Assembly: GCF_029975155.1 (NCBI RefSeq)
Contig: NZ_JARKPQ010000245.1
Span: 1 to 44,256 of the forward strand
Reading direction: 5' to 3'
Length of the DNA: 44,256 nt
Source: Propionicimonas sp.
GTDB lineage: Bacteria; Actinomycetota; Actinomycetes; Propionibacteriales; Propionibacteriaceae
How positions within the stretch are numbered: position 1 is the first letter of the stretch; the number at the start of each line of letters is the position of its first letter. The position numbers and the translations under genes are program-made. Below are positions 1 to 44,256 of the stretch, one piece after another. A model generated the notes under the pieces. The model was given only the letters and a program-made list of their open reading frames with translations, was not told the origin of the DNA and made no database searches.

Positions 1-984
1 CTAGAGCGTGCGAGTCGGAGCAGGCGAAGGCAGACGGACATGCTCCCTGTCGAGTCGCTCTCGTGACACCTGGCACCGTTCCACCAGCTTGGTGAGGTCC
101 GAAGTGTCCGCCACCAAGGACGCGATGCCATCGCGCAGCAAACGATGCGGCCCAACACTCGCGGCGCTCGTGACTGGACCGGGGACGGCACCGACACGTC
201 GGCCGAGCTCGGTGGCCCGCTGGGCAACCAGCAGTGACCCTGATCGCGCGCCCGCCTCGACGATGACCGACGCGGAGGACAGCGCAGCCATCAGTCGTGC
301 GCGGGCGATGACCCGGTGTCGGGTTGGAACGGCACCGGGCGGAACCTCGCTAACGAGAAGGCCGACATCGGCGACGCGATCGAGCAGGTCGCGATGGCCG
401 ACAGGGTACGGGCGATCAACTCCGTTGGCGAAGATGGCGATCGTGTCGCCACCTGCGGCGAGCGCGGCCTGGTGCGACGCGCCCTCGATCCCGTAGGCGC
501 CTCCCGCGACGACAACTCGTTCGTCGGCGGCAACGGAGCTGGCGAGTTCCCCGGCGACGTATTCGCCATAGGAGGTACAGGCCCGAGCGCCTGTGATCGT
601 GACAAGATCGCTCACCGGGCGCGAGAGGAAGGACGACGCGCCGCGAGTCCACAGAACGTAGGGGGCGACTTCACCGAGATCATCGACGGCGGTGGGCCAA
701 TCGCTATCGCCTGGGATGAGCGCGCGAACGCCCGATTGCTGCACCTGGTCGATGCGCGCGGTCAGTTCCGTTGCGCCTGGCGCGCTGAGGTGGTCGCGCC
801 AGACCTGCGCGTCCACCGGGCTCAGCCCGCCTACTGCACCGTCGTGTTCAGCCAGCCAAAGCGTTTCGACTGCTCCGAGCCTGGACAAGATGCGTCCTGT
901 CACCGGGTCGTTGGGCTCGACGAGCATCGACAGCACCATCCTCGCGGTGCGCTCGTCGCTCGCGACATCACTCAAACTGGCCAT
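1..984 (-). CDS. DprA/Smf-like DNA-processing protein
   Basis: Predicted cytoplasmic Rossmann-fold protein of 327 aa resembling DprA, which loads RecA on single-stranded DNA during transformation; DprA paralogues also occur in mobile islands. The first 75 residues resemble the helical N-terminal domain. The Rossmann core carries VTITGARACTSYG, GGAYGIEGASHQAA, NGVDRPYPVGH and SEVPPGAVPTRHRVIARAR, matching DprA blocks in order. The usual 'RNR(I/L)IAGLS' is changed to 'RHRVIARARLMAALS'. The frame is open much further upstream, but the ATG at 984 is preceded by AGAGGAAC and starts at the homologous region, so I chose it. The stop TAG is at bases 1-3. It diverges from the zinc-ribbon/methylase pair. 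A role in island biology rather than housekeeping competence is inferred from the divergent motif and the neighbours. Confidence 0.85.
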   Translation of the reverse strand: MASLSDVASDERTARMVLSMLVEPNDPVTGRILSRLGAVETLWLAEHDGAVGGLSPVDAQVWRDHLSAPGATELTARIDQVQQSGVRALIPGDSDWPTAVDDLGEVAPYVLWTRGASSFLSRPVSDLVTITGARACTSYGEYVAGELASSVAADERVVVAGGAYGIEGASHQAALAAGGDTIAIFANGVDRPYPVGHRDLLDRVADVGLLVSEVPPGAVPTRHRVIARARLMAALSSASVIVEAGARSGSLLVAQRATELGRRVGAVPGPVTSAASVGPHRLLRDGIASLVADTSDLTKLVERCQVSRERLDREHVRLPSPAPTRTL

Positions 985-1189
985 CTTCGGTTCCTCTCGG
1001 CGTTCGTTACCGACGAGGTGCGCGGACCGAGCCTCGCGGACACCCACCCTGCTCAGGGGTCCTCTCCCGAGTGAGGCGAAACGGGCGCAGCTACGGAGAT
1101 TCACCCGGCGGACTCCGAAGAACGGCCTATTCGCGGGAGCGTCCGCGTGGCGAACCACGATGTGATCTGTAACGAGTACTATCCGTAAC

Positions 1190-1390
1190 ATGAAGCGTCT
1201 AGGCAGCCTGAGTGACGTGGGGCTCACCGAGCTTGATCGCGCGTTACGCCATGAACGCCTACGCCGCCGAGAGGCATGGCGAGATTGCGAGCACTGCGAC
1301 CAAGCCTTCCTCGGACGAGGTGACGCTCGCTTCTGCTCAGCCCGCTGCCGTGTTGCCGCACACCGGGCAAGGAAGGACTCCAATGACTGA
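1190..1390 (+). CDS. Small zinc-ribbon protein, 66 aa
   Basis: Unrecognised small protein. Residues 33-36 (CEHC) and 49-53 (CSARC) form a treble-clef/zinc-ribbon-like CxxC...CxxxC pattern, followed by a basic tail (RVAAHRARK). This pattern is common in small DNA-binding or nuclease-associated actinobacterial proteins. It overlaps the adenine methylase start by 8 bases, so the two are almost certainly co-translated. A role with the methylase is inferred from this overlap only. Confidence 0.65.
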   Translation: MKRLGSLSDVGLTELDRALRHERLRRREAWRDCEHCDQAFLGRGDARFCSARCRVAAHRARKDSND

Positions 1391-2291
1391 CAGCCTGCGT
1401 GTCATCGGGTCACGCCGATACGGCACACTCTCACCATTGCGATACCCCGGCGGAAAAGCTGCGCTCGCTGGCTTCTTCGCTGACATCATCGACATTCTTG
1501 GCATCAAGGACGCCCGCTACATCGAACCCTACGCCGGAGGTGTGGGCGCGGGGATCGCGCTTCTGCGCGAGGGCATCGTCCAACACTTGGTAGTCAACGA
1601 CATCGACCCAGCCGTCCACGCCTTCTGGAAGTCCGTCGTTGGCAACAACGCAGAGTTCGTAGAAATGGTGGCGTCAACACCACTCACGATCGACGAGTGG
1701 CAGCGCCAGCGCGACGTATATCGCTCACGGGACGAGCGCGATGCACTGCGCCTGGGCTTCGCGTTCTTTTTCTTGAATCGAACCAATCGCTCCGGGATTC
1801 TGAACGCCGGCGTTATCGGCGGCCAGCGCCAGGAGGGAAAATACAAGATTGATGCGCGATTCAACCGGCTCACACTCGTCGAGCGGTTGACTGCGATCGG
1901 TGCTCTAGCGGATCGAATCACGGTCTCTGATCTGGATGGCCGGACTGTGATCCAGCAGTACTCTCACGATGACCGGTCATTCATGTACATCGACCCGCCC
2001 TACGTGCAAGCAGGCTCGCAACTCTATCTCAATGCCTTCGACGGACGAGACCACAAGGCACTCTCGACGATCGTCAACTCCGTTGAAAGTGCACACTGGT
2101 TGATGACCTATGACACAGCCCCGCTGATCGAGAAACTGTATCGAGATCAGTTCCAGTGCCGACTGGAACTCACCTACTCCGCCAGGTATCCGGGCCAGGC
2201 GGAAGAGCTGCTCGTGGCATCCCCGTCTGTCGCGCGGGCGATCAAGTCGTTGCAGACGACGTCTGCGATGGCGGGCGCAACAAGCGCCTAA
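1383..2291 (+). CDS. D12-class (Dam-type) N6-adenine DNA methyltransferase
   Basis: Transfers methyl from S-adenosylmethionine to adenine N6 in DNA. The 302-aa length is typical of Dam/MjaIII-type enzymes. Visible motifs are RYPGGK (residues 20-25, motif X), EPYAGG (48-53, motif I), NDIDP, FFLNRTNRSG and the catalytic DPPY (204-207, motif IV). The ATG at 1383 has AGGAAGGA six bases upstream; longer in-frame starts would run through the zinc-ribbon gene. Its 3' end overlaps the convergent ParB-like gene by 50 bp. No restriction endonuclease is adjacent, so it is either a solitary methylase or one part of a non-canonical module with the DprA-like and ParB-like proteins. The recognition site cannot be read from the sequence. 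Confidence 0.9.
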   Translation: MTDSLRVIGSRRYGTLSPLRYPGGKAALAGFFADIIDILGIKDARYIEPYAGGVGAGIALLREGIVQHLVVNDIDPAVHAFWKSVVGNNAEFVEMVASTPLTIDEWQRQRDVYRSRDERDALRLGFAFFFLNRTNRSGILNAGVIGGQRQEGKYKIDARFNRLTLVERLTAIGALADRITVSDLDGRTVIQQYSHDDRSFMYIDPPYVQAGSQLYLNAFDGRDHKALSTIVNSVESAHWLMTYDTAPLIEKLYRDQFQCRLELTYSARYPGQAEELLVASPSVARAIKSLQTTSAMAGATSA

Positions 2292-3759
2292 GCAGCGGGT
2301 TCACGACCTTCCATGCCTGCCGGACGTCATCCGCACTCACGGAAGCATCGGCACTGTGCGCGATGAGGTTGAACCACTGGATCGATCCGTGCTTGTGCGC
2401 GTTACCCGACTGGATAGCACTAATGCCTGACTTGAGCGACTTCTCTTGTCCATAGGCCTGCACCACGCGCTTGAATACATCGCTCAACTGTCCAGTGGCG
2501 GGGGTTGGAGAGCCCTCGAAATGGACCTTGATGGTGGCCTCCAATACTGAGCGCATGAGGATCGCGGCCGCGATAGGGAGATTCGAGAGGCTGATCTTGC
2601 GCAACTCGAAGTATCGCAGCTTGAGATTCAGCGGCGCGTTCTCGTAGTCCAGCCCCGACAGATCAAGCGTGTCCTTCGTGTCTGGATGGTTGGGTCCACG
2701 GCTGCCCGTGCCGCCAGGAGGGCCGGGTGGGTTCGGAGCAGCACCACTCCCGCCAGTGTTGGGGCCACCGGGCGCGCCGGACGCGCCACCTTGGGACGGC
2801 CCGGATGGCGTCGGTTGCACGGGAGGAGTGGGCGGCGCTGGTTGGGGCGGAGCCGCAGTCGATACGCCGTTGAGGCGATCCACCAGGGACTGATACTCCT
2901 GGTTGCGCTTCTTGAACTCTGGTGAGCGAGTGTTGAGACGCCCTGCACGGAACTCGCTGACAAGGTACTCCAAAGCATTGAGCTTCTTCTTCGTCAACTT
3001 CACAGCGATCTTCTCAGGCGTCGAGGCCCGCGGCAGAAGCATGCCATCCTTGTCGAACTCGACACCGATCGCGGAGGCAATCTCCTTGCTTCGGTAGGCA
3101 TACTCGAAGGCCGACATCGCCAGGTCGTCACTTGCGGCGTACTGCCGGAGGGTGTGATCGGAGAATGGCGCTGCGCTGAGGAAGCGCCGCATCACGGCCA
3201 TCCGCATGAACCTGGCAACCTCGACATCCGGGTACTGTGCCTTCACATCGTCGACCGTGGTCTGCTCGTCGACGAGCGAATAGTAGAAGGTTGCCTGCTG
3301 ATCGCGACTCCAGCGCCTCTTCGAGATGCCGGTGTGCAACCTCGCGACGTGAGGTGCAGCCGTCGCCCGGTCGGGAGCGACGATGACACGGATTCGTTCG
3401 GGGAGATTCTCCGCCTCCACTGCGTACCGCTTCAGCAGCGCGCGAATCTCTGCCTCATGGCCGGGCACGATCGTCGGGTCCTGAAGCGCCTTGAGCGCGC
3501 TAACTCGACGGTTGCCTTCCAGCACGGTGTATGGGGAGCTACCGCCGGACGCTGATGCCGACGTCACGATCGGGACTTCGTTGTCGAAGTAGCCGTCACG
3601 GAGGATCAGGCGCGCCGCTCCGAGGACGTCCTCGGATGCAAACAGGTACTTCAGCGCACCTGCTTCGTCGTCGCGGCGTGTCGGTATGCGGTAGTTCTCC
3701 AGGTCGAGAAGGAGCTGTTCGAGGTCGACCTCGACTATCGGTAGCTGCTCGTAAGCCAT
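2242..3759 (-). CDS. ParB/Srx-fold N-terminal domain protein with a distinct C-terminal helical domain
   Basis: A 505-aa protein. The N-terminal about 110 residues have the ParB-like fold, with the signature LEGNRR (80-85) inside a longer VLEGNRRVSALKAL block. A helical middle follows, then a Pro/Gly/Ser-rich linker (about 298-360), then a C-terminal helical domain containing 'RSVLEATIKVHFE' and 'SGNAHKHGS'. Conserved Arg/Glu/His spacing there resembles HEPN/abortive-infection-type domains, but I cannot prove it. ParB folds bind or hydrolyse CTP in partition proteins; in islands this head is often joined to other domains. Start ATG 3759 has AGCAGGGC upstream. It is convergent with the Dam-type gene (50-bp tail overlap), suggesting the two travel together. 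There is no ParA, so plasmid partition is unlikely. Confidence 0.75.
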   Translation of the reverse strand: MAYEQLPIVEVDLEQLLLDLENYRIPTRRDDEAGALKYLFASEDVLGAARLILRDGYFDNEVPIVTSASASGGSSPYTVLEGNRRVSALKALQDPTIVPGHEAEIRALLKRYAVEAENLPERIRVIVAPDRATAAPHVARLHTGISKRRWSRDQQATFYYSLVDEQTTVDDVKAQYPDVEVARFMRMAVMRRFLSAAPFSDHTLRQYAASDDLAMSAFEYAYRSKEIASAIGVEFDKDGMLLPRASTPEKIAVKLTKKKLNALEYLVSEFRAGRLNTRSPEFKKRNQEYQSLVDRLNGVSTAAPPQPAPPTPPVQPTPSGPSQGGASGAPGGPNTGGSGAAPNPPGPPGGTGSRGPNHPDTKDTLDLSGLDYENAPLNLKLRYFELRKISLSNLPIAAAILMRSVLEATIKVHFEGSPTPATGQLSDVFKRVVQAYGQEKSLKSGISAIQSGNAHKHGSIQWFNLIAHSADASVSADDVRQAWKVVNPLLRRLLRPPSQTSSATT

Positions 3760-3931
3760 ATCCAGCCCTGCTCTCGTGCTCCGTCCGGCGATCCACGCCC
3801 TCGGTGCCGAACTGGCGAGAGCAGTCGTTCGTCTCCAACGGTAGCTGCACGCCTCGCTCTCCGGGCTGAGACACGTCGGGAGCGACGATGTCCGCCGAAA
3901 CCCTCTGCGCCATCAGCGGCCCAGAGCGGCG

Positions 3932-4261
3932 CTACGAACTGCTGGCGGACTCATCCGCAATGAGTCCAGCCTCGACCAGTGCTGCGCGCACGGCCTTGCG
4001 GTCCACGCCCATCCGGCGGCCGATCGCGCGCATCGAGACGCCCGCGCGTGCGAGGCGCACGGCCTCGGCCTTCTCGTCGATCCCGAGCCCTGGTCGGCGG
4101 CTCGGCACGTTGCGGCGACGTAGGTGAGCGAACACGGTGGCGCGGTGGATACCGTACCTCTCGGCGAGGGCCTTGACGCTCATCCCGGCCAGGTAGTCGC
4201 CGACGAGCGCATCCACCTCGGAGGCGGTGAGAAAAGTTTGAGCCGTCTCGACAGTCCTCAC
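3932..4261 (-). CDS. Double helix-turn-helix protein, copy 1
   Basis: A 109-aa DNA-binding protein with two HTH units. The first is VKALAERYGIHRATVFAHLRR, the second is MRAIGRRMGVDRKAVRAAL. Both resemble the Hin/resolvase-type HTH found at the C terminus of serine recombinases and in IS helper proteins. I use the GTG at 4261, but the frame is open upstream to about 4390 and that extension (VSRLDRGVYEVSRRP) is also conserved in the other two copies at 10.3 and 17.2 kb. The real start may therefore be earlier, or the extension may be a relic of a recombinase C terminus. Function unknown; a regulator or target-site protein of the recombinase element is the best guess. Confidence 0.6.
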   Translation of the reverse strand: MRTVETAQTFLTASEVDALVGDYLAGMSVKALAERYGIHRATVFAHLRRRNVPSRRPGLGIDEKAEAVRLARAGVSMRAIGRRMGVDRKAVRAALVEAGLIADESASSS

Positions 4262-4394
4262 GACGGGGCCACGATCGTCCTTCGGAGCGGTATCCTGGGG
4301 ACGTCGGGAGACCTCGTAGACCCCACGGTCTAGGCGGCTGACCAGGATTTTTGTCTTGGGGGCGGAGTTGCCGAACGTGCTACTCAGGCACCCA
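3932..4394 (-). repeat. Dispersed HTH repeat, copy 1
   Basis: First of three related segments (others 10283-10742 and 17166-17620), all on the minus strand. On that strand copies 1 and 2 begin with a similar CTGAGTAGC box, and all three encode the pattern (V)KRWYRGVY..RRP followed by the double HTH. Copy 1 is the most diverged. Confidence 0.7.
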
Positions 4395-4886
4395 GCTTCC
4401 GGGCCCAGTAGACGACACTGGGCCCGGACTCGCTTCCACTATTTCCCCTTGTCAAGCCGGAGTTCAGTGTGGTGCGTGATGGTGATCGCACCACCATCTC
4501 CAAGGGCACGCCTGGTGCGCGATGGCGATCCGTGGCCCCCAACTGGACCACCACCGCCTCGAAGCAGCTTGGGGCGACAAGCCGACTTACGGACGCCAGC
4601 CTCCTCGCTGCTCTCACAACGTTTCCACACGCCATCACCAATCAAGCCCCCCAATGCGGACAAGACGGACGCAACGGTGGCACTCCGTCGTGTCGTTCCT
4701 CGCACCCGTCCGATCATGCCGAGTTGAGGTCGTTCGCAGACCCGACATGGGACACGCCGTGCGTTGTGATCCGATGGCTACCGCGTTGAGGTGAAGATAG
4801 TCGCACGGGACGCACTTGCTCCGGCCCGCAACGGTGCTGAACCGGGCTGCGTCAAGGCTGGCGACTACGATCTGAAGGGAAGCGAA
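4395..4886. other. No recognisable gene
   Basis: Open frames here have no recognisable motifs. A minus-strand frame ends (PSVVYWARKLGA) at the TGA that abuts the start of HTH repeat copy 1 and may be a gene remnant. Upstream of the DUF4062 start, 4791-4886 is open in frame but the ribosome-binding site argues it is leader sequence. Confidence 0.5.
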
Positions 4887-7277
4887 GTGCCTTCAGCCAA
4901 AGTGCGGAACCTCCGGGTCTTCCTCGCCTCGCCTGGAGGCTTGGATGCCGAGCGCCAAGCCGTCGAGGCGGTGGTTAGCGTGTTGAATGCGGAGATCGCT
5001 CTGACGAACCGTGTGGTGATTACGGTCCGGCGCTGGGAGCAAATGATTGGCGCGGCGGGTAATCCGCAATCGCAGATCAACCCCGGGGTGGATGGTTGCG
5101 ACATTTTCGTAGGCATCGTACATCGACGTTGGGGTACGGCTACCGGCAACGGCTTTGATTCTGGGTTTGGTGAGGAGTTCGCGCGAGCGCTCGACCGATG
5201 GGAACGGAAAGGCGAGCCACGAATCGCCCTCTTCTTCAAGCAAGTTGACAACGAGTCGTTGCGCGACCCTGGGGATCAGCTGAAGAAGGTACTGGAGTTT
5301 CGCAGCTCTATTGAAGAGAAGCATACGGCCTTTTACAACCTTTTCGAGTCCACCGACGAGCTGAAGATCCAGGTTTTCCAACTGCTCGTCGAGGCGGTTG
5401 TTCGACTTCCCGCCGAACCGCAAGCCGAAGTCGCGGGCACGGCAACCGGTGATCCTGCCGAGACGGCTGCATCCGACGAGGAGCGCGGACCAGGTGAACT
5501 ATCGAGCGTCCTGGCGGCATTTGCTGACGTAACGGCTGGGCGTGAACCCACGACCAAGCTTGACGTCGATCGTCTAGAGCTATTCGGTCTCGCGGCATCC
5601 CGGGATGATGATCCTATTCCTACTCATCTCGCGAATCGCATCTTCACTAGACGTGAGGAAATCTCCTTCCACTGGGTGGAGGTCGCCGCTTGGTTCCGGA
5701 CCTACCTAATGGACTTGGGACGCGCGTCTAGGGCGTGGGAGAGAGTCATACCGTTCGCCTCGGTTGCGGGCGGCGCCGAGCAACTTGGCGAGTTGCTCGA
5801 GGATAGCGCCGTGAAGGTCCTGACTTCCAAGGATTCCCACTTGGTGGCCGGCTGGCTTCGGCTCGCAGCCGCACTCAAGGTTAGGCCCAAGAGCATCTGG
5901 CTCACGCCTCCACTTGATGAAGCCCAGCAGTCGACCCTCCGCGAGGTGTGGGCGAGCGCTTCCACCGCATCCATTCCGCTCGCCGTCGCTTACTGGCTGA
6001 GTGTTCGGCGACGCCAAGATCTTCAACTGGCGAAGACTCTTGCTGAGGACGGGCACGACGGCCTCCGATCGCTCGGAGAATCGCTAGTTGGGCTGATGCG
6101 GCAGAAGCCCGATGCCACACCACTCGCCCGTTCCATGCCCGACCTCCTGATCGACTCCAGCGTTTCTGATGTTTTCGGAGACAGCAGCCCATTCGCCAGC
6201 CTGCCAGCGGTCGACCTCGAGAAACTAGTACTGCGAAGTTTCCTTGACAAGACTGTTCGGCTACGAGCGTTGGATGAGTTGATCAGTCGTGACGTCGTGC
6301 CATCGTCCGTCATCAAGGCAGTCTTGAAGGACGAGGGGTCCACCTCGTTCATTGGCCGGTCGTGGTCAGCGGAGGCTCTGGAACGTCTGTTTGACCGAGC
6401 GGTGTCTACCTCCTTCATGAATCGCTTCATGGACATCATCGGCGAACCTAGTGAGAAGCTTGACGGCTCAGCGCGCGCGGCGTTAGCCAGGATGGCGCGA
6501 CACAACGCCGCGATCGGCGAAATCGTGATGTCCCTCCTCCAGAACCAGGTGTATCTGGACGCAGATAATGCCTCTATGCTGCTGAGCCGGTACGAGGGGA
6601 CAACTGAGGCGCTCGACGTCGCCGAGTCGCTGCTGCGGGGCACCAACGCTGAGGCGAGCAAGTTCCTGGATGCTCTCAGAGGGGCGGGAGCTGACGCCCA
6701 CATCATCGACTTCGTTCAACGCAAATTCGAGATCGTAGCTCTTAAGTACCTTTCCAGACTCCCGGACGCACGACGACGGAAACGGCATCTTGGGCGCGTG
6801 CGAGAACTGGCAACGGGGGACGGAATATATCAATTCCAAGCGACCGAGTGCCTGATCGAGATGCTTGAGGATGAGGACGTCGACCTCCTGATTGGAGGGC
6901 TTACCTACATGAATGAGGCGACCAGCTCTCGCGCTACGGCAGCGATCAGGCGGCGAGCGACCTTGAAACGGCTTAACGAGCTTGTGGGCTCACAGAATGA
7001 ACAAGTCGCAGTGTCGGCGCTCATCGAGCTGCGGAAACGCGGTCGAGCCCCGAGTCGCCGCAGGCTGATGGTACTAATGCGCAGCGACATGCCAATGGTG
7101 CGTATGGCTGCCGCCTCGATCCTTATTGCGGAGCTCGATAGACCTGACTTATCGGAGACGCTTCGCAAGTATGTTTTTGGAGGCGCCTTCTACTACTACA
7201 ACGTGGTCTGCGAGTTTGATCGGGAGATGGCGCAGGTTCCGCAGGCATCACCAGGCATGGGCGAGGTCACCTCGTAG
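4887..7277 (+). CDS. DUF4062 (TIR-like) protein with helical-repeat C terminus
   Basis: A 796-aa protein. Residues about 6-175 form a DUF4062 domain: LRVFLASPGGLDAERQAV at the start, then WEQMIGA.GNPQSQINPGVDGCDIFVGIVHRRWG and an FGEEFARAL stretch. DUF4062 is related to TIR-like folds and is typical of STAND/NACHT-type and other immunity proteins as a sensor or effector head. The remainder is Leu/Ala/Arg-rich helical sequence that looks like HEAT/armadillo-type repeats, especially after residue 500. No P-loop is visible, so it is not a STAND ATPase. Start: an in-frame GTG at 4791 exists, but GTG 4887 has GAAGGGAAG directly upstream and begins at the domain. It stands alone, followed by a strong hairpin. 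A defence role is inferred from the domain type and the island. Confidence 0.75.
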   Translation: MPSAKVRNLRVFLASPGGLDAERQAVEAVVSVLNAEIALTNRVVITVRRWEQMIGAAGNPQSQINPGVDGCDIFVGIVHRRWGTATGNGFDSGFGEEFARALDRWERKGEPRIALFFKQVDNESLRDPGDQLKKVLEFRSSIEEKHTAFYNLFESTDELKIQVFQLLVEAVVRLPAEPQAEVAGTATGDPAETAASDEERGPGELSSVLAAFADVTAGREPTTKLDVDRLELFGLAASRDDDPIPTHLANRIFTRREEISFHWVEVAAWFRTYLMDLGRASRAWERVIPFASVAGGAEQLGELLEDSAVKVLTSKDSHLVAGWLRLAAALKVRPKSIWLTPPLDEAQQSTLREVWASASTASIPLAVAYWLSVRRRQDLQLAKTLAEDGHDGLRSLGESLVGLMRQKPDATPLARSMPDLLIDSSVSDVFGDSSPFASLPAVDLEKLVLRSFLDKTVRLRALDELISRDVVPSSVIKAVLKDEGSTSFIGRSWSAEALERLFDRAVSTSFMNRFMDIIGEPSEKLDGSARAALARMARHNAAIGEIVMSLLQNQVYLDADNASMLLSRYEGTTEALDVAESLLRGTNAEASKFLDALRGAGADAHIIDFVQRKFEIVALKYLSRLPDARRRKRHLGRVRELATGDGIYQFQATECLIEMLEDEDVDLLIGGLTYMNEATSSRATAAIRRRATLKRLNELVGSQNEQVAVSALIELRKRGRAPSRRRLMVLMRSDMPMVRMAAASILIAELDRPDLSETLRKYVFGGAFYYYNVVCEFDREMAQVPQASPGMGEVTS

Positions 7278-7700
7278 CGTTGCGCCAACGCGCACACGGG
7301 TCGATGGCTGAAGGGCACTTGCGCCGGGTTGGGCGCCGATCTTCTGGCGGCCTGAAAGGCGATCAACTTCGCCCATTGCTCGTCCCCTGCAAGCCCGAGC
7401 GACGCGCTCACGCTTGCAGGGGTTTGGCCGAACTCGCACTTGCCGCGAGTTGGCTTCACATTGGGGGCAATCTACAACCAGCTCCCGCGCGTTTGATTGA
7501 GACGTTCTTGGGTGCAACGAGGCCCGGACGCTGGAGAACCGCCCTCGGGGCCTCTGCTGGCGGTCTAGGTCGCGAACCCGCCTTCAGCTAGCCATCCGGT
7601 CATGCCGCACTGGGGGCCCTCTGTGCGAGTTCACCTACGGTTCGACGGCTCTGTCGCCCACAGCCGCTCTGTGCGCGGGCGTACTCCGACGAGCGGACCC
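7278..7700. other. Intergenic stretch without a supported gene
   Basis: Only overlapping low-quality frames are present. The one clear element is the hairpin at 7384-7422. Confidence 0.5.
7384..7422. terminator. Long two-part hairpin downstream of the DUF4062 gene
   Basis: An 11-bp outer stem (CCCCTGCAAGC / GCTTGCAGGGG) encloses a second stem (GAGCG / CGCTC) with loop ACG. It lies about 107 bp past the DUF4062 stop and could end transcripts from both sides. It has only a short T run (TTT), so termination is inferred. Confidence 0.5.
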
Positions 7701-8143
7701 CTACGGGAGGGGCCGAGCAGGCAGGGTTCCAAACGCCTCGCCAACGACACCGCCTGTAACCACGTGCCGCTGGAGCGATCGCAGCATGCGCAGTGTCTCC
7801 TCGTCGCCGAATCCGGTAGTTGTCTGCCAATCCCACCCAGAGCCAATGACATTGCTCATGAAGACGATCTCGGTGGCAAGCAACGCCCGGGTCCAGTCGG
7901 TCCGGCTCAGTGGTGTTCCAGCCACAATGGCGTCACCAATCCGAGCGCCGCTGTCACCTTGAACACCTCGAATAGGTGGGCCAGCGCAGTACTCGGACGC
8001 ATGAAAGGCCTCGCCAAAGGCCTAGCGCGCTCGACATCTATGCCGTCCTGCTCGTCGTCTGCCTGGCGGGCCGTAGCACCATGTTCGAACTCGAACAGCC
8101 AGAAGCCGACACACGCCGGCCAACAGTCGCTCCGATCCCGACG
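7701..8143 (-). pseudogene. Probable frameshifted remnant of a small actinobacterial protein
   Basis: Two overlapping minus-strand frames both look protein-like. One runs on directly after the AbiEii-like stop and includes FWLFEFEHGA and, from an ATG at 8002, MRPSTALAHLFEVFKV, ending at a TGA at 7907-7909. The other holds WTRALLATEIVFMSNVIGSG and TTGFGDEETLRMLRSLQR, open from about 8020 and ending at 7701, with a GTG at 7925. The second frame has the look of a conserved family, but I cannot name it. The arrangement suggests one decayed gene, or a short gene overlapping a decayed one. No good ribosome-binding site precedes either start. Confidence 0.4.
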
Positions 8144-8971
8144 TCAGCCGCGAACGTCGATGAGTTCGGTAAGCAGGTCCTGCGCAAGGAGGCTGGCCGA
8201 GGCGGCGACGACATCGGGTTGACCCACTCCTTGCTCTGCATGACCGGCCATCGCCGAGCCAACTGCTTCGGCACCGGCGGCGAAGAGCAGCTGGAGGAAT
8301 CCCAGTGCCTGACGAGTCACCTCCCGGGAGACTTCGTCGGCGATGAGCCGTCGGACAGAATCCGCCAGGTCTGGCGTTGTGGTGGCGACGAGCAGGCGGT
8401 AGCTGTCGTGAGCGTCCTTGTTGTTGAGGCGTGACGGCTTGTCCAGGCGTTCGCCGAGCTTGTGGAGCTTGGCCACCAGAAGCGCTGCCGGGCCAGCGAC
8501 GTTGACAACGGTGCTGCGGCCATCGTCATCCAGCGAGGCGACAGTCATGGTGGCGTGGTCGACCACTGAGGCTTCCAGACCGGTGGCTCGTCGGGCGACC
8601 AGCTTGCCGTGTGGAGGGATCTTCGCTGCTCGCCGCCCGGGAGGTCCGGCGAGGTATTCAGGGACCATGAGGTCGACCGGAATCCCGCGTGGCGAGATCC
8701 ATGCGCCGGGCTGCCTGCTTGTCGGATCGAGGTAGAACCCAGCCCGACTCATCGCTTCTTCCACGTGCGGGGCATCACCAAGCGTGCGCGGGTCGAGCAC
8801 CAGGTCGGAGTCCTTGGTCGCTTCTGCGATGGCGAATGAGGCCTGGCCGGTGTGGAGATACACCGCCTGTGCCCCGACGAGGATCACCGAGTCGCGGTGG
8901 GCGTCCAGAGCAGCGAGGGCGTCGAGAAGTGCCGAGCGGGCCTCAACGATCAAGTTGGCGTCGCCAGTCAT
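8144..8971 (-). CDS. AbiEii-like nucleotidyltransferase (toxin component)
   Basis: A 275-aa nucleotidyltransferase-fold protein. VGAQAVYLHTG (residues 32-42) and KDSDLVLD (53-60, with Asp54 and Asp56) match the Pol-beta-type G-[A/G]-x-A and DxD metal-binding pattern seen in AbiEii/MenA-type toxins, which block growth by adding nucleotides to tRNA 3' ends. It overlaps the upstream regulator gene by 29 bp on the same strand, the usual AbiEi-AbiEii layout. Whether this protein is toxic or modifies tRNA is inferred from the family. The 3' end abuts a decayed gene. Confidence 0.75.
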   Translation of the reverse strand: MTGDANLIVEARSALLDALAALDAHRDSVILVGAQAVYLHTGQASFAIAEATKDSDLVLDPRTLGDAPHVEEAMSRAGFYLDPTSRQPGAWISPRGIPVDLMVPEYLAGPPGRRAAKIPPHGKLVARRATGLEASVVDHATMTVASLDDDGRSTVVNVAGPAALLVAKLHKLGERLDKPSRLNNKDAHDSYRLLVATTTPDLADSVRRLIADEVSREVTRQALGFLQLLFAAGAEAVGSAMAGHAEQGVGQPDVVAASASLLAQDLLTELIDVRG

Positions 8972-10082
8972 CAGTGTTCGCCTCCATCCAGTTCAGCAGG
9001 TAATCGCCTTCGGCAGGATTGCGACCAGGCCCCCCGAGCAGATCGGCCACTGCCTGGCTTGGTGCGACGATCGTGGCACCCAGCCAATCAGACGTGCGCT
9101 CGAACACGGCGGGCGAGCGAGGTGAAGCGAGGACAACGTTCGCTCCGGTGTCCACCGGACGCAGACCGAGTGCGGATGCCAAGCCAGGAGGATCCTCGGT
9201 GTAGAGCAGCGCCAAGCGCGGCTCGGCGTAGGGGGCATAGGGCTGAGCTGCCAGGGAGCCGCTGAGCGCATAGCGCACATCCTGCGGCAGCTGGCGGAGT
9301 TGCTCGACAAGCGCGGCCATGCCGCGGGGTTCCAGGTAACTCCACGTGGCGCTGCTGGCCAGAACGCTGGCCTCCTGGCTCCACTGCCGCAGCAACCGTG
9401 TCCAGTCCACGCTGGCGATCGGGCCCCGCACCGTGTGGCTCAGAATCCCCTCATCAGCGAGGTAGTCGACTAGCCGGTACGCGGCCCCCAGGGATGCGCC
9501 GGCTGCATCGGCGAGCTGAGGCACCGTATACGGGGGCGCGTAGTCCACCAGCGCGCGGACCAGCAGCGCCGCGGGCAGACCCTTGAGACTGGTGGTTGGT
9601 CGCCCGGGGCCGCGCCAGGGATCGGCGGTCGCCCCCCGATCAGACACCAGGATCAACGGGTCAGCCGAGGTGAGGAGGACGTTGCCCGTCGCATCCGCGT
9701 AGGCAATCCCACGCTCGCGGAGGCCTTCCTGCGCCTGGGGGGCGAGATAGCGCGAGACCACCATCCGCCGCGCACCAGCGGCCACGTCCGAGGCCCTCGG
9801 AACGTCCACTTCGTCCTGCATGGCCAGAGCATCCCGTCGGGTCAACGCTCGCTTGACCTCGACCACAAACTCGAGAACTACTCGCTCGTCGTACACGAGT
9901 TGAAGTGACGCATCATTGCGCTGGCTCAGTCCACCGACGGTCACCGAGGTCCGTACCGTCCAGCCCGGCGGCAGGACCGCCATCACCCGTGCACTCGCAA
10001 GCAGCATGACATCCGATGGGTTGCGCGGCTCTGGCCCATACCCATCGTCGGGCAACGTGAGAGTTCCCACAGTCCGAGTCAC
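8943..10082 (-). CDS. AbiEi-like winged-helix regulator (antitoxin component)
   Basis: A 379-aa protein. The N-terminal part (to about 170) is alpha/beta, with VVLEFVVEVKRALTRRDA and RYLAPQAQEGLRERGIAYADATGN, a pattern resembling nuclease-fold or scaffold domains fused to HTH regulators. Residues about 187-220 (YTVPQLADAAGASLGAAYRLVDYLADEGIL) are a clear winged HTH. AbiEi antitoxins repress their own operon through such a domain. Start is GTG 10082 with only a weak CGAGAA upstream. It is the first gene of a two-gene minus-strand operon with the nucleotidyltransferase. The antitoxin assignment rests on this pairing. Confidence 0.7.
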   Translation of the reverse strand: MTRTVGTLTLPDDGYGPEPRNPSDVMLLASARVMAVLPPGWTVRTSVTVGGLSQRNDASLQLVYDERVVLEFVVEVKRALTRRDALAMQDEVDVPRASDVAAGARRMVVSRYLAPQAQEGLRERGIAYADATGNVLLTSADPLILVSDRGATADPWRGPGRPTTSLKGLPAALLVRALVDYAPPYTVPQLADAAGASLGAAYRLVDYLADEGILSHTVRGPIASVDWTRLLRQWSQEASVLASSATWSYLEPRGMAALVEQLRQLPQDVRYALSGSLAAQPYAPYAEPRLALLYTEDPPGLASALGLRPVDTGANVVLASPRSPAVFERTSDWLGATIVAPSQAVADLLGGPGRNPAEGDYLLNWMEANTDDWRRQLDR

Positions 10083-10282
10083 TTCTCGACAATATCAGAG
10101 TTCCGTCCCCAACGGAGGATGATGTTTTCCGGGAAGAGTGCAGCCCCATGCCTCCCCTCCGCCCGCCAGCCCCCGCGGTAGACGTAGTCGAGACAGCCGT
10201 CGGGATGCAGTCCGCAGCTCAGCACGCAGCACGCAGGCAATCGACAGTCGAGGCGAGCAATCGATGCCACCGACGCCCTCCC

Positions 10283-10609
10283 TCAGTCACGGTTCCGCGG
10301 TATCGCCACGTTGGACTCAGCAATCGCCGCGCGAACCGTCTTGCGATCGATGCCAAGCTGCCGACTGATCGCTCGAAGCGACAGACCGGCCCGATACAGC
10401 CGAACCGCCTCTGCCCGCTCATTCACATCAAGCCCAGTCGAACGACGCAGCGTGTTCCGGCGACGAAGGTGAGCGGCCACCGTCGCCCGGTGGATACCAT
10501 ACCGGTCGGCAAGCTCCAGGACCCCAACTCCGGCCTGATAGTCAGCGACCAGGCGGTCGATCTCGGAGGCAGTGAGAAAAGTTCGAACCGTCTCGACTTC
10601 GCGGACCAC
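10283..10609 (-). CDS. Double helix-turn-helix protein, copy 2
   Basis: 108 aa from GTG 10609. HTH units are LELADRYGIHRATVAAHLRR and LRAISRQLGIDRKTVRAAI. It is closer to copy 3 than to copy 1; the DNA coding YRAGLSLRAI and the preceding ERAEAVRL is nearly identical between copies 2 and 3. The frame is open upstream with LSPQARTLVKRWYRGVY, which matches the segment joining HTH to recombinase in copy 3. It is therefore either a stand-alone HTH gene or a detached recombinase tail. Confidence 0.6.
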   Translation of the reverse strand: MVREVETVRTFLTASEIDRLVADYQAGVGVLELADRYGIHRATVAAHLRRRNTLRRSTGLDVNERAEAVRLYRAGLSLRAISRQLGIDRKTVRAAIAESNVAIPRNRD

Positions 10610-10742
10610 AGGCCCTCGACGGTCTCCGATCGAGCGGCCTGCCGGGCGCCTGGGCTTACTGTAGACCCCTCTATACCAGCGCTTGACTAGGGTTCTTGCC
10701 TGCGGGGAAAGGTTTGAAAGGGCGCTACTCAGGTACCCCCCG
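10283..10742 (-). repeat. Dispersed HTH repeat, copy 2
   Basis: Second copy. On the minus strand it opens with GGTACCTGAGTAGCGCC and shares CAAGAACCCTAG and AGAGGGGT with copy 3. It ends about 40 bp before the start of the large nuclease gene on the other strand. Confidence 0.7.
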
Positions 10743-10782
10743 TCAGCCACCCCCTGTCGGTGACACCTGCGAGGATGGGTCC

Positions 10783-13700
10783 GTGGTTGGCATTCGCACG
10801 GATTCCGTACCGCGGGGCATCGACGGACCCTCTCTTGCTGCTGCTGCCGCTGGCCTGATGCTCCTTCCTTCGAACGCGTCGCGGCTTGTTCGCTTGCATC
10901 GGCTCGCAGCTTTGGGCATGGCACTGAATGACACCGGTGCTCCACCGGTGAGCCCAAGCGCAGTCCGATCCATCCTGAAGCGGGAGGACATCGGCGACCG
11001 CCGCATATTGATACAGGAGGATCCGTACTCAGAGGTCCTTGTACACAGCATCAGCTTCACCGGGGGGCCGTACCTCGTATCAGCTGGGTCGGGCGAGCAC
11101 ACCGTCGCTGACCTGGAGGACCTAGTCGACGCCGCGTTCCGTGAGCGATGGATGCCGGACAAGCTACGAGGTCCAGCCCGCCAGCTGATCCAAGGCCTCC
11201 TTACCGTCAGCGACATCGTGCTCAAGCGAGCTGGGCTCACACGAGGCACCCCGCCAGGAGGATCGCCGGGAACTCCCATTGACGTGCCAGGCGCAGCACG
11301 GCTCAACGCACTCGCTGACGCGGCATACATCTCGAACGAGGAACTCGATGCTCATGGCAGTTGGCTGCGCATGGTCGTTGACACGTTCGCGCTTGATCCC
11401 GGCCAGCTGGACGATCCTTGCGCAAACGACACAACCGATGACCGCCTCTACGTAACGCCATTCCTTCGGCTTGGGGACGGATACCTAGTGGCACTGCCGC
11501 TTGATCTTCTCATCACCATCCGGTTCCACCTTCTGAGATTCGCGTATCAAGCGGGTCAACTCGAAGAACTCGGCCAGCGCCTGCGGAAAGCTGCGTTGCG
11601 CCGATTCATGAGGCTGCTTCCGAGCCGCTCCTCTCCCGACTTGCTAGAGCGAAGCACCTCCATGAGCAGATACCTCCTGAAGACCGACTCGAAACGTGAC
11701 CTTCACCTGGTCGTCGCAACTGACCCGCTCGTTGACTGGGAGTTGGAGGTCTGGGGTTCCTACGACACCCGGATGCTCCTGGATCACCTCGCCGACCTTG
11801 TGTCTCCGCTCACCCGACGCAAGTACTCGTCGGCGGAGGAGCTTTTACACCTCGTCTTGACCGACAGTCCCGGCCGATCTGCGTTCTGGGGTGTCCCGAA
11901 TGTCGACGGCGCAGACCCCATGCTCATCGCCCGCTCCGACGACTTGGAAGTGATCATGCATCAGGAGCCAGACGGGCTGCTGGGCTTGTTGCTGTTCGCC
12001 GAAGCCACAGAGAACCGTCCGGGACAGTCTATGTCGACGGCTGTCCTTGACGAGTTCTGTTCGTACGTGGCGAACGAGAAGTCGTTCTACCTGTCGGACG
12101 ATGGGATTCCCAACCTCACTGTCTTTCAGACAGGAGATGGGCTGTACCCGCGTCAGAAGTACTTCGCCGAGACGGACCGCCACGGAGTTGTGCCGCCAGT
12201 GTCAAGTCCACCGATCGTCCAGGTCCGACGTCGCTATGAGCGGGATGCGCCAGAGATCTTCCTCGTTGAGCCAAGTAGTTCCTACGTCGGCTATGTCGTC
12301 GAGATGATCGACCACACAGTCTTCATCACCGTCGACATTGAAGGGGCGGAGCCCGTCGGCGTGGAGCCGACCCTTCTTGAGTGTGTCGCCTACTGGGTAC
12401 GCGAGTGCGCCTACCGCACTGGCGCCCGGCCAAGGGCAGCGACAACCGAATTGACTGTCCGGCTGATCGACCCGGAGTCTTGGAGAACGGTTCACGATTG
12501 GTCACGCACCGATCCCGCAGTCAGGATGACGCAGGTAGAGAACGGGTACACCCTGGCATTCACGGAGACGTTCGTCGCCCTCCTCCAGGAGGCAGTGAAC
12601 ACTGCGGAGCGCGAACTCGTGGCGGTCCTATTGACCAGTCTTTTCGGAACGGGGAGTACTGATCTGGGTTCGAGCCTTGATGCGGTTGCCCCCTTGGGTT
12701 CGAAGCGGATGATCAACGCCTTCGACCAGAATCATGCTCCGGACATGCTGGCCGAGAACCTGCCCCGTGCTCTGAAAGGTCACGACCAGATCACGGCCCA
12801 AGTGCTTGACGAGTTGGGCCAGTGGCTCCGGTCACCGACCGGCGGCGGCTTCCAGATCGGCGGCCTCCTGGGCACAGAACGGGTCCGGGTGCTCAATGCG
12901 GCTGTGGGGCACCTCTTCAGTCGACTTGAGGCCGAGATCGCCTCGTACGACAGGCGAGCCCTGCTCGACTTCCTTGTCGCGCAGAACGAGGCCCTCCTCC
13001 ACGACGCCAAGTTCAACTCGATCATGCTGAAGTCGCGCCTGGCGTGCTTCGGCGAGCAGTCAGAGACCGTCGCCGAGCTGGTTGATCACCGGAAGGCAAG
13101 CGCGACTGCGCAACGAGCGAATCGCTTCCTGATCGAGTACGTGGCCGCGCAGCCTCCAGGTGGGGAACGCGTGATCGAAGTGCTCGACTACTACCGCGTC
13201 CTGGGCATTGCGATCGAACTCATCCGGAGAGCAACTACCTCGGACTTCCTTCACTACGGACTCGCCGACTTCGAGGTCTCCATTCTCGGCTCAGGGCGCC
13301 TTGGAGTGAGCCGAGAGGAACCGGTGACCACGGCCATGGACACTTACGCCGCGAACTTTGGCATGCGATCAGTTCGGGGCGCGGTGAGTAACGATGCCGG
13401 AGACGGCGTCGACGACTTCGACGTCCCTGACTTCATTGCCCGCAGCGAGCCTGCCATGCGTGCCGAGTTTGGGTTCACCCTGACTGAGCTCCGAGGGGTG
13501 TGTGGAGGCCTGCTGGACTTAGCCACAGCTGATCAGGTGACACGCATCGATCGCTCACGGGCCATCTCAGAAGTGTCGACAGCGCGGGGCGTTGCGAACG
13601 AAGTCGTGTCGGCTGTTATGGATGGGATCACCCTCACAGAGCGGAAGTCTTTCCTCGGCATCGGACAGGATGCCTGGCCGTGGCGCTTCAACCGCGACAT

Positions 13701-14394
13701 GTCGTACGTTCGGCGGCCGCTCGTGCTTCAGGGCCATGAGTTGGTCTTCGGCTTCCGTAGCATCTACCGGCTGGGGCCGTACTGGGTCGACAACCTGCTG
13801 TCAGGGCGCTTGCAGGGTCGCGCGAAGACGGCCGAGATCCAGCGGTGCATCTCTGAGGCCCGGGGGAAGATCAACAATGCCTTCGCCCGTTCGGTAGCCG
13901 CCAAGCTTGAGAGTCTCGGCATGACCACGCGATCGTCCGTGAACAAGATCGGTAAGAATCGCATCACCGACGCTGCCGGCCATGACCTCGGGGACATCGA
14001 CGTCCTCGCAGCCCACCCAGAGACCCGGACGGTCATTGCGGTCGAGGCGAAGGACTTCGAGGTCGCGCGGACACCAGCCGAGATCGCCGGCGAGCTTGAG
14101 AAGCTGTTCGCAGGCAAGAAGGGGAAGAAGCCCACGATCGAACTCCACAGCAGACGCATCGATTGGTTGAGGCAGCACCTCGGCGATGTCACCGAGTTCC
14201 TTGGCGCAGACAGCAACGGCGCGCCCTGGCACTTGGCAGGCGCCGTGGTGACGAGCGACCCACTTCTCACTCCCCTCGTCAACACCAGCCCGTTCCCTGT
14301 GATCCCCTTTGACGATCTCGGACTCGCGACTTTGGGCCTCGTGCCTCGCGGCAACGGGCGCTCCCGAAATCGGAAGAAGCGCAGGCGGCGCTAG
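10783..14394 (+). CDS. Large protein with C-terminal PD-(D/E)XK nuclease domain
   Basis: A 1203-aa protein whose first 1000 residues I do not recognise. Near the C terminus, GDIDVLAA (Asp1071, Asp1073), followed 15 residues later by VEAKDFE (Glu1088-Ala-Lys1090), is a textbook D...ExK restriction-endonuclease-like active site, and an upstream SSVNKIG...ITDAAG segment fits the fold. The very C terminus is strongly basic (RSRNRKKRRRR). Start: GTG 10783 has GAGGA eight bases upstream; an in-frame TTG at 10696 would extend into the HTH repeat. It is followed, on the same strand, by an XRE regulator and a CoiA-like nuclease. I infer a DNA-targeting island protein, possibly anti-phage; nothing in the sequence shows its target. 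Confidence 0.7.
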   Translation: MVGIRTDSVPRGIDGPSLAAAAAGLMLLPSNASRLVRLHRLAALGMALNDTGAPPVSPSAVRSILKREDIGDRRILIQEDPYSEVLVHSISFTGGPYLVSAGSGEHTVADLEDLVDAAFRERWMPDKLRGPARQLIQGLLTVSDIVLKRAGLTRGTPPGGSPGTPIDVPGAARLNALADAAYISNEELDAHGSWLRMVVDTFALDPGQLDDPCANDTTDDRLYVTPFLRLGDGYLVALPLDLLITIRFHLLRFAYQAGQLEELGQRLRKAALRRFMRLLPSRSSPDLLERSTSMSRYLLKTDSKRDLHLVVATDPLVDWELEVWGSYDTRMLLDHLADLVSPLTRRKYSSAEELLHLVLTDSPGRSAFWGVPNVDGADPMLIARSDDLEVIMHQEPDGLLGLLLFAEATENRPGQSMSTAVLDEFCSYVANEKSFYLSDDGIPNLTVFQTGDGLYPRQKYFAETDRHGVVPPVSSPPIVQVRRRYERDAPEIFLVEPSSSYVGYVVEMIDHTVFITVDIEGAEPVGVEPTLLECVAYWVRECAYRTGARPRAATTELTVRLIDPESWRTVHDWSRTDPAVRMTQVENGYTLAFTETFVALLQEAVNTAERELVAVLLTSLFGTGSTDLGSSLDAVAPLGSKRMINAFDQNHAPDMLAENLPRALKGHDQITAQVLDELGQWLRSPTGGGFQIGGLLGTERVRVLNAAVGHLFSRLEAEIASYDRRALLDFLVAQNEALLHDAKFNSIMLKSRLACFGEQSETVAELVDHRKASATAQRANRFLIEYVAAQPPGGERVIEVLDYYRVLGIAIELIRRATTSDFLHYGLADFEVSILGSGRLGVSREEPVTTAMDTYAANFGMRSVRGAVSNDAGDGVDDFDVPDFIARSEPAMRAEFGFTLTELRGVCGGLLDLATADQVTRIDRSRAISEVSTARGVANEVVSAVMDGITLTERKSFLGIGQDAWPWRFNRDMSYVRRPLVLQGHELVFGFRSIYRLGPYWVDNLLSGRLQGRAKTAEIQRCISEARGKINNAFARSVAAKLESLGMTTRSSVNKIGKNRITDAAGHDLGDIDVLAAHPETRTVIAVEAKDFEVARTPAEIAGELEKLFAGKKGKKPTIELHSRRIDWLRQHLGDVTEFLGADSNGAPWHLAGAVVTSDPLLTPLVNTSPFPVIPFDDLGLATLGLVPRGNGRSRNRKKRRRR

Positions 14395-14527
14395 CGTTCC
14401 GCGCGTGCTTTGGGGCACCGCGCGCAACACTGCGGTGGCGGGCCCCGGACGCAGTACACGGGTGAGCGCAGCTCGTTCTGGCGAGCACTCTGCTTGCTAT
14501 GCCTACCAATTCGCTACGGTCTGCGGT

Positions 14528-15406
14528 GTGGAGATCTCCGAGCTTCTAATCGCCGCTCGCGAAGCGGCGGGCATGACGCAAGCGGGCGTCGCAGCAGCAC
14601 GCAACGTATCTCGGGGTGCGCAGAGCCAGATCGAACTTGCTGGCGCCCGACCAGGGTGGGACACGATCGACTCCTTCGCGAAGGCGATCGATGCCTCCGT
14701 GACAGTGCGGTTCGACCTTGCCAACGGCGCCGTTGTCAGCGCGCGGTGTGCCGGCATTCGCCGTCCGACTCTTGCCGATGATCTGTTCGCTGACGCTGAT
14801 CGGGCACGGGCAGGCGCGCTCGCTGCTGGCTGGGCGGTAGGCCGCGATGGGACGGTGACCTCAGCCCCCGTGGGCTATGGCGAGTTCGCGACCGTTCAGC
14901 GTTTGGCAGCGATCATCGAGCCATCGAACTGGAATCTTCAGGCGGCCCTAGTGGTCCTGATGTCGATGGCAGCTGCCACAGGAATCGACCGCGACCAGGG
15001 CTCCGACTTCGCACAGGAGTTCCAGTGGCTGCTCAACCCCTTCCCCGAGGACGAGGAGGACCCACCCGTCTATGACGTCACTGCGGAGAGTCAGATCGCG
15101 CTGAATGCGCTCCTGTATGCGACGAGGCACACCGCCCGCGATGTACTCCTCTACGCAACCAGGCATTCAGACCTCGATGCGCTCGCCTCCTACGCGCATC
15201 ACCGTGCTGCGGTACTGCCGGTGCGGGGCCTCACAAGCTACCTCACCTCCGGGGTGCCCGGCGCTCAAGAGGTGGCTGACCTGACTACCCGAATCTGCGT
15301 CAGCGGCGATTGGCGCCTTGCGATCCTCCGACAAGCGGGCTACCTCCACGGCGAACCCACCCAGTACGACTGGCTTCCCCACATCGTGGAGACGACGGAG
15401 GCCTAA
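14528..15406 (+). CDS. XRE-family HTH regulator with long C-terminal domain
   Basis: A 292-aa protein from GTG 14528. Residues 4-55 (ELLIAAREAAGMTQAGVAAA...SQIELAGARPGWDTIDSFAKAI) form a lambda-repressor-like HTH. The remainder is alpha-helical with an acidic middle (FPEDEEDPP) and a direct repeat, LLYATRHTARDV/LLYATRHSDLDA. It ends one base before the CoiA-like ATG, so the two are co-translated. It probably controls or assists the neighbouring nucleases. The long C-terminal region is unrecognised. Confidence 0.65.
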   Translation: MEISELLIAAREAAGMTQAGVAAARNVSRGAQSQIELAGARPGWDTIDSFAKAIDASVTVRFDLANGAVVSARCAGIRRPTLADDLFADADRARAGALAAGWAVGRDGTVTSAPVGYGEFATVQRLAAIIEPSNWNLQAALVVLMSMAAATGIDRDQGSDFAQEFQWLLNPFPEDEEDPPVYDVTAESQIALNALLYATRHTARDVLLYATRHSDLDALASYAHHRAAVLPVRGLTSYLTSGVPGAQEVADLTTRICVSGDWRLAILRQAGYLHGEPTQYDWLPHIVETTEA

Positions 15407-15407
15407 C

Positions 15408-16634
15408 ATGCCCCTGACCGCCACCGGACCGGATGGTCACAACCTGGACGCTACTGACTGTCCCGACGACATCTGGGCAGAGATCTATCGGCGCAGGCCG
15501 CGGGTCGAGCTCCACTGCCGAAGCTGCGGAGCGCCCATGCATGCGAAGGTGTCGTCGGCCGGATCGAGGTTCTTCGCCCATGACTCCCTCGACCCGACCT
15601 GTCCCTCGCTCGGAGAGACACCGGAGCATCGCGAACTGAAGCGACGAATCGCGCAAGCTCTGCGCGGGCTGAGCTGCCATGCCCTCCTTGAGGCCATCCC
15701 CTCGACCGGTGACCATGGCGGGTGGCGCGCGGACGTCCTCGGCGTCTCGCCAAACGGTCGACGCGTCGCGTTCGAGGTTCAGCTAGCACCCATGACAGTT
15801 GACGAAGGCATTGAGCGCACCGCCCGGTACGAGCGCGACGGCATCCCCTGCGTGTGGCTCAGCCCGCGACAGGCTCACTGGATCGGCTCGCTGCCAAGCT
15901 GCCATCTGACCGAGGACGACGGCCAGCTCGTCATCTACCGAGGGCTCGGACGATTGGACGCCTCAGGGGCCAACCGATGGATAGCCTCCGGTCCCGTCAC
16001 CTTCGAGAAGCTGGCACTCGGCATGCTCAGTGATCGCATTACCACCGCGAGCCAAGTGGGACTCCTCGAGACAGTCGGCGAGCGAGTCATCTACACGCCC
16101 AACGCGACCCTCCTGGTGGCGACCCGAGACGTCGAACTGCTGGCAGAAGCCCAAACTGCGGAAGCGCGGCGACAGGCGGAGCAGGCGCGTCGACGAGAAG
16201 AAGAGGTACGCCGCCAGGCGGAGCACGCCACGAACCTAACTGCCCTCTACCAGCGGCAGGAACGGGTCCTCCAGCACGCGATCGATGACGCCGCCGTCAC
16301 GCTCGAACCGGGCTGCATTTGGCTGGGCATACCGCCCACGGCGTGGGACGGAGCTCTGCCGGTCAAGCGGATGCTGGCTCGCGGTTCCGACAAGACCCGA
16401 GGCGGAGCCGCCATCTGGGCGACCGACCCGAGCGGAGACCGGCGACTGTGGGCGGTCGTGTGCCCCATCACCAGCAAGACCACGCCGAGCCTCGGGTGGA
16501 GTTGGAAGCGGCGTGGCGTCCGCGTCTACACCGAAACCCGCAAGGAAGCCGAACGACTCGCGGCCGCCCTCGAATGGCATCCAGACGACCTGCTTGCTCG
16601 AACGTCCGAGGCCGCGCTCGCGGCCAGTAGCTAG
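15408..16634 (+). CDS. CoiA-like nuclease with coiled coil
   Basis: A 408-aa protein. The N terminus has LHCRSCGAPMHAKVSSAGSR and FFAHD, the zinc-ribbon-like head of CoiA-type competence proteins, then EHRELKRRIAQAL, then the nuclease core WRADVLG (Asp109) and FEVQLA (Glu123-Val-Gln125), a D...ExQ variant of PD-(D/E)XK. Residues about 245-290 are a charged coiled coil (AEARRQAEQARRREEEVRRQ). ATG 15408 follows GGAGG by six bases and the XRE stop by one. CoiA itself is linked to DNA uptake and recombination; island homologues are of unknown use. Together with the upstream large nuclease this suggests one functional unit. Confidence 0.75.
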   Translation: MPLTATGPDGHNLDATDCPDDIWAEIYRRRPRVELHCRSCGAPMHAKVSSAGSRFFAHDSLDPTCPSLGETPEHRELKRRIAQALRGLSCHALLEAIPSTGDHGGWRADVLGVSPNGRRVAFEVQLAPMTVDEGIERTARYERDGIPCVWLSPRQAHWIGSLPSCHLTEDDGQLVIYRGLGRLDASGANRWIASGPVTFEKLALGMLSDRITTASQVGLLETVGERVIYTPNATLLVATRDVELLAEAQTAEARRQAEQARRREEEVRRQAEHATNLTALYQRQERVLQHAIDDAAVTLEPGCIWLGIPPTAWDGALPVKRMLARGSDKTRGGAAIWATDPSGDRRLWAVVCPITSKTTPSLGWSWKRRGVRVYTETRKEAERLAAALEWHPDDLLARTSEAALAASS

Positions 16635-17165
16635 TCCGAGAATTACTCAGGCTGTCGCCCTGGCCGCATTGCTCACGCTCGGCACGCCAAGGTGCGGCGA
16701 GTTACGGGTGTCCGTGTCGCCTCGATCGTGGCCGCGGAGCTTCAGTAGGCGTAGCATCTTGGTCGCTATGGGTTCAAGGCGCTTAGCGCAGTGAGTCCAG
16801 TCGCACTCGTCATCGGTCTCGTGGTCGCCTCGCTCATATGGGCACTGACTAGGTCAGTGCTCGGAAGGGAGGTCTCCATGGCTCCTGAAAAGATGCAAGG
16901 CACGAGCAAGCTCAGTTACCGGAAGCTGTTCACTAACGTGTTGGACAATTGTTGGTCTGGCGGCCTCGGTCTGGCGACGATGCGCTGGGCGCCTTGATCC
17001 CACAGCTCCATTTTGCGTAGGCCGGACTCATTGCTTGCCGCGGGACGGCGTCCCTTCTGATCTTCTGAACACTCCGCCAGGGGTCCTCTCCTGCACACCG
17101 GATCCCGTGGAGCACTGGCACAGGTTGTGAACTCAGAGCGTCACTCGGCGATACCGCCAGCGCAA
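16635..17165. other. Intergenic region between nuclease operon and recombinase
   Basis: Holds one weak small ORF (16791-16997) and otherwise nothing I can support. Confidence 0.5.
16791..16997 (+). CDS. Possible small membrane protein, 68 aa
   Basis: Starts at GTG with one hydrophobic segment (VALVIGLVVASLIWAL, residues 4-19) that could span the membrane. The C-terminal half (LDNCWSGGLGLATMRWAP) looks random, as if a gene had been cut by the incoming recombinase element. No clear ribosome-binding site. Low confidence. Confidence 0.25.
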   Translation: MSPVALVIGLVVASLIWALTRSVLGREVSMAPEKMQGTSKLSYRKLFTNVLDNCWSGGLGLATMRWAP

Positions 17166-17620
17166 TCACGCCTCTGCCCCACGTCCCGACCGAATCGCCA
17201 CACCAGCGGAGACCACCACCGCCCGAACCGTTTTGCGATCAACCCCCATCCGTCGACCGATCGCGCGAAGAGAGATCCCGGACCGATACAGCCGAACCGC
17301 CTCTGCCCGCTCATTGATATCGAGCCCGGCCAAGCGACGCGGAGTACTCCGACGGCGAAGATGGGTAGCCACAGTCGTCCGGTGAACTCCGTAACGATCA
17401 GCAAGCTCAGCGACACCAGCACCACCCAGATACTCCCCGACCAGACGGTCGACCTCGACAGCAGTGAGAAGGGCATGAGCGTTCTCGATCCCCACAATCA
17501 CAGGGCCAGGAAGATCCGAAGATTGAGGGATCTCGGGGCGCCTCAGCTCGCGGTATACCCCTCTGTACCAACGCTTGGCTAGGGTTCTTGTTTGCGGAGA
17601 GAGGCTCGAAAACACCTCAC
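17166..17620 (-). repeat. Dispersed HTH repeat, copy 3, in frame with the recombinase tail
   Basis: Encodes LSPQTRTLAKRWYRGVY, then HTH units VAELADRYGVHRTTVATHLRR and LRAIGRRMGVDRKTVRAVV. Unlike copies 1 and 2 it is joined in frame to the recombinase C terminus, which hints at where the stand-alone copies came from. Confidence 0.7.
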
Positions 17621-19305
17621 GGCGGCAGCTCAGGCGGGCCGGGTTCAGGATTTCGGTCGCCAGATCCCCCTCAAACGGGGACTGAACTCTGACCCCTTGC
17701 TTTGCGCTGGCAGCCCAGGTGAAGCTGTCGGCCTGGAGTTTAGGGTCGCAGAGCGTGTCGAATGGGGTGGCGTAGTCGACGCGGATGCCGTTGCCTTCGT
17801 CGATGTAGATCTTCTTGAAGAACGCTTGGTTACACAGTCGGCGGTTGGCGTCGTCGGCACGGGCGTACATGGTGGCGGCGTTCTCCAGCAGGGTGAGGGA
17901 GTCTTCCAGGTTCGCCCGGGCCTGGGCGTACTCGGCGTGGTGGGCGTCGATCCGGTTCTTGACTGTCTCCAACCCAGCACCGATCCGGTCCTGTTCGTTC
18001 TTGAGTAGGTCGAGCGGGACGGCACCGGCGTAGTGTGCCTGCAACAGCTTGAGCTGTTCGTCTTCGAGTCGCTCGCGGCGAGCGGCAAGGTCGGCCAACT
18101 CGTCGGTCTCGGTCGCCATCAGCTTGTCGAACGCAGTGTGCATCATGGCAGCAACGGCGTGCCGGGTCCGAGCGTCGATCTGGAAGGTCGGGTAGACGTC
18201 CTCGATCAACGCCTCGACTTGGCTGATCAGCCTCGCGCGCCGGGTGCAGTTGGTGCGTTTGGAGTGGCGTCCAGCGCACATAAAGTACGGATAGATCACA
18301 CCCCCCTGAGCTGCGGGCGCGGGTGATCAGGAGGCGGGAGCCACACTGGCCGCAGAACACGGTGCCCTTCAGGTAGTGATCATGGACCTGCGTGGCGTCC
18401 GCTGCCGTACGGTGCGTCTCAAGGATGGTCTGCACCTGGTGCCAGGTTTCGGGTTCGACGATCGGCTTGTGGAGTCCTCGGTAGGTGGCGCCTTTGAACT
18501 GCACAAGTCCCCGGTAGTACGGGTTGGTCAACATCCGGTACACCGAGGATTTCGCGATCGGGCGCTCCGGCTGCTTCGGCGTCGCCGGTACCGTCAATCC
18601 GCGAGCAACGAGTTCTCGGTGCAACTGGGCGGTCGTCCAATGCCCCGACGCGAACACGGAGAATGCCCACACCACCAGCTCAGCCCGTCCGGGGTCGATC
18701 TCGACGGCGCGGGCCTCGCGGCCCATCCCGTCGCGCACGCGGATATTGCGGTAGCCAATCGGCGCCCGGTTCACCGTGCCGCCGCGGGCAGCCTTCTGTG
18801 CCATGCCCTTCACCACCTCGGTTGAGAGGTTCCGGGAGTAGAACTCGGCGATCGTGGACATGATGCCGTGCAGCAGCATCCCCGACGGCGTCTCGTCGAT
18901 GTTCTCTGTGGCGGACACCAGCGTGGCGCCGGCGTCCTTCAAGGCCAGATGGATAGCCACGTCGTCGGCCCGGTTGCGGGCCAGCCGGTCGACCTTGTGG
19001 ACGATGCAGTAGTCCACCCGATGCTGGGCGACGTAGCGGATCATCCGCATCAGGTCGGGACGGTCAGCCTTCCTGGCCGACTCCCCGGCATCGACGAACT
19101 CCTCAACGATCACCGCGCCCAACTGCTCGGCCTTGCGCTGGTTCGCCTCCCGCTGGGCAGGGATCGAGTAGCCCTCCTCTGTGCCTCCCTTCTCGGCCTG
19201 TTCCTTGGTCGACACCCGCAAATACGACACCGCCAGGGCGCCATCCAGCGGTGTCGGCGCACCCAGGTTGTCGATGGCTACCTGTCGGTGTTTGGCAATC
19301 GCCAT
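17166..19305 (-). pseudogene. Large serine recombinase, frameshifted, with fused HTH tail
   Basis: Large serine integrase/transposase-type recombinase in two frames. The N-terminal part (from ATG 19305, RBS GGAGGAGG) has SYLRVSTKEQ with catalytic Ser32, HKVDRLARN, the recombinase domain (APIGYRN...ATPKQPERPIAKSSVYRMLTN) and the first half of the zinc ribbon (FCGQCGSRLLI). The frame then breaks at a run of six Gs on the coding strand (C6 at 18301-18306). The next frame continues with the second half of the ribbon (YFMCAGRHSKRTNCTRRA), a coiled coil, and finally the double-HTH module (copy 3) to 17166. Removing one G gives SSGGVIYPYF and an intact protein. It is either inactivated, slippage-controlled, or a sequencing error. 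Confidence 0.85.
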
Positions 19306-19515
19306 GGCTCCTCCTCCACACTCGGAGGGTCCAGATTCCTACGGAAGCGCCCGCGATCATCGCGGGTTCCTGACGCACGACGAGACAGCGCCGCCCACAG
19401 CCAAGTTGATGACTCCGAGGTGCGCTTCTAGCCCGCACGCCAGTGGCGGATAGTGTGACGCCGTAGTCGGCGGACACCGTCGAGAGAGTTGCAGAGAGCG
19501 CCGCCAGGCTTGTTC

Positions 19516-19536
19516 TGTACGGAGAACCTCCGTACA
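19516..19536. promoter_or_regulatory. Palindromic operator of the TacA-TacT-like pair
   Basis: A perfect inverted repeat, TGTACGGAG-AAC-CTCCGTACA, ends 9 bp before the antitoxin GTG. Ribbon-helix-helix antitoxins bind such palindromes to repress their own operon, and the position would block transcription or initiation. Confidence 0.75.
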
Positions 19537-19545
19537 CTGGTCGAT

Positions 19546-19833
19546 GTGAGTGCAGTTGCTGAACCGTCGAAGGATGCCCGCCTTGATCTGCGGCTCCCGA
19601 AGGACACTCGTGCGCTCATCGCCGAGGCGGCCGCCCTCTCCGGGGCGAGCCTGACCGACTATGTCCTGAGTCTCGTCGTCCCCGCTGCCCGTCGGGATGT
19701 CCTCGAGTCCAGGGCGATCCGGCTGTTTCGCGAGGCGTGGGACGACTTCCTCGACATTCTCGACCGGCCCGACAACGCCGACCTGGCTGCGCTGCGCGAG
19801 CACGCCCCGCAGTGGGGGACGTCTCGCCAGTGA
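19546..19833 (+). CDS. DUF1778 (TacA-like) antitoxin
   Basis: A 95-aa antitoxin. KDARLDLRLPKDTRALIAEA followed by SGASLTDYVLSLVV is the DUF1778 ribbon-helix-helix head that binds DNA as a dimer. The C-terminal half (FREAWDDFLDILDRPDN) is the segment that wraps the GNAT toxin. GTG 19546 sits just past the palindromic operator; the upstream in-frame extension would run through the operator. It overlaps the toxin start by four bases (GTGA). Expected to neutralise the acetyltransferase below and repress the operon. Confidence 0.85.
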   Translation: MSAVAEPSKDARLDLRLPKDTRALIAEAAALSGASLTDYVLSLVVPAARRDVLESRAIRLFREAWDDFLDILDRPDNADLAALREHAPQWGTSRQ

Positions 19834-20315
19834 GACCCGACAAGCCGCGTCCGCTTCGCCCCGAGGATCCGGTTACGGCGTTCGACTGCGGCAACGAAGC
19901 CCTCAACGCCTGGCTGGCCGGCCGTGCCGTACGCAACGAGCAGCGCGGCGACTCGCGAACCTACGTGAGTATCGACCTCGATACTGGCGAGATCGCCGGC
20001 TATTACAGCCTGGCCGCATGGTCCATCGCGCACGCCGAAGTCGGTAGCGGCTGGCTCGCCCGCAACGCTCCTGACCCCGTGTCGGTGATCCTGCTCGGAC
20101 GCCTCGCGATCTCCGTGCGCGCCCGGGGCCTCGGGCTCGGACGCGACCTGGTCGCCGACGCCCTGCACAACGCACGCCTCGGTGCCGGCGTGCTCGGCGC
20201 ACGCGCCCTCGTCGCCGAGGCCATCGACGAGACCGCCGAGCAGTTCTACGCTCACCTCGGCTTCTGGCAGTCCAGCGCCCGCTGCGACCTGTTCGCAGTC
20301 AGACTCACACCCTGA
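19830..20315 (+). CDS. GNAT-family (TacT-like) toxin
   Basis: A 161-aa GNAT acetyltransferase. LLGRLAISVRARGLGLGRDLVADAL (from residue 88) contains the acetyl-CoA pyrophosphate-binding RxxGxG loop, and EQFYAHLGF places Tyr140 as the likely general acid. TacT-type toxins acetylate the amino group of charged tRNAs and stop translation. GTG 19830 overlaps the antitoxin stop. A decayed copy of the 3' end of a related gene lies at about 27.0 kb, with the same downstream flank. Confidence 0.85.
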   Translation: MRPDKPRPLRPEDPVTAFDCGNEALNAWLAGRAVRNEQRGDSRTYVSIDLDTGEIAGYYSLAAWSIAHAEVGSGWLARNAPDPVSVILLGRLAISVRARGLGLGRDLVADALHNARLGAGVLGARALVAEAIDETAEQFYAHLGFWQSSARCDLFAVRLTP

Positions 20316-20608
20316 CAAGTCAGAACCCATCGGCCGGATCGCTTTCCTTCCCGCCGAACGGTGACGCCGCTCGCACCGAGCGCACCACAGCCCCGAAGTC
20401 GACCGGGGCTCGACCCAGCTGCAGACATTCGCGGCGGCTACTCGATGGCACCCCACACTCCTCAATGACCCGCGACGGACCGCCAGCGACCCGGCACACC
20501 CAGACCAAGCGAACCGCCCGGTTCCCTGTGAACACAAGGGAACTCTCAAGTTCTCAGGACATTTGGCGAGGTCCGGAAATGAGCCGGATCCTCGACGAGG
20601 TCCGCAAG
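20284..20608 (+). repeat. Long imperfect direct repeat, copy A
   Basis: Runs from the last codons of the toxin gene to the left end of the IS21 element. It shares with copy B (27034-27356) the toxin tail, CCGCCCGGTTCCCTG, ACACAAGGGAA, TTCTCAGGACATTTGG and CGGATCCTCGA. Homology stops at GAGGTCCGCAAG, the point where copy B enters the tRNA-Pro 3' end. Confidence 0.8.
20604..20608 (+). repeat. IS21 target-site duplication, left
   Basis: GCAAG, repeated at 22743-22747 on the other side of the element. Confidence 0.85.
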
Positions 20609-20683
20609 TGTCGGCGCCGCTTGAAAATTGAACGGTTTCGCCGGTGAAAAGTGAACACTCGACACGATCGGAGAGTGATCACG

Positions 20684-21889
20684 ATGGAGGATTGGGCACT
20701 GATCAGGAGGCTTGCCGGGGAGGGTACGCCGAACGCGGTGATTGCGAGGAGGTTGGGGATCTCGCGGACCACGGTGGTGAAGGCGGTGGCGTCCCAGGCC
20801 CCCCGGAAGTATGAGCGCAGGTCCCAAGAGACGTCGTTCGCGGTGTTCGAGCCGAGGGTCCGGACCCTGTTGAGGTTGAACCCGGACTTGCCTGCGAGTG
20901 TGTTGGCGGAGCGGGTGGGCTGGCAGGGGTCGGAGTCCTGGTTCCGGGAGAACGTGGCCCGGCTGCGGCCCGAGCATCGGCCGGTGGATCCGGCGGACCG
21001 GCTGTCCTGGGAGGCCGGTGACGCGGCCCAGTGTGATCTGTGGTTCCCGCCGCGGAAGATCCCGTTGGAGAACGGCACCAGCGCCTTGTTGCCGGTGCTG
21101 GTGATCACGGCGGCCTACTCCCGGTTCGTGCTGGGCCGGATGATCCCGACCAAGACGACCGAGGACTTGCTGCTGGGCACCTGGCAGCTGCTCCAGCAGC
21201 TGGGCCGGGTGCCCAGGCGGTTGATCTGGGACAACGAGCGCGGGATCGGGCGGGGTCCGCACCGGGCCGAGGGCGTGCCGGCGTTCATGGGCACCCTTGC
21301 GACGAAGCTGGTCCTGCTGAAGCCCAGGGATCCCGAATCGAAGGGGATCGTCGAGCGCCGTAACGGCTGGTTCGAGACCTCGTTCATGCCCGGCCGCAGC
21401 TTCGCCTCACCGGCCGACTTCAACCAGCAGTTCACCGGCTGGCTGGAGGGCGCCAACCGTCGGGTGGTGCGGACCACGAAAGCTGCCCCGATCGACCGGC
21501 TCGATGCTGACCGGGCCGCGATGCTGGCCCTGCCACCGGTACCGCCGATCACCGGATGGCACAAACAGGTCCGCCTCGGCCGGGACTACTACGTCAACAT
21601 CGCCCGCAACGACTACTCGGTCGACCCGACCTGGATCGGCCGCATGATCGATGTTCACGCCGACCTCGAACGGGTCCAGGCCCGTGTGGATGGCCGGCTG
21701 GTCGCCGAGCATCCCAGGGTGTGGGCCCGAGGCCTCACGATCACCGACACTCGCCACCTGGAGACCGCGGCACGGTTGCGGCAGGAGTTCCAGCAACCCC
21801 GCACCCAGCACACCGTCGAGGATCTGGTCCGCGACCTCGCCGACTACGACAAAGCGTTCGGCCTGAACACCCAGGAGGCGGACCGGTGA
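20684..21889 (+). CDS. istA: IS21 transposase IstA
   Basis: A 401-aa DDE transposase. The N-terminal HTH is MEDWALIRRLAGEGTPNAVIARRLGISRTTVVKAV. The catalytic core has GDAAQCDLWFP (first Asp), LIWDNERGIG (second Asp) and PKESKG-type 'RDPESKGIVERRNGWFE' (Glu). ATG 20684 follows GGAGAG; two in-frame GTG codons lie upstream. It overlaps istB by GTGA, the usual translational coupling of this family. Confidence 0.92.
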   Translation: MEDWALIRRLAGEGTPNAVIARRLGISRTTVVKAVASQAPRKYERRSQETSFAVFEPRVRTLLRLNPDLPASVLAERVGWQGSESWFRENVARLRPEHRPVDPADRLSWEAGDAAQCDLWFPPRKIPLENGTSALLPVLVITAAYSRFVLGRMIPTKTTEDLLLGTWQLLQQLGRVPRRLIWDNERGIGRGPHRAEGVPAFMGTLATKLVLLKPRDPESKGIVERRNGWFETSFMPGRSFASPADFNQQFTGWLEGANRRVVRTTKAAPIDRLDADRAAMLALPPVPPITGWHKQVRLGRDYYVNIARNDYSVDPTWIGRMIDVHADLERVQARVDGRLVAEHPRVWARGLTITDTRHLETAARLRQEFQQPRTQHTVEDLVRDLADYDKAFGLNTQEADR

Positions 21890-22680
21890 GCACCAAGACC
21901 ACCGAGACGGCCAAGCAGCTCACCTACCTCGCCGCGGCCCTGAAAGCACCCCGGATCACCGAGTCGGCCGGCCGGCTGGCCGACCAGGCCCGCGACGCCG
22001 GCTGGACGTTCGAGGACTACCTGGCCGCCGTCCTCGAGCGGGAAGTGTCGGCCCGCAACGCCTCCGGTGCCGAGATGCGGATCAGATCGGCCGGGTTCGG
22101 CGGCCGCAAGACCCTGGAAGACTTCGACTTCGACGCCCAACCCGCCGTCCGGAACCAGATCGCCGCGCTCGCCTCGGGCGGGTTCCTCACCGAAGCCCGC
22201 AACATCGTCCTGCTCGGACCACCCGGCACCGGCAAGACCCACCTCGCGATCGCCCTGGGCATCCAAGCATGCCGCCACGGCCACCGGGTCCTGTTCGCCA
22301 CCGCCACCGACTGGGTCACCCGCCTCTCCGACGCCCACCGCGCCGGGAAACTCCCCGCCGAACTGGTCAAGCTACGCCGCTACGGCCTGATCATCGCCGA
22401 CGAGGTCGGCTACCTGCCCTTCGAACAAGACGCCGCCAACCTGTTCTTCCAGCTGGTCTCCTCCCGCTACGAACACGCATCCCTGATCCTCACCAGCAAC
22501 CTGCCGTTCAGCGGATGGGGCGGGGTGTTCGGAGACCAAGTCGTCGCCGCAGCCATGATCGACCGCATCGTCCACCACGCCGACGTCCTCACCCTCAAAG
22601 GAGCCAGCTACCGACTCCGCAACAAGGGCATCGACACCCTCCCCAGCATCCGCACCACCACCAACGACACCCAGGGCTAA
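21886..22680 (+). CDS. istB: IS21 helper ATPase IstB
   Basis: A 264-aa AAA+ ATPase, DnaC-like, that regulates target choice for IstA. Walker A is LLGPPGTGKTHLAIALG, Walker B is YGLIIADEVGYLP, and sensor region LILTSNLPFSGW follows. It starts at GTG overlapping the IstA stop and ends about 60 bp before the right terminal repeat. Confidence 0.93.
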   Translation: MSTKTTETAKQLTYLAAALKAPRITESAGRLADQARDAGWTFEDYLAAVLEREVSARNASGAEMRIRSAGFGGRKTLEDFDFDAQPAVRNQIAALASGGFLTEARNIVLLGPPGTGKTHLAIALGIQACRHGHRVLFATATDWVTRLSDAHRAGKLPAELVKLRRYGLIIADEVGYLPFEQDAANLFFQLVSSRYEHASLILTSNLPFSGWGGVFGDQVVAAAMIDRIVHHADVLTLKGASYRLRNKGIDTLPSIRTTTNDTQG

Positions 22681-22742
22681 ACTCCCAGCAACCGTTCACT
22701 CTTCAGACGGCGAAACCGTCCAGTTTTCGAGCGTCGTCCACA

Positions 22743-22747
22743 GCAAG
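22743..22747 (+). repeat. IS21 target-site duplication, right
   Basis: GCAAG, matching 20604-20608. Confidence 0.85.
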
Positions 22748-22855
22748 ATGCGCTGACGCCATCCTTCGCCTTGATCGCCACGTCGCACCGCCGTAGCATC
22801 CACTGACTGAGTTGCGGGGATCGGCTCGCAGCCAGGAAGAACCCGGAGCTACGTT

Positions 22856-23692
22856 GTGGGAGGCATTGGCACAGTCAGAGTCGGGCCGCTGCCGTCATGC
22901 GCATCCGACCCAGGAGCTGGACACAGAGTTGGGCCCAGCTACCTAGCTTCGCTGATCGCCACGCGGAGTGCGGAGGTTGTTCTCGCTCCCGCCAACTATG
23001 GACCTCGCACCGTCGAGTGGGGCGAACCGTGGATGTACGAGAGCCCTGCCTACTGGATCGCGCGGGCAAAGGACATGGCGTCCGCCGACCGACGCGGCGA
23101 TCCGTACTGCTTCGGTAACTCCCTAGTCGAGGAGATCGTCGCCTGTCTGCTGGGCGGGTTTGGCATCACGTATGAATTGAACGTCGCCGCGTTCTATGCA
23201 GTCCGGGAGGCTGGACTCATCGTGACCGAAGTCTGCCCAAGCCCTGCCGACATCCTCGAAGAACTGCAGCGCCCATTGACGCTCGCCTCGGGGCGAGCCG
23301 TGCGATATCGATTCCCAAACCAGAAGTCGGCGAGAGTCGCCGGTGCGTTGTCGCGTCTACGGAGAGAGGCGCCGCCAGCTGATCCGCTCTTGGCTCGGGA
23401 GTGGCTTCTCTCGTTCGATGGGATCGGCCCGAAGACCGCGAGCTGGGTCGTACGCAATCGCTGGCCTGACGCCGAGGTCGCCATCGTTGATATCCATGTG
23501 TGGCGCGCCGCGACAGAGTGTGGAGTGTTTGATGCCGAGTGGACTCCCTCCAGAAACTACTGGGAGATGGAGGCCGTGTTCGTGGAGTGGGCACGTCACG
23601 GAGGCGTAAGCGCGGCTGCTCTGGATGCCACAATATGGGCCGAGCGCGCGGGTCGAGCGCGCCGTCGAGTGCCCTCGAACCGCAAGCAATAG
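22856..23692 (+). CDS. OGG/HhH-GPD-type DNA glycosylase-like protein
   Basis: A 278-aa protein whose second half has LLSFDGIGPKTASWVVRNRW, a helix-hairpin-helix with catalytic-type Lys193, and VAIVDIHVWRA with catalytic-type Asp212. This is the OGG (8-oxoguanine glycosylase/AP lyase) active-site pair. The N terminus (YWIARAKDMASADRRGDPYCF...LVEEIVACLLGGFGI) resembles the helical entry domain. GTG 22856 has GGAG eight bases upstream. It is the first gene of an operon with QueC/D/E enzymes. OGG-like proteins also sit beside QueC-like ones in type IV CBASS (established association), so here it may act on deazaguanine or its nucleoside rather than oxidised DNA; that is inference. Confidence 0.8.
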   Translation: MGGIGTVRVGPLPSCASDPGAGHRVGPSYLASLIATRSAEVVLAPANYGPRTVEWGEPWMYESPAYWIARAKDMASADRRGDPYCFGNSLVEEIVACLLGGFGITYELNVAAFYAVREAGLIVTEVCPSPADILEELQRPLTLASGRAVRYRFPNQKSARVAGALSRLRREAPPADPLLAREWLLSFDGIGPKTASWVVRNRWPDAEVAIVDIHVWRAATECGVFDAEWTPSRNYWEMEAVFVEWARHGGVSAAALDATIWAERAGRARRRVPSNRKQ

Positions 23693-23727
23693 CATGGCGT
23701 CACTACGCATCGACGAAGGGCGCAGAC

Positions 23728-24051
23728 ATGAGCGGATCGAACGGTCCCGACTACTCACCAGTCGGAGGCGGCTCCGGAGCCGCTGATTGTGCTTCATACC
23801 GTCGAGAAAAGCCGCTGCAAGCCCCCAACGGGGACGTCGTTCCGATGCTCAGGGTCGGCGATGTTCTCGACGTTGAGCTACAGGAAGATCCCGTCCTCGT
23901 GGTTGCGGTCGTGACCCCAAGCGGCCGCGAGGCGGGAGCCATCGTGCCCGACGGGCAGCTCATCTCATGCCTCCAGAACGGCGTAGCATTTTCCGCGACA
24001 GTCACGTCGATCCGCGGCGGGCATGTGATGTTCAGGATCGAAGCGACATGA
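23728..24051 (+). CDS. Small protein with Gly/Ser-rich N terminus and beta-barrel-like core
   Basis: 107 aa, unrecognised. It begins MSGSNGPDYSPVGGGSG, a flexible head exposing Ser-Gly after Met removal. The core LRVGDVLDVEL, VLVVAVVTPSGREAGAIVP, CLQNGVAFSATVTSIRGGHVMFRI reads as a small beta-barrel. ATG 23728 follows GAAGGG and its stop overlaps the next start (ATGA). Position between a glycosylase and a QueC-like enzyme makes it a candidate protein substrate: QueC-like enzymes of type IV CBASS and Qat systems are reported to attach a deazaguanine to the N terminus of a partner protein. That role here is a hypothesis. Confidence 0.65.
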   Translation: MSGSNGPDYSPVGGGSGAADCASYRREKPLQAPNGDVVPMLRVGDVLDVELQEDPVLVVAVVTPSGREAGAIVPDGQLISCLQNGVAFSATVTSIRGGHVMFRIEAT

Positions 24052-25265
24052 TCATAGGTGGGGGGACATATCGCGAGCAGGTTGACTCAATGCAGTACGC
24101 CGAAGATATCGGCGGGAGTGGATTCCGCGCTGCTGTGCTGCTATCCGGAGCCGGCGTCGAGTTAGTTTCCGCCGTAGAAGACGAGCTCTCTCCCCTCCTA
24201 GAGGGCGCTTGCCACGTATTGGGTATCGCCTGCAACAACGTCGGCAGGGATCGCCCGGTCGGGTTTCATTATCGTGCACCTTTTATCGAGCCTATCGTTC
24301 GCGGCCACTCGGCCATGTTCTCAACAAGGTTCGAGGTCTCGGGTGAACACGCTCTCGTATTTGGAGTCGTGGAACGTGGCGAACGACAGATCACGGCGAC
24401 ATCACTCGTATATGACCCGCAGTCCGCTGACGACATCCTTCTCACCGAGGAGACACCACCTTGGCGGACGCCAAGACACCTCGCCATTTGCGCCAATGCC
24501 ACCGAGACTCGCGCTTTGGGGGGCGCTGTCGATCTCGACGTTGCGGCACGTCTAGCGGCCGGCAAGCTGCGGGCGGACGCTGTCGTCACCAAGGCCGGCG
24601 CTCGCGGCTGCTTGGTCACCGAACCGAGGAACGAACGACAGACATGGGTTGGCGCACGTGCCACGTCCACGGTCAGCAAACTTGGCAGCGGTGATGTGTT
24701 CTCGGCAGCATTTGCTCAGGCGTGGCACGGAGGTGCTGAGCCGGTCGAAGCGGCCAGGTTCGCAAGCGCTACAACCGCGTGGTGGTGCGAAGGCAGCGGT
24801 CTCCGGCTCTCCGTAGCCGCTCTCGCAGGTGAACTGCCGGACGCGGGCAGCGACGAACTCGACAACGCAGGACGCTCCCCGATGGTCTATCTCGCCGGAC
24901 CGTTCTTCACGATCGAGCAGCGTTGGCTCATTGACCAGTGCAAGGACTTCCTCGAAGACGCTGGCGCGGAGGTGTTCAGCCCGGTACACGAGATTGGTCT
25001 CGGTGGGCCCGAGGTCGCCGAAGCCGATCTTACGGGTCTGTCGAAGTGCGATGCCGTGTTTGCGATCCTCGACGGTTGGGATCCGGGCACCCTGTTTGAG
25101 GCTGGTTGGGCGACGGCACATGGCATCCCGGTCGTGGCTGCCGGTGGCATCGGATACCAAGGGGGAGCAACTATGCTGCTCGGAACCGGCGCCGAGCATC
25201 ACGCGGACTACGTAACGGCGATGTACCGCGCAATCTGGAGGGGGCTTCGTGTCGAACGGGCATGA
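24048..25265 (+). CDS. PfkB-like kinase fused to nucleoside 2-deoxyribosyltransferase
   Basis: A 405-aa two-domain protein. Residues 1 to about 255 are a PfkB/ribokinase-like fold, with KLGSGDVFSAAFAQAW carrying the catalytic Asp216; the usual N-terminal GG signature is only partly kept. Residues about 278-400 are a nucleoside 2-deoxyribosyltransferase: VYLAGPFF (LAGPF 282-286), SKCDAVFAILDGWDPGT and FEAGWA with nucleophile-type Glu351. The NDT family moves deoxyribose between bases; PfkB enzymes phosphorylate sugars or nucleosides. Beside preQ0-type enzymes this suggests making or breaking a deazaguanine (deoxy)nucleoside and phosphorylating it. It overlaps both neighbours (ATGA upstream, 17 bp downstream). 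Confidence 0.85.
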   Translation: MIIGGGTYREQVDSMQYAEDIGGSGFRAAVLLSGAGVELVSAVEDELSPLLEGACHVLGIACNNVGRDRPVGFHYRAPFIEPIVRGHSAMFSTRFEVSGEHALVFGVVERGERQITATSLVYDPQSADDILLTEETPPWRTPRHLAICANATETRALGGAVDLDVAARLAAGKLRADAVVTKAGARGCLVTEPRNERQTWVGARATSTVSKLGSGDVFSAAFAQAWHGGAEPVEAARFASATTAWWCEGSGLRLSVAALAGELPDAGSDELDNAGRSPMVYLAGPFFTIEQRWLIDQCKDFLEDAGAEVFSPVHEIGLGGPEVAEADLTGLSKCDAVFAILDGWDPGTLFEAGWATAHGIPVVAAGGIGYQGGATMLLGTGAEHHADYVTAMYRAIWRGLRVERA

Positions 25266-25905
25266 GCACACCGTCACTTCAGAAGGATCGCTCCTCCTGT
25301 TCTCCGGAGGGCTCGACAGCACGGCACTCGCTGCGATCTATCGTCCAGCCCTCCTGCTTTTCGTTGACTACGGGCAGCGCCCAGCTGAACTCGAACGGCG
25401 CGCATCTCGCCAGGTCGCTGGCCTCCTAGAGCTCAGACTGGTAGAGGTGACGCTAGGAATCGATGCGTTCGGTTCGGGCTTGTTGCGGGAGGACGGTGGT
25501 GCTCAACCGAGTGCTGCCCCAAGCCCGGAGTGGTGGCCGTACCGAAACCAGTTCCTCGCAACCGCCGGTGCGGCAGTCGCGCTTCAGCAAGGGCTTTCCG
25601 CCGTTCTCGTCGGATCAGTCGCTCCTGACGGGGAGCGTCACCTCGACGGCACACCCGAGTTCTACGACCGCCTCGACGCCATCATCCGTTACCAGGAGGG
25701 CGCGATCAAGGTGCTCGCCCCCGGGATAGATCGCACCACAGAGGATCTCCTCCACGCATCGGCGCTCGATGAGAAAGTGCTTGGGTGGACGGCGTCCTGT
25801 CACCGCTCAAATCTACCCTGCGGGCAGTGCCCAGGCTGCTGGAAGCGCATGCGGATCCTCGCATCGCTTGGCATCGAGGGATACGAGTGGGGCGTGGCAC
25901 CATGA
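25249..25905 (+). CDS. QueC-like PP-loop enzyme (Qat/CBASS-type variant)
   Basis: A 218-aa ATP-pyrophosphatase. The PP-loop is FSGGLDSTALAA (residues 18-29). YRNQFLATAGAAVA matches the QueC core, and a zinc site is formed by SCHRSNLPCGQCPGCWKR. Canonical QueC converts 7-carboxy-7-deazaguanine (CDG) to preQ0 and carries a Tyr-Pro-Asp-Cys-Arg motif; here that place reads GERHLDGTPEFYDRLDAI. The Cys is missing, as in the divergent QueC-like proteins of defence operons. This suggests that CDG is activated but the final product is not ordinary preQ0. GTG 25249 is inside the preceding gene. Confidence 0.85.
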   Translation: MSNGHEHTVTSEGSLLLFSGGLDSTALAAIYRPALLLFVDYGQRPAELERRASRQVAGLLELRLVEVTLGIDAFGSGLLREDGGAQPSAAPSPEWWPYRNQFLATAGAAVALQQGLSAVLVGSVAPDGERHLDGTPEFYDRLDAIIRYQEGAIKVLAPGIDRTTEDLLHASALDEKVLGWTASCHRSNLPCGQCPGCWKRMRILASLGIEGYEWGVAP

Positions 25906-26273
25906 GTGACGACGACCTTGTTGTGAAGGTCAGTCAGGAGTTTGAGTTTCACGCGGCCCACTTTCTGCCCTGGCATCCTGGAAAGTGCGCGAATGTCCAT
26001 GGACACTCCTACCGCGTCCAAGTCGAGGTCGATGGCGCTCTGGACGGAAGGGGGGTTGTCATCGACTTCGACGAACTGGCAGCGATGGTGTGGGACAAAG
26101 TCATCGAACCACTGGACCATACCCTCCTCAACGATCACCTCGACAACCCGACCGCGGAGCGAGTCGCGATTCATATCCTTCGGAAAGCCGAAGCATCCGG
26201 AGTGGAACTGAGTGAGGTTCGCGTGTGGGAAACCGCCAGGTCGCTCGCCGTAGTCCGCCGCAGCGCGCGATGA
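25902..26273 (+). CDS. queD: QueD, 6-carboxytetrahydropterin synthase
   Basis: 123 aa. It converts dihydroneopterin triphosphate to 6-carboxytetrahydropterin, the precursor of CDG. Zinc ligands are H17 and H20 region (FHAAH), and HGHSY (33-37); the catalytic Cys29 lies in HPGKCANVHGH. VIDFDELAAMV and LDHTLLNDHLDNPTAE complete the family blocks. It overlaps the QueC-like stop and the QueE start by four bases each. The upstream enzyme FolE is not in the window, so GTP cyclohydrolase must come from elsewhere. Confidence 0.93.
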   Translation: MSDDDLVVKVSQEFEFHAAHFLPWHPGKCANVHGHSYRVQVEVDGALDGRGVVIDFDELAAMVWDKVIEPLDHTLLNDHLDNPTAERVAIHILRKAEASGVELSEVRVWETARSLAVVRRSAR

Positions 26274-26971
26274 CCACGCTCTTTGTCAACGAGATCTTTC
26301 GCTCTCTCCAGGGCGAAGGCCCCAGTCTGGGCCAGCCAGCAGTCTTCCTCCGGCTAGCCAATTGCAACCTCGCCTGCTCGTGGTGCGACACACGCTTCAG
26401 CTGGGACTGGGAACAGGTCGATCCCGAAGAGGAACGGCACGAGACGGGAACCGCGGAACTCGCCTCCCAGATCATCGATAAACTGGACGGAATCGACCTA
26501 CTCATCATCACCGGCGGCGAGCCACTGCTTCAGCAAGGCGGCATCCTGGAACTCATAACGGTCCTGAGGATCAGCGCGCCGAACCTGCGGGTCGAAGTTG
26601 AAACGAACGGGACTATCCCACCCACGCCTCGATTCGCGGACGCGATCGACCTTTTCGTTGTGAGCCCGAAACTCGCCAACTCCTCCGTACACGAGGGACG
26701 CAGACTACGGCGTCGCGCACTCGCGTCGTTCCCACCGGATCGGTCCGCCCTGAAGTTTGTCGTCACCCAGCCACGAGAACTGCAGGAGGTCGCCGCTGTA
26801 CGGGCGATCGTCGGTCTACCACCTGATCGCACGTGGATCATGCCTGAAGGCACCACGCCCGACTCCGTACTACGCGGGATGCGGGTACTCACCGATCCCG
26901 TCGCTCAGCTCAGGTACAACTTGTCTCCCAGGCTGCACGTCCTGATCTGGGGTGACGTGCGCGGCAAGTAG
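26270..26971 (+). CDS. queE: QueE, 7-carboxy-7-deazaguanine synthase (radical SAM)
   Basis: 233 aa. It rearranges 6-carboxytetrahydropterin to CDG. The 4Fe-4S cluster motif is C32-NLA-C36-SW-C39, with the preceding IFRSLQGEGPSLGQPAVFLRL typical of QueE and ITGGEPLLQ for SAM binding. It is the last gene of the island operon, with no further gene before the repeat. Together QueD, QueE and the QueC-like enzyme can supply a deazaguanine for the operon's own use. Confidence 0.93.
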   Translation: MTTLFVNEIFRSLQGEGPSLGQPAVFLRLANCNLACSWCDTRFSWDWEQVDPEEERHETGTAELASQIIDKLDGIDLLIITGGEPLLQQGGILELITVLRISAPNLRVEVETNGTIPPTPRFADAIDLFVVSPKLANSSVHEGRRLRRRALASFPPDRSALKFVVTQPRELQEVAAVRAIVGLPPDRTWIMPEGTTPDSVLRGMRVLTDPVAQLRYNLSPRLHVLIWGDVRGK

Positions 26972-26994
26972 CTGGGCGCGCGGTGCGAGTGGGG

Positions 26995-27033
26995 GTGTCA
27001 CACCCGACTCGGGCTTCCGGTGACCCAACACCA

Positions 27034-27062
<29 letters not shown>
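26995..27062 (+). pseudogene. Decayed 3' end of a TacT-like toxin gene
   Basis: CGACTCGGGCTTCCGG and CGACCTGTTCGC, then AGACTCACACCC, match the end of the intact toxin gene at 20256-20315, with small deletions and an in-frame stop. It runs into direct repeat B. Confidence 0.65.
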
Positions 27063-27379
<317 letters not shown>

Positions 27380-27403
27380 CTGTGATGTCTCAGGACATCG
27401 AGG

Positions 27404-27445
27404 ACATGTGAACCTGCGGTTTGGCAGGTTCACATGTTTTTGGTT
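27404..27445. terminator. Strong hairpin with T tract
   Basis: A 14-bp perfect stem (ACATGTGAACCTGC / GCAGGTTCACATGT), loop GGTTTG, then TTTTTGGTTTT. It stands between the att fragment and the IS481 remnant. Confidence 0.75.
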
Positions 27446-27622
27446 TTAGGCTGGCCCTGGTGGCCGCCCGGTGGGTTGGTAATTGCGGGTGGGGTCGAGG
27501 GTGGGCTCGCGCAGGATCTGGCCGGTGGCGCCGTCGATGATGCGGATCTGGAGATCGTGGACCAGGAGTAGGACGGAGGTTCCGGCGAAGGTCTTGCCGA
27601 TGCCGATGTGGTGCAGACCACA
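27446..27622 (-). pseudogene. IS481-family transposase C-terminal fragment
   Basis: The minus-strand frame ends LRELT-like 'ILREPTLDPTRNYQPTGRPPGPA', preceded by LHHIGIGKTFAGTSVLLLV, the typical C terminus of IS481 transposases found next to tRNA-linked islands. The catalytic domain is gone and the frame upstream is replaced by other sequence. Confidence 0.7.
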
Positions 27623-27670
27623 GACCCCCGGCAACGCCGGACAAGGAAACCATCCCGAAATGAACCGACG

Positions 27671-28045
27671 ATGAGCACACTCCGGGCCGCGCCCCCCGCT
27701 CCCGACCCGGACGCGCCCCGGTGGCTGTCCCTGCGCGAGGCCGCCGCCATCTACGGAGTCAGCCTCGACATCCTGCGCCGCTGCATGACCCGCGGCGAAC
27801 TCCACGCCGCCCACCTGGGCAAGCGCATCATCCGCGTCCTGCCCAGCGACCTCGACGCCCTCTTCAAGGTCGTCCCCCGGCGTGGGTGGCAACGACCGGC
27901 GACCGTGATCTGCTTCACGGCGACCACTCTGCTGGTGATCGCCGGGCGACGGTTGCGGCCGCCCGCCGTCGATCGTCAGCGGCGCTGGCTACTCTGCCAC
28001 CCACTTCCTAGCTGCCTACAGATAGTGTCCACCTGTAGACAGTGA
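27671..28045 (+). CDS. Excisionase-like HTH protein
   Basis: 124 aa from ATG 27671. WLSLREAAAIYGVSLDILRRCMTRGELHAAHLGKRIIRVLPSDLDAL is a MerR/excisionase-type winged HTH (HTH_17). The tail after residue 70 (VICFTATTLLVIAG...) does not look like part of the family and may reflect a frameshift past the normal stop. It sits beside the attachment fragment, as excisionases often do, though no integrase is adjacent. Confidence 0.55.
   Translation: MSTLRAAPPAPDPDAPRWLSLREAAAIYGVSLDILRRCMTRGELHAAHLGKRIIRVLPSDLDALFKVVPRRGWQRPATVICFTATTLLVIAGRRLRPPAVDRQRRWLLCHPLPSCLQIVSTCRQ
28016..28038. promoter_or_regulatory. Inverted repeat upstream of HTH/PIN pair
   Basis: CTACAG and CTGTAG separated by 11 bp, 53 bp before the antitoxin GTG. 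A possible autoregulatory operator. Confidence 0.4.
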
Positions 28046-28090
28046 GGAACCACGCAGTTAGTTGCTGATATTGCAGATAGGGATAGTCTT

Positions 28091-28486
28091 GTGTCCGTGG
28101 CAGCACACTCGATCGCGACTACCCTCGACCCGGTCGACCCCACGATTCGCACCGCGGCGAGGGAACTAGCTGACCGCCTGGAGGACGACTCCGAGGTCGG
28201 CCGTGTCGTGCGCTCGATGCTCACCGACGTCGCCCACGGCGCGAAGGTCATTGTGTTGCGCTCCGAGGACGAGGTGACGCCGGCCCAAGCGGCCGAGATG
28301 CTCGGGGTGACCCGCCAGTTCGTCGACCGGCTCTGCGAGGACGAAGTCCTGCCATTCCGCCGACTGCCTGGTAGCCGGCATCGCCGCATCCGTGTGCAGG
28401 ACGTGGTCGACGTAGCAGCGGAGCGCGAGCAGCGTCGGGCTGGCGGCGACGCACTCCGGGCTGCGCTCGCCGACCTCAAGGCATGA
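28091..28486 (+). CDS. Excisionase-type HTH antitoxin of a PIN pair
   Basis: 131 aa. Residues 55-110 (EDEVTPAQAAEMLGVTRQFVDRLCEDEVLPFRRLPGSRHRRIRVQDV) form a MerR/excisionase-type HTH. The N-terminal helices (IRTAARELADRLED) may bind the toxin. GTG 28091, with a second GTG two codons later. Four bases separate it from the PIN gene. HTH_17-PIN pairs are a frequent actinobacterial toxin-antitoxin arrangement. Confidence 0.8.
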   Translation: MSVAAHSIATTLDPVDPTIRTAARELADRLEDDSEVGRVVRSMLTDVAHGAKVIVLRSEDEVTPAQAAEMLGVTRQFVDRLCEDEVLPFRRLPGSRHRRIRVQDVVDVAAEREQRRAGGDALRAALADLKA

Positions 28487-28490
28487 GACG

Positions 28491-29069
28491 GTGCCCCGCC
28501 TTCAACGGGTCTTCATCGATACCAACGAGTTGTACCCGTTCACGATCATGGACGTCCTGCTGACCTTGTCGGAGGACTTCCTGTTCACCTGGGCTTGGAC
28601 CGACGAGGTCCTCGACGAGTGGGAAGAAGTCATCGTTCGCGAGGGTCAGCGCACCGCCGAATCGGCCGCCTCAGTCGCCGCCGCCGTCCGCAAGCACTTC
28701 GGGCGCTATCGGATCGACCCGACGCTCTACCGGGGCAAGGCCACCGACGACCTCTCCCCCGACCCCGACGACCGCATCCACGCCGCCGCATGCATCCACG
28801 GCAGCATTGACGTGCTGCTCACCCGCAACACCAAACACTTCCGGGCACGGGCTTTGGCCGAAGCTGGCGTGAAGGTGATGGACTCCGACCAGTTCCTCTG
28901 CGCACTCCTCACCCGACGACCGAAGGCAGTCACCGAGTCGTTCACCCGCGCTTCGAGCGTCAAGAAGAACCCGCCAATCACGCCGGGCGAACTCGCAGAT
29001 CGCATCGCCACCGCGGGCACGCCGCGGTTCGCGGCACGCATCCAGCCGCGCCTGGCCGCCGCCTACTGA
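28491..29069 (+). CDS. PIN-domain ribonuclease toxin
   Basis: A 192-aa PIN domain. The acidic metal-binding residues are Asp10 in RVFIDTNELYPF, the DEVLDEWEEV segment, and DPDDRIHAAACIHGSIDVLLTRNTKHF. PIN toxins cleave RNA, often tRNA, which is notable because a tRNA array begins 550 bp downstream. It starts at GTG 28491, coupled to the antitoxin. The C-terminal 40 residues are a basic extension. Confidence 0.85.
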   Translation: MPRLQRVFIDTNELYPFTIMDVLLTLSEDFLFTWAWTDEVLDEWEEVIVREGQRTAESAASVAAAVRKHFGRYRIDPTLYRGKATDDLSPDPDDRIHAAACIHGSIDVLLTRNTKHFRARALAEAGVKVMDSDQFLCALLTRRPKAVTESFTRASSVKKNPPITPGELADRIATAGTPRFAARIQPRLAAAY

Positions 29070-29296
29070 CCGCGTGTCCTAATTCCAGGGGCCAAGCTGC
29101 ACCCAACGCAGACGCGATACTCAATACTCACGCAAGTGTGATGTCCAGATGAACGCACATGCGATACCTGACTGAATCGCGCTGGGCCACCTCTACACCG
29201 GGGAATAGCCAGACCAGGCAGCCCATCCGGGGCTGTCTCCGATTCGGCCGGTGCCGCACAGACGGAGTCCTGCGCTGGACGCGCTCACGGAGCGGA

Positions 29297-29331
29297 GTTG
29301 ACACAACCCCATGCGGCACCGCATCCTATAG
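29297..29331 (+). promoter_or_regulatory. Candidate promoter for the tRNA array
   Basis: TTGACA at 29297-29302, then CATCCT 18 bp on, overlapping TATAGG. The -35 is perfect, the -10 only approximate. Confidence 0.35.
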
Positions 29332-29373
29332 GGCTGGCCAACGGGGCCGGGGGAAGATCGAAAGGTCACGACC

Positions 29374-29514
29374 ATGTTGAGCATGCGGGGCATCGAGCTG
29401 CAAAAGCAGCTGCTCGTCGCGCTGCCTTGGCATGCCTATGTGGCCGGATCGTCCTTCGATGATCGCTTTGGCAAGCCGAGCACCCGAGTCGAAAACGGGC
29501 CGCCCCTGGGGTAA
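29374..29514 (+). CDS. Possible 46-aa small ORF
   Basis: Starts ATG 29374 after GAAAGG and ends TAA 29512-29514. It reads MLSMRGIELQKQLLVALPWH at the start. No family recognised; it could be an upstream leader peptide or chance. It lies between the candidate promoter and the first tRNA. Confidence 0.25.
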   Translation: MLSMRGIELQKQLLVALPWHAYVAGSSFDDRFGKPSTRVENGPPLG

Positions 29515-29542
29515 CCACGCATACGTGGACCCTGCACCACAG

Positions 29543-29579
29543 GAGCCGCCCACCGGGAAGAACCCGGACCGGGCGGCTC
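29543..29579 (+). other. Nested hairpin before tRNA-Trp
   Basis: Outer stem GAGCCGCCC / GGGCGGCTC with inner stem CCGGG / CCCGG. There is no T tract, so it is more likely a processing or stability element than a terminator. Confidence 0.45.
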
Positions 29580-29617
29580 TCGCCATTTCAGAGCATGTCG
29601 ACCAACAACTGAATCAT

Positions 29618-29690
29618 GCGGATCTAGCTCAACCGGAAGAGCAGCCGTCTCCAAAGCGGCAGGTTGGGGGTTCGAAGCCCTCGGTCCGTG
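29618..29690 (+). tRNA. tRNA-Trp (CCA)
   Basis: Full cloverleaf of 73 nt: acceptor GCGGATC/GGTCCGT, D-stem GCTC/GAGC, anticodon loop CTCCAAA, T-arm GGGGG-TTCGAAG-CCCTC, discriminator G. CCA is not encoded. First RNA of the array. Confidence 0.85.
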
Positions 29691-29801
29691 CGAAGTACCG
29701 CTCAACCCAGCGCGGGGCACCCGGTGGAAACGGGGCTCACTGTCACAAGGCCCGCGCAGGGGCGGTACGGACAACTCAACAGCGGGCACCCTCGCGGTGC
29801 G

Positions 29802-29901
29802 GTGCGGGAAGCCAACGGACGCCACGTCCGACCCGACACCGCCAAGCGCCCAGGACCAACCCTGGGATAAGCGGCCGATGACCACGGAAATCGGCCCGCA
29901 C
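29802..29901 (+). ncRNA. Compact structured RNA of unknown class, before hammerhead 1
   Basis: Terminal stem GTGCGGG / CCCGCAC closes four inner elements: CGGAC-GCCAC-GTCCG, CCGC/GCGG, CCCAGG-loop-CCTGGG, and CCGAT/ATCGG. It ends 17 nt before the first hammerhead. It is neither a tRNA nor a hammerhead; no class assigned. Confidence 0.4.
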
Positions 29902-29918
29902 GGGAACAACAAATATGA

Positions 29919-29988
29919 ATCGCCTGACGAGCCGGTGAGACTCCGGCGAAACCGCGCGCCCCTGTGGGGGCGCGGTCGCGGTCGCGAT
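29919..29988 (+). ncRNA. Hammerhead ribozyme 1 (type I)
   Basis: All core parts are present in order: stem I strand AUCGC, CUGACGA, stem II GCCGG-UGAGACU-CCGGC, GAAA, stem III beginning ACCGC and closing GCGGU, the GUC cleavage triplet, and the returning stem I strand. Two in-phase GUC choices exist: after 29977 (longer stem III, stem I with a G-U pair) or after 29983 (perfect AUCGC/GCGAU stem I). Ends lie in stem I, hence type I. Expected products are a 2',3'-cyclic phosphate and a 5'-OH. Confidence 0.88.
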
Positions 29989-30023
29989 GCGCGCAGGCCC
30001 CGGGGTGGGGCCGCGGTCCTTAC

Positions 30024-30095
30024 GCCTCTGGTGGACGATGGCCGTCCAGCCGCCCAGTAGGCGGCACGACCACGGTTCGATTCCGTGCGGAGGCT
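30024..30095 (+). tRNA. tRNA-like, anticodon reads AGT (Thr?)
   Basis: Cloverleaf: acceptor GCCTCTG/CGGAGGC, D-stem GGAC/GTCC, anticodon stem GCCGC/GCGGC with loop CCAGTAG, T-arm CACGG-TTCGATT-CCGTG, discriminator T. Position 33 is C instead of the near-universal U, and an A34 anticodon is unusual, so decoding is doubtful. Confidence 0.65.
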
Positions 30096-30099
30096 CGCT

Positions 30100-30175
30100 G
30101 CACCCGTAGCTCAGCGGAAAGAGCGTCTCCCTCCGAAGGAGAAGGCCCCAGGTTCGATCCCTGGCAGGTGCGCCA
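30100..30175 (+). tRNA. tRNA-Arg (CCG)
   Basis: Cloverleaf with loop CTCCGAA on stem TCTCC/GGAGA, D-stem GCTC/GAGC, T-arm CCAGG-TTCGATC-CCTGG, acceptor GCACCCG/CAGGTGC (one C-A mismatch), discriminator G and encoded CCA. Confidence 0.87.
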
Positions 30176-30176
30176 T

Positions 30177-30247
30177 GCCCCGGTCCGCCAACGGCGAGGC
30201 GACCTGTTCTCAGCCAGGCAATCGGAGTTCGACTCTCCGTCGGGGTA
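30177..30247 (+). tRNA. tRNA-Glu (CTC)-like
   Basis: Acceptor GCCCCGG/TCGGGGT, discriminator A, T-arm CGGAG-TTCGACT-CTCCG. The anticodon stem is CCTG/CAGG with an 8-nt loop containing T-CTC, so the loop is irregular. It begins two bases after the CCA of tRNA-Arg. Confidence 0.65.
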
Positions 30248-30252
30248 CGCAG

Positions 30253-30337
30253 GGAGGATCCAGCCGACTGGCGGCGGCACCCCGCTCGAAACGGGACTGC
30301 CCGAAAGGGCGTGGGGGTTCGACTCCCTCATCCTCCG
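30253..30337 (+). tRNA. tRNA-Ser (CGA)
   Basis: Perfect acceptor GGAGGAT/ATCCTCC, loop CTCGAAA on stem CCCG/CGGG, long variable arm GCCC-GAAA-GGGC, T-arm GGGGG-TTCGACT-CCCTC, discriminator G. Last tRNA before hammerhead 2. Confidence 0.85.
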
Positions 30338-30353
30338 CGCTGGTCGCGAGCAA

Positions 30354-30487
30354 ATCGCCTGATGAGCCGGTGAGACTCCGGCGAAACCGCCCGCCCTTCT
30401 CGAATCCGGAGCCACCGATCCACCGTCATCCCGGCGTTCGCCGGGATGACGGTGGATCCGGGTTGAAGGGTGCAGTCGCGGTCGCGA
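30354..30487 (+). ncRNA. Hammerhead ribozyme 2 (type I) with expanded stem III
   Basis: Stem I strand AUCGC, CUGAUGA, the same stem II as hammerhead 1 (GCCGG-UGAGACU-CCGGC), GAAA, stem III base ACCGC/GCGGU, cleavage triplet GUC ending at 30483, stem I return GCGA. Stem III is about 100 nt long: it contains CCCTTC/GAAGGG pairing and, at its tip, a 42-bp perfect palindrome. Same orientation as hammerhead 1. Confidence 0.84.
30417..30458. repeat. 42-bp perfect palindrome inside hammerhead 2
   Basis: Arms begin GATCCACCGTCATCCCGGCG and are separated by TT only. The GTCATCCCGG...CCGGGATGAC core is also found at 36941-37020, so it is a dispersed palindromic element that inserted in, or grew from, stem III. 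Confidence 0.85.
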
Positions 30488-30502
30488 GCGCTACCCAAAG
30501 CC

Positions 30503-30636
30503 GGCGTCGAGCCGGAGCAGATCGATCATCGCCTCTTACGCGCTAGGTTGCGGGTTCGAGTCCCGTCGTCCCTTCGGGGGACGTAGCTCAACTGGCAGAG
30601 CAAGCAGTATCGGTCAGCGCACACACGCTCGACGCC
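30503..30636 (+). ncRNA. Y RNA-like (YrlA-type) permuted tRNA mimic 1
   Basis: A perfect 10-bp outer stem (GGCGTCGAGC / GCTCGACGCC) encloses tRNA parts in permuted order: T-arm GCGGG-TTCGAGT-CCCGT, acceptor-like stem CGTCCC/GGGACG closed by a UUCG-type loop, then TA and D-arm GCTC-AACTGGCA-GAGC. Bacterial YrlA RNAs have this layout: a Ro60-binding stem in place of the anticodon arm and a looped acceptor stem. It begins 19 nt after the hammerhead 2 cleavage site and lies upstream of the Ro60-type gene. Confidence 0.8.
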
Positions 30637-30758
30637 CCAGCCGTCCGCGAACCGGAGGGGATCGGTTACCGGCTGAACACCACGCACGGCCGAGTTCGGG
30701 TAAGCCCGAGCGGCCTTCTTCACCGGTCCTCGCACCCACGTTCGCGGGCCCTCACGCC
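30637..30758 (+). other. Spacer between the two Y RNA-like elements
   Basis: No tRNA fold is visible. It holds one hairpin (30688-30715). Confidence 0.5.
30688..30715 (+). terminator. Hairpin between Y RNA-like elements
   Basis: GGCC...GGCC outer pairing with inner GTTCGGG-TAAG-CCCGAGC, followed by TTCTT. It could end the first Y RNA transcript or act as a processing signal. Confidence 0.4.
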
Positions 30759-30891
30759 GGTGTCGAGCCGGCACGCATCGGTTATCTCAATTGGCAGGAG
30801 CCGCGCAGGCTGCGCGGAGGTGCGGGTTCGAGTCCCGCCGGGGACGGGTTCCGTCCCTGTAGCTACCGGTACGGATCACACGCTCGGCACC
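30759..30891 (+). ncRNA. Y RNA-like (YrlA-type) permuted tRNA mimic 2
   Basis: Outer stem GGTGTCGAGC / GCTCGGCACC (10 bp, one G-U) parallels element 1. Inside are a CCGCG/CGCGG hairpin, T-arm GCGGG-TTCGAGT-CCCGC, and acceptor-like stem GGGACGG-GTT-CCGTCCC, followed by a weaker D-arm-like GTAGCTACCGGTACGG. It ends 35 nt before the TROVE start codon. Confidence 0.7.
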
Positions 30892-30926
30892 CCAAACCGC
30901 TCATCGATCACAGAAAGGAGACGAGC

Positions 30927-32546
30927 ATGAACGACCTCTACGCGGCCATCACCACGCGCCGCACTCCCCAGTCGGCACCCGCCGACCGTCGGCAGGAGCG
31001 CAACCACGGCGGCGGCTACGCCTTCACGGTGACCGAACTCGAGCGGGTCAAGCGCTTCCTCATCCTCGGCTCCGACGCGGGCACCTTCTACCAGGGCGCC
31101 GGCGAGCTGACTCGCGAGAATGCACAGGCCGTCCTCGACCTCGCCGCCACCGACGGACGGGCGCTGGTCGACCTCATCGTCGACGTGTCGGTCGCCGGCA
31201 AGGCTCCCAAGCAGGACCCGGCGCTGCTCGCGCTGGCGATCGCTGCGGCCGCCCCCGACGCGGAGGTTCGCGCGTACGCGCTGGAGAAGCTGTCGGACGT
31301 CGCCCGCACGGGCACGCACCTGCTGACCTTCGCGCGCCACGTCGAGCAGTTCCGCGGCTGGGGCCGCGGCCTCACGCGGGCCGTCGGTGCCTGGTACACC
31401 GGCAAGCCGGTCGACCAGGTCGCCTACCAGGCAGTCAAGTACCGGCAGCGGAACGGCTGGTCGCACCGCGACCTGCTGCGCCTGGCGCACCCGGTGACCG
31501 TCGAGCCGGCCCGCAAGGCCCTGTTCGACTGGATCGCCGGACGCGAGGCCGCCGGTCTGCCGCGGATCGTCGAGGGCTACCTCAAAGCGCAGGACGCCGC
31601 GGCGGACGTCCCGGCGCTCGTCCGCGAGTACCGCCTCACCTGGGACATGCTCCCGGACGAGGCGCTCACGCAGGCAGCCACCTGGGACGCCCTGCTGGAC
31701 GTCGGCATCCCGCAGACGGCGCTGCTGCGCCAGCTGCCGCGACTCACCCGCCTCGGTGTGGTGGGCGCACTGGGTCAGGGACGCACCGCGGAGATCGCGG
31801 CGCAGCTCACCGACTCCGAGCGGCTGCGGAAGGCCCGCGTCCACCCGGTGAACCTGCTCGTGGCGCTGCGGACGTACGCGTCCGGCCGCGGCACGGGATC
31901 GGTCTGGGAGCCGGTGGCGGCGATCGTCGACGCCCTCGACGCGGCCTTCTACAAGGCGTTCGAGTTCGTCGAGCCGGCAGGCAGGCGCACCCTCGTCGGC
32001 CTCGACGTGTCCGGGTCGATGGGAGCGCCGATCGACCGCACCTCGCGGATCACCGCCCGCGAGGTCGGTGCCGCGATGTCGCTGGTGGTCAAGGCGACCG
32101 AGCCGCGGGCCGAGGTGTACGGCTTCACCGCCGGAACGAGCCTGCGGGGACGGCTCTGGGGCTGGGGCTACGGGGGCGCGACCGCGTTCACCGACCTCGG
32201 CATCTCGCCCCGGCAGCGACTGGACGACGTCGTACGCAAGGTCTCCGACCTGCCGTTCGGCGCGACCGACTGCGCCCTGCCGATGACCCAGGCTCTCTCC
32301 CGAGGGCTGAAGGTCGACACGTTCGTCGTCATCACCGACAACGAGACGTGGCACAGCGACGTCCACCCGCACCAGGCGCTGCGGCAGTACCGCGAGCAGA
32401 CCGGCATCCCGGCCAAGCTCGTGGTCCTCGCCCTGACGCCCACGCGGTTCACGATCGCCGATCCCTCGGACGCGGGCATGCTCGACATCGCCGGATTCTC
32501 CAGCGACGTCCCGCAGCTCGTGACCGGGTTCTCCCGCGGGTTCTGA
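30927..32546 (+). CDS. rsr: TROVE-domain protein, Ro60/Rsr orthologue
   Basis: A 539-aa Ro60-family protein. The N-terminal about 340 residues form the TROVE HEAT-repeat ring that binds RNA 3' ends in the hole and Y RNA on the rim. The C-terminal von Willebrand A domain has the MIDAS DVSGSM (Asp360, Ser362, Ser364) and FVVITDNETWHSD. Bacterial Rsr binds Y RNAs, joins PNPase, and helps with RNA decay and stress survival. ATG 30927 follows AAAGGAG. Y RNA-like elements lie just upstream and tRNAs on both sides, so its RNA partners are encoded here. RtcB/RtcA, which accompany Rsr in some bacteria, are not in the window. Confidence 0.93.
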   Translation: MNDLYAAITTRRTPQSAPADRRQERNHGGGYAFTVTELERVKRFLILGSDAGTFYQGAGELTRENAQAVLDLAATDGRALVDLIVDVSVAGKAPKQDPALLALAIAAAAPDAEVRAYALEKLSDVARTGTHLLTFARHVEQFRGWGRGLTRAVGAWYTGKPVDQVAYQAVKYRQRNGWSHRDLLRLAHPVTVEPARKALFDWIAGREAAGLPRIVEGYLKAQDAAADVPALVREYRLTWDMLPDEALTQAATWDALLDVGIPQTALLRQLPRLTRLGVVGALGQGRTAEIAAQLTDSERLRKARVHPVNLLVALRTYASGRGTGSVWEPVAAIVDALDAAFYKAFEFVEPAGRRTLVGLDVSGSMGAPIDRTSRITAREVGAAMSLVVKATEPRAEVYGFTAGTSLRGRLWGWGYGGATAFTDLGISPRQRLDDVVRKVSDLPFGATDCALPMTQALSRGLKVDTFVVITDNETWHSDVHPHQALRQYREQTGIPAKLVVLALTPTRFTIADPSDAGMLDIAGFSSDVPQLVTGFSRGF

Positions 32547-32565
32547 CTCACGCAGAGCCCGCGGA

Positions 32566-32600
32566 CTCGGGCGGCACCGGCGCCGTCGGCGCCGCCCGAG
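32566..32600 (+). terminator. GC-rich hairpin after the TROVE gene
   Basis: Stem CTCGGGCGGC / GCCGCCCGAG with a further GGCGCC-rich loop region. No T run; it may instead separate mRNA from the following tRNAs. Confidence 0.45.
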
Positions 32601-32615
32601 CCAAGGCAAACCCAC

Positions 32616-32690
32616 GGATCCCAGGCTCTGTCGGCGGAGCGTCCGGTCGAAGCCCGGAAGGGGGCGGTTCGATGCCGTCGGGATCCACCA
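32616..32690 (+). tRNA. tRNA-Phe (GAA)-like
   Basis: Perfect acceptor GGATCCC/GGGATCC, D-stem GCTC/GAGC, anticodon stem TCCGG/CCGGA with loop TCGAAGC (GAA), T-stem GGCGG/CCGTC, discriminator A and encoded CCA. Position 33 is C rather than U. Confidence 0.78.
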
Positions 32691-32691
32691 G

Positions 32692-32766
32692 GTCCTCATG
32701 GTCCAACGGCAAGGACATCTGCCTTCCACGCAGATGGTGCGGGTTCGACTCCCGCTGGGGACTCCA
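32692..32766 (+). tRNA. tRNA-Gly (TCC)
   Basis: Acceptor GTCCTCA/TGGGGAC, D-stem GTCC/GGAC, anticodon stem TCTGC/GCAGA with loop CTTCCAC, T-arm GCGGG-TTCGACT-CCCGC, discriminator T and encoded CCA. Confidence 0.85.
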
Positions 32767-32767
32767 A

Positions 32768-32841
32768 GCTCCTGTATCCCAACTGGTAGAGGACGCCGGC
32801 TCAGACCCGGTGCGTTCCCGGTTCGAATCCGGGCGGGAGTA
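32768..32841 (+). tRNA. tRNA with CAG anticodon (Leu?) and short variable loop
   Basis: Acceptor GCTCCTG/CGGGAGT, anticodon stem GCCGG/CCGGT with loop CTCAGAC, T-arm CCCGG-TTCGAAT-CCGGG, discriminator A. CAG reads Leu CUG, but the variable loop is only about 5 nt (GCGTT), whereas Leu tRNAs normally have a long arm. Charging identity is uncertain. Confidence 0.75.
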
Positions 32842-32871
32842 CGACGCGGCCTGGCAACGGGTCGTCCGACC

Positions 32872-32941
32872 GGATGTGGGGCATTGGCGGCCCGCCTGCC
32901 TTGGGTGCAGGAGCAAGGGGGTTCGACTCCCGTCACGTTCG
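32872..32941 (+). tRNA. tRNA-Pro (TGG)-like
   Basis: Acceptor GGATGTG/CACGTTC with two wobble pairs, short D-arm GGC/GCC, anticodon stem CCTGC/GCAGG with loop CTTGGGT, T-loop TTCGACT on a T-stem with one mismatch, discriminator G. Confidence 0.7.
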
Positions 32942-32951
32942 GGTCAGCCAA

Positions 32952-33033
32952 GGAGGTGCATGGCTGGGACGCCAGGCTCGGTTGCTAGCCGAAGCGGCCC
33001 GCAAGGGCTGGGGATCGTGTCCTCGCGCCTCCG
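32952..33033 (+). tRNA. tRNA-Ser (GCT)-like, degenerate
   Basis: Acceptor GGAGGTG/CGCCTCC, D-arm GGC/GCC, loop TTGCTAG (GCT), variable arm CCC-GCAA-GGG, discriminator G. The T-loop reads ATCGTGT instead of TTCGANT, so it may be non-functional. Confidence 0.6.
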
Positions 33034-33104
33034 CACGTTGTTGTTCCCGCCCGTGAGGGTGCCCGGTCTGCAACCGAACCGGGGATTCGTGGCTAGATGT
33101 AGGT

Positions 33105-33629
33105 ATGGAGAAGGCGACAGTGCAGTCCGTCGCGCCGGCCGAGGGCGACCTCAGCACGCCGGACGGGTTCACGCGCTGGGTCGAGCCGCACTGGCAGGCG
33201 ATGGCACGCCTCGCCGCTCGCTACTCTCCCGACGCCGAGGACATCCTGCAGGACGCGCTGGTGGTCGCCTGGCGCAAGCGCGACCAGTTCGATCCGAGCC
33301 GTGGCTCCGCCCGCAACTGGCTGCTCGCCATCACGGCGGATCAGCGCCGCAAGGCCTGGCGCCGGCTCACCCGCGTCCGGTTCGCCGCAGCTGAGCTGAT
33401 CCCGGCCCAGCCCGACACCACCCCGTCCCTCGACGCCGCAATCGACCTGCGACGCGCCCTACACCGGTTGCCATCCAGGGAAGCCTTGGCCATCGACCTC
33501 CACTACTACCTCGGCCTCGGCGTCGCCGATGTCGCGGCCGTCATGCGCTGCCCTGAAGGGACGGTCAAGTCCCTGCTGTCGCGCGCCCGCGCCCGGCTGC
33601 GCACGATCCTCGGGAAGGACTACCGATGA
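33105..33629 (+). CDS. ECF RNA polymerase sigma factor
   Basis: A 174-aa sigma-70 family ECF protein. Region 2 is EDILQDALVVAWRKRDQFDPSRGSARNWLLAIT; region 4 is LPSREALAIDLHYYLGLGVADVAAVMRCPEGTVKSLLSRARARL. The ATG has little Shine-Dalgarno, but TAGATG 9 bp upstream could be a -10 giving a leaderless transcript. It overlaps the next gene by ATGA, the usual sigma/anti-sigma pairing. Confidence 0.9.
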   Translation: MEKATVQSVAPAEGDLSTPDGFTRWVEPHWQAMARLAARYSPDAEDILQDALVVAWRKRDQFDPSRGSARNWLLAITADQRRKAWRRLTRVRFAAAELIPAQPDTTPSLDAAIDLRRALHRLPSREALAIDLHYYLGLGVADVAAVMRCPEGTVKSLLSRARARLRTILGKDYR

Positions 33630-34300
33630 GCGACCTCGACGAACTCCTGCGTACGGACGGCGACGCCTGGCGAGCGCCGGACGTTCCCCCGCCCAACCTC
33701 CACGCCGCGCTCAAGCGAGCCAGCCGGCGCCGCGCCCGGGTCTCCTTCGCGACCGCTGTGGTCGCGCTGGTTGCCGTCGCGACCTCCGCCATCCTGATCA
33801 ACCGGCCGGCAACCCCGGTCCCAGCTGTCCCCGACCCCTTGGCGACCCCGACTGCGTCCGCGCCGACCCGCAGCCCCGAACCGACCCCCAGCTCCCCGCC
33901 CGGCCCGACCGACCCCGCCACTGCACGTCCGCCCTTCGACGGCGAACCCACCCGGCAGGATCTCGCCGAAGTCGTCCGGGACACCGCTGTCCAGATGGGC
34001 ATCCCGGCAAAGGTCGAAGCGGTCCGGACGACCTGGCTGCGGGCCGAGGAGTTCCTGCCCGCCGCGGGCACCGGGACGCCGGGTGACACCGAGGTCTGGC
34101 TGGTCCAGGTGCAGGGCGAGTTCAGCTGCGGACCCTGCGCTCCGCCGCCGGACGAGTGGCCCGAGCCCGGCGTCGGTGTGCTCACCCTCGTGCTGGACGC
34201 CCATGACCTGCACCGCCACCTGCTCGAGCTGGGCGATGTGACCCGTCCGTTGGCCAACCTCGGCAAGGTGGTCGAACTCGACCCTGAAGCGGAGGCCTGA
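33626..34300 (+). CDS. Membrane-anchored anti-sigma-like protein
   Basis: 224 aa. The cytoplasmic N terminus (1-40, LDELLRTDGDAWRAP) is followed by one membrane segment (about 42-60, FATAVVALVAVATSAILI), a Pro/Ser/Thr-rich linker, and an extracytoplasmic domain with FSCGPCAPPP. No HCC zinc anti-sigma motif is visible. Position and topology, not sequence family, suggest it regulates the sigma factor. Confidence 0.7.
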   Translation: MSDLDELLRTDGDAWRAPDVPPPNLHAALKRASRRRARVSFATAVVALVAVATSAILINRPATPVPAVPDPLATPTASAPTRSPEPTPSSPPGPTDPATARPPFDGEPTRQDLAEVVRDTAVQMGIPAKVEAVRTTWLRAEEFLPAAGTGTPGDTEVWLVQVQGEFSCGPCAPPPDEWPEPGVGVLTLVLDAHDLHRHLLELGDVTRPLANLGKVVELDPEAEA

Positions 34301-34371
34301 GGTGAACAGATTGCGCGCTGGATGCGACTGAACGCTCTGCTGGGTGCCTGAGCGCGATCCAGCGCGCGAAT

Positions 34372-34427
34372 CCGTTCGGGAATGCCGCGTTCGGTCACCC
34401 TGTTTCCGAGGGTGTACCCGGAAGGAG
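34372..34427 (+). promoter_or_regulatory. Conserved leader RNA, copy 1 (candidate cation riboswitch)
   Basis: Shares with copy 2 CCGTTC.GGAATGCC, a small hairpin (CCCT...AGGG), then GGGTGTACC and CGGAAGGAG, which includes the ribosome-binding site. Two leaders with conserved ends and a covarying hairpin before different genes, one of them nhaA, suggest a riboswitch. The nhaA-I (Li+/Na+) class is a candidate; not proven. Confidence 0.6.
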
Positions 34428-34433
34428 AGAGTC

Positions 34434-34925
34434 GTGGGGTGGCTGCCTGACGATTTCGAGCACCCCCTTGTGGTGCCGGTAGGCCCGCTGCACCACCTGA
34501 GGCCGATCCGAGCCGACGACGTCGACGTGGACATGCCGGCGGTGATGGGTTCGCAGCCCCGGCTGTGGTCGATCTTCGGCGCCGCCTGGGGTTGGCCCCC
34601 GCCGACCATGACCGCCGAGCAGGACCGGGAGGACCTGTTGCGCCACGAGCTGGAGATCGCCGCGCACGAGTCCTTCAACTACGCGTTGTTCGACGAAGCG
34701 GAGACCGAATTGCTCGGTTGTGTCTACCTCGACCCGCCGGAGAAGGCGGGCGCGGACGCCGAGGTCTCCTGGTGGATCCGGGACGAGTACCTGGGCACCG
34801 AGGTGGAAGTCGAACTGGACCGATTCGTGCCTCAATGGCTGGCGTCGGCGTGGCCGTTCACCGCGGTCCGCTATATCGGCCGCGACCTCACGTGGGAGGA
34901 GTGGCTCGCGCTTCCCGATCTGTGA
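34434..34925 (+). CDS. GNAT-fold-like hypothetical protein
   Basis: 163 aa from GTG 34434, with GGAGAG just upstream. HHLRPIRADDVDVDMPAVM, LGCVYLDPPEKAGADAEVSWWIRDEY and VRYIGRDLTWEEW resemble a degenerate GNAT acetyltransferase fold (beta4-beta5 with D/E-rich edges). No clear acetyl-CoA loop RxxGxG is seen, so it may be non-catalytic. Its expression is probably controlled by the same leader RNA type as nhaA. Confidence 0.6.
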   Translation: MGWLPDDFEHPLVVPVGPLHHLRPIRADDVDVDMPAVMGSQPRLWSIFGAAWGWPPPTMTAEQDREDLLRHELEIAAHESFNYALFDEAETELLGCVYLDPPEKAGADAEVSWWIRDEYLGTEVEVELDRFVPQWLASAWPFTAVRYIGRDLTWEEWLALPDL

Positions 34926-34940
34926 ACCGAGGGGTCCCCA

Positions 34941-34997
34941 CCGTTCAGGAATGCCCCGGGCGATTGCTCCGTTGCGGAGGGTGTACCGCGGAAGGAG
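34941..34997 (+). promoter_or_regulatory. Conserved leader RNA, copy 2, before nhaA
   Basis: CCGTTCAGGAATGCC, hairpin CTCCG-TTG-CGGAG (different bases, same pairing as copy 1), GGGTGTACC and GCGGAAGGAG. The ribosome-binding site is the last part of the motif, so control of translation start is plausible. Confidence 0.65.
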
Positions 34998-35003
34998 CCC
35001 ATC

Positions 35004-36956
35004 ATCCAACTCGACCTGCGCGCCCGCCTACCCCAGCAGTCGAGCCGCCGCTCGCTGTCCGGCCAACTCTCCCGGCCGCTGCGCCGCTTCCTCGACACCG
35101 AGTCGGGCAGCGCCCTGGTGCTGGTGGCCGCCACGGTGATCGCGCTGGCCTGGGCGAACTCACCCTGGTCGGACGGCTATCGCGAACTCTGGGAGACCCT
35201 CGTCTCGCTGAGGTTCGGCGAGGCCGCCCTGGAGATGAGCCTCGGCCACTGGATCAACGACGGGCTGATGGTCGTGTTCTTCCTGGTGATCGGGCTCGAA
35301 GTGCGCCGCGACCTCTCCGTCGGCGAGCTCACCGATCGCCGGCGGGTCGTGCTGCCCCTGATCGCCGGGGTCGGCGGCATGGTCGTCCCCGCCCTGCTCT
35401 ACCTGCTGATCGCGCCCGCCGGTGAAGCGGCGCAGGGCTGGGGTGTCGTGATCGGCACCGACACCGCCTTCCTGCTCGGCACCCTGGCCCTGGTCGGGCC
35501 AAGCATCTCGACCCAGCTGCGCGTCTTCCTGCTCACCCTCACCGTCGTGGACGACATCGTCGCGGTCTCGGTGATCGGCACGGTCTACTCCGACGAGATC
35601 GACCTGCCGGCACTCGCGCTCGCCGTCGCCGGTCTGGTCCTGCTCGCCGTCCTCGGCCGCCTCGGGGTGTGGCGAACCTGGCCCTACGTCCTCACCACCA
35701 TCGTCGTCTGGCTGGCCACCATCGGCTCCGGGCTCCACGCGTCCATCGCCGGGATGGTCGCCGGCCTGCTGATCCCGGCGTTCGCGCCTCGCCGCGAGGA
35801 GGTCGAAGGCGCCGCCCGGCGGTTCCGCGCCTTCCGGCAGTCACCGATGCCCGAGGTCGGCCGCTCCGCCCAGGACGCGGTCGCCCGCGCGGTGTCGGTG
35901 AACGAGCGAATGCAGCTCGTCCTGCACCCGTGGGCCGGCTACGCGATCGTCCCCGTGTTCGCCCTGGCCAACGCCGGCGTCGACCTGCGCGGCGGCCTGC
36001 TGGCGGTCGCCCTCTCCTCGCCGCTGACCTGGGCTGTGGTGATCGGCCTTGTCGCAGGCAAGTTCCTCGGCATCGGCGGCTCGGCTCTGCTCGGTTCCCG
36101 GCTGCGACTGGGACGGCTGCCGCAGGGCGTCGGACCCGGGCAGGTGCTCGGCGGGGCGGCCCTCTCCGGGATCGGTTTCACCGTCTCGCTCCTGATCATC
36201 GGCCTCGCCTTCGACGATCCCGAACTGCGTGCCGAGGCCACCGTCGGCGTGCTGCTCAGCCTGGTCATCGCGACCGCGCTCGGCTGGCTGGTGTTCCGGC
36301 TGGCCGCCATCTGGCACGGTGAGACGTCCGCAGGACTGCCGACCCATCTCGATCTCCCGGTCGATCCCGCCCGGGACCACATCCTCGGCCCGGTCGCGGC
36401 GGAACTGACGTTGGTCGAGTACGCCGATTTCGAGTGTCCGTTCTGCGCCCGAACCACCGGCGTGACCAAGGAGGTCAGGGGCCACTTCGGCGACCGGCTC
36501 CGCTACGTGTTCCGCCACCTGACCCTGCCGGACGTGCATCCCCACGCCGAACTGGCCGCCGCGGCGGCTGAGGCAGCCGGCGCGCAGGGCAGGTTCTGGG
36601 AGCTGCACGACCTGCTGTTCGAGCACCAGGACGAGCTGGAGCTCGAGGACCTGGCCGGATACGCCGGTTCGCTCGGCCTCGACGTCGAGAAGTTCCTGCG
36701 CGACATCGACGAGCAACGCCACGCCGGACGGATCCGCGAGGACGTGGCCAGCGCCGAGGCCAGCGGTGCCCGGGGCACCCCCACGTTCTTCATCGGCTCC
36801 GAACGCCACGCCGGACCCCACGATGCCCAGACCCTGATCGCGGCTCTGGAGGCAGCGGCGTCGGCCGCCCCGGCAGCGGTCATCGAGCCCGACGCCGTCC
36901 GGTCGGAGTGCTTGCCGGGTTCGCCTCTCGGACACCCAACGTCATCCCGGGCTTGA
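35004..36956 (+). CDS. nhaA: NhaA Na+/H+ antiporter fused to a DsbA/thioredoxin-like domain
   Basis: About 650 aa. The N-terminal 440 residues are Nha[34 protein letters not shown] and the transport pair TVVDDIVAV (Asp183, Asp184). Around 11-12 membrane helices are expected. Residues 455-635 are a thioredoxin-fold domain, with [12 protein letters not shown] (C478-P-F-C481) and a cis-Pro-type GTPTFF, as in actinobacterial NhaA fusions. Start: conserved NhaA sequence begins upstream of the first ATG/GTG; AAGGAG precedes two ATC codons (35001, 35004), so an ATC start is likely. The GTG at 35118 would delete helix 1. Confidence 0.88.
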
Positions 36957-37020
36957 CCCGGGATCCCTGCGGTGACGTAGCCGGGCCGGTGCAGGGATCC
37001 CGGCCTTCGTCGGGATGACG
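36941..37020. repeat. Imperfect palindromic intergenic repeat
   Basis: Starts GTCATCCCGG and ends CCGGGATGAC-like CGGGATGAC, with inner GGATCCCTGC / GCAGGGATCC pairing. The outer core matches the palindrome inside hammerhead 2. It lies across the nhaA stop and could act as a bidirectional terminator. Confidence 0.8.
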
Positions 37021-37052
37021 GCAGAGGGCCAGGGTGACGCAGTCGGTCGCAC

Positions 37053-37988
37053 CTACTCGGGCAGGCCGTCGCGGTCGGCCCACTCCAGGAGGGTGTCCAG
37101 GCGGTGGGCGACGTCGTCGATCGTGGCGTGGGGGTCGCCGCGTTCTGCGAAGCGGGCGGGGACGGTGGCGAGGGTCAGCGCGCGGGGATCGATCGCGTCC
37201 AGCTCGTCCCAGGCGAAGGGGGTCGACACGGTCCCGTCCGGCACCCCACGGACCGACCACGCGGACGCGATCGTGTGGTCGCGCGCGTTCTGGTTGAAGT
37301 CGACGAACACGTGGCGGGGATCCCGCTCCTTGCGCCACCAGGTGGTGGTGACGTCGTCGGGCAGCCGGCGCTCCACCTCGCGAGCGAACGCCAACGCCGC
37401 GCGGCGCACCTCGCTGAACCCCCATTCGGGCAGGATCCGGACGTAGATGTGCAGCCCGTTGCCGCCGGAGGTCTTCGGGAAACCGATGATGCCCAGCTCG
37501 TCCAGCACGCCCTTGGCCACCCCGGCCACCCGGCGCACCCGCTCGAACCCGGCCTCGGGCATCGGGTCCAGGTCGATCCGCCACTCGTCCGGCTTCTCCA
37601 CGTCCGCCCTGCGGGAGTTCCAGGGGTGGAACTCCACCGTGGCCATCTGCACGGCCCAGATCACCGACCCCAGTTCGGTCACGCACAGCTCGTCCGCCGT
37701 CCGTCCGTAGCGGGGGAAGTACACCTGGACGGTCTCCACCCACGGCGGCGCCCCGGCCGGGAGCCGCTTCTGGTGCACCTTGTCCCCCGCCAGCCCTTCC
37801 GGGAACCGGTGGAGCATGCACGGTCGCTCCCGCAGCGCGCGGACGATGCCGTCCCCGACGGCGAGGTAGTAGTTCACGAGGTCGAGCTTCGTCCAGCCGT
37901 GCGCGGGGAAGTAGACCCGATCAGGGCTGGTCAGCCGGACCACTCTCGGCCCGACCTCGATCTCGACCGGTTCGGCCTTGGCCACCAT
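37053..37988 (-). CDS. LigD-type polymerase/primase domain protein (NHEJ)
   Basis: 311 aa, a stand-alone LigD polymerase (archaeo-eukaryotic primase fold). It fills ends and adds ribonucleotides during Ku-dependent end joining. Key blocks are VYFPAHGWTKLDLVNYY, CMLHRFPEGLAG, WRIDLDPMPE (metal-binding DxD), SGGNGLHIYVRI and SAWSVRGVPDGTVSTPF. No ligase or phosphoesterase domain is attached and no Ku gene is near. ATG 37988. Confidence 0.92.
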   Translation of the reverse strand: MVAKAEPVEIEVGPRVVRLTSPDRVYFPAHGWTKLDLVNYYLAVGDGIVRALRERPCMLHRFPEGLAGDKVHQKRLPAGAPPWVETVQVYFPRYGRTADELCVTELGSVIWAVQMATVEFHPWNSRRADVEKPDEWRIDLDPMPEAGFERVRRVAGVAKGVLDELGIIGFPKTSGGNGLHIYVRILPEWGFSEVRRAALAFAREVERRLPDDVTTTWWRKERDPRHVFVDFNQNARDHTIASAWSVRGVPDGTVSTPFAWDELDAIDPRALTLATVPARFAERGDPHATIDDVAHRLDTLLEWADRDGLPE

Positions 37989-38028
37989 GGCGACAAGGTA
38001 CCCAACCGCTCAAGTGGATGAGAACGGG

Positions 38029-38091
38029 GTGAACGGGAATGGGACCTGTCCCCAGTGGTCGGGGTCGGGGACAGGTCCCATTCCCGTTCAC
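38029..38091. repeat. 25-bp inverted repeat pair
   Basis: Arm GTGAACGGGAATGGGACCTG... (25 bp) at 38029-38053 and its exact complement at 38067-38091, 13 bp apart. The same 25-mer occurs twice at 42011-42070. It overlaps the stop of the dehydrogenase gene and lies upstream of the LigD gene, so it may terminate the former. Confidence 0.85.
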
Positions 38092-39443
38092 TATCGCTGG
38101 CGGCCCCAGAAGCCTTCGGGGGCGAACAGGCGGTCGACCAGAGGCTCCAGCAGCGCGGCCTCGGCGAGAGCGTCGAGGATCGTGTAGCGCGAGCGGATCA
38201 GCTGCGCCCGGACGTAGGTGGCCCGGAAGTCGTCCCAGCCCAGGTCGATGTCGGACGGGTGCGCGGGCGTCCCGGCGGCGCACAGCATCCGCTGCAGCTC
38301 GGCGGCCGGGATCAAGTGCTCCCGCAGCCGCTCCGACAGCGTCGGCCACGCCGCGGCCAGCGCTTCCAGCCGGTGGCCGACCGCGGCCGCGTCCACGTAC
38401 TTCGCCATGGTCTGCTGAACGGCGGCCTCGCGCAGGCCGGGCTGGGTGTGGTGCCGCAGCACCACCTGCTCCAGCTGCTCACGGCTCGGCCAGGCGGCCA
38501 CCGCCGCGTCCAGGTCGAGCGAGGCCAGGCCGTCGTCCAGCAGCACCTCGAAGAGCGCGGTGATCGCAACGCTGCCGACCGCAACCTTGAAGCCGTGGGA
38601 CAGCCGGCGCGGCACCTGGTCGAGCCCGAGCCCCTCCATCTCCCACAGGTGCGAGAACAGGTGCTCCGAGCCGGACGCCGGCCGCGAGCCGTGGTAGGCC
38701 TGCATCGCCAGCCCGGACATCAGCAGGCCCTCGGCCAGCTCGCCGACCGCGTCCACCTCGCCCGACGCCAGCGCCTCCGGACGGGACAGCGCGTGCCGCA
38801 GCGGGCCCTGCACGAGGTCCCACACCCCGGCGTCGACAGCCTCGGCGCCGACCGCGTCGGCGACGAGCCAGTCCGCGCCGGCGGTGAGCTTGCCCAGCAG
38901 GTCGCCGTAGCCCGACGCGGTCATCTCCGCGGGGGCGGCGGCAATCACGTCGAAGTCGGCCACGGCCAGCGCGGGGGCCGGGCAGCCGAGCGTCTGCTTG
39001 TAGCCGTCGACGGCGATCGAGGATCCGAACGCCGTGTAGCCGTCCATCGATGCGGCCGTGCCGACCACGGCGTACGGCCGGCCCAGCTCGCCGCAGGCCC
39101 GCTTGGCCAGGTCGTTCAGCGTGCCGGCGCCCACCGCGACCACCACGGCGTCGAGCCCGGCCACCGCGTCCCGCAGCAGTTCCGCGTTCTCGTAGCGCGC
39201 GTACAACTCGGGCTCGCCGGGGAACACGTACGGCTCGAGGACGGGGACGCCGGCGGCGGCCAGAGCCTCGTGGACGGCCCGTCCGGCGGCGGCCATGGTG
39301 CGCTCGTCGCCCACCACGATCGCCGGCTGATCGCCGAAGACCCGGGCGAAGGCTGCCGACACCTCGGCCAGCACCCCCCGCCCGATCAACACGTCCCTGG
39401 TGTCGGTGGAGGCCGCCAGTGCCTCCCTGACCAGCTCACTCAC
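38091..39443 (-). CDS. sn-glycerol-1-phosphate dehydrogenase-like protein (AraM/EgsA family)
   Basis: A 450-aa NAD(P)-dependent, metal-dependent alcohol-dehydrogenase fold. GAGTLNDLAK binds the cofactor; GTAASMDGYTAFGS, GDLLGKLTAGADW and SGSEHLFSHLWEM hold the metal and substrate residues. AraM-type enzymes reduce dihydroxyacetone phosphate or act on sugar phosphates in arabinose-type clusters. The ATG overlaps the kinase stop by four bases. Partners (AraL-like phosphatase, AraB-like kinase) repeat the order known from the Bacillus ara operon; the true substrate is not evident. Confidence 0.85.
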   Translation of the reverse strand: MSELVREALAASTDTRDVLIGRGVLAEVSAAFARVFGDQPAIVVGDERTMAAAGRAVHEALAAAGVPVLEPYVFPGEPELYARYENAELLRDAVAGLDAVVVAVGAGTLNDLAKRACGELGRPYAVVGTAASMDGYTAFGSSIAVDGYKQTLGCPAPALAVADFDVIAAAPAEMTASGYGDLLGKLTAGADWLVADAVGAEAVDAGVWDLVQGPLRHALSRPEALASGEVDAVGELAEGLLMSGLAMQAYHGSRPASGSEHLFSHLWEMEGLGLDQVPRRLSHGFKVAVGSVAITALFEVLLDDGLASLDLDAAVAAWPSREQLEQVVLRHHTQPGLREAAVQQTMAKYVDAAAVGHRLEALAAAWPTLSERLREHLIPAAELQRMLCAAGTPAHPSDIDLGWDDFRATYVRAQLIRSRYTILDALAEAALLEPLVDRLFAPEGFWGRQR

Positions 39444-40999
39444 TTCTGCTTCGCCGCCTCATGGTCGACCACGGCGTGGATCTCGTCGGCCAGGGCCGGG
39501 TAGGCCGCGCAGTACTCGTCCACGTAGAACTGGTACTCCTCGTGCCGCGCGCGGTCCGGCTCGAGCGTGCCGGTCTCCTGCACCATGCCCTTGGCGGCGG
39601 ACTGGAGGTCGGGGTAGATACCGGCGCCGACCGCCGCGCACATCGAGGAGCCGAGGGCCACCGCGTCCCCGACCTTCGTCATCGTGATCGGGACGCCGGT
39701 GACGTCGGCGTGCATCTGCATCAGCGCCGGGCTCTTCGTCATGCCGCCGGCCGCGACCAGTTCGCTCACCTCGAAGCCCGCCCGGCCCATCTCGCGCAGG
39801 ATGTGCGCTGAGCCGTAGCAGATGCCCTCCTGGATCGCGTGGTACAGGTGCGCGGGGCCGTGTGCGAGGGACAGACCCCAGATGATGCCGCGCGCCTTGG
39901 AGTCGGTGTACGGCGTCCGGTTGCCCTGGAAGTACTCGTTGACGATCAGGCCGTCCGAGCCGACCGGGATGTGCGCGGACTCGGCGTTCAGCACCTCGTA
40001 GACGTTGGCGCCGGTGCGGTCGGCGGCCGAGACCAGGTCGCGGGCGAAGTTGTCCTTGAACCACTTCATCACCGAGCCGGTCGACACCTGGCCGCCCTCG
40101 ACCGTGTACTGACCGGGCACCACGCCGTCGGTGTAGCCACCGAAGAAGCCCGGGCCGTGCAACGGCTTGGCCGACTGCCCGGACAGCACGTGGGACGAGC
40201 CGGTGATCAGCGCCACCTTGCCGGGATTCACCACGCCGAGGCCGATCTGGCCGGCCCAGGCGTCCGCCGGCCCCTGAGCGACCGGAATGCCGGGACGCAA
40301 CCCCAGGTCGTCCGCGGCGGCCCTGGTCAGCGTGCCCACCTGGATGCCGAGGTCGACGACCTGCTCGGGCAGCTTGTCGAAGACGTCGCCGCAGCCGATG
40401 TGCTCGTAGAACTCGACCGGCCAGCCGCCGCGGTCGCGGTTGTGGTACATCCGCTGCGCGGCGGAGTTGATGTTCACCGTCCACTCGCCGGTGAGCTTGA
40501 AGGTGACCCAGTCGGGCGCGTCCACCAGGCGGTGCGCCGCGGCGTAGGTCCCCGGCTCGTTCTCCTTCAGCCAGGCCGCCTTGAACGGGTACCACTCGGC
40601 CGTGGCGGGCATCGTGCCGCCGCCGTTGTAGAGCCGGGCCCAGTGGTCGGTGGTCAGGGCGCGGGCGGCCTGGTCGGTGGCGCGCACGTCCATCCACATG
40701 ATCGCCGGACGCAGTTCCTTGCCGGCGGCGTCCATGGCGACCACGGTCATCGTGGTGGCGTCGTAGGAGATGCCGGCGATGTCGTCGGGGCTGACCCCTG
40801 CCTCGGTCATCGCGCGCCGGGTCGAGGCCTGCAGCGCGAGGTACCAGTCGTCGGGGCTCTGCTCTGCCCAGCCCGGATGCGGGTGGGAGGTCACGTAGGG
40901 CGTCGCCGCCATGCTGACCGGGTTCCCCTGGAGGTCGAAGACCGCCACGCGGCAACTCTCCGTCCCGTAGTCGATGCCCATCACGTACGGTCCCGGCAT
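39440..40999 (-). CDS. FGGY-family pentulose kinase (ribulokinase-like)
   Basis: 519 aa. MGIDYGTESCRVAVFD is the N-terminal phosphate loop; GPADAWAGQIGLG and ITGSSHVLSG sit at the domain junction; AAGGMTKSPALMQMHADVTG is the C-terminal ATP site. WMDVRATDQAA and AEWYPFKAAWLKENEP are sugar-contact blocks typical of ribulokinase and xylulokinase relatives. It phosphorylates a ketopentose or related sugar; substrate unassigned. It starts at ATG 40999, 40 bp after the HAD gene, within one operon. Confidence 0.88.
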   Translation of the reverse strand: MPGPYVMGIDYGTESCRVAVFDLQGNPVSMAATPYVTSHPHPGWAEQSPDDWYLALQASTRRAMTEAGVSPDDIAGISYDATTMTVVAMDAAGKELRPAIMWMDVRATDQAARALTTDHWARLYNGGGTMPATAEWYPFKAAWLKENEPGTYAAAHRLVDAPDWVTFKLTGEWTVNINSAAQRMYHNRDRGGWPVEFYEHIGCGDVFDKLPEQVVDLGIQVGTLTRAAADDLGLRPGIPVAQGPADAWAGQIGLGVVNPGKVALITGSSHVLSGQSAKPLHGPGFFGGYTDGVVPGQYTVEGGQVSTGSVMKWFKDNFARDLVSAADRTGANVYEVLNAESAHIPVGSDGLIVNEYFQGNRTPYTDSKARGIIWGLSLAHGPAHLYHAIQEGICYGSAHILREMGRAGFEVSELVAAGGMTKSPALMQMHADVTGVPITMTKVGDAVALGSSMCAAVGAGIYPDLQSAAKGMVQETGTLEPDRARHEEYQFYVDEYCAAYPALADEIHAVVDHEAAKQK

Positions 41000-41038
41000 G
41001 TCAATCTCCTTCGATGTGGCCAGGTGCTGGTTCGGGGG

Positions 41039-41905
41039 TCAGTCGGGATCGGACTCGGACCAGCCGAGTTCGTCCCAGATGCTCTGGGGGATGAGGCGGT
41101 CGATGCGGTCGAGCACCAGCGTCGGGGCCAGGTGCGGGGGCAGGACGGCGACGTCCTCTGCGGTCGCCTCGCCGGTGAGGACGACCGCCGAGACCATGTC
41201 GGTGTCGAGTGCCATCCTGATGTCGGTCTGCAGGCGGTCGCCGACCATCACCGAGCGCTCGACGGTCGCGCCCGGCAGGGTGGCCATCACGGTCTGCAGC
41301 ATGATCGGGTCGGGCTTGCCGAGGCTGCGCCGGCAGGTGGTGCCCGTGCACGCCTCGATCGCCGCCGTGATGGACGCGCAGTCGGGCTCGCCGCGGCCGC
41401 CGGGGAACGGGCAGAACCGGTCGGGGTTCGTCTGGATCAGGAATGCCCGTTTGTGGAACCAGATCGCGTCGAAGGCGATCTGCAGCTTGCGGTAGTCGAA
41501 CGTGCGGTCGTAGGAGGCGATCACGATGTCGATCTCCTCGGGGTTGTCGCTCATCCGGATGCCGGCCTTCGCCAGCGCCCGCTTCAGCGGCTCCTCGGCG
41601 ATGGGGAAGACCACCGCGTCCGGATGGTGCGCCTTCAGCCAGGTCGTGGTCGTGACCACGGTGTTCGCGATGTCCTCGAGTTCGGTCGGCAGGCCCAGCT
41701 TCGCCAGCTTCTCCGCGTACTGCTCGGGGTCCTTGGTGGGGTTGTTCGACAGGAACCGCACCGGGATGCCTCGCCGCCGCAGTTCGTTGATCATCCGGGC
41801 GGCGCCGGGGAGCAGGTGCTCACCGAGGTAGATCGTGCCGTCCATGTCGAAGATGTAGGCGTCGAACAACTCGGTCGGGAGCCTGAGGACATCGAGGGTA
41901 CTCAT
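41039..41905 (-). CDS. HAD-IIA phosphatase (NagD/AraL-like)
   Basis: 288 aa. Catalytic motif I is FDMDGTIYLG, motif II FLSNNPTKDP, motif III with Lys in SLGKPDPIMLQTV, and motif IV VGDRLQTDI. The large cap domain between motifs II and III is type IIA. AraL-type enzymes dephosphorylate sugar phosphates to prevent toxic build-up. ATG 41905 has AAGGAGAG upstream; an in-frame GTG five codons earlier is less likely. First gene of the three-gene operon behind the operator at 41970-41998. Confidence 0.88.
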   Translation of the reverse strand: MSTLDVLRLPTELFDAYIFDMDGTIYLGEHLLPGAARMINELRRRGIPVRFLSNNPTKDPEQYAEKLAKLGLPTELEDIANTVVTTTTWLKAHHPDAVVFPIAEEPLKRALAKAGIRMSDNPEEIDIVIASYDRTFDYRKLQIAFDAIWFHKRAFLIQTNPDRFCPFPGGRGEPDCASITAAIEACTGTTCRRSLGKPDPIMLQTVMATLPGATVERSVMVGDRLQTDIRMALDTDMVSAVVLTGEATAEDVAVLPPHLAPTLVLDRIDRLIPQSIWDELGWSESDPD

Positions 41906-41969
41906 CACTCTCTCCTTCACGCTCCCGGCAGCTCAGCGATGGGCTGCGTGGCAGCACCGTAGCATCGTG

Positions 41970-41998
41970 GTGAACGGACGTGCAACACATTTGTTCAC
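41970..41998 (-). promoter_or_regulatory. Inverted repeat upstream of the HAD-kinase-dehydrogenase operon
   Basis: GTGAAC and GTTCAC separated by 17 bp, with TTGCAC and CACATTTG inside. It is 65 bp before the first gene and suits a SorC/LacI-type sugar regulator, possibly the SorC protein at the window end. Confidence 0.5.
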
Positions 41999-42010
41999 AG
42001 AGTTGGTGGG

Positions 42011-42070
42011 GTGAACGGGAATGGGACCTGTCCCCGTCCGTCCAGGTGAACGGGAATGGGACCTGTCCCC
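42011..42070. repeat. Tandem direct copies of the 25-bp intergenic repeat
   Basis: Copies at 42011-42035 and 42046-42070, both starting GTGAACGGGAATGGGACCTG, in the same orientation, separated by 10 bp. Identical to the arm at 38029-38053. Confidence 0.88.
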
Positions 42071-42075
42071 GTGGT

Positions 42076-42465
42076 TCAGAAGGGGACACCGCTGCGGAGG
42101 ATCACGTTCGCGTACGGCGACGCCTCACCGGTGCGGACGAAGGCGTGCGCGTCCGCGCAGGCGGCCTTGAACTCCTCGTGCGGGACGAACGCGGGCTCAC
42201 CGACCAGCGAGCGGACCAGCCCCAGCGCGCCCGGGTTCGCCTGCTGGACCTCCGTGGCCATCGTCGCGGCTTCGACCACCAGTTCGCGGGCGATCACCGT
42301 GAGCACCTGGGCGAAGGTCGGCACGCCGAGGGTGACGGCCAGGTCGACCGTCTCCACGCCCGGCGGACGCGGCAGTCCGCAGTCGCCCACCACGATCGTC
42401 CGGGTGTGGCCCAGTTCGGCGAGCACCCGCGCCAGCTGTGCGTTCAGCACGCCACCCCGCAGCAT
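42076..42465 (-). CDS. rbsD: RbsD/FucU-family sugar mutarotase (D-ribose pyranase)
   Basis: 129 aa. It interconverts pyranose and furanose forms so that the sugar can be phosphorylated by ribokinase. GGVLNAQLARVLAELGHT carries the catalytic His, followed by VGDCGLPRP and C-terminal EASPYANVILRSGVPF, all standard RbsD blocks. ATG 42465 overlaps the ribokinase stop, so the two are coupled. Confidence 0.92.
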   Translation of the reverse strand: MLRGGVLNAQLARVLAELGHTRTIVVGDCGLPRPPGVETVDLAVTLGVPTFAQVLTVIARELVVEAATMATEVQQANPGALGLVRSLVGEPAFVPHEEFKAACADAHAFVRTGEASPYANVILRSGVPF

Positions 42466-43382
42466 CAGCGCAACCCCCTCATCCCCGCGTAGGACGCCGC
42501 GGCGCCGCTCGCCTGGACGGCCACCGCGGCCGCCCGCGCCCCGGCGGCGAGCCCGTCCGCGAGACCGCCGCCCCTGCCGAGCACCGTGGCCAGGCCGCCG
42601 ACGAACGCATCCCCGGCCCCGGTGGTGTCGACCACCTCCCGCACCGGCTCCGCAAGCTGTTCGAACCACTCGCCCGCCGCCGTGCCCGCGACCGCACCGT
42701 CGGCGCCGAGGGTCAGCACGACGCTGGCCGGGCCCAGCCGCAACAGCCCCGCCACCATGTCGGACGGCGTGGCCGCACCGGTCACGCCGAGCAGGATCGC
42801 CGCCTCCGACTCGTTGACGACCAGCGGGTCACACGCCCGCAGCACCTCGGCGTCCAGCACCTCCGCCGGGGCGGCGTTGAGCAGGAAGCGGGTGCCGCGC
42901 CGCAGGCACTCCCCCGCCACCAGCGCCACCGACTCCAGCGGCACCTCCAGCTGCATCACGACCAGGGACGCCTCGGCCCAGGCCGTCTCGTGCTGCCGCA
43001 ACAACTCGGGCGTGAGCGCGCCGTTCGCGCCATCGGCCACGATGATGGAGTTCTCCCCGTCCGGGGTGAGCACGATCAGGGCAACGCTCGTGGGCACGTC
43101 GACCGCGGCCAGCAGTTCCACGTCCACGCCGGCGTCCGCCAGGGCCGAACGCAGCAGGTCGCCGTGCGCGTCCCGTCCGACGCAACCGAGAAAGGCGACG
43201 TCGGCGCCGAGCAGCGCCGCGGCCGTGGCCTGGTTGGCGCCCTTGCCGCCGGGGGTGACCACAGGCCGCGAACCGGCGATCGTCTCGCCGCCCAGCGGAC
43301 GGCGCTGCACGCGGACGACCAGGTCGGCGTTCGCGGAGCCGATCACCACCACGCGGCGGGCTTCGCCAGGCTCAGCCATCAT
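42465..43382 (-). CDS. rbsK: Ribokinase (PfkB family)
   Basis: 305 aa. PfkB signature 1 is GGKGANQATAAALLGA, signature 2 is DTTGAGDAFVGG with catalytic Asp; VIGSANADLVV at the N terminus and LNAAPAEVL, VNESEA are typical ribokinase blocks. ATG 43382 (or the next ATG, one codon on) follows GGAGG. It lies 20 bp after the SorC regulator gene and overlaps rbsD. Confidence 0.92.
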   Translation of the reverse strand: MMAEPGEARRVVVIGSANADLVVRVQRRPLGGETIAGSRPVVTPGGKGANQATAAALLGADVAFLGCVGRDAHGDLLRSALADAGVDVELLAAVDVPTSVALIVLTPDGENSIIVADGANGALTPELLRQHETAWAEASLVVMQLEVPLESVALVAGECLRRGTRFLLNAAPAEVLDAEVLRACDPLVVNESEAAILLGVTGAATPSDMVAGLLRLGPASVVLTLGADGAVAGTAAGEWFEQLAEPVREVVDTTGAGDAFVGGLATVLGRGGGLADGLAAGARAAAVAVQASGAAASYAGMRGLR

Positions 43383-43402
43383 GAAGGACCTCCGCTCAGC
43401 CA

Positions 43403-44256
43403 TCATGGCGACTTCCGCTTCCGGGCGCGTCCGGCAGGTTGGCCGCCGGCGGGCAGGTCGAGGATCGCGTGGGCGGTGGCCGCGTCGGTCACCAGGCGGT
43501 TGATGTAACCGCCACGGGAGGCCGCGACCAGCGTGCCGGCCTTTCCCGTGCCGACGGCCACGCCGATCGAGAACGGCACCCGGCGCAGGTCGTCGAAGCC
43601 CATCGCGAACATGTGCTCCGCGCCGGCGAACGGCACCGGGCGACCCGCGGCGTCGAAGGTGCGGTTGCTGATGTCGCCCTCGGCCGTGGCCAGGTCGGCA
43701 CCGGAGCGGCGCAGCACCGCCGGCAGCGAGGCGCGGATCCGGGGCGGCAGGCCGATGCCGAGCAGCGCGCACCGGGCGTGCCGCCACAGGTTGATCACGC
43801 GCTTGATGCCCGGGTCCTTCAGCAGCGACCGGTACAGGTCGTCCGCCGGCTGCACCGGGGCGTGCAGCAGCACCGGTGTCGCACCCGCCCGGACCGCCAG
43901 CCGCCGGGTCACCTCGTTGGTCTGGTAGAACTCCTCCGGTTCGTCCTGGCCGCCCACCGTGGGCACGACGAAGACGCCCGGCAGTGGCGTCAGCTCCTCG
44001 TGCGAGATCTCCAGCATGGTCGCCCCGGACCCCACTACCAGCGCGTCGCCGGGGTGCAGGTTGGCCTCGCGCAGCATGGTCGCGACCGCGGGGGCGAGCA
44101 CGCCGCCGGGCGGCGCCCCGAGCACGTTCGGCGTGACCAGCACACGCTGCAGGCCGAGACGCTCCTCCAGGGCCGAGGCCAGCGCGCCGAGTTCCCCGGC
44201 CGCCGGGTCGCGCACCTCGATGTGCACCACTCCCCTGGCCCTCGCCTCGGACAGCA
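43403..44256 (-). CDS. SorC-family sugar-binding transcriptional regulator, partial
   Basis: The C-terminal 283 residues are present; the N-terminal HTH lies beyond the window end and the frame is open to base 44256. GALASALEERLGLQRVLV, GDALVVGSGATMLEIS, FVVPTVGGQDEPEEFYQTNEVTRRLA and CALLGIGLPPRI are the sugar-phosphate-binding domain. It probably senses a phosphorylated sugar and controls the rib operon, and perhaps the HAD-kinase-dehydrogenase operon next to it. Confidence 0.88.
   Translation of the reverse strand, partial: LSEARARGVVHIEVRDPAAGELGALASALEERLGLQRVLVTPNVLGAPPGGVLAPAVATMLREANLHPGDALVVGSGATMLEISHEELTPLPGVFVVPTVGGQDEPEEFYQTNEVTRRLAVRAGATPVLLHAPVQPADDLYRSLLKDPGIKRVINLWRHARCALLGIGLPPRIRASLPAVLRRSGADLATAEGDISNRTFDAAGRPVPFAGAEHMFAMGFDDLRRVPFSIGVAVGTGKAGTLVAASRGGYINRLVTDAATAHAILDLPAGGQPAGRARKRKSP

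Follow-up and report, generated by a model that had tools for sequence, protein, structure and literature searches.

Cleavage by hammerhead ribozymes (HHRs) leaves 5′-OH and 2′,3′-cyclic phosphate ends, the type of substrate used by RtcB, and in retrozymes paired hammerheads give rise to circular RNA. In bacteria, tandem hammerheads have been described with demonstrated cleavage, and one set flanks ardA (excerpts of PMC3088659). Two hammerheads have also been predicted in a mycobacterium near a ribonucleotide reductase gene (excerpts of PMC4524478). The association of hammerheads with phage genes is known while its function is open (excerpts of PMC10085705 and PMC6155905), and the latter review treats the role of prokaryotic hammerheads as an open question. 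A search of the open-access literature exclusive of bioRxiv found no article with hammerheads in tRNA arrays as its topic in title or abstract.

The window, that is, the whole 44,256 nt contig of Propionicimonas sp. analyzed here, harbors two same-sense HHR cores (29924-29952 and 30359-30387) flanking four tRNA-like genes. Both elements display the features of a type I hammerhead, namely CUGANGA, GAAA, an NUH site, three helices and an open stem I; their stem II loop is UGAGACU, and the downstream GUC is flanked by strands completing stems III and I. Hammerhead 1 (29916..29991, + strand) has the core CTGACGA at 29924, the stem II strands GCCGG and CCGGC, and a GAAA ending at 29951. It is followed by two GTCs in tandem, placing the predicted cut between 29977 and 29978 or between 29983 and 29984. 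Hammerhead 2 has the core CTGATGA at 30359, the same stem II and a GAAA ending at 30386, and its GTC at 30481-30483 predicts a type I cut between 30483 and 30484; by script, no acceptable stem III was found for the earlier GTC at 30475-30477. The stretch between the predicted cuts (29984-30483) measures 500 nt. The pair of same-sense hammerheads around a four-tRNA cassette of about 500 nt, which the first-pass annotation had proposed, is present as written, including the identical stem II. That annotation knew of no described bacterial system with this layout, and no counter-example was found in the same open-access literature. The predicted cut of Hammerhead 1 lies 40-46 nt upstream of the first cassette tRNA, and none of the type I cuts predicted in the window coincides with a tRNA end.

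Two matches to the core pattern were seen in the window, whereas 100 shuffles gave 0.04 on average. A script for the complete hammerhead geometry returned exactly these two elements, compared with 0.0225 (loose) or 0 (strict) per shuffle in 400 dinucleotide shuffles. In the 5.0 Mb genome, only these two cores lie within 3 mismatches of the 29-base pattern. The first-pass annotation had named two outcomes that would count against it, one of them a covariance model scoring both elements below threshold; formally this is what Rfam gave, as both score under gathering, but dedicated models find all four bacterial elements considered below. Nine of the ten viral loci carrying the same stem II string are also below gathering at that hammerhead, and only L030 (type III, 49 bits) clears it at the hammerhead that recruited it; the Rfam bar therefore says little for this subgroup.

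As the elements were below gathering with the Rfam models, we built our own: R1 from Hammerhead 1 and the two elements of the congener G482, R2 from 22 matches, and R3 exclusively from viral sequences (18 matches). Hammerhead 2, which had been left out of R1, was recovered by it with 69.6 bits (E 4.7e-16 in 244,039 bases; 35.7 bits under the stricter genome-search filters), and searches of the own genome with R1 and R2 found only the two elements. R3 scored Hammerhead 1 at 72.4 bits (E 2.1e-23), the G482 elements at 74.5 and 72.9 bits and Hammerhead 2 at 43.2 bits, where the match takes the wrong 3′ half because of an insertion. The viral seeds of R3 were located with a 17-base string of core plus stem II or with a less strict pattern, then retrieved and aligned using R1; their agreement in stem II is therefore partly a product of the selection, and the seeds depend to some extent on R1. 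The 17-base string occurs in 20 viral loci, 14 of which have a complete hammerhead at the string by script. In the viral seed set, 16 of the 20 pairs have changed on both sides and 95.2% of the cells are paired (73.2% after shuffling), in an alignment fitted to the structure, which favours pairing.

Hammerhead 2 had earlier been read as type I. The type I geometry holds (30351..30491, + strand), and a hammerhead with an extended stem III is the predicted fold of the isolated 137-nt RNA 30352-30488, but this reading was incomplete, as a second substrate strand of type III lies upstream. This strand, GGUC-GCGA-GCAAA-UCGC with the predicted cut after GGUC, is located directly 3′ of tRNA-Ser and pairs with ACCG in stem III. 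The type III reading spans 30338..30392 (+ strand; RF00008 34.3 bits, E 1.5e-5, or 2.7e-5 at genome scale) and predicts a cut after C30345, 7 nt past tRNA-Ser. The first HHR of G482 has a corresponding site, GCGGUA-GCGA-AGAAA-UCGC cut after GCGGUA, with a five-pair stem III and 38.6 bits; both scores are below the gathering threshold of 48.5. The type III site follows tRNA-Ser in both genomes, and the differences are compatible with pairing (GGUC versus GGUA; CUGGU versus GCGGU against ACCGC). Downstream of both cores lies the type I substrate GCGGUC-GCGA, cut after GCGGUC. An upstream NUH strand and a closed stem I hairpin sharing the same core were found for these two elements only, and Hammerhead 1 and the second G482 HHR have a downstream substrate strand only. 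At the level of sequence, Hammerhead 2 and the first G482 HHR are each one core with substrate strands on both sides. We know of no description of a single core serving two cleavage topologies.

Folding predictions were mixed. The isolated 61-nt type III RNA of G482 folds as a hammerhead; neither the second G482 element nor the 59-nt type III RNA of Hammerhead 2 on its own reaches its energy minimum as a hammerhead. The z-scores range from -0.4 to -1.6 except where a palindrome dominates. This dispersed repeat of 30 bases (30423..30452, unstranded), which has 53 places in the genome at ≤3 mismatches, lies in stem III of Hammerhead 2, and pairing on either side of the insertion is preserved. 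As long as the upstream hairpin is part of the RNA, as in the 171-nt Hammerhead 2 and 125-nt G482 contexts, type I stem I is given a probability of 0.0. For Hammerhead 2 as it would be once cut at the type III site, the value is 0.2. In the 71-nt RNA used for the type III reading of Hammerhead 2, stem II also has a probability of 0.0. As the longer contexts favour other pairings, sequential cutting of Hammerhead 2 is a step that we infer.

All parts of the array lie on the + strand in the order tRNA-Trp, a non-coding stretch, Hammerhead 1, four tRNA-like sequences, Hammerhead 2, two Y RNA-like RNAs, Ro60 and four tRNAs. The array starts with a tRNA-Trp(CCA)-like sequence (29618..29691; ARAGORN, Rfam tRNA 55.7 bits), followed by a non-coding stretch of ~220 nt that is strongly conserved in the alignment with G482 (29692..29913). 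This stretch ends with GGGAACAACAA and matched no Rfam family at E up to 10; it is perhaps a structured RNA of the array. In the cassette, ARAGORN called a tRNA-like sequence with the anticodon AGT (Thr; 30024..30096), in which position 33 is C by eye, tRNA-Arg(CCG) (30100..30175; Rfam 63.2 bits), a tRNA-like sequence with an 8-nt anticodon loop (ctca; 30177..30248) and tRNA-Ser(CGA) (30253..30338; RF01852 38.3 bits, below the gathering threshold of 47), the G482 counterpart of which adjoins its first HHR. Only tRNA-Arg clears Rfam tRNA gathering. In the earlier assignment of the cassette as AGT, Arg(CCG), Glu(CTC) and Ser(CGA), the supposed tRNA-Glu is the sequence with the 8-nt loop, which is not that of a normal tRNA-Glu. 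A second block called by ARAGORN encodes tRNA-Phe(GAA), Gly(TCC), Leu(CAG) and Pro(TGG) (32616..32943), and a Ser(GCT)-like sequence is found at the end of the array. No promoter- or terminator-like site was found in a scan, so that a single transcript is an assumption.

Several observations concern the surroundings. The sequence GGGAACAACAA at 29902-29912 and its complement TTGTTGTTCCC (33038..33048, + strand) bracket the array in the window, and the same pair does so in G482. Directly upstream of the array, a gene pair encoding HTH_17 and PIN_3 domains is toxin-antitoxin-like (28091-29069). Further upstream, a gene run (23967-26971) encodes a nucleoside deoxyribosyltransferase, QueC, a PTPS protein, which we take to be QueD-like, and a radical SAM protein, presumably QueE-like, suggesting deazaguanine chemistry near the array.

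Downstream of Hammerhead 2, Y RNA-like RNA 1 (30498..30642, + strand) has the end stem GGCGUCGAGC/GCUCGACGCC and a tRNA-like domain with its acceptor closed by a UUCG loop, as judged from its fold and from RF02553 YrlA, which matches 30542-30606 (41.3 bits, E 7e-8, gathering 69). A possible second Y RNA-like RNA with a similar end stem (30757..30894, + strand) rests on its fold and a by-eye comparison and gave no Rfam match. The TROVE protein gene characteristic of Ro60/Y RNA RNP loci follows: Ro60 (30927..32546, + strand; TROVE + vWA, PF05731 and PF25045) is of phage type. It matches 343 phage records, best that of Microbacterium phage FuzzBuster (57.6%), compared with 43.9% for the best match in the plasmid collection and 50% in the genome collection; no close relatives were found in IMG/VR. 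In a Gordonia phage, Ro60 adjoins a long tRNA array. The affinity of Ro60 to actinophage proteins and this phage arrangement point to a phage derivation of the array. Ro60 itself was rejected as a marker of hammerheads: four other congeners bearing TROVE have neither tRNAs nor HHRs in the surrounding 6.9-12 kb, and the Ro60 loci of Solirubrobacter and Armatimonadetes have a tRNA or YrlA and no HHR.

G482 carries two cores on one strand, 886 nt apart. Its order is a tRNA-like sequence named Leu(aag) by ARAGORN, the conserved stretch, tRNA-Ser, an HHR, tRNA-Met, a 156-aa ORF, an HHR, tRNA-Arg(ACG) and the Ser(GCT)-like sequence also seen in the window, here missed by ARAGORN. Each of the type I cuts predicted in G482 lies 18-26 nt upstream of a tRNA. 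When 29200-30025 is aligned with G482, long blocks are identical and Hammerhead 1 falls at the homologous site; a tRNA-Ser directly before this site is present in G482 only. G482 gave no TROVE match. These comparisons indicate, from sequence, that the layout is kept between the two genomes while the cargo differs.

The layout is rare, being found in 2 of 30 genomes of the genus. In the family sample, nine genomes passed E 0.01 and 2 of 197 were confirmed, the eight matches in the other seven being weak model matches with no complete hammerhead by script. Ten genomes passed E 0.001 in the class sample, where 1 of 394 was confirmed and the other nine were likewise weak model matches in which the script found no complete hammerhead; the pattern search of the phylum sample gave 1 of 296. 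In the class and phylum samples the window genome is the sole listed carrier, and G482 is absent from their listed genomes. RF00008 matches in G214, G394 and G434 (26-29 bits) were discarded, as the script found no complete hammerhead and the loci contain no tRNA, and so was a 17.3-bit match in a Curtobacterium plasmid without a complete hammerhead by script. By script, no hammerhead was present in three tRNA-array plasmids of actinobacteria or in three phage regions with Ro60, where the models gave weak matches no higher than 18.1 bits.

Viral tRNA arrays with HHRs occur in IMG/VR. We collected 57 loci, 43 by a pattern of T-loop then core and 14 by a pattern of core then TAGCTCA. Complete hammerheads are present at 19 of the 57 viral cores where shuffling of loops and flanks predicts 0.13, and a strict HHR lies within 400 nt of a same-strand tRNA in 14 of 57; both counts are inflated by near-duplicate loci (L076/L088 and L122/L124, by eye). 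In most of these 14 loci, no called tRNA follows or the distance to it exceeds 100 nt. Scored independently with R3, the viral elements linked to tRNAs reach 15.4 to 36.1 bits.

The predicted cut falls exactly at a tRNA 5′ end for five HHRs on four contigs (two in L083, and one each in L193, L077 and L118). In L083, one strand of ribozyme stem I (GCCAG or GCGGG) doubles as the 5′ strand of the acceptor stem for two tRNAs; the first of these is uncalled by ARAGORN and was identified by eye through its acceptor, T-loop and ACCA. A pair of hammerheads surrounds tRNA-His in L077. In L077 and L118, the predicted cut is at G-1 of tRNA-His, one base before the ARAGORN start; G-1 is the normal 5′ end of tRNA-His. 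In L193, it is at +1 of tRNA-Tyr, but exact spacing was a requirement of the search pattern behind this locus, which therefore cannot count as an independent case of exactness. The pattern that gave L077 and L083 left the downstream spacing free, and the one that gave L118 allowed 40-70 nt. Among 87 loci, an ARAGORN tRNA lies ≤60 nt downstream of a type I cut in four cases (L077, L083, L118 and L193), all exact when tRNA-His is counted from G-1 and with the spacing of L193 forced. L086 is a counter-example, with an ARAGORN-uncalled tRNA-like sequence by eye ~12 nt after the predicted cut. In 31 further viral loci from a spacing pattern for cuts at tRNA +1, no HHR was found beside a tRNA. Named phages gave no match to the exact-cut loci, and the matches of Hammerhead 1 listed among phage records all have E of 2 or worse.

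Other viral contigs show further arrangements. Hammerheads in L076 (585-700), L088, L095 (7457-7560) and L099 are followed by a shared non-tRNA sequence, ACCTTGTGGTGTA. In the contig L018 (6706-7011), a hammerhead lies ~240 nt from an HDV-like ribozyme (RF02682, 45 bits). The 12-kb viral piece L023 contains five same-strand type I hammerheads ~0.9-1.4 kb apart, and R1 gives more.

We consider it probable that the HHRs serve as self-cleaving punctuation of a phage-type array of tRNAs, Y RNA-like RNAs and Ro60, separating a tRNA piece from a Y RNA/Ro60 piece. Co-transcription, cleavage and a role in processing are what we infer from the sequences, the models, the conservation in G482 and the viral counterparts. 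Hammerhead 1 as type I would cut upstream of the cassette to leave a leader of 40-46 nt, so that RNase P would still be needed there. In its type III form, Hammerhead 2 would cut 7 nt after tRNA-Ser and so free a tRNA precursor of 362 nt (29984-30345); its type I cut would fall immediately before the first Y RNA and define where the Y RNA/Ro60 RNA begins. If both cuts were made, the ribozyme itself would be removed. Maturation of the tRNA ends would presumably be left to RNase P and 3′ nucleases. In some viral arrays, the hammerhead is placed so that it would cut exactly at the tRNA 5′ end, perhaps replacing RNase P. A stronger form of this proposal, to which we give rather less than even credence, is that HHRs are a tRNA-processing system of mobile arrays: the viral HHR would borrow the acceptor strand as stem I and cut the mature 5′ end instead of RNase P, and the two-sided core here would use both its type III and its type I site and so remove itself from between tRNA-Ser and the Y RNA/Ro60 unit.

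The viral loci also bear on whether the HHRs are simply inherited phage punctuation, carried along with the array without a specific link to tRNAs. Viral HHRs with the same stem II do occur away from tRNAs, many other viral hammerheads precede protein genes with several per contig, the Ro60 here is of phage type, and HHRs near prophage genes have been described (excerpts of PMC3088659 and PMC6155905). We nevertheless regard this as unlikely, since both genomes keep HHRs at tRNA boundaries despite different cargo, the type III site is directly 3′ of tRNA-Ser in both, and exact tRNA-end cuts are predicted in viral arrays. Even less probable, and the least so of the readings weighed here, is that the elements are decaying remnants devoid of cleavage activity: the palindromic repeat in stem III of Hammerhead 2, the unusual tRNAs and the competing folds could be taken in this way, but CUGANGA, GAAA and the NUH site are intact in all four bacterial elements and pairing survives around the palindrome insertion.

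The first-pass annotation went on to suggest that a defined tRNA RNA is released and may be circularised. Release is predicted by the bracketing, but circularisation by RtcB did not find support, as RtcB (PF01139) was not found in the 404-contig draft assembly of the own genome (completeness 100, contamination 8.3). A stable tRNA-bearing circle or decoy, made from the excised 500-nt or 362-nt RNA by RtcB or by hammerhead self-ligation, would have in its favour that hammerhead ends are established RtcB substrates and that the 5′ end from element 1 (GCGAU) pairs with AUCGC of element 2, so that the geometry permits self-ligation. RtcB matches are present in 7 of 30 genus genomes (one a fragment), G482 included, and a Salmonella operon holds Ro60, Y RNA and RtcB together (excerpts of PMC7790460). 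Against it, besides the result for RtcB in the own genome, the bracketed piece of G482 also contains an ORF, and a ligated circle would re-form a cleavable hammerhead. Circularisation is conceivable in principle, but we judge it quite improbable. A retrozyme reading fails on copy number, as the genome has only two such cores, both at this locus.

Returning to the punctuation reading, the placement at tRNA boundaries in two species and the predicted exact cuts at viral tRNA 5′ ends would give prokaryotic hammerheads a concrete and testable job. RNase P leaves a 5′-phosphate, whereas a hammerhead leaves a 5′-OH; such tRNAs would therefore be chemically marked and independent of RNase P, which could matter in phage takeover or in defence by anticodon nucleases.

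Among known systems, the locus resembles plant and animal retrozymes, as these are generally understood, in that two same-sense hammerheads delimit one RNA, and differs from them in that no dispersed ribozyme copies exist here and RtcB was not found in the genome. With bacterial Ro60/YrlA loci (excerpts of PMC7790460) it shares a YrlA-like RNA beside the Ro60 gene; unlike in those, a hammerhead and tRNAs precede, and the genome lacks a detected RtcB. The dense, partly irregular tRNA genes in a mobile setting are like the tRNA array units of actinobacteria, phages and plasmids (excerpts of PMC5966550 and PMC12803027). The words ribozyme and hammerhead are absent from the main texts of these two papers, and the three plasmid tRNA arrays scanned by script differ from the window in having no hammerhead. 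The closest likeness in the ribozymes themselves is to bacterial and phage type I hammerheads (Perreault 2011; excerpts of PMC3088659), with which they share the core, stem II, the open stem I and the GUC site, and which likewise occur in tandem on one polycistronic RNA. Those tandem hammerheads, as excerpted, flank protein genes, whereas here tRNAs are bracketed and one of the cores has substrate strands on both sides.
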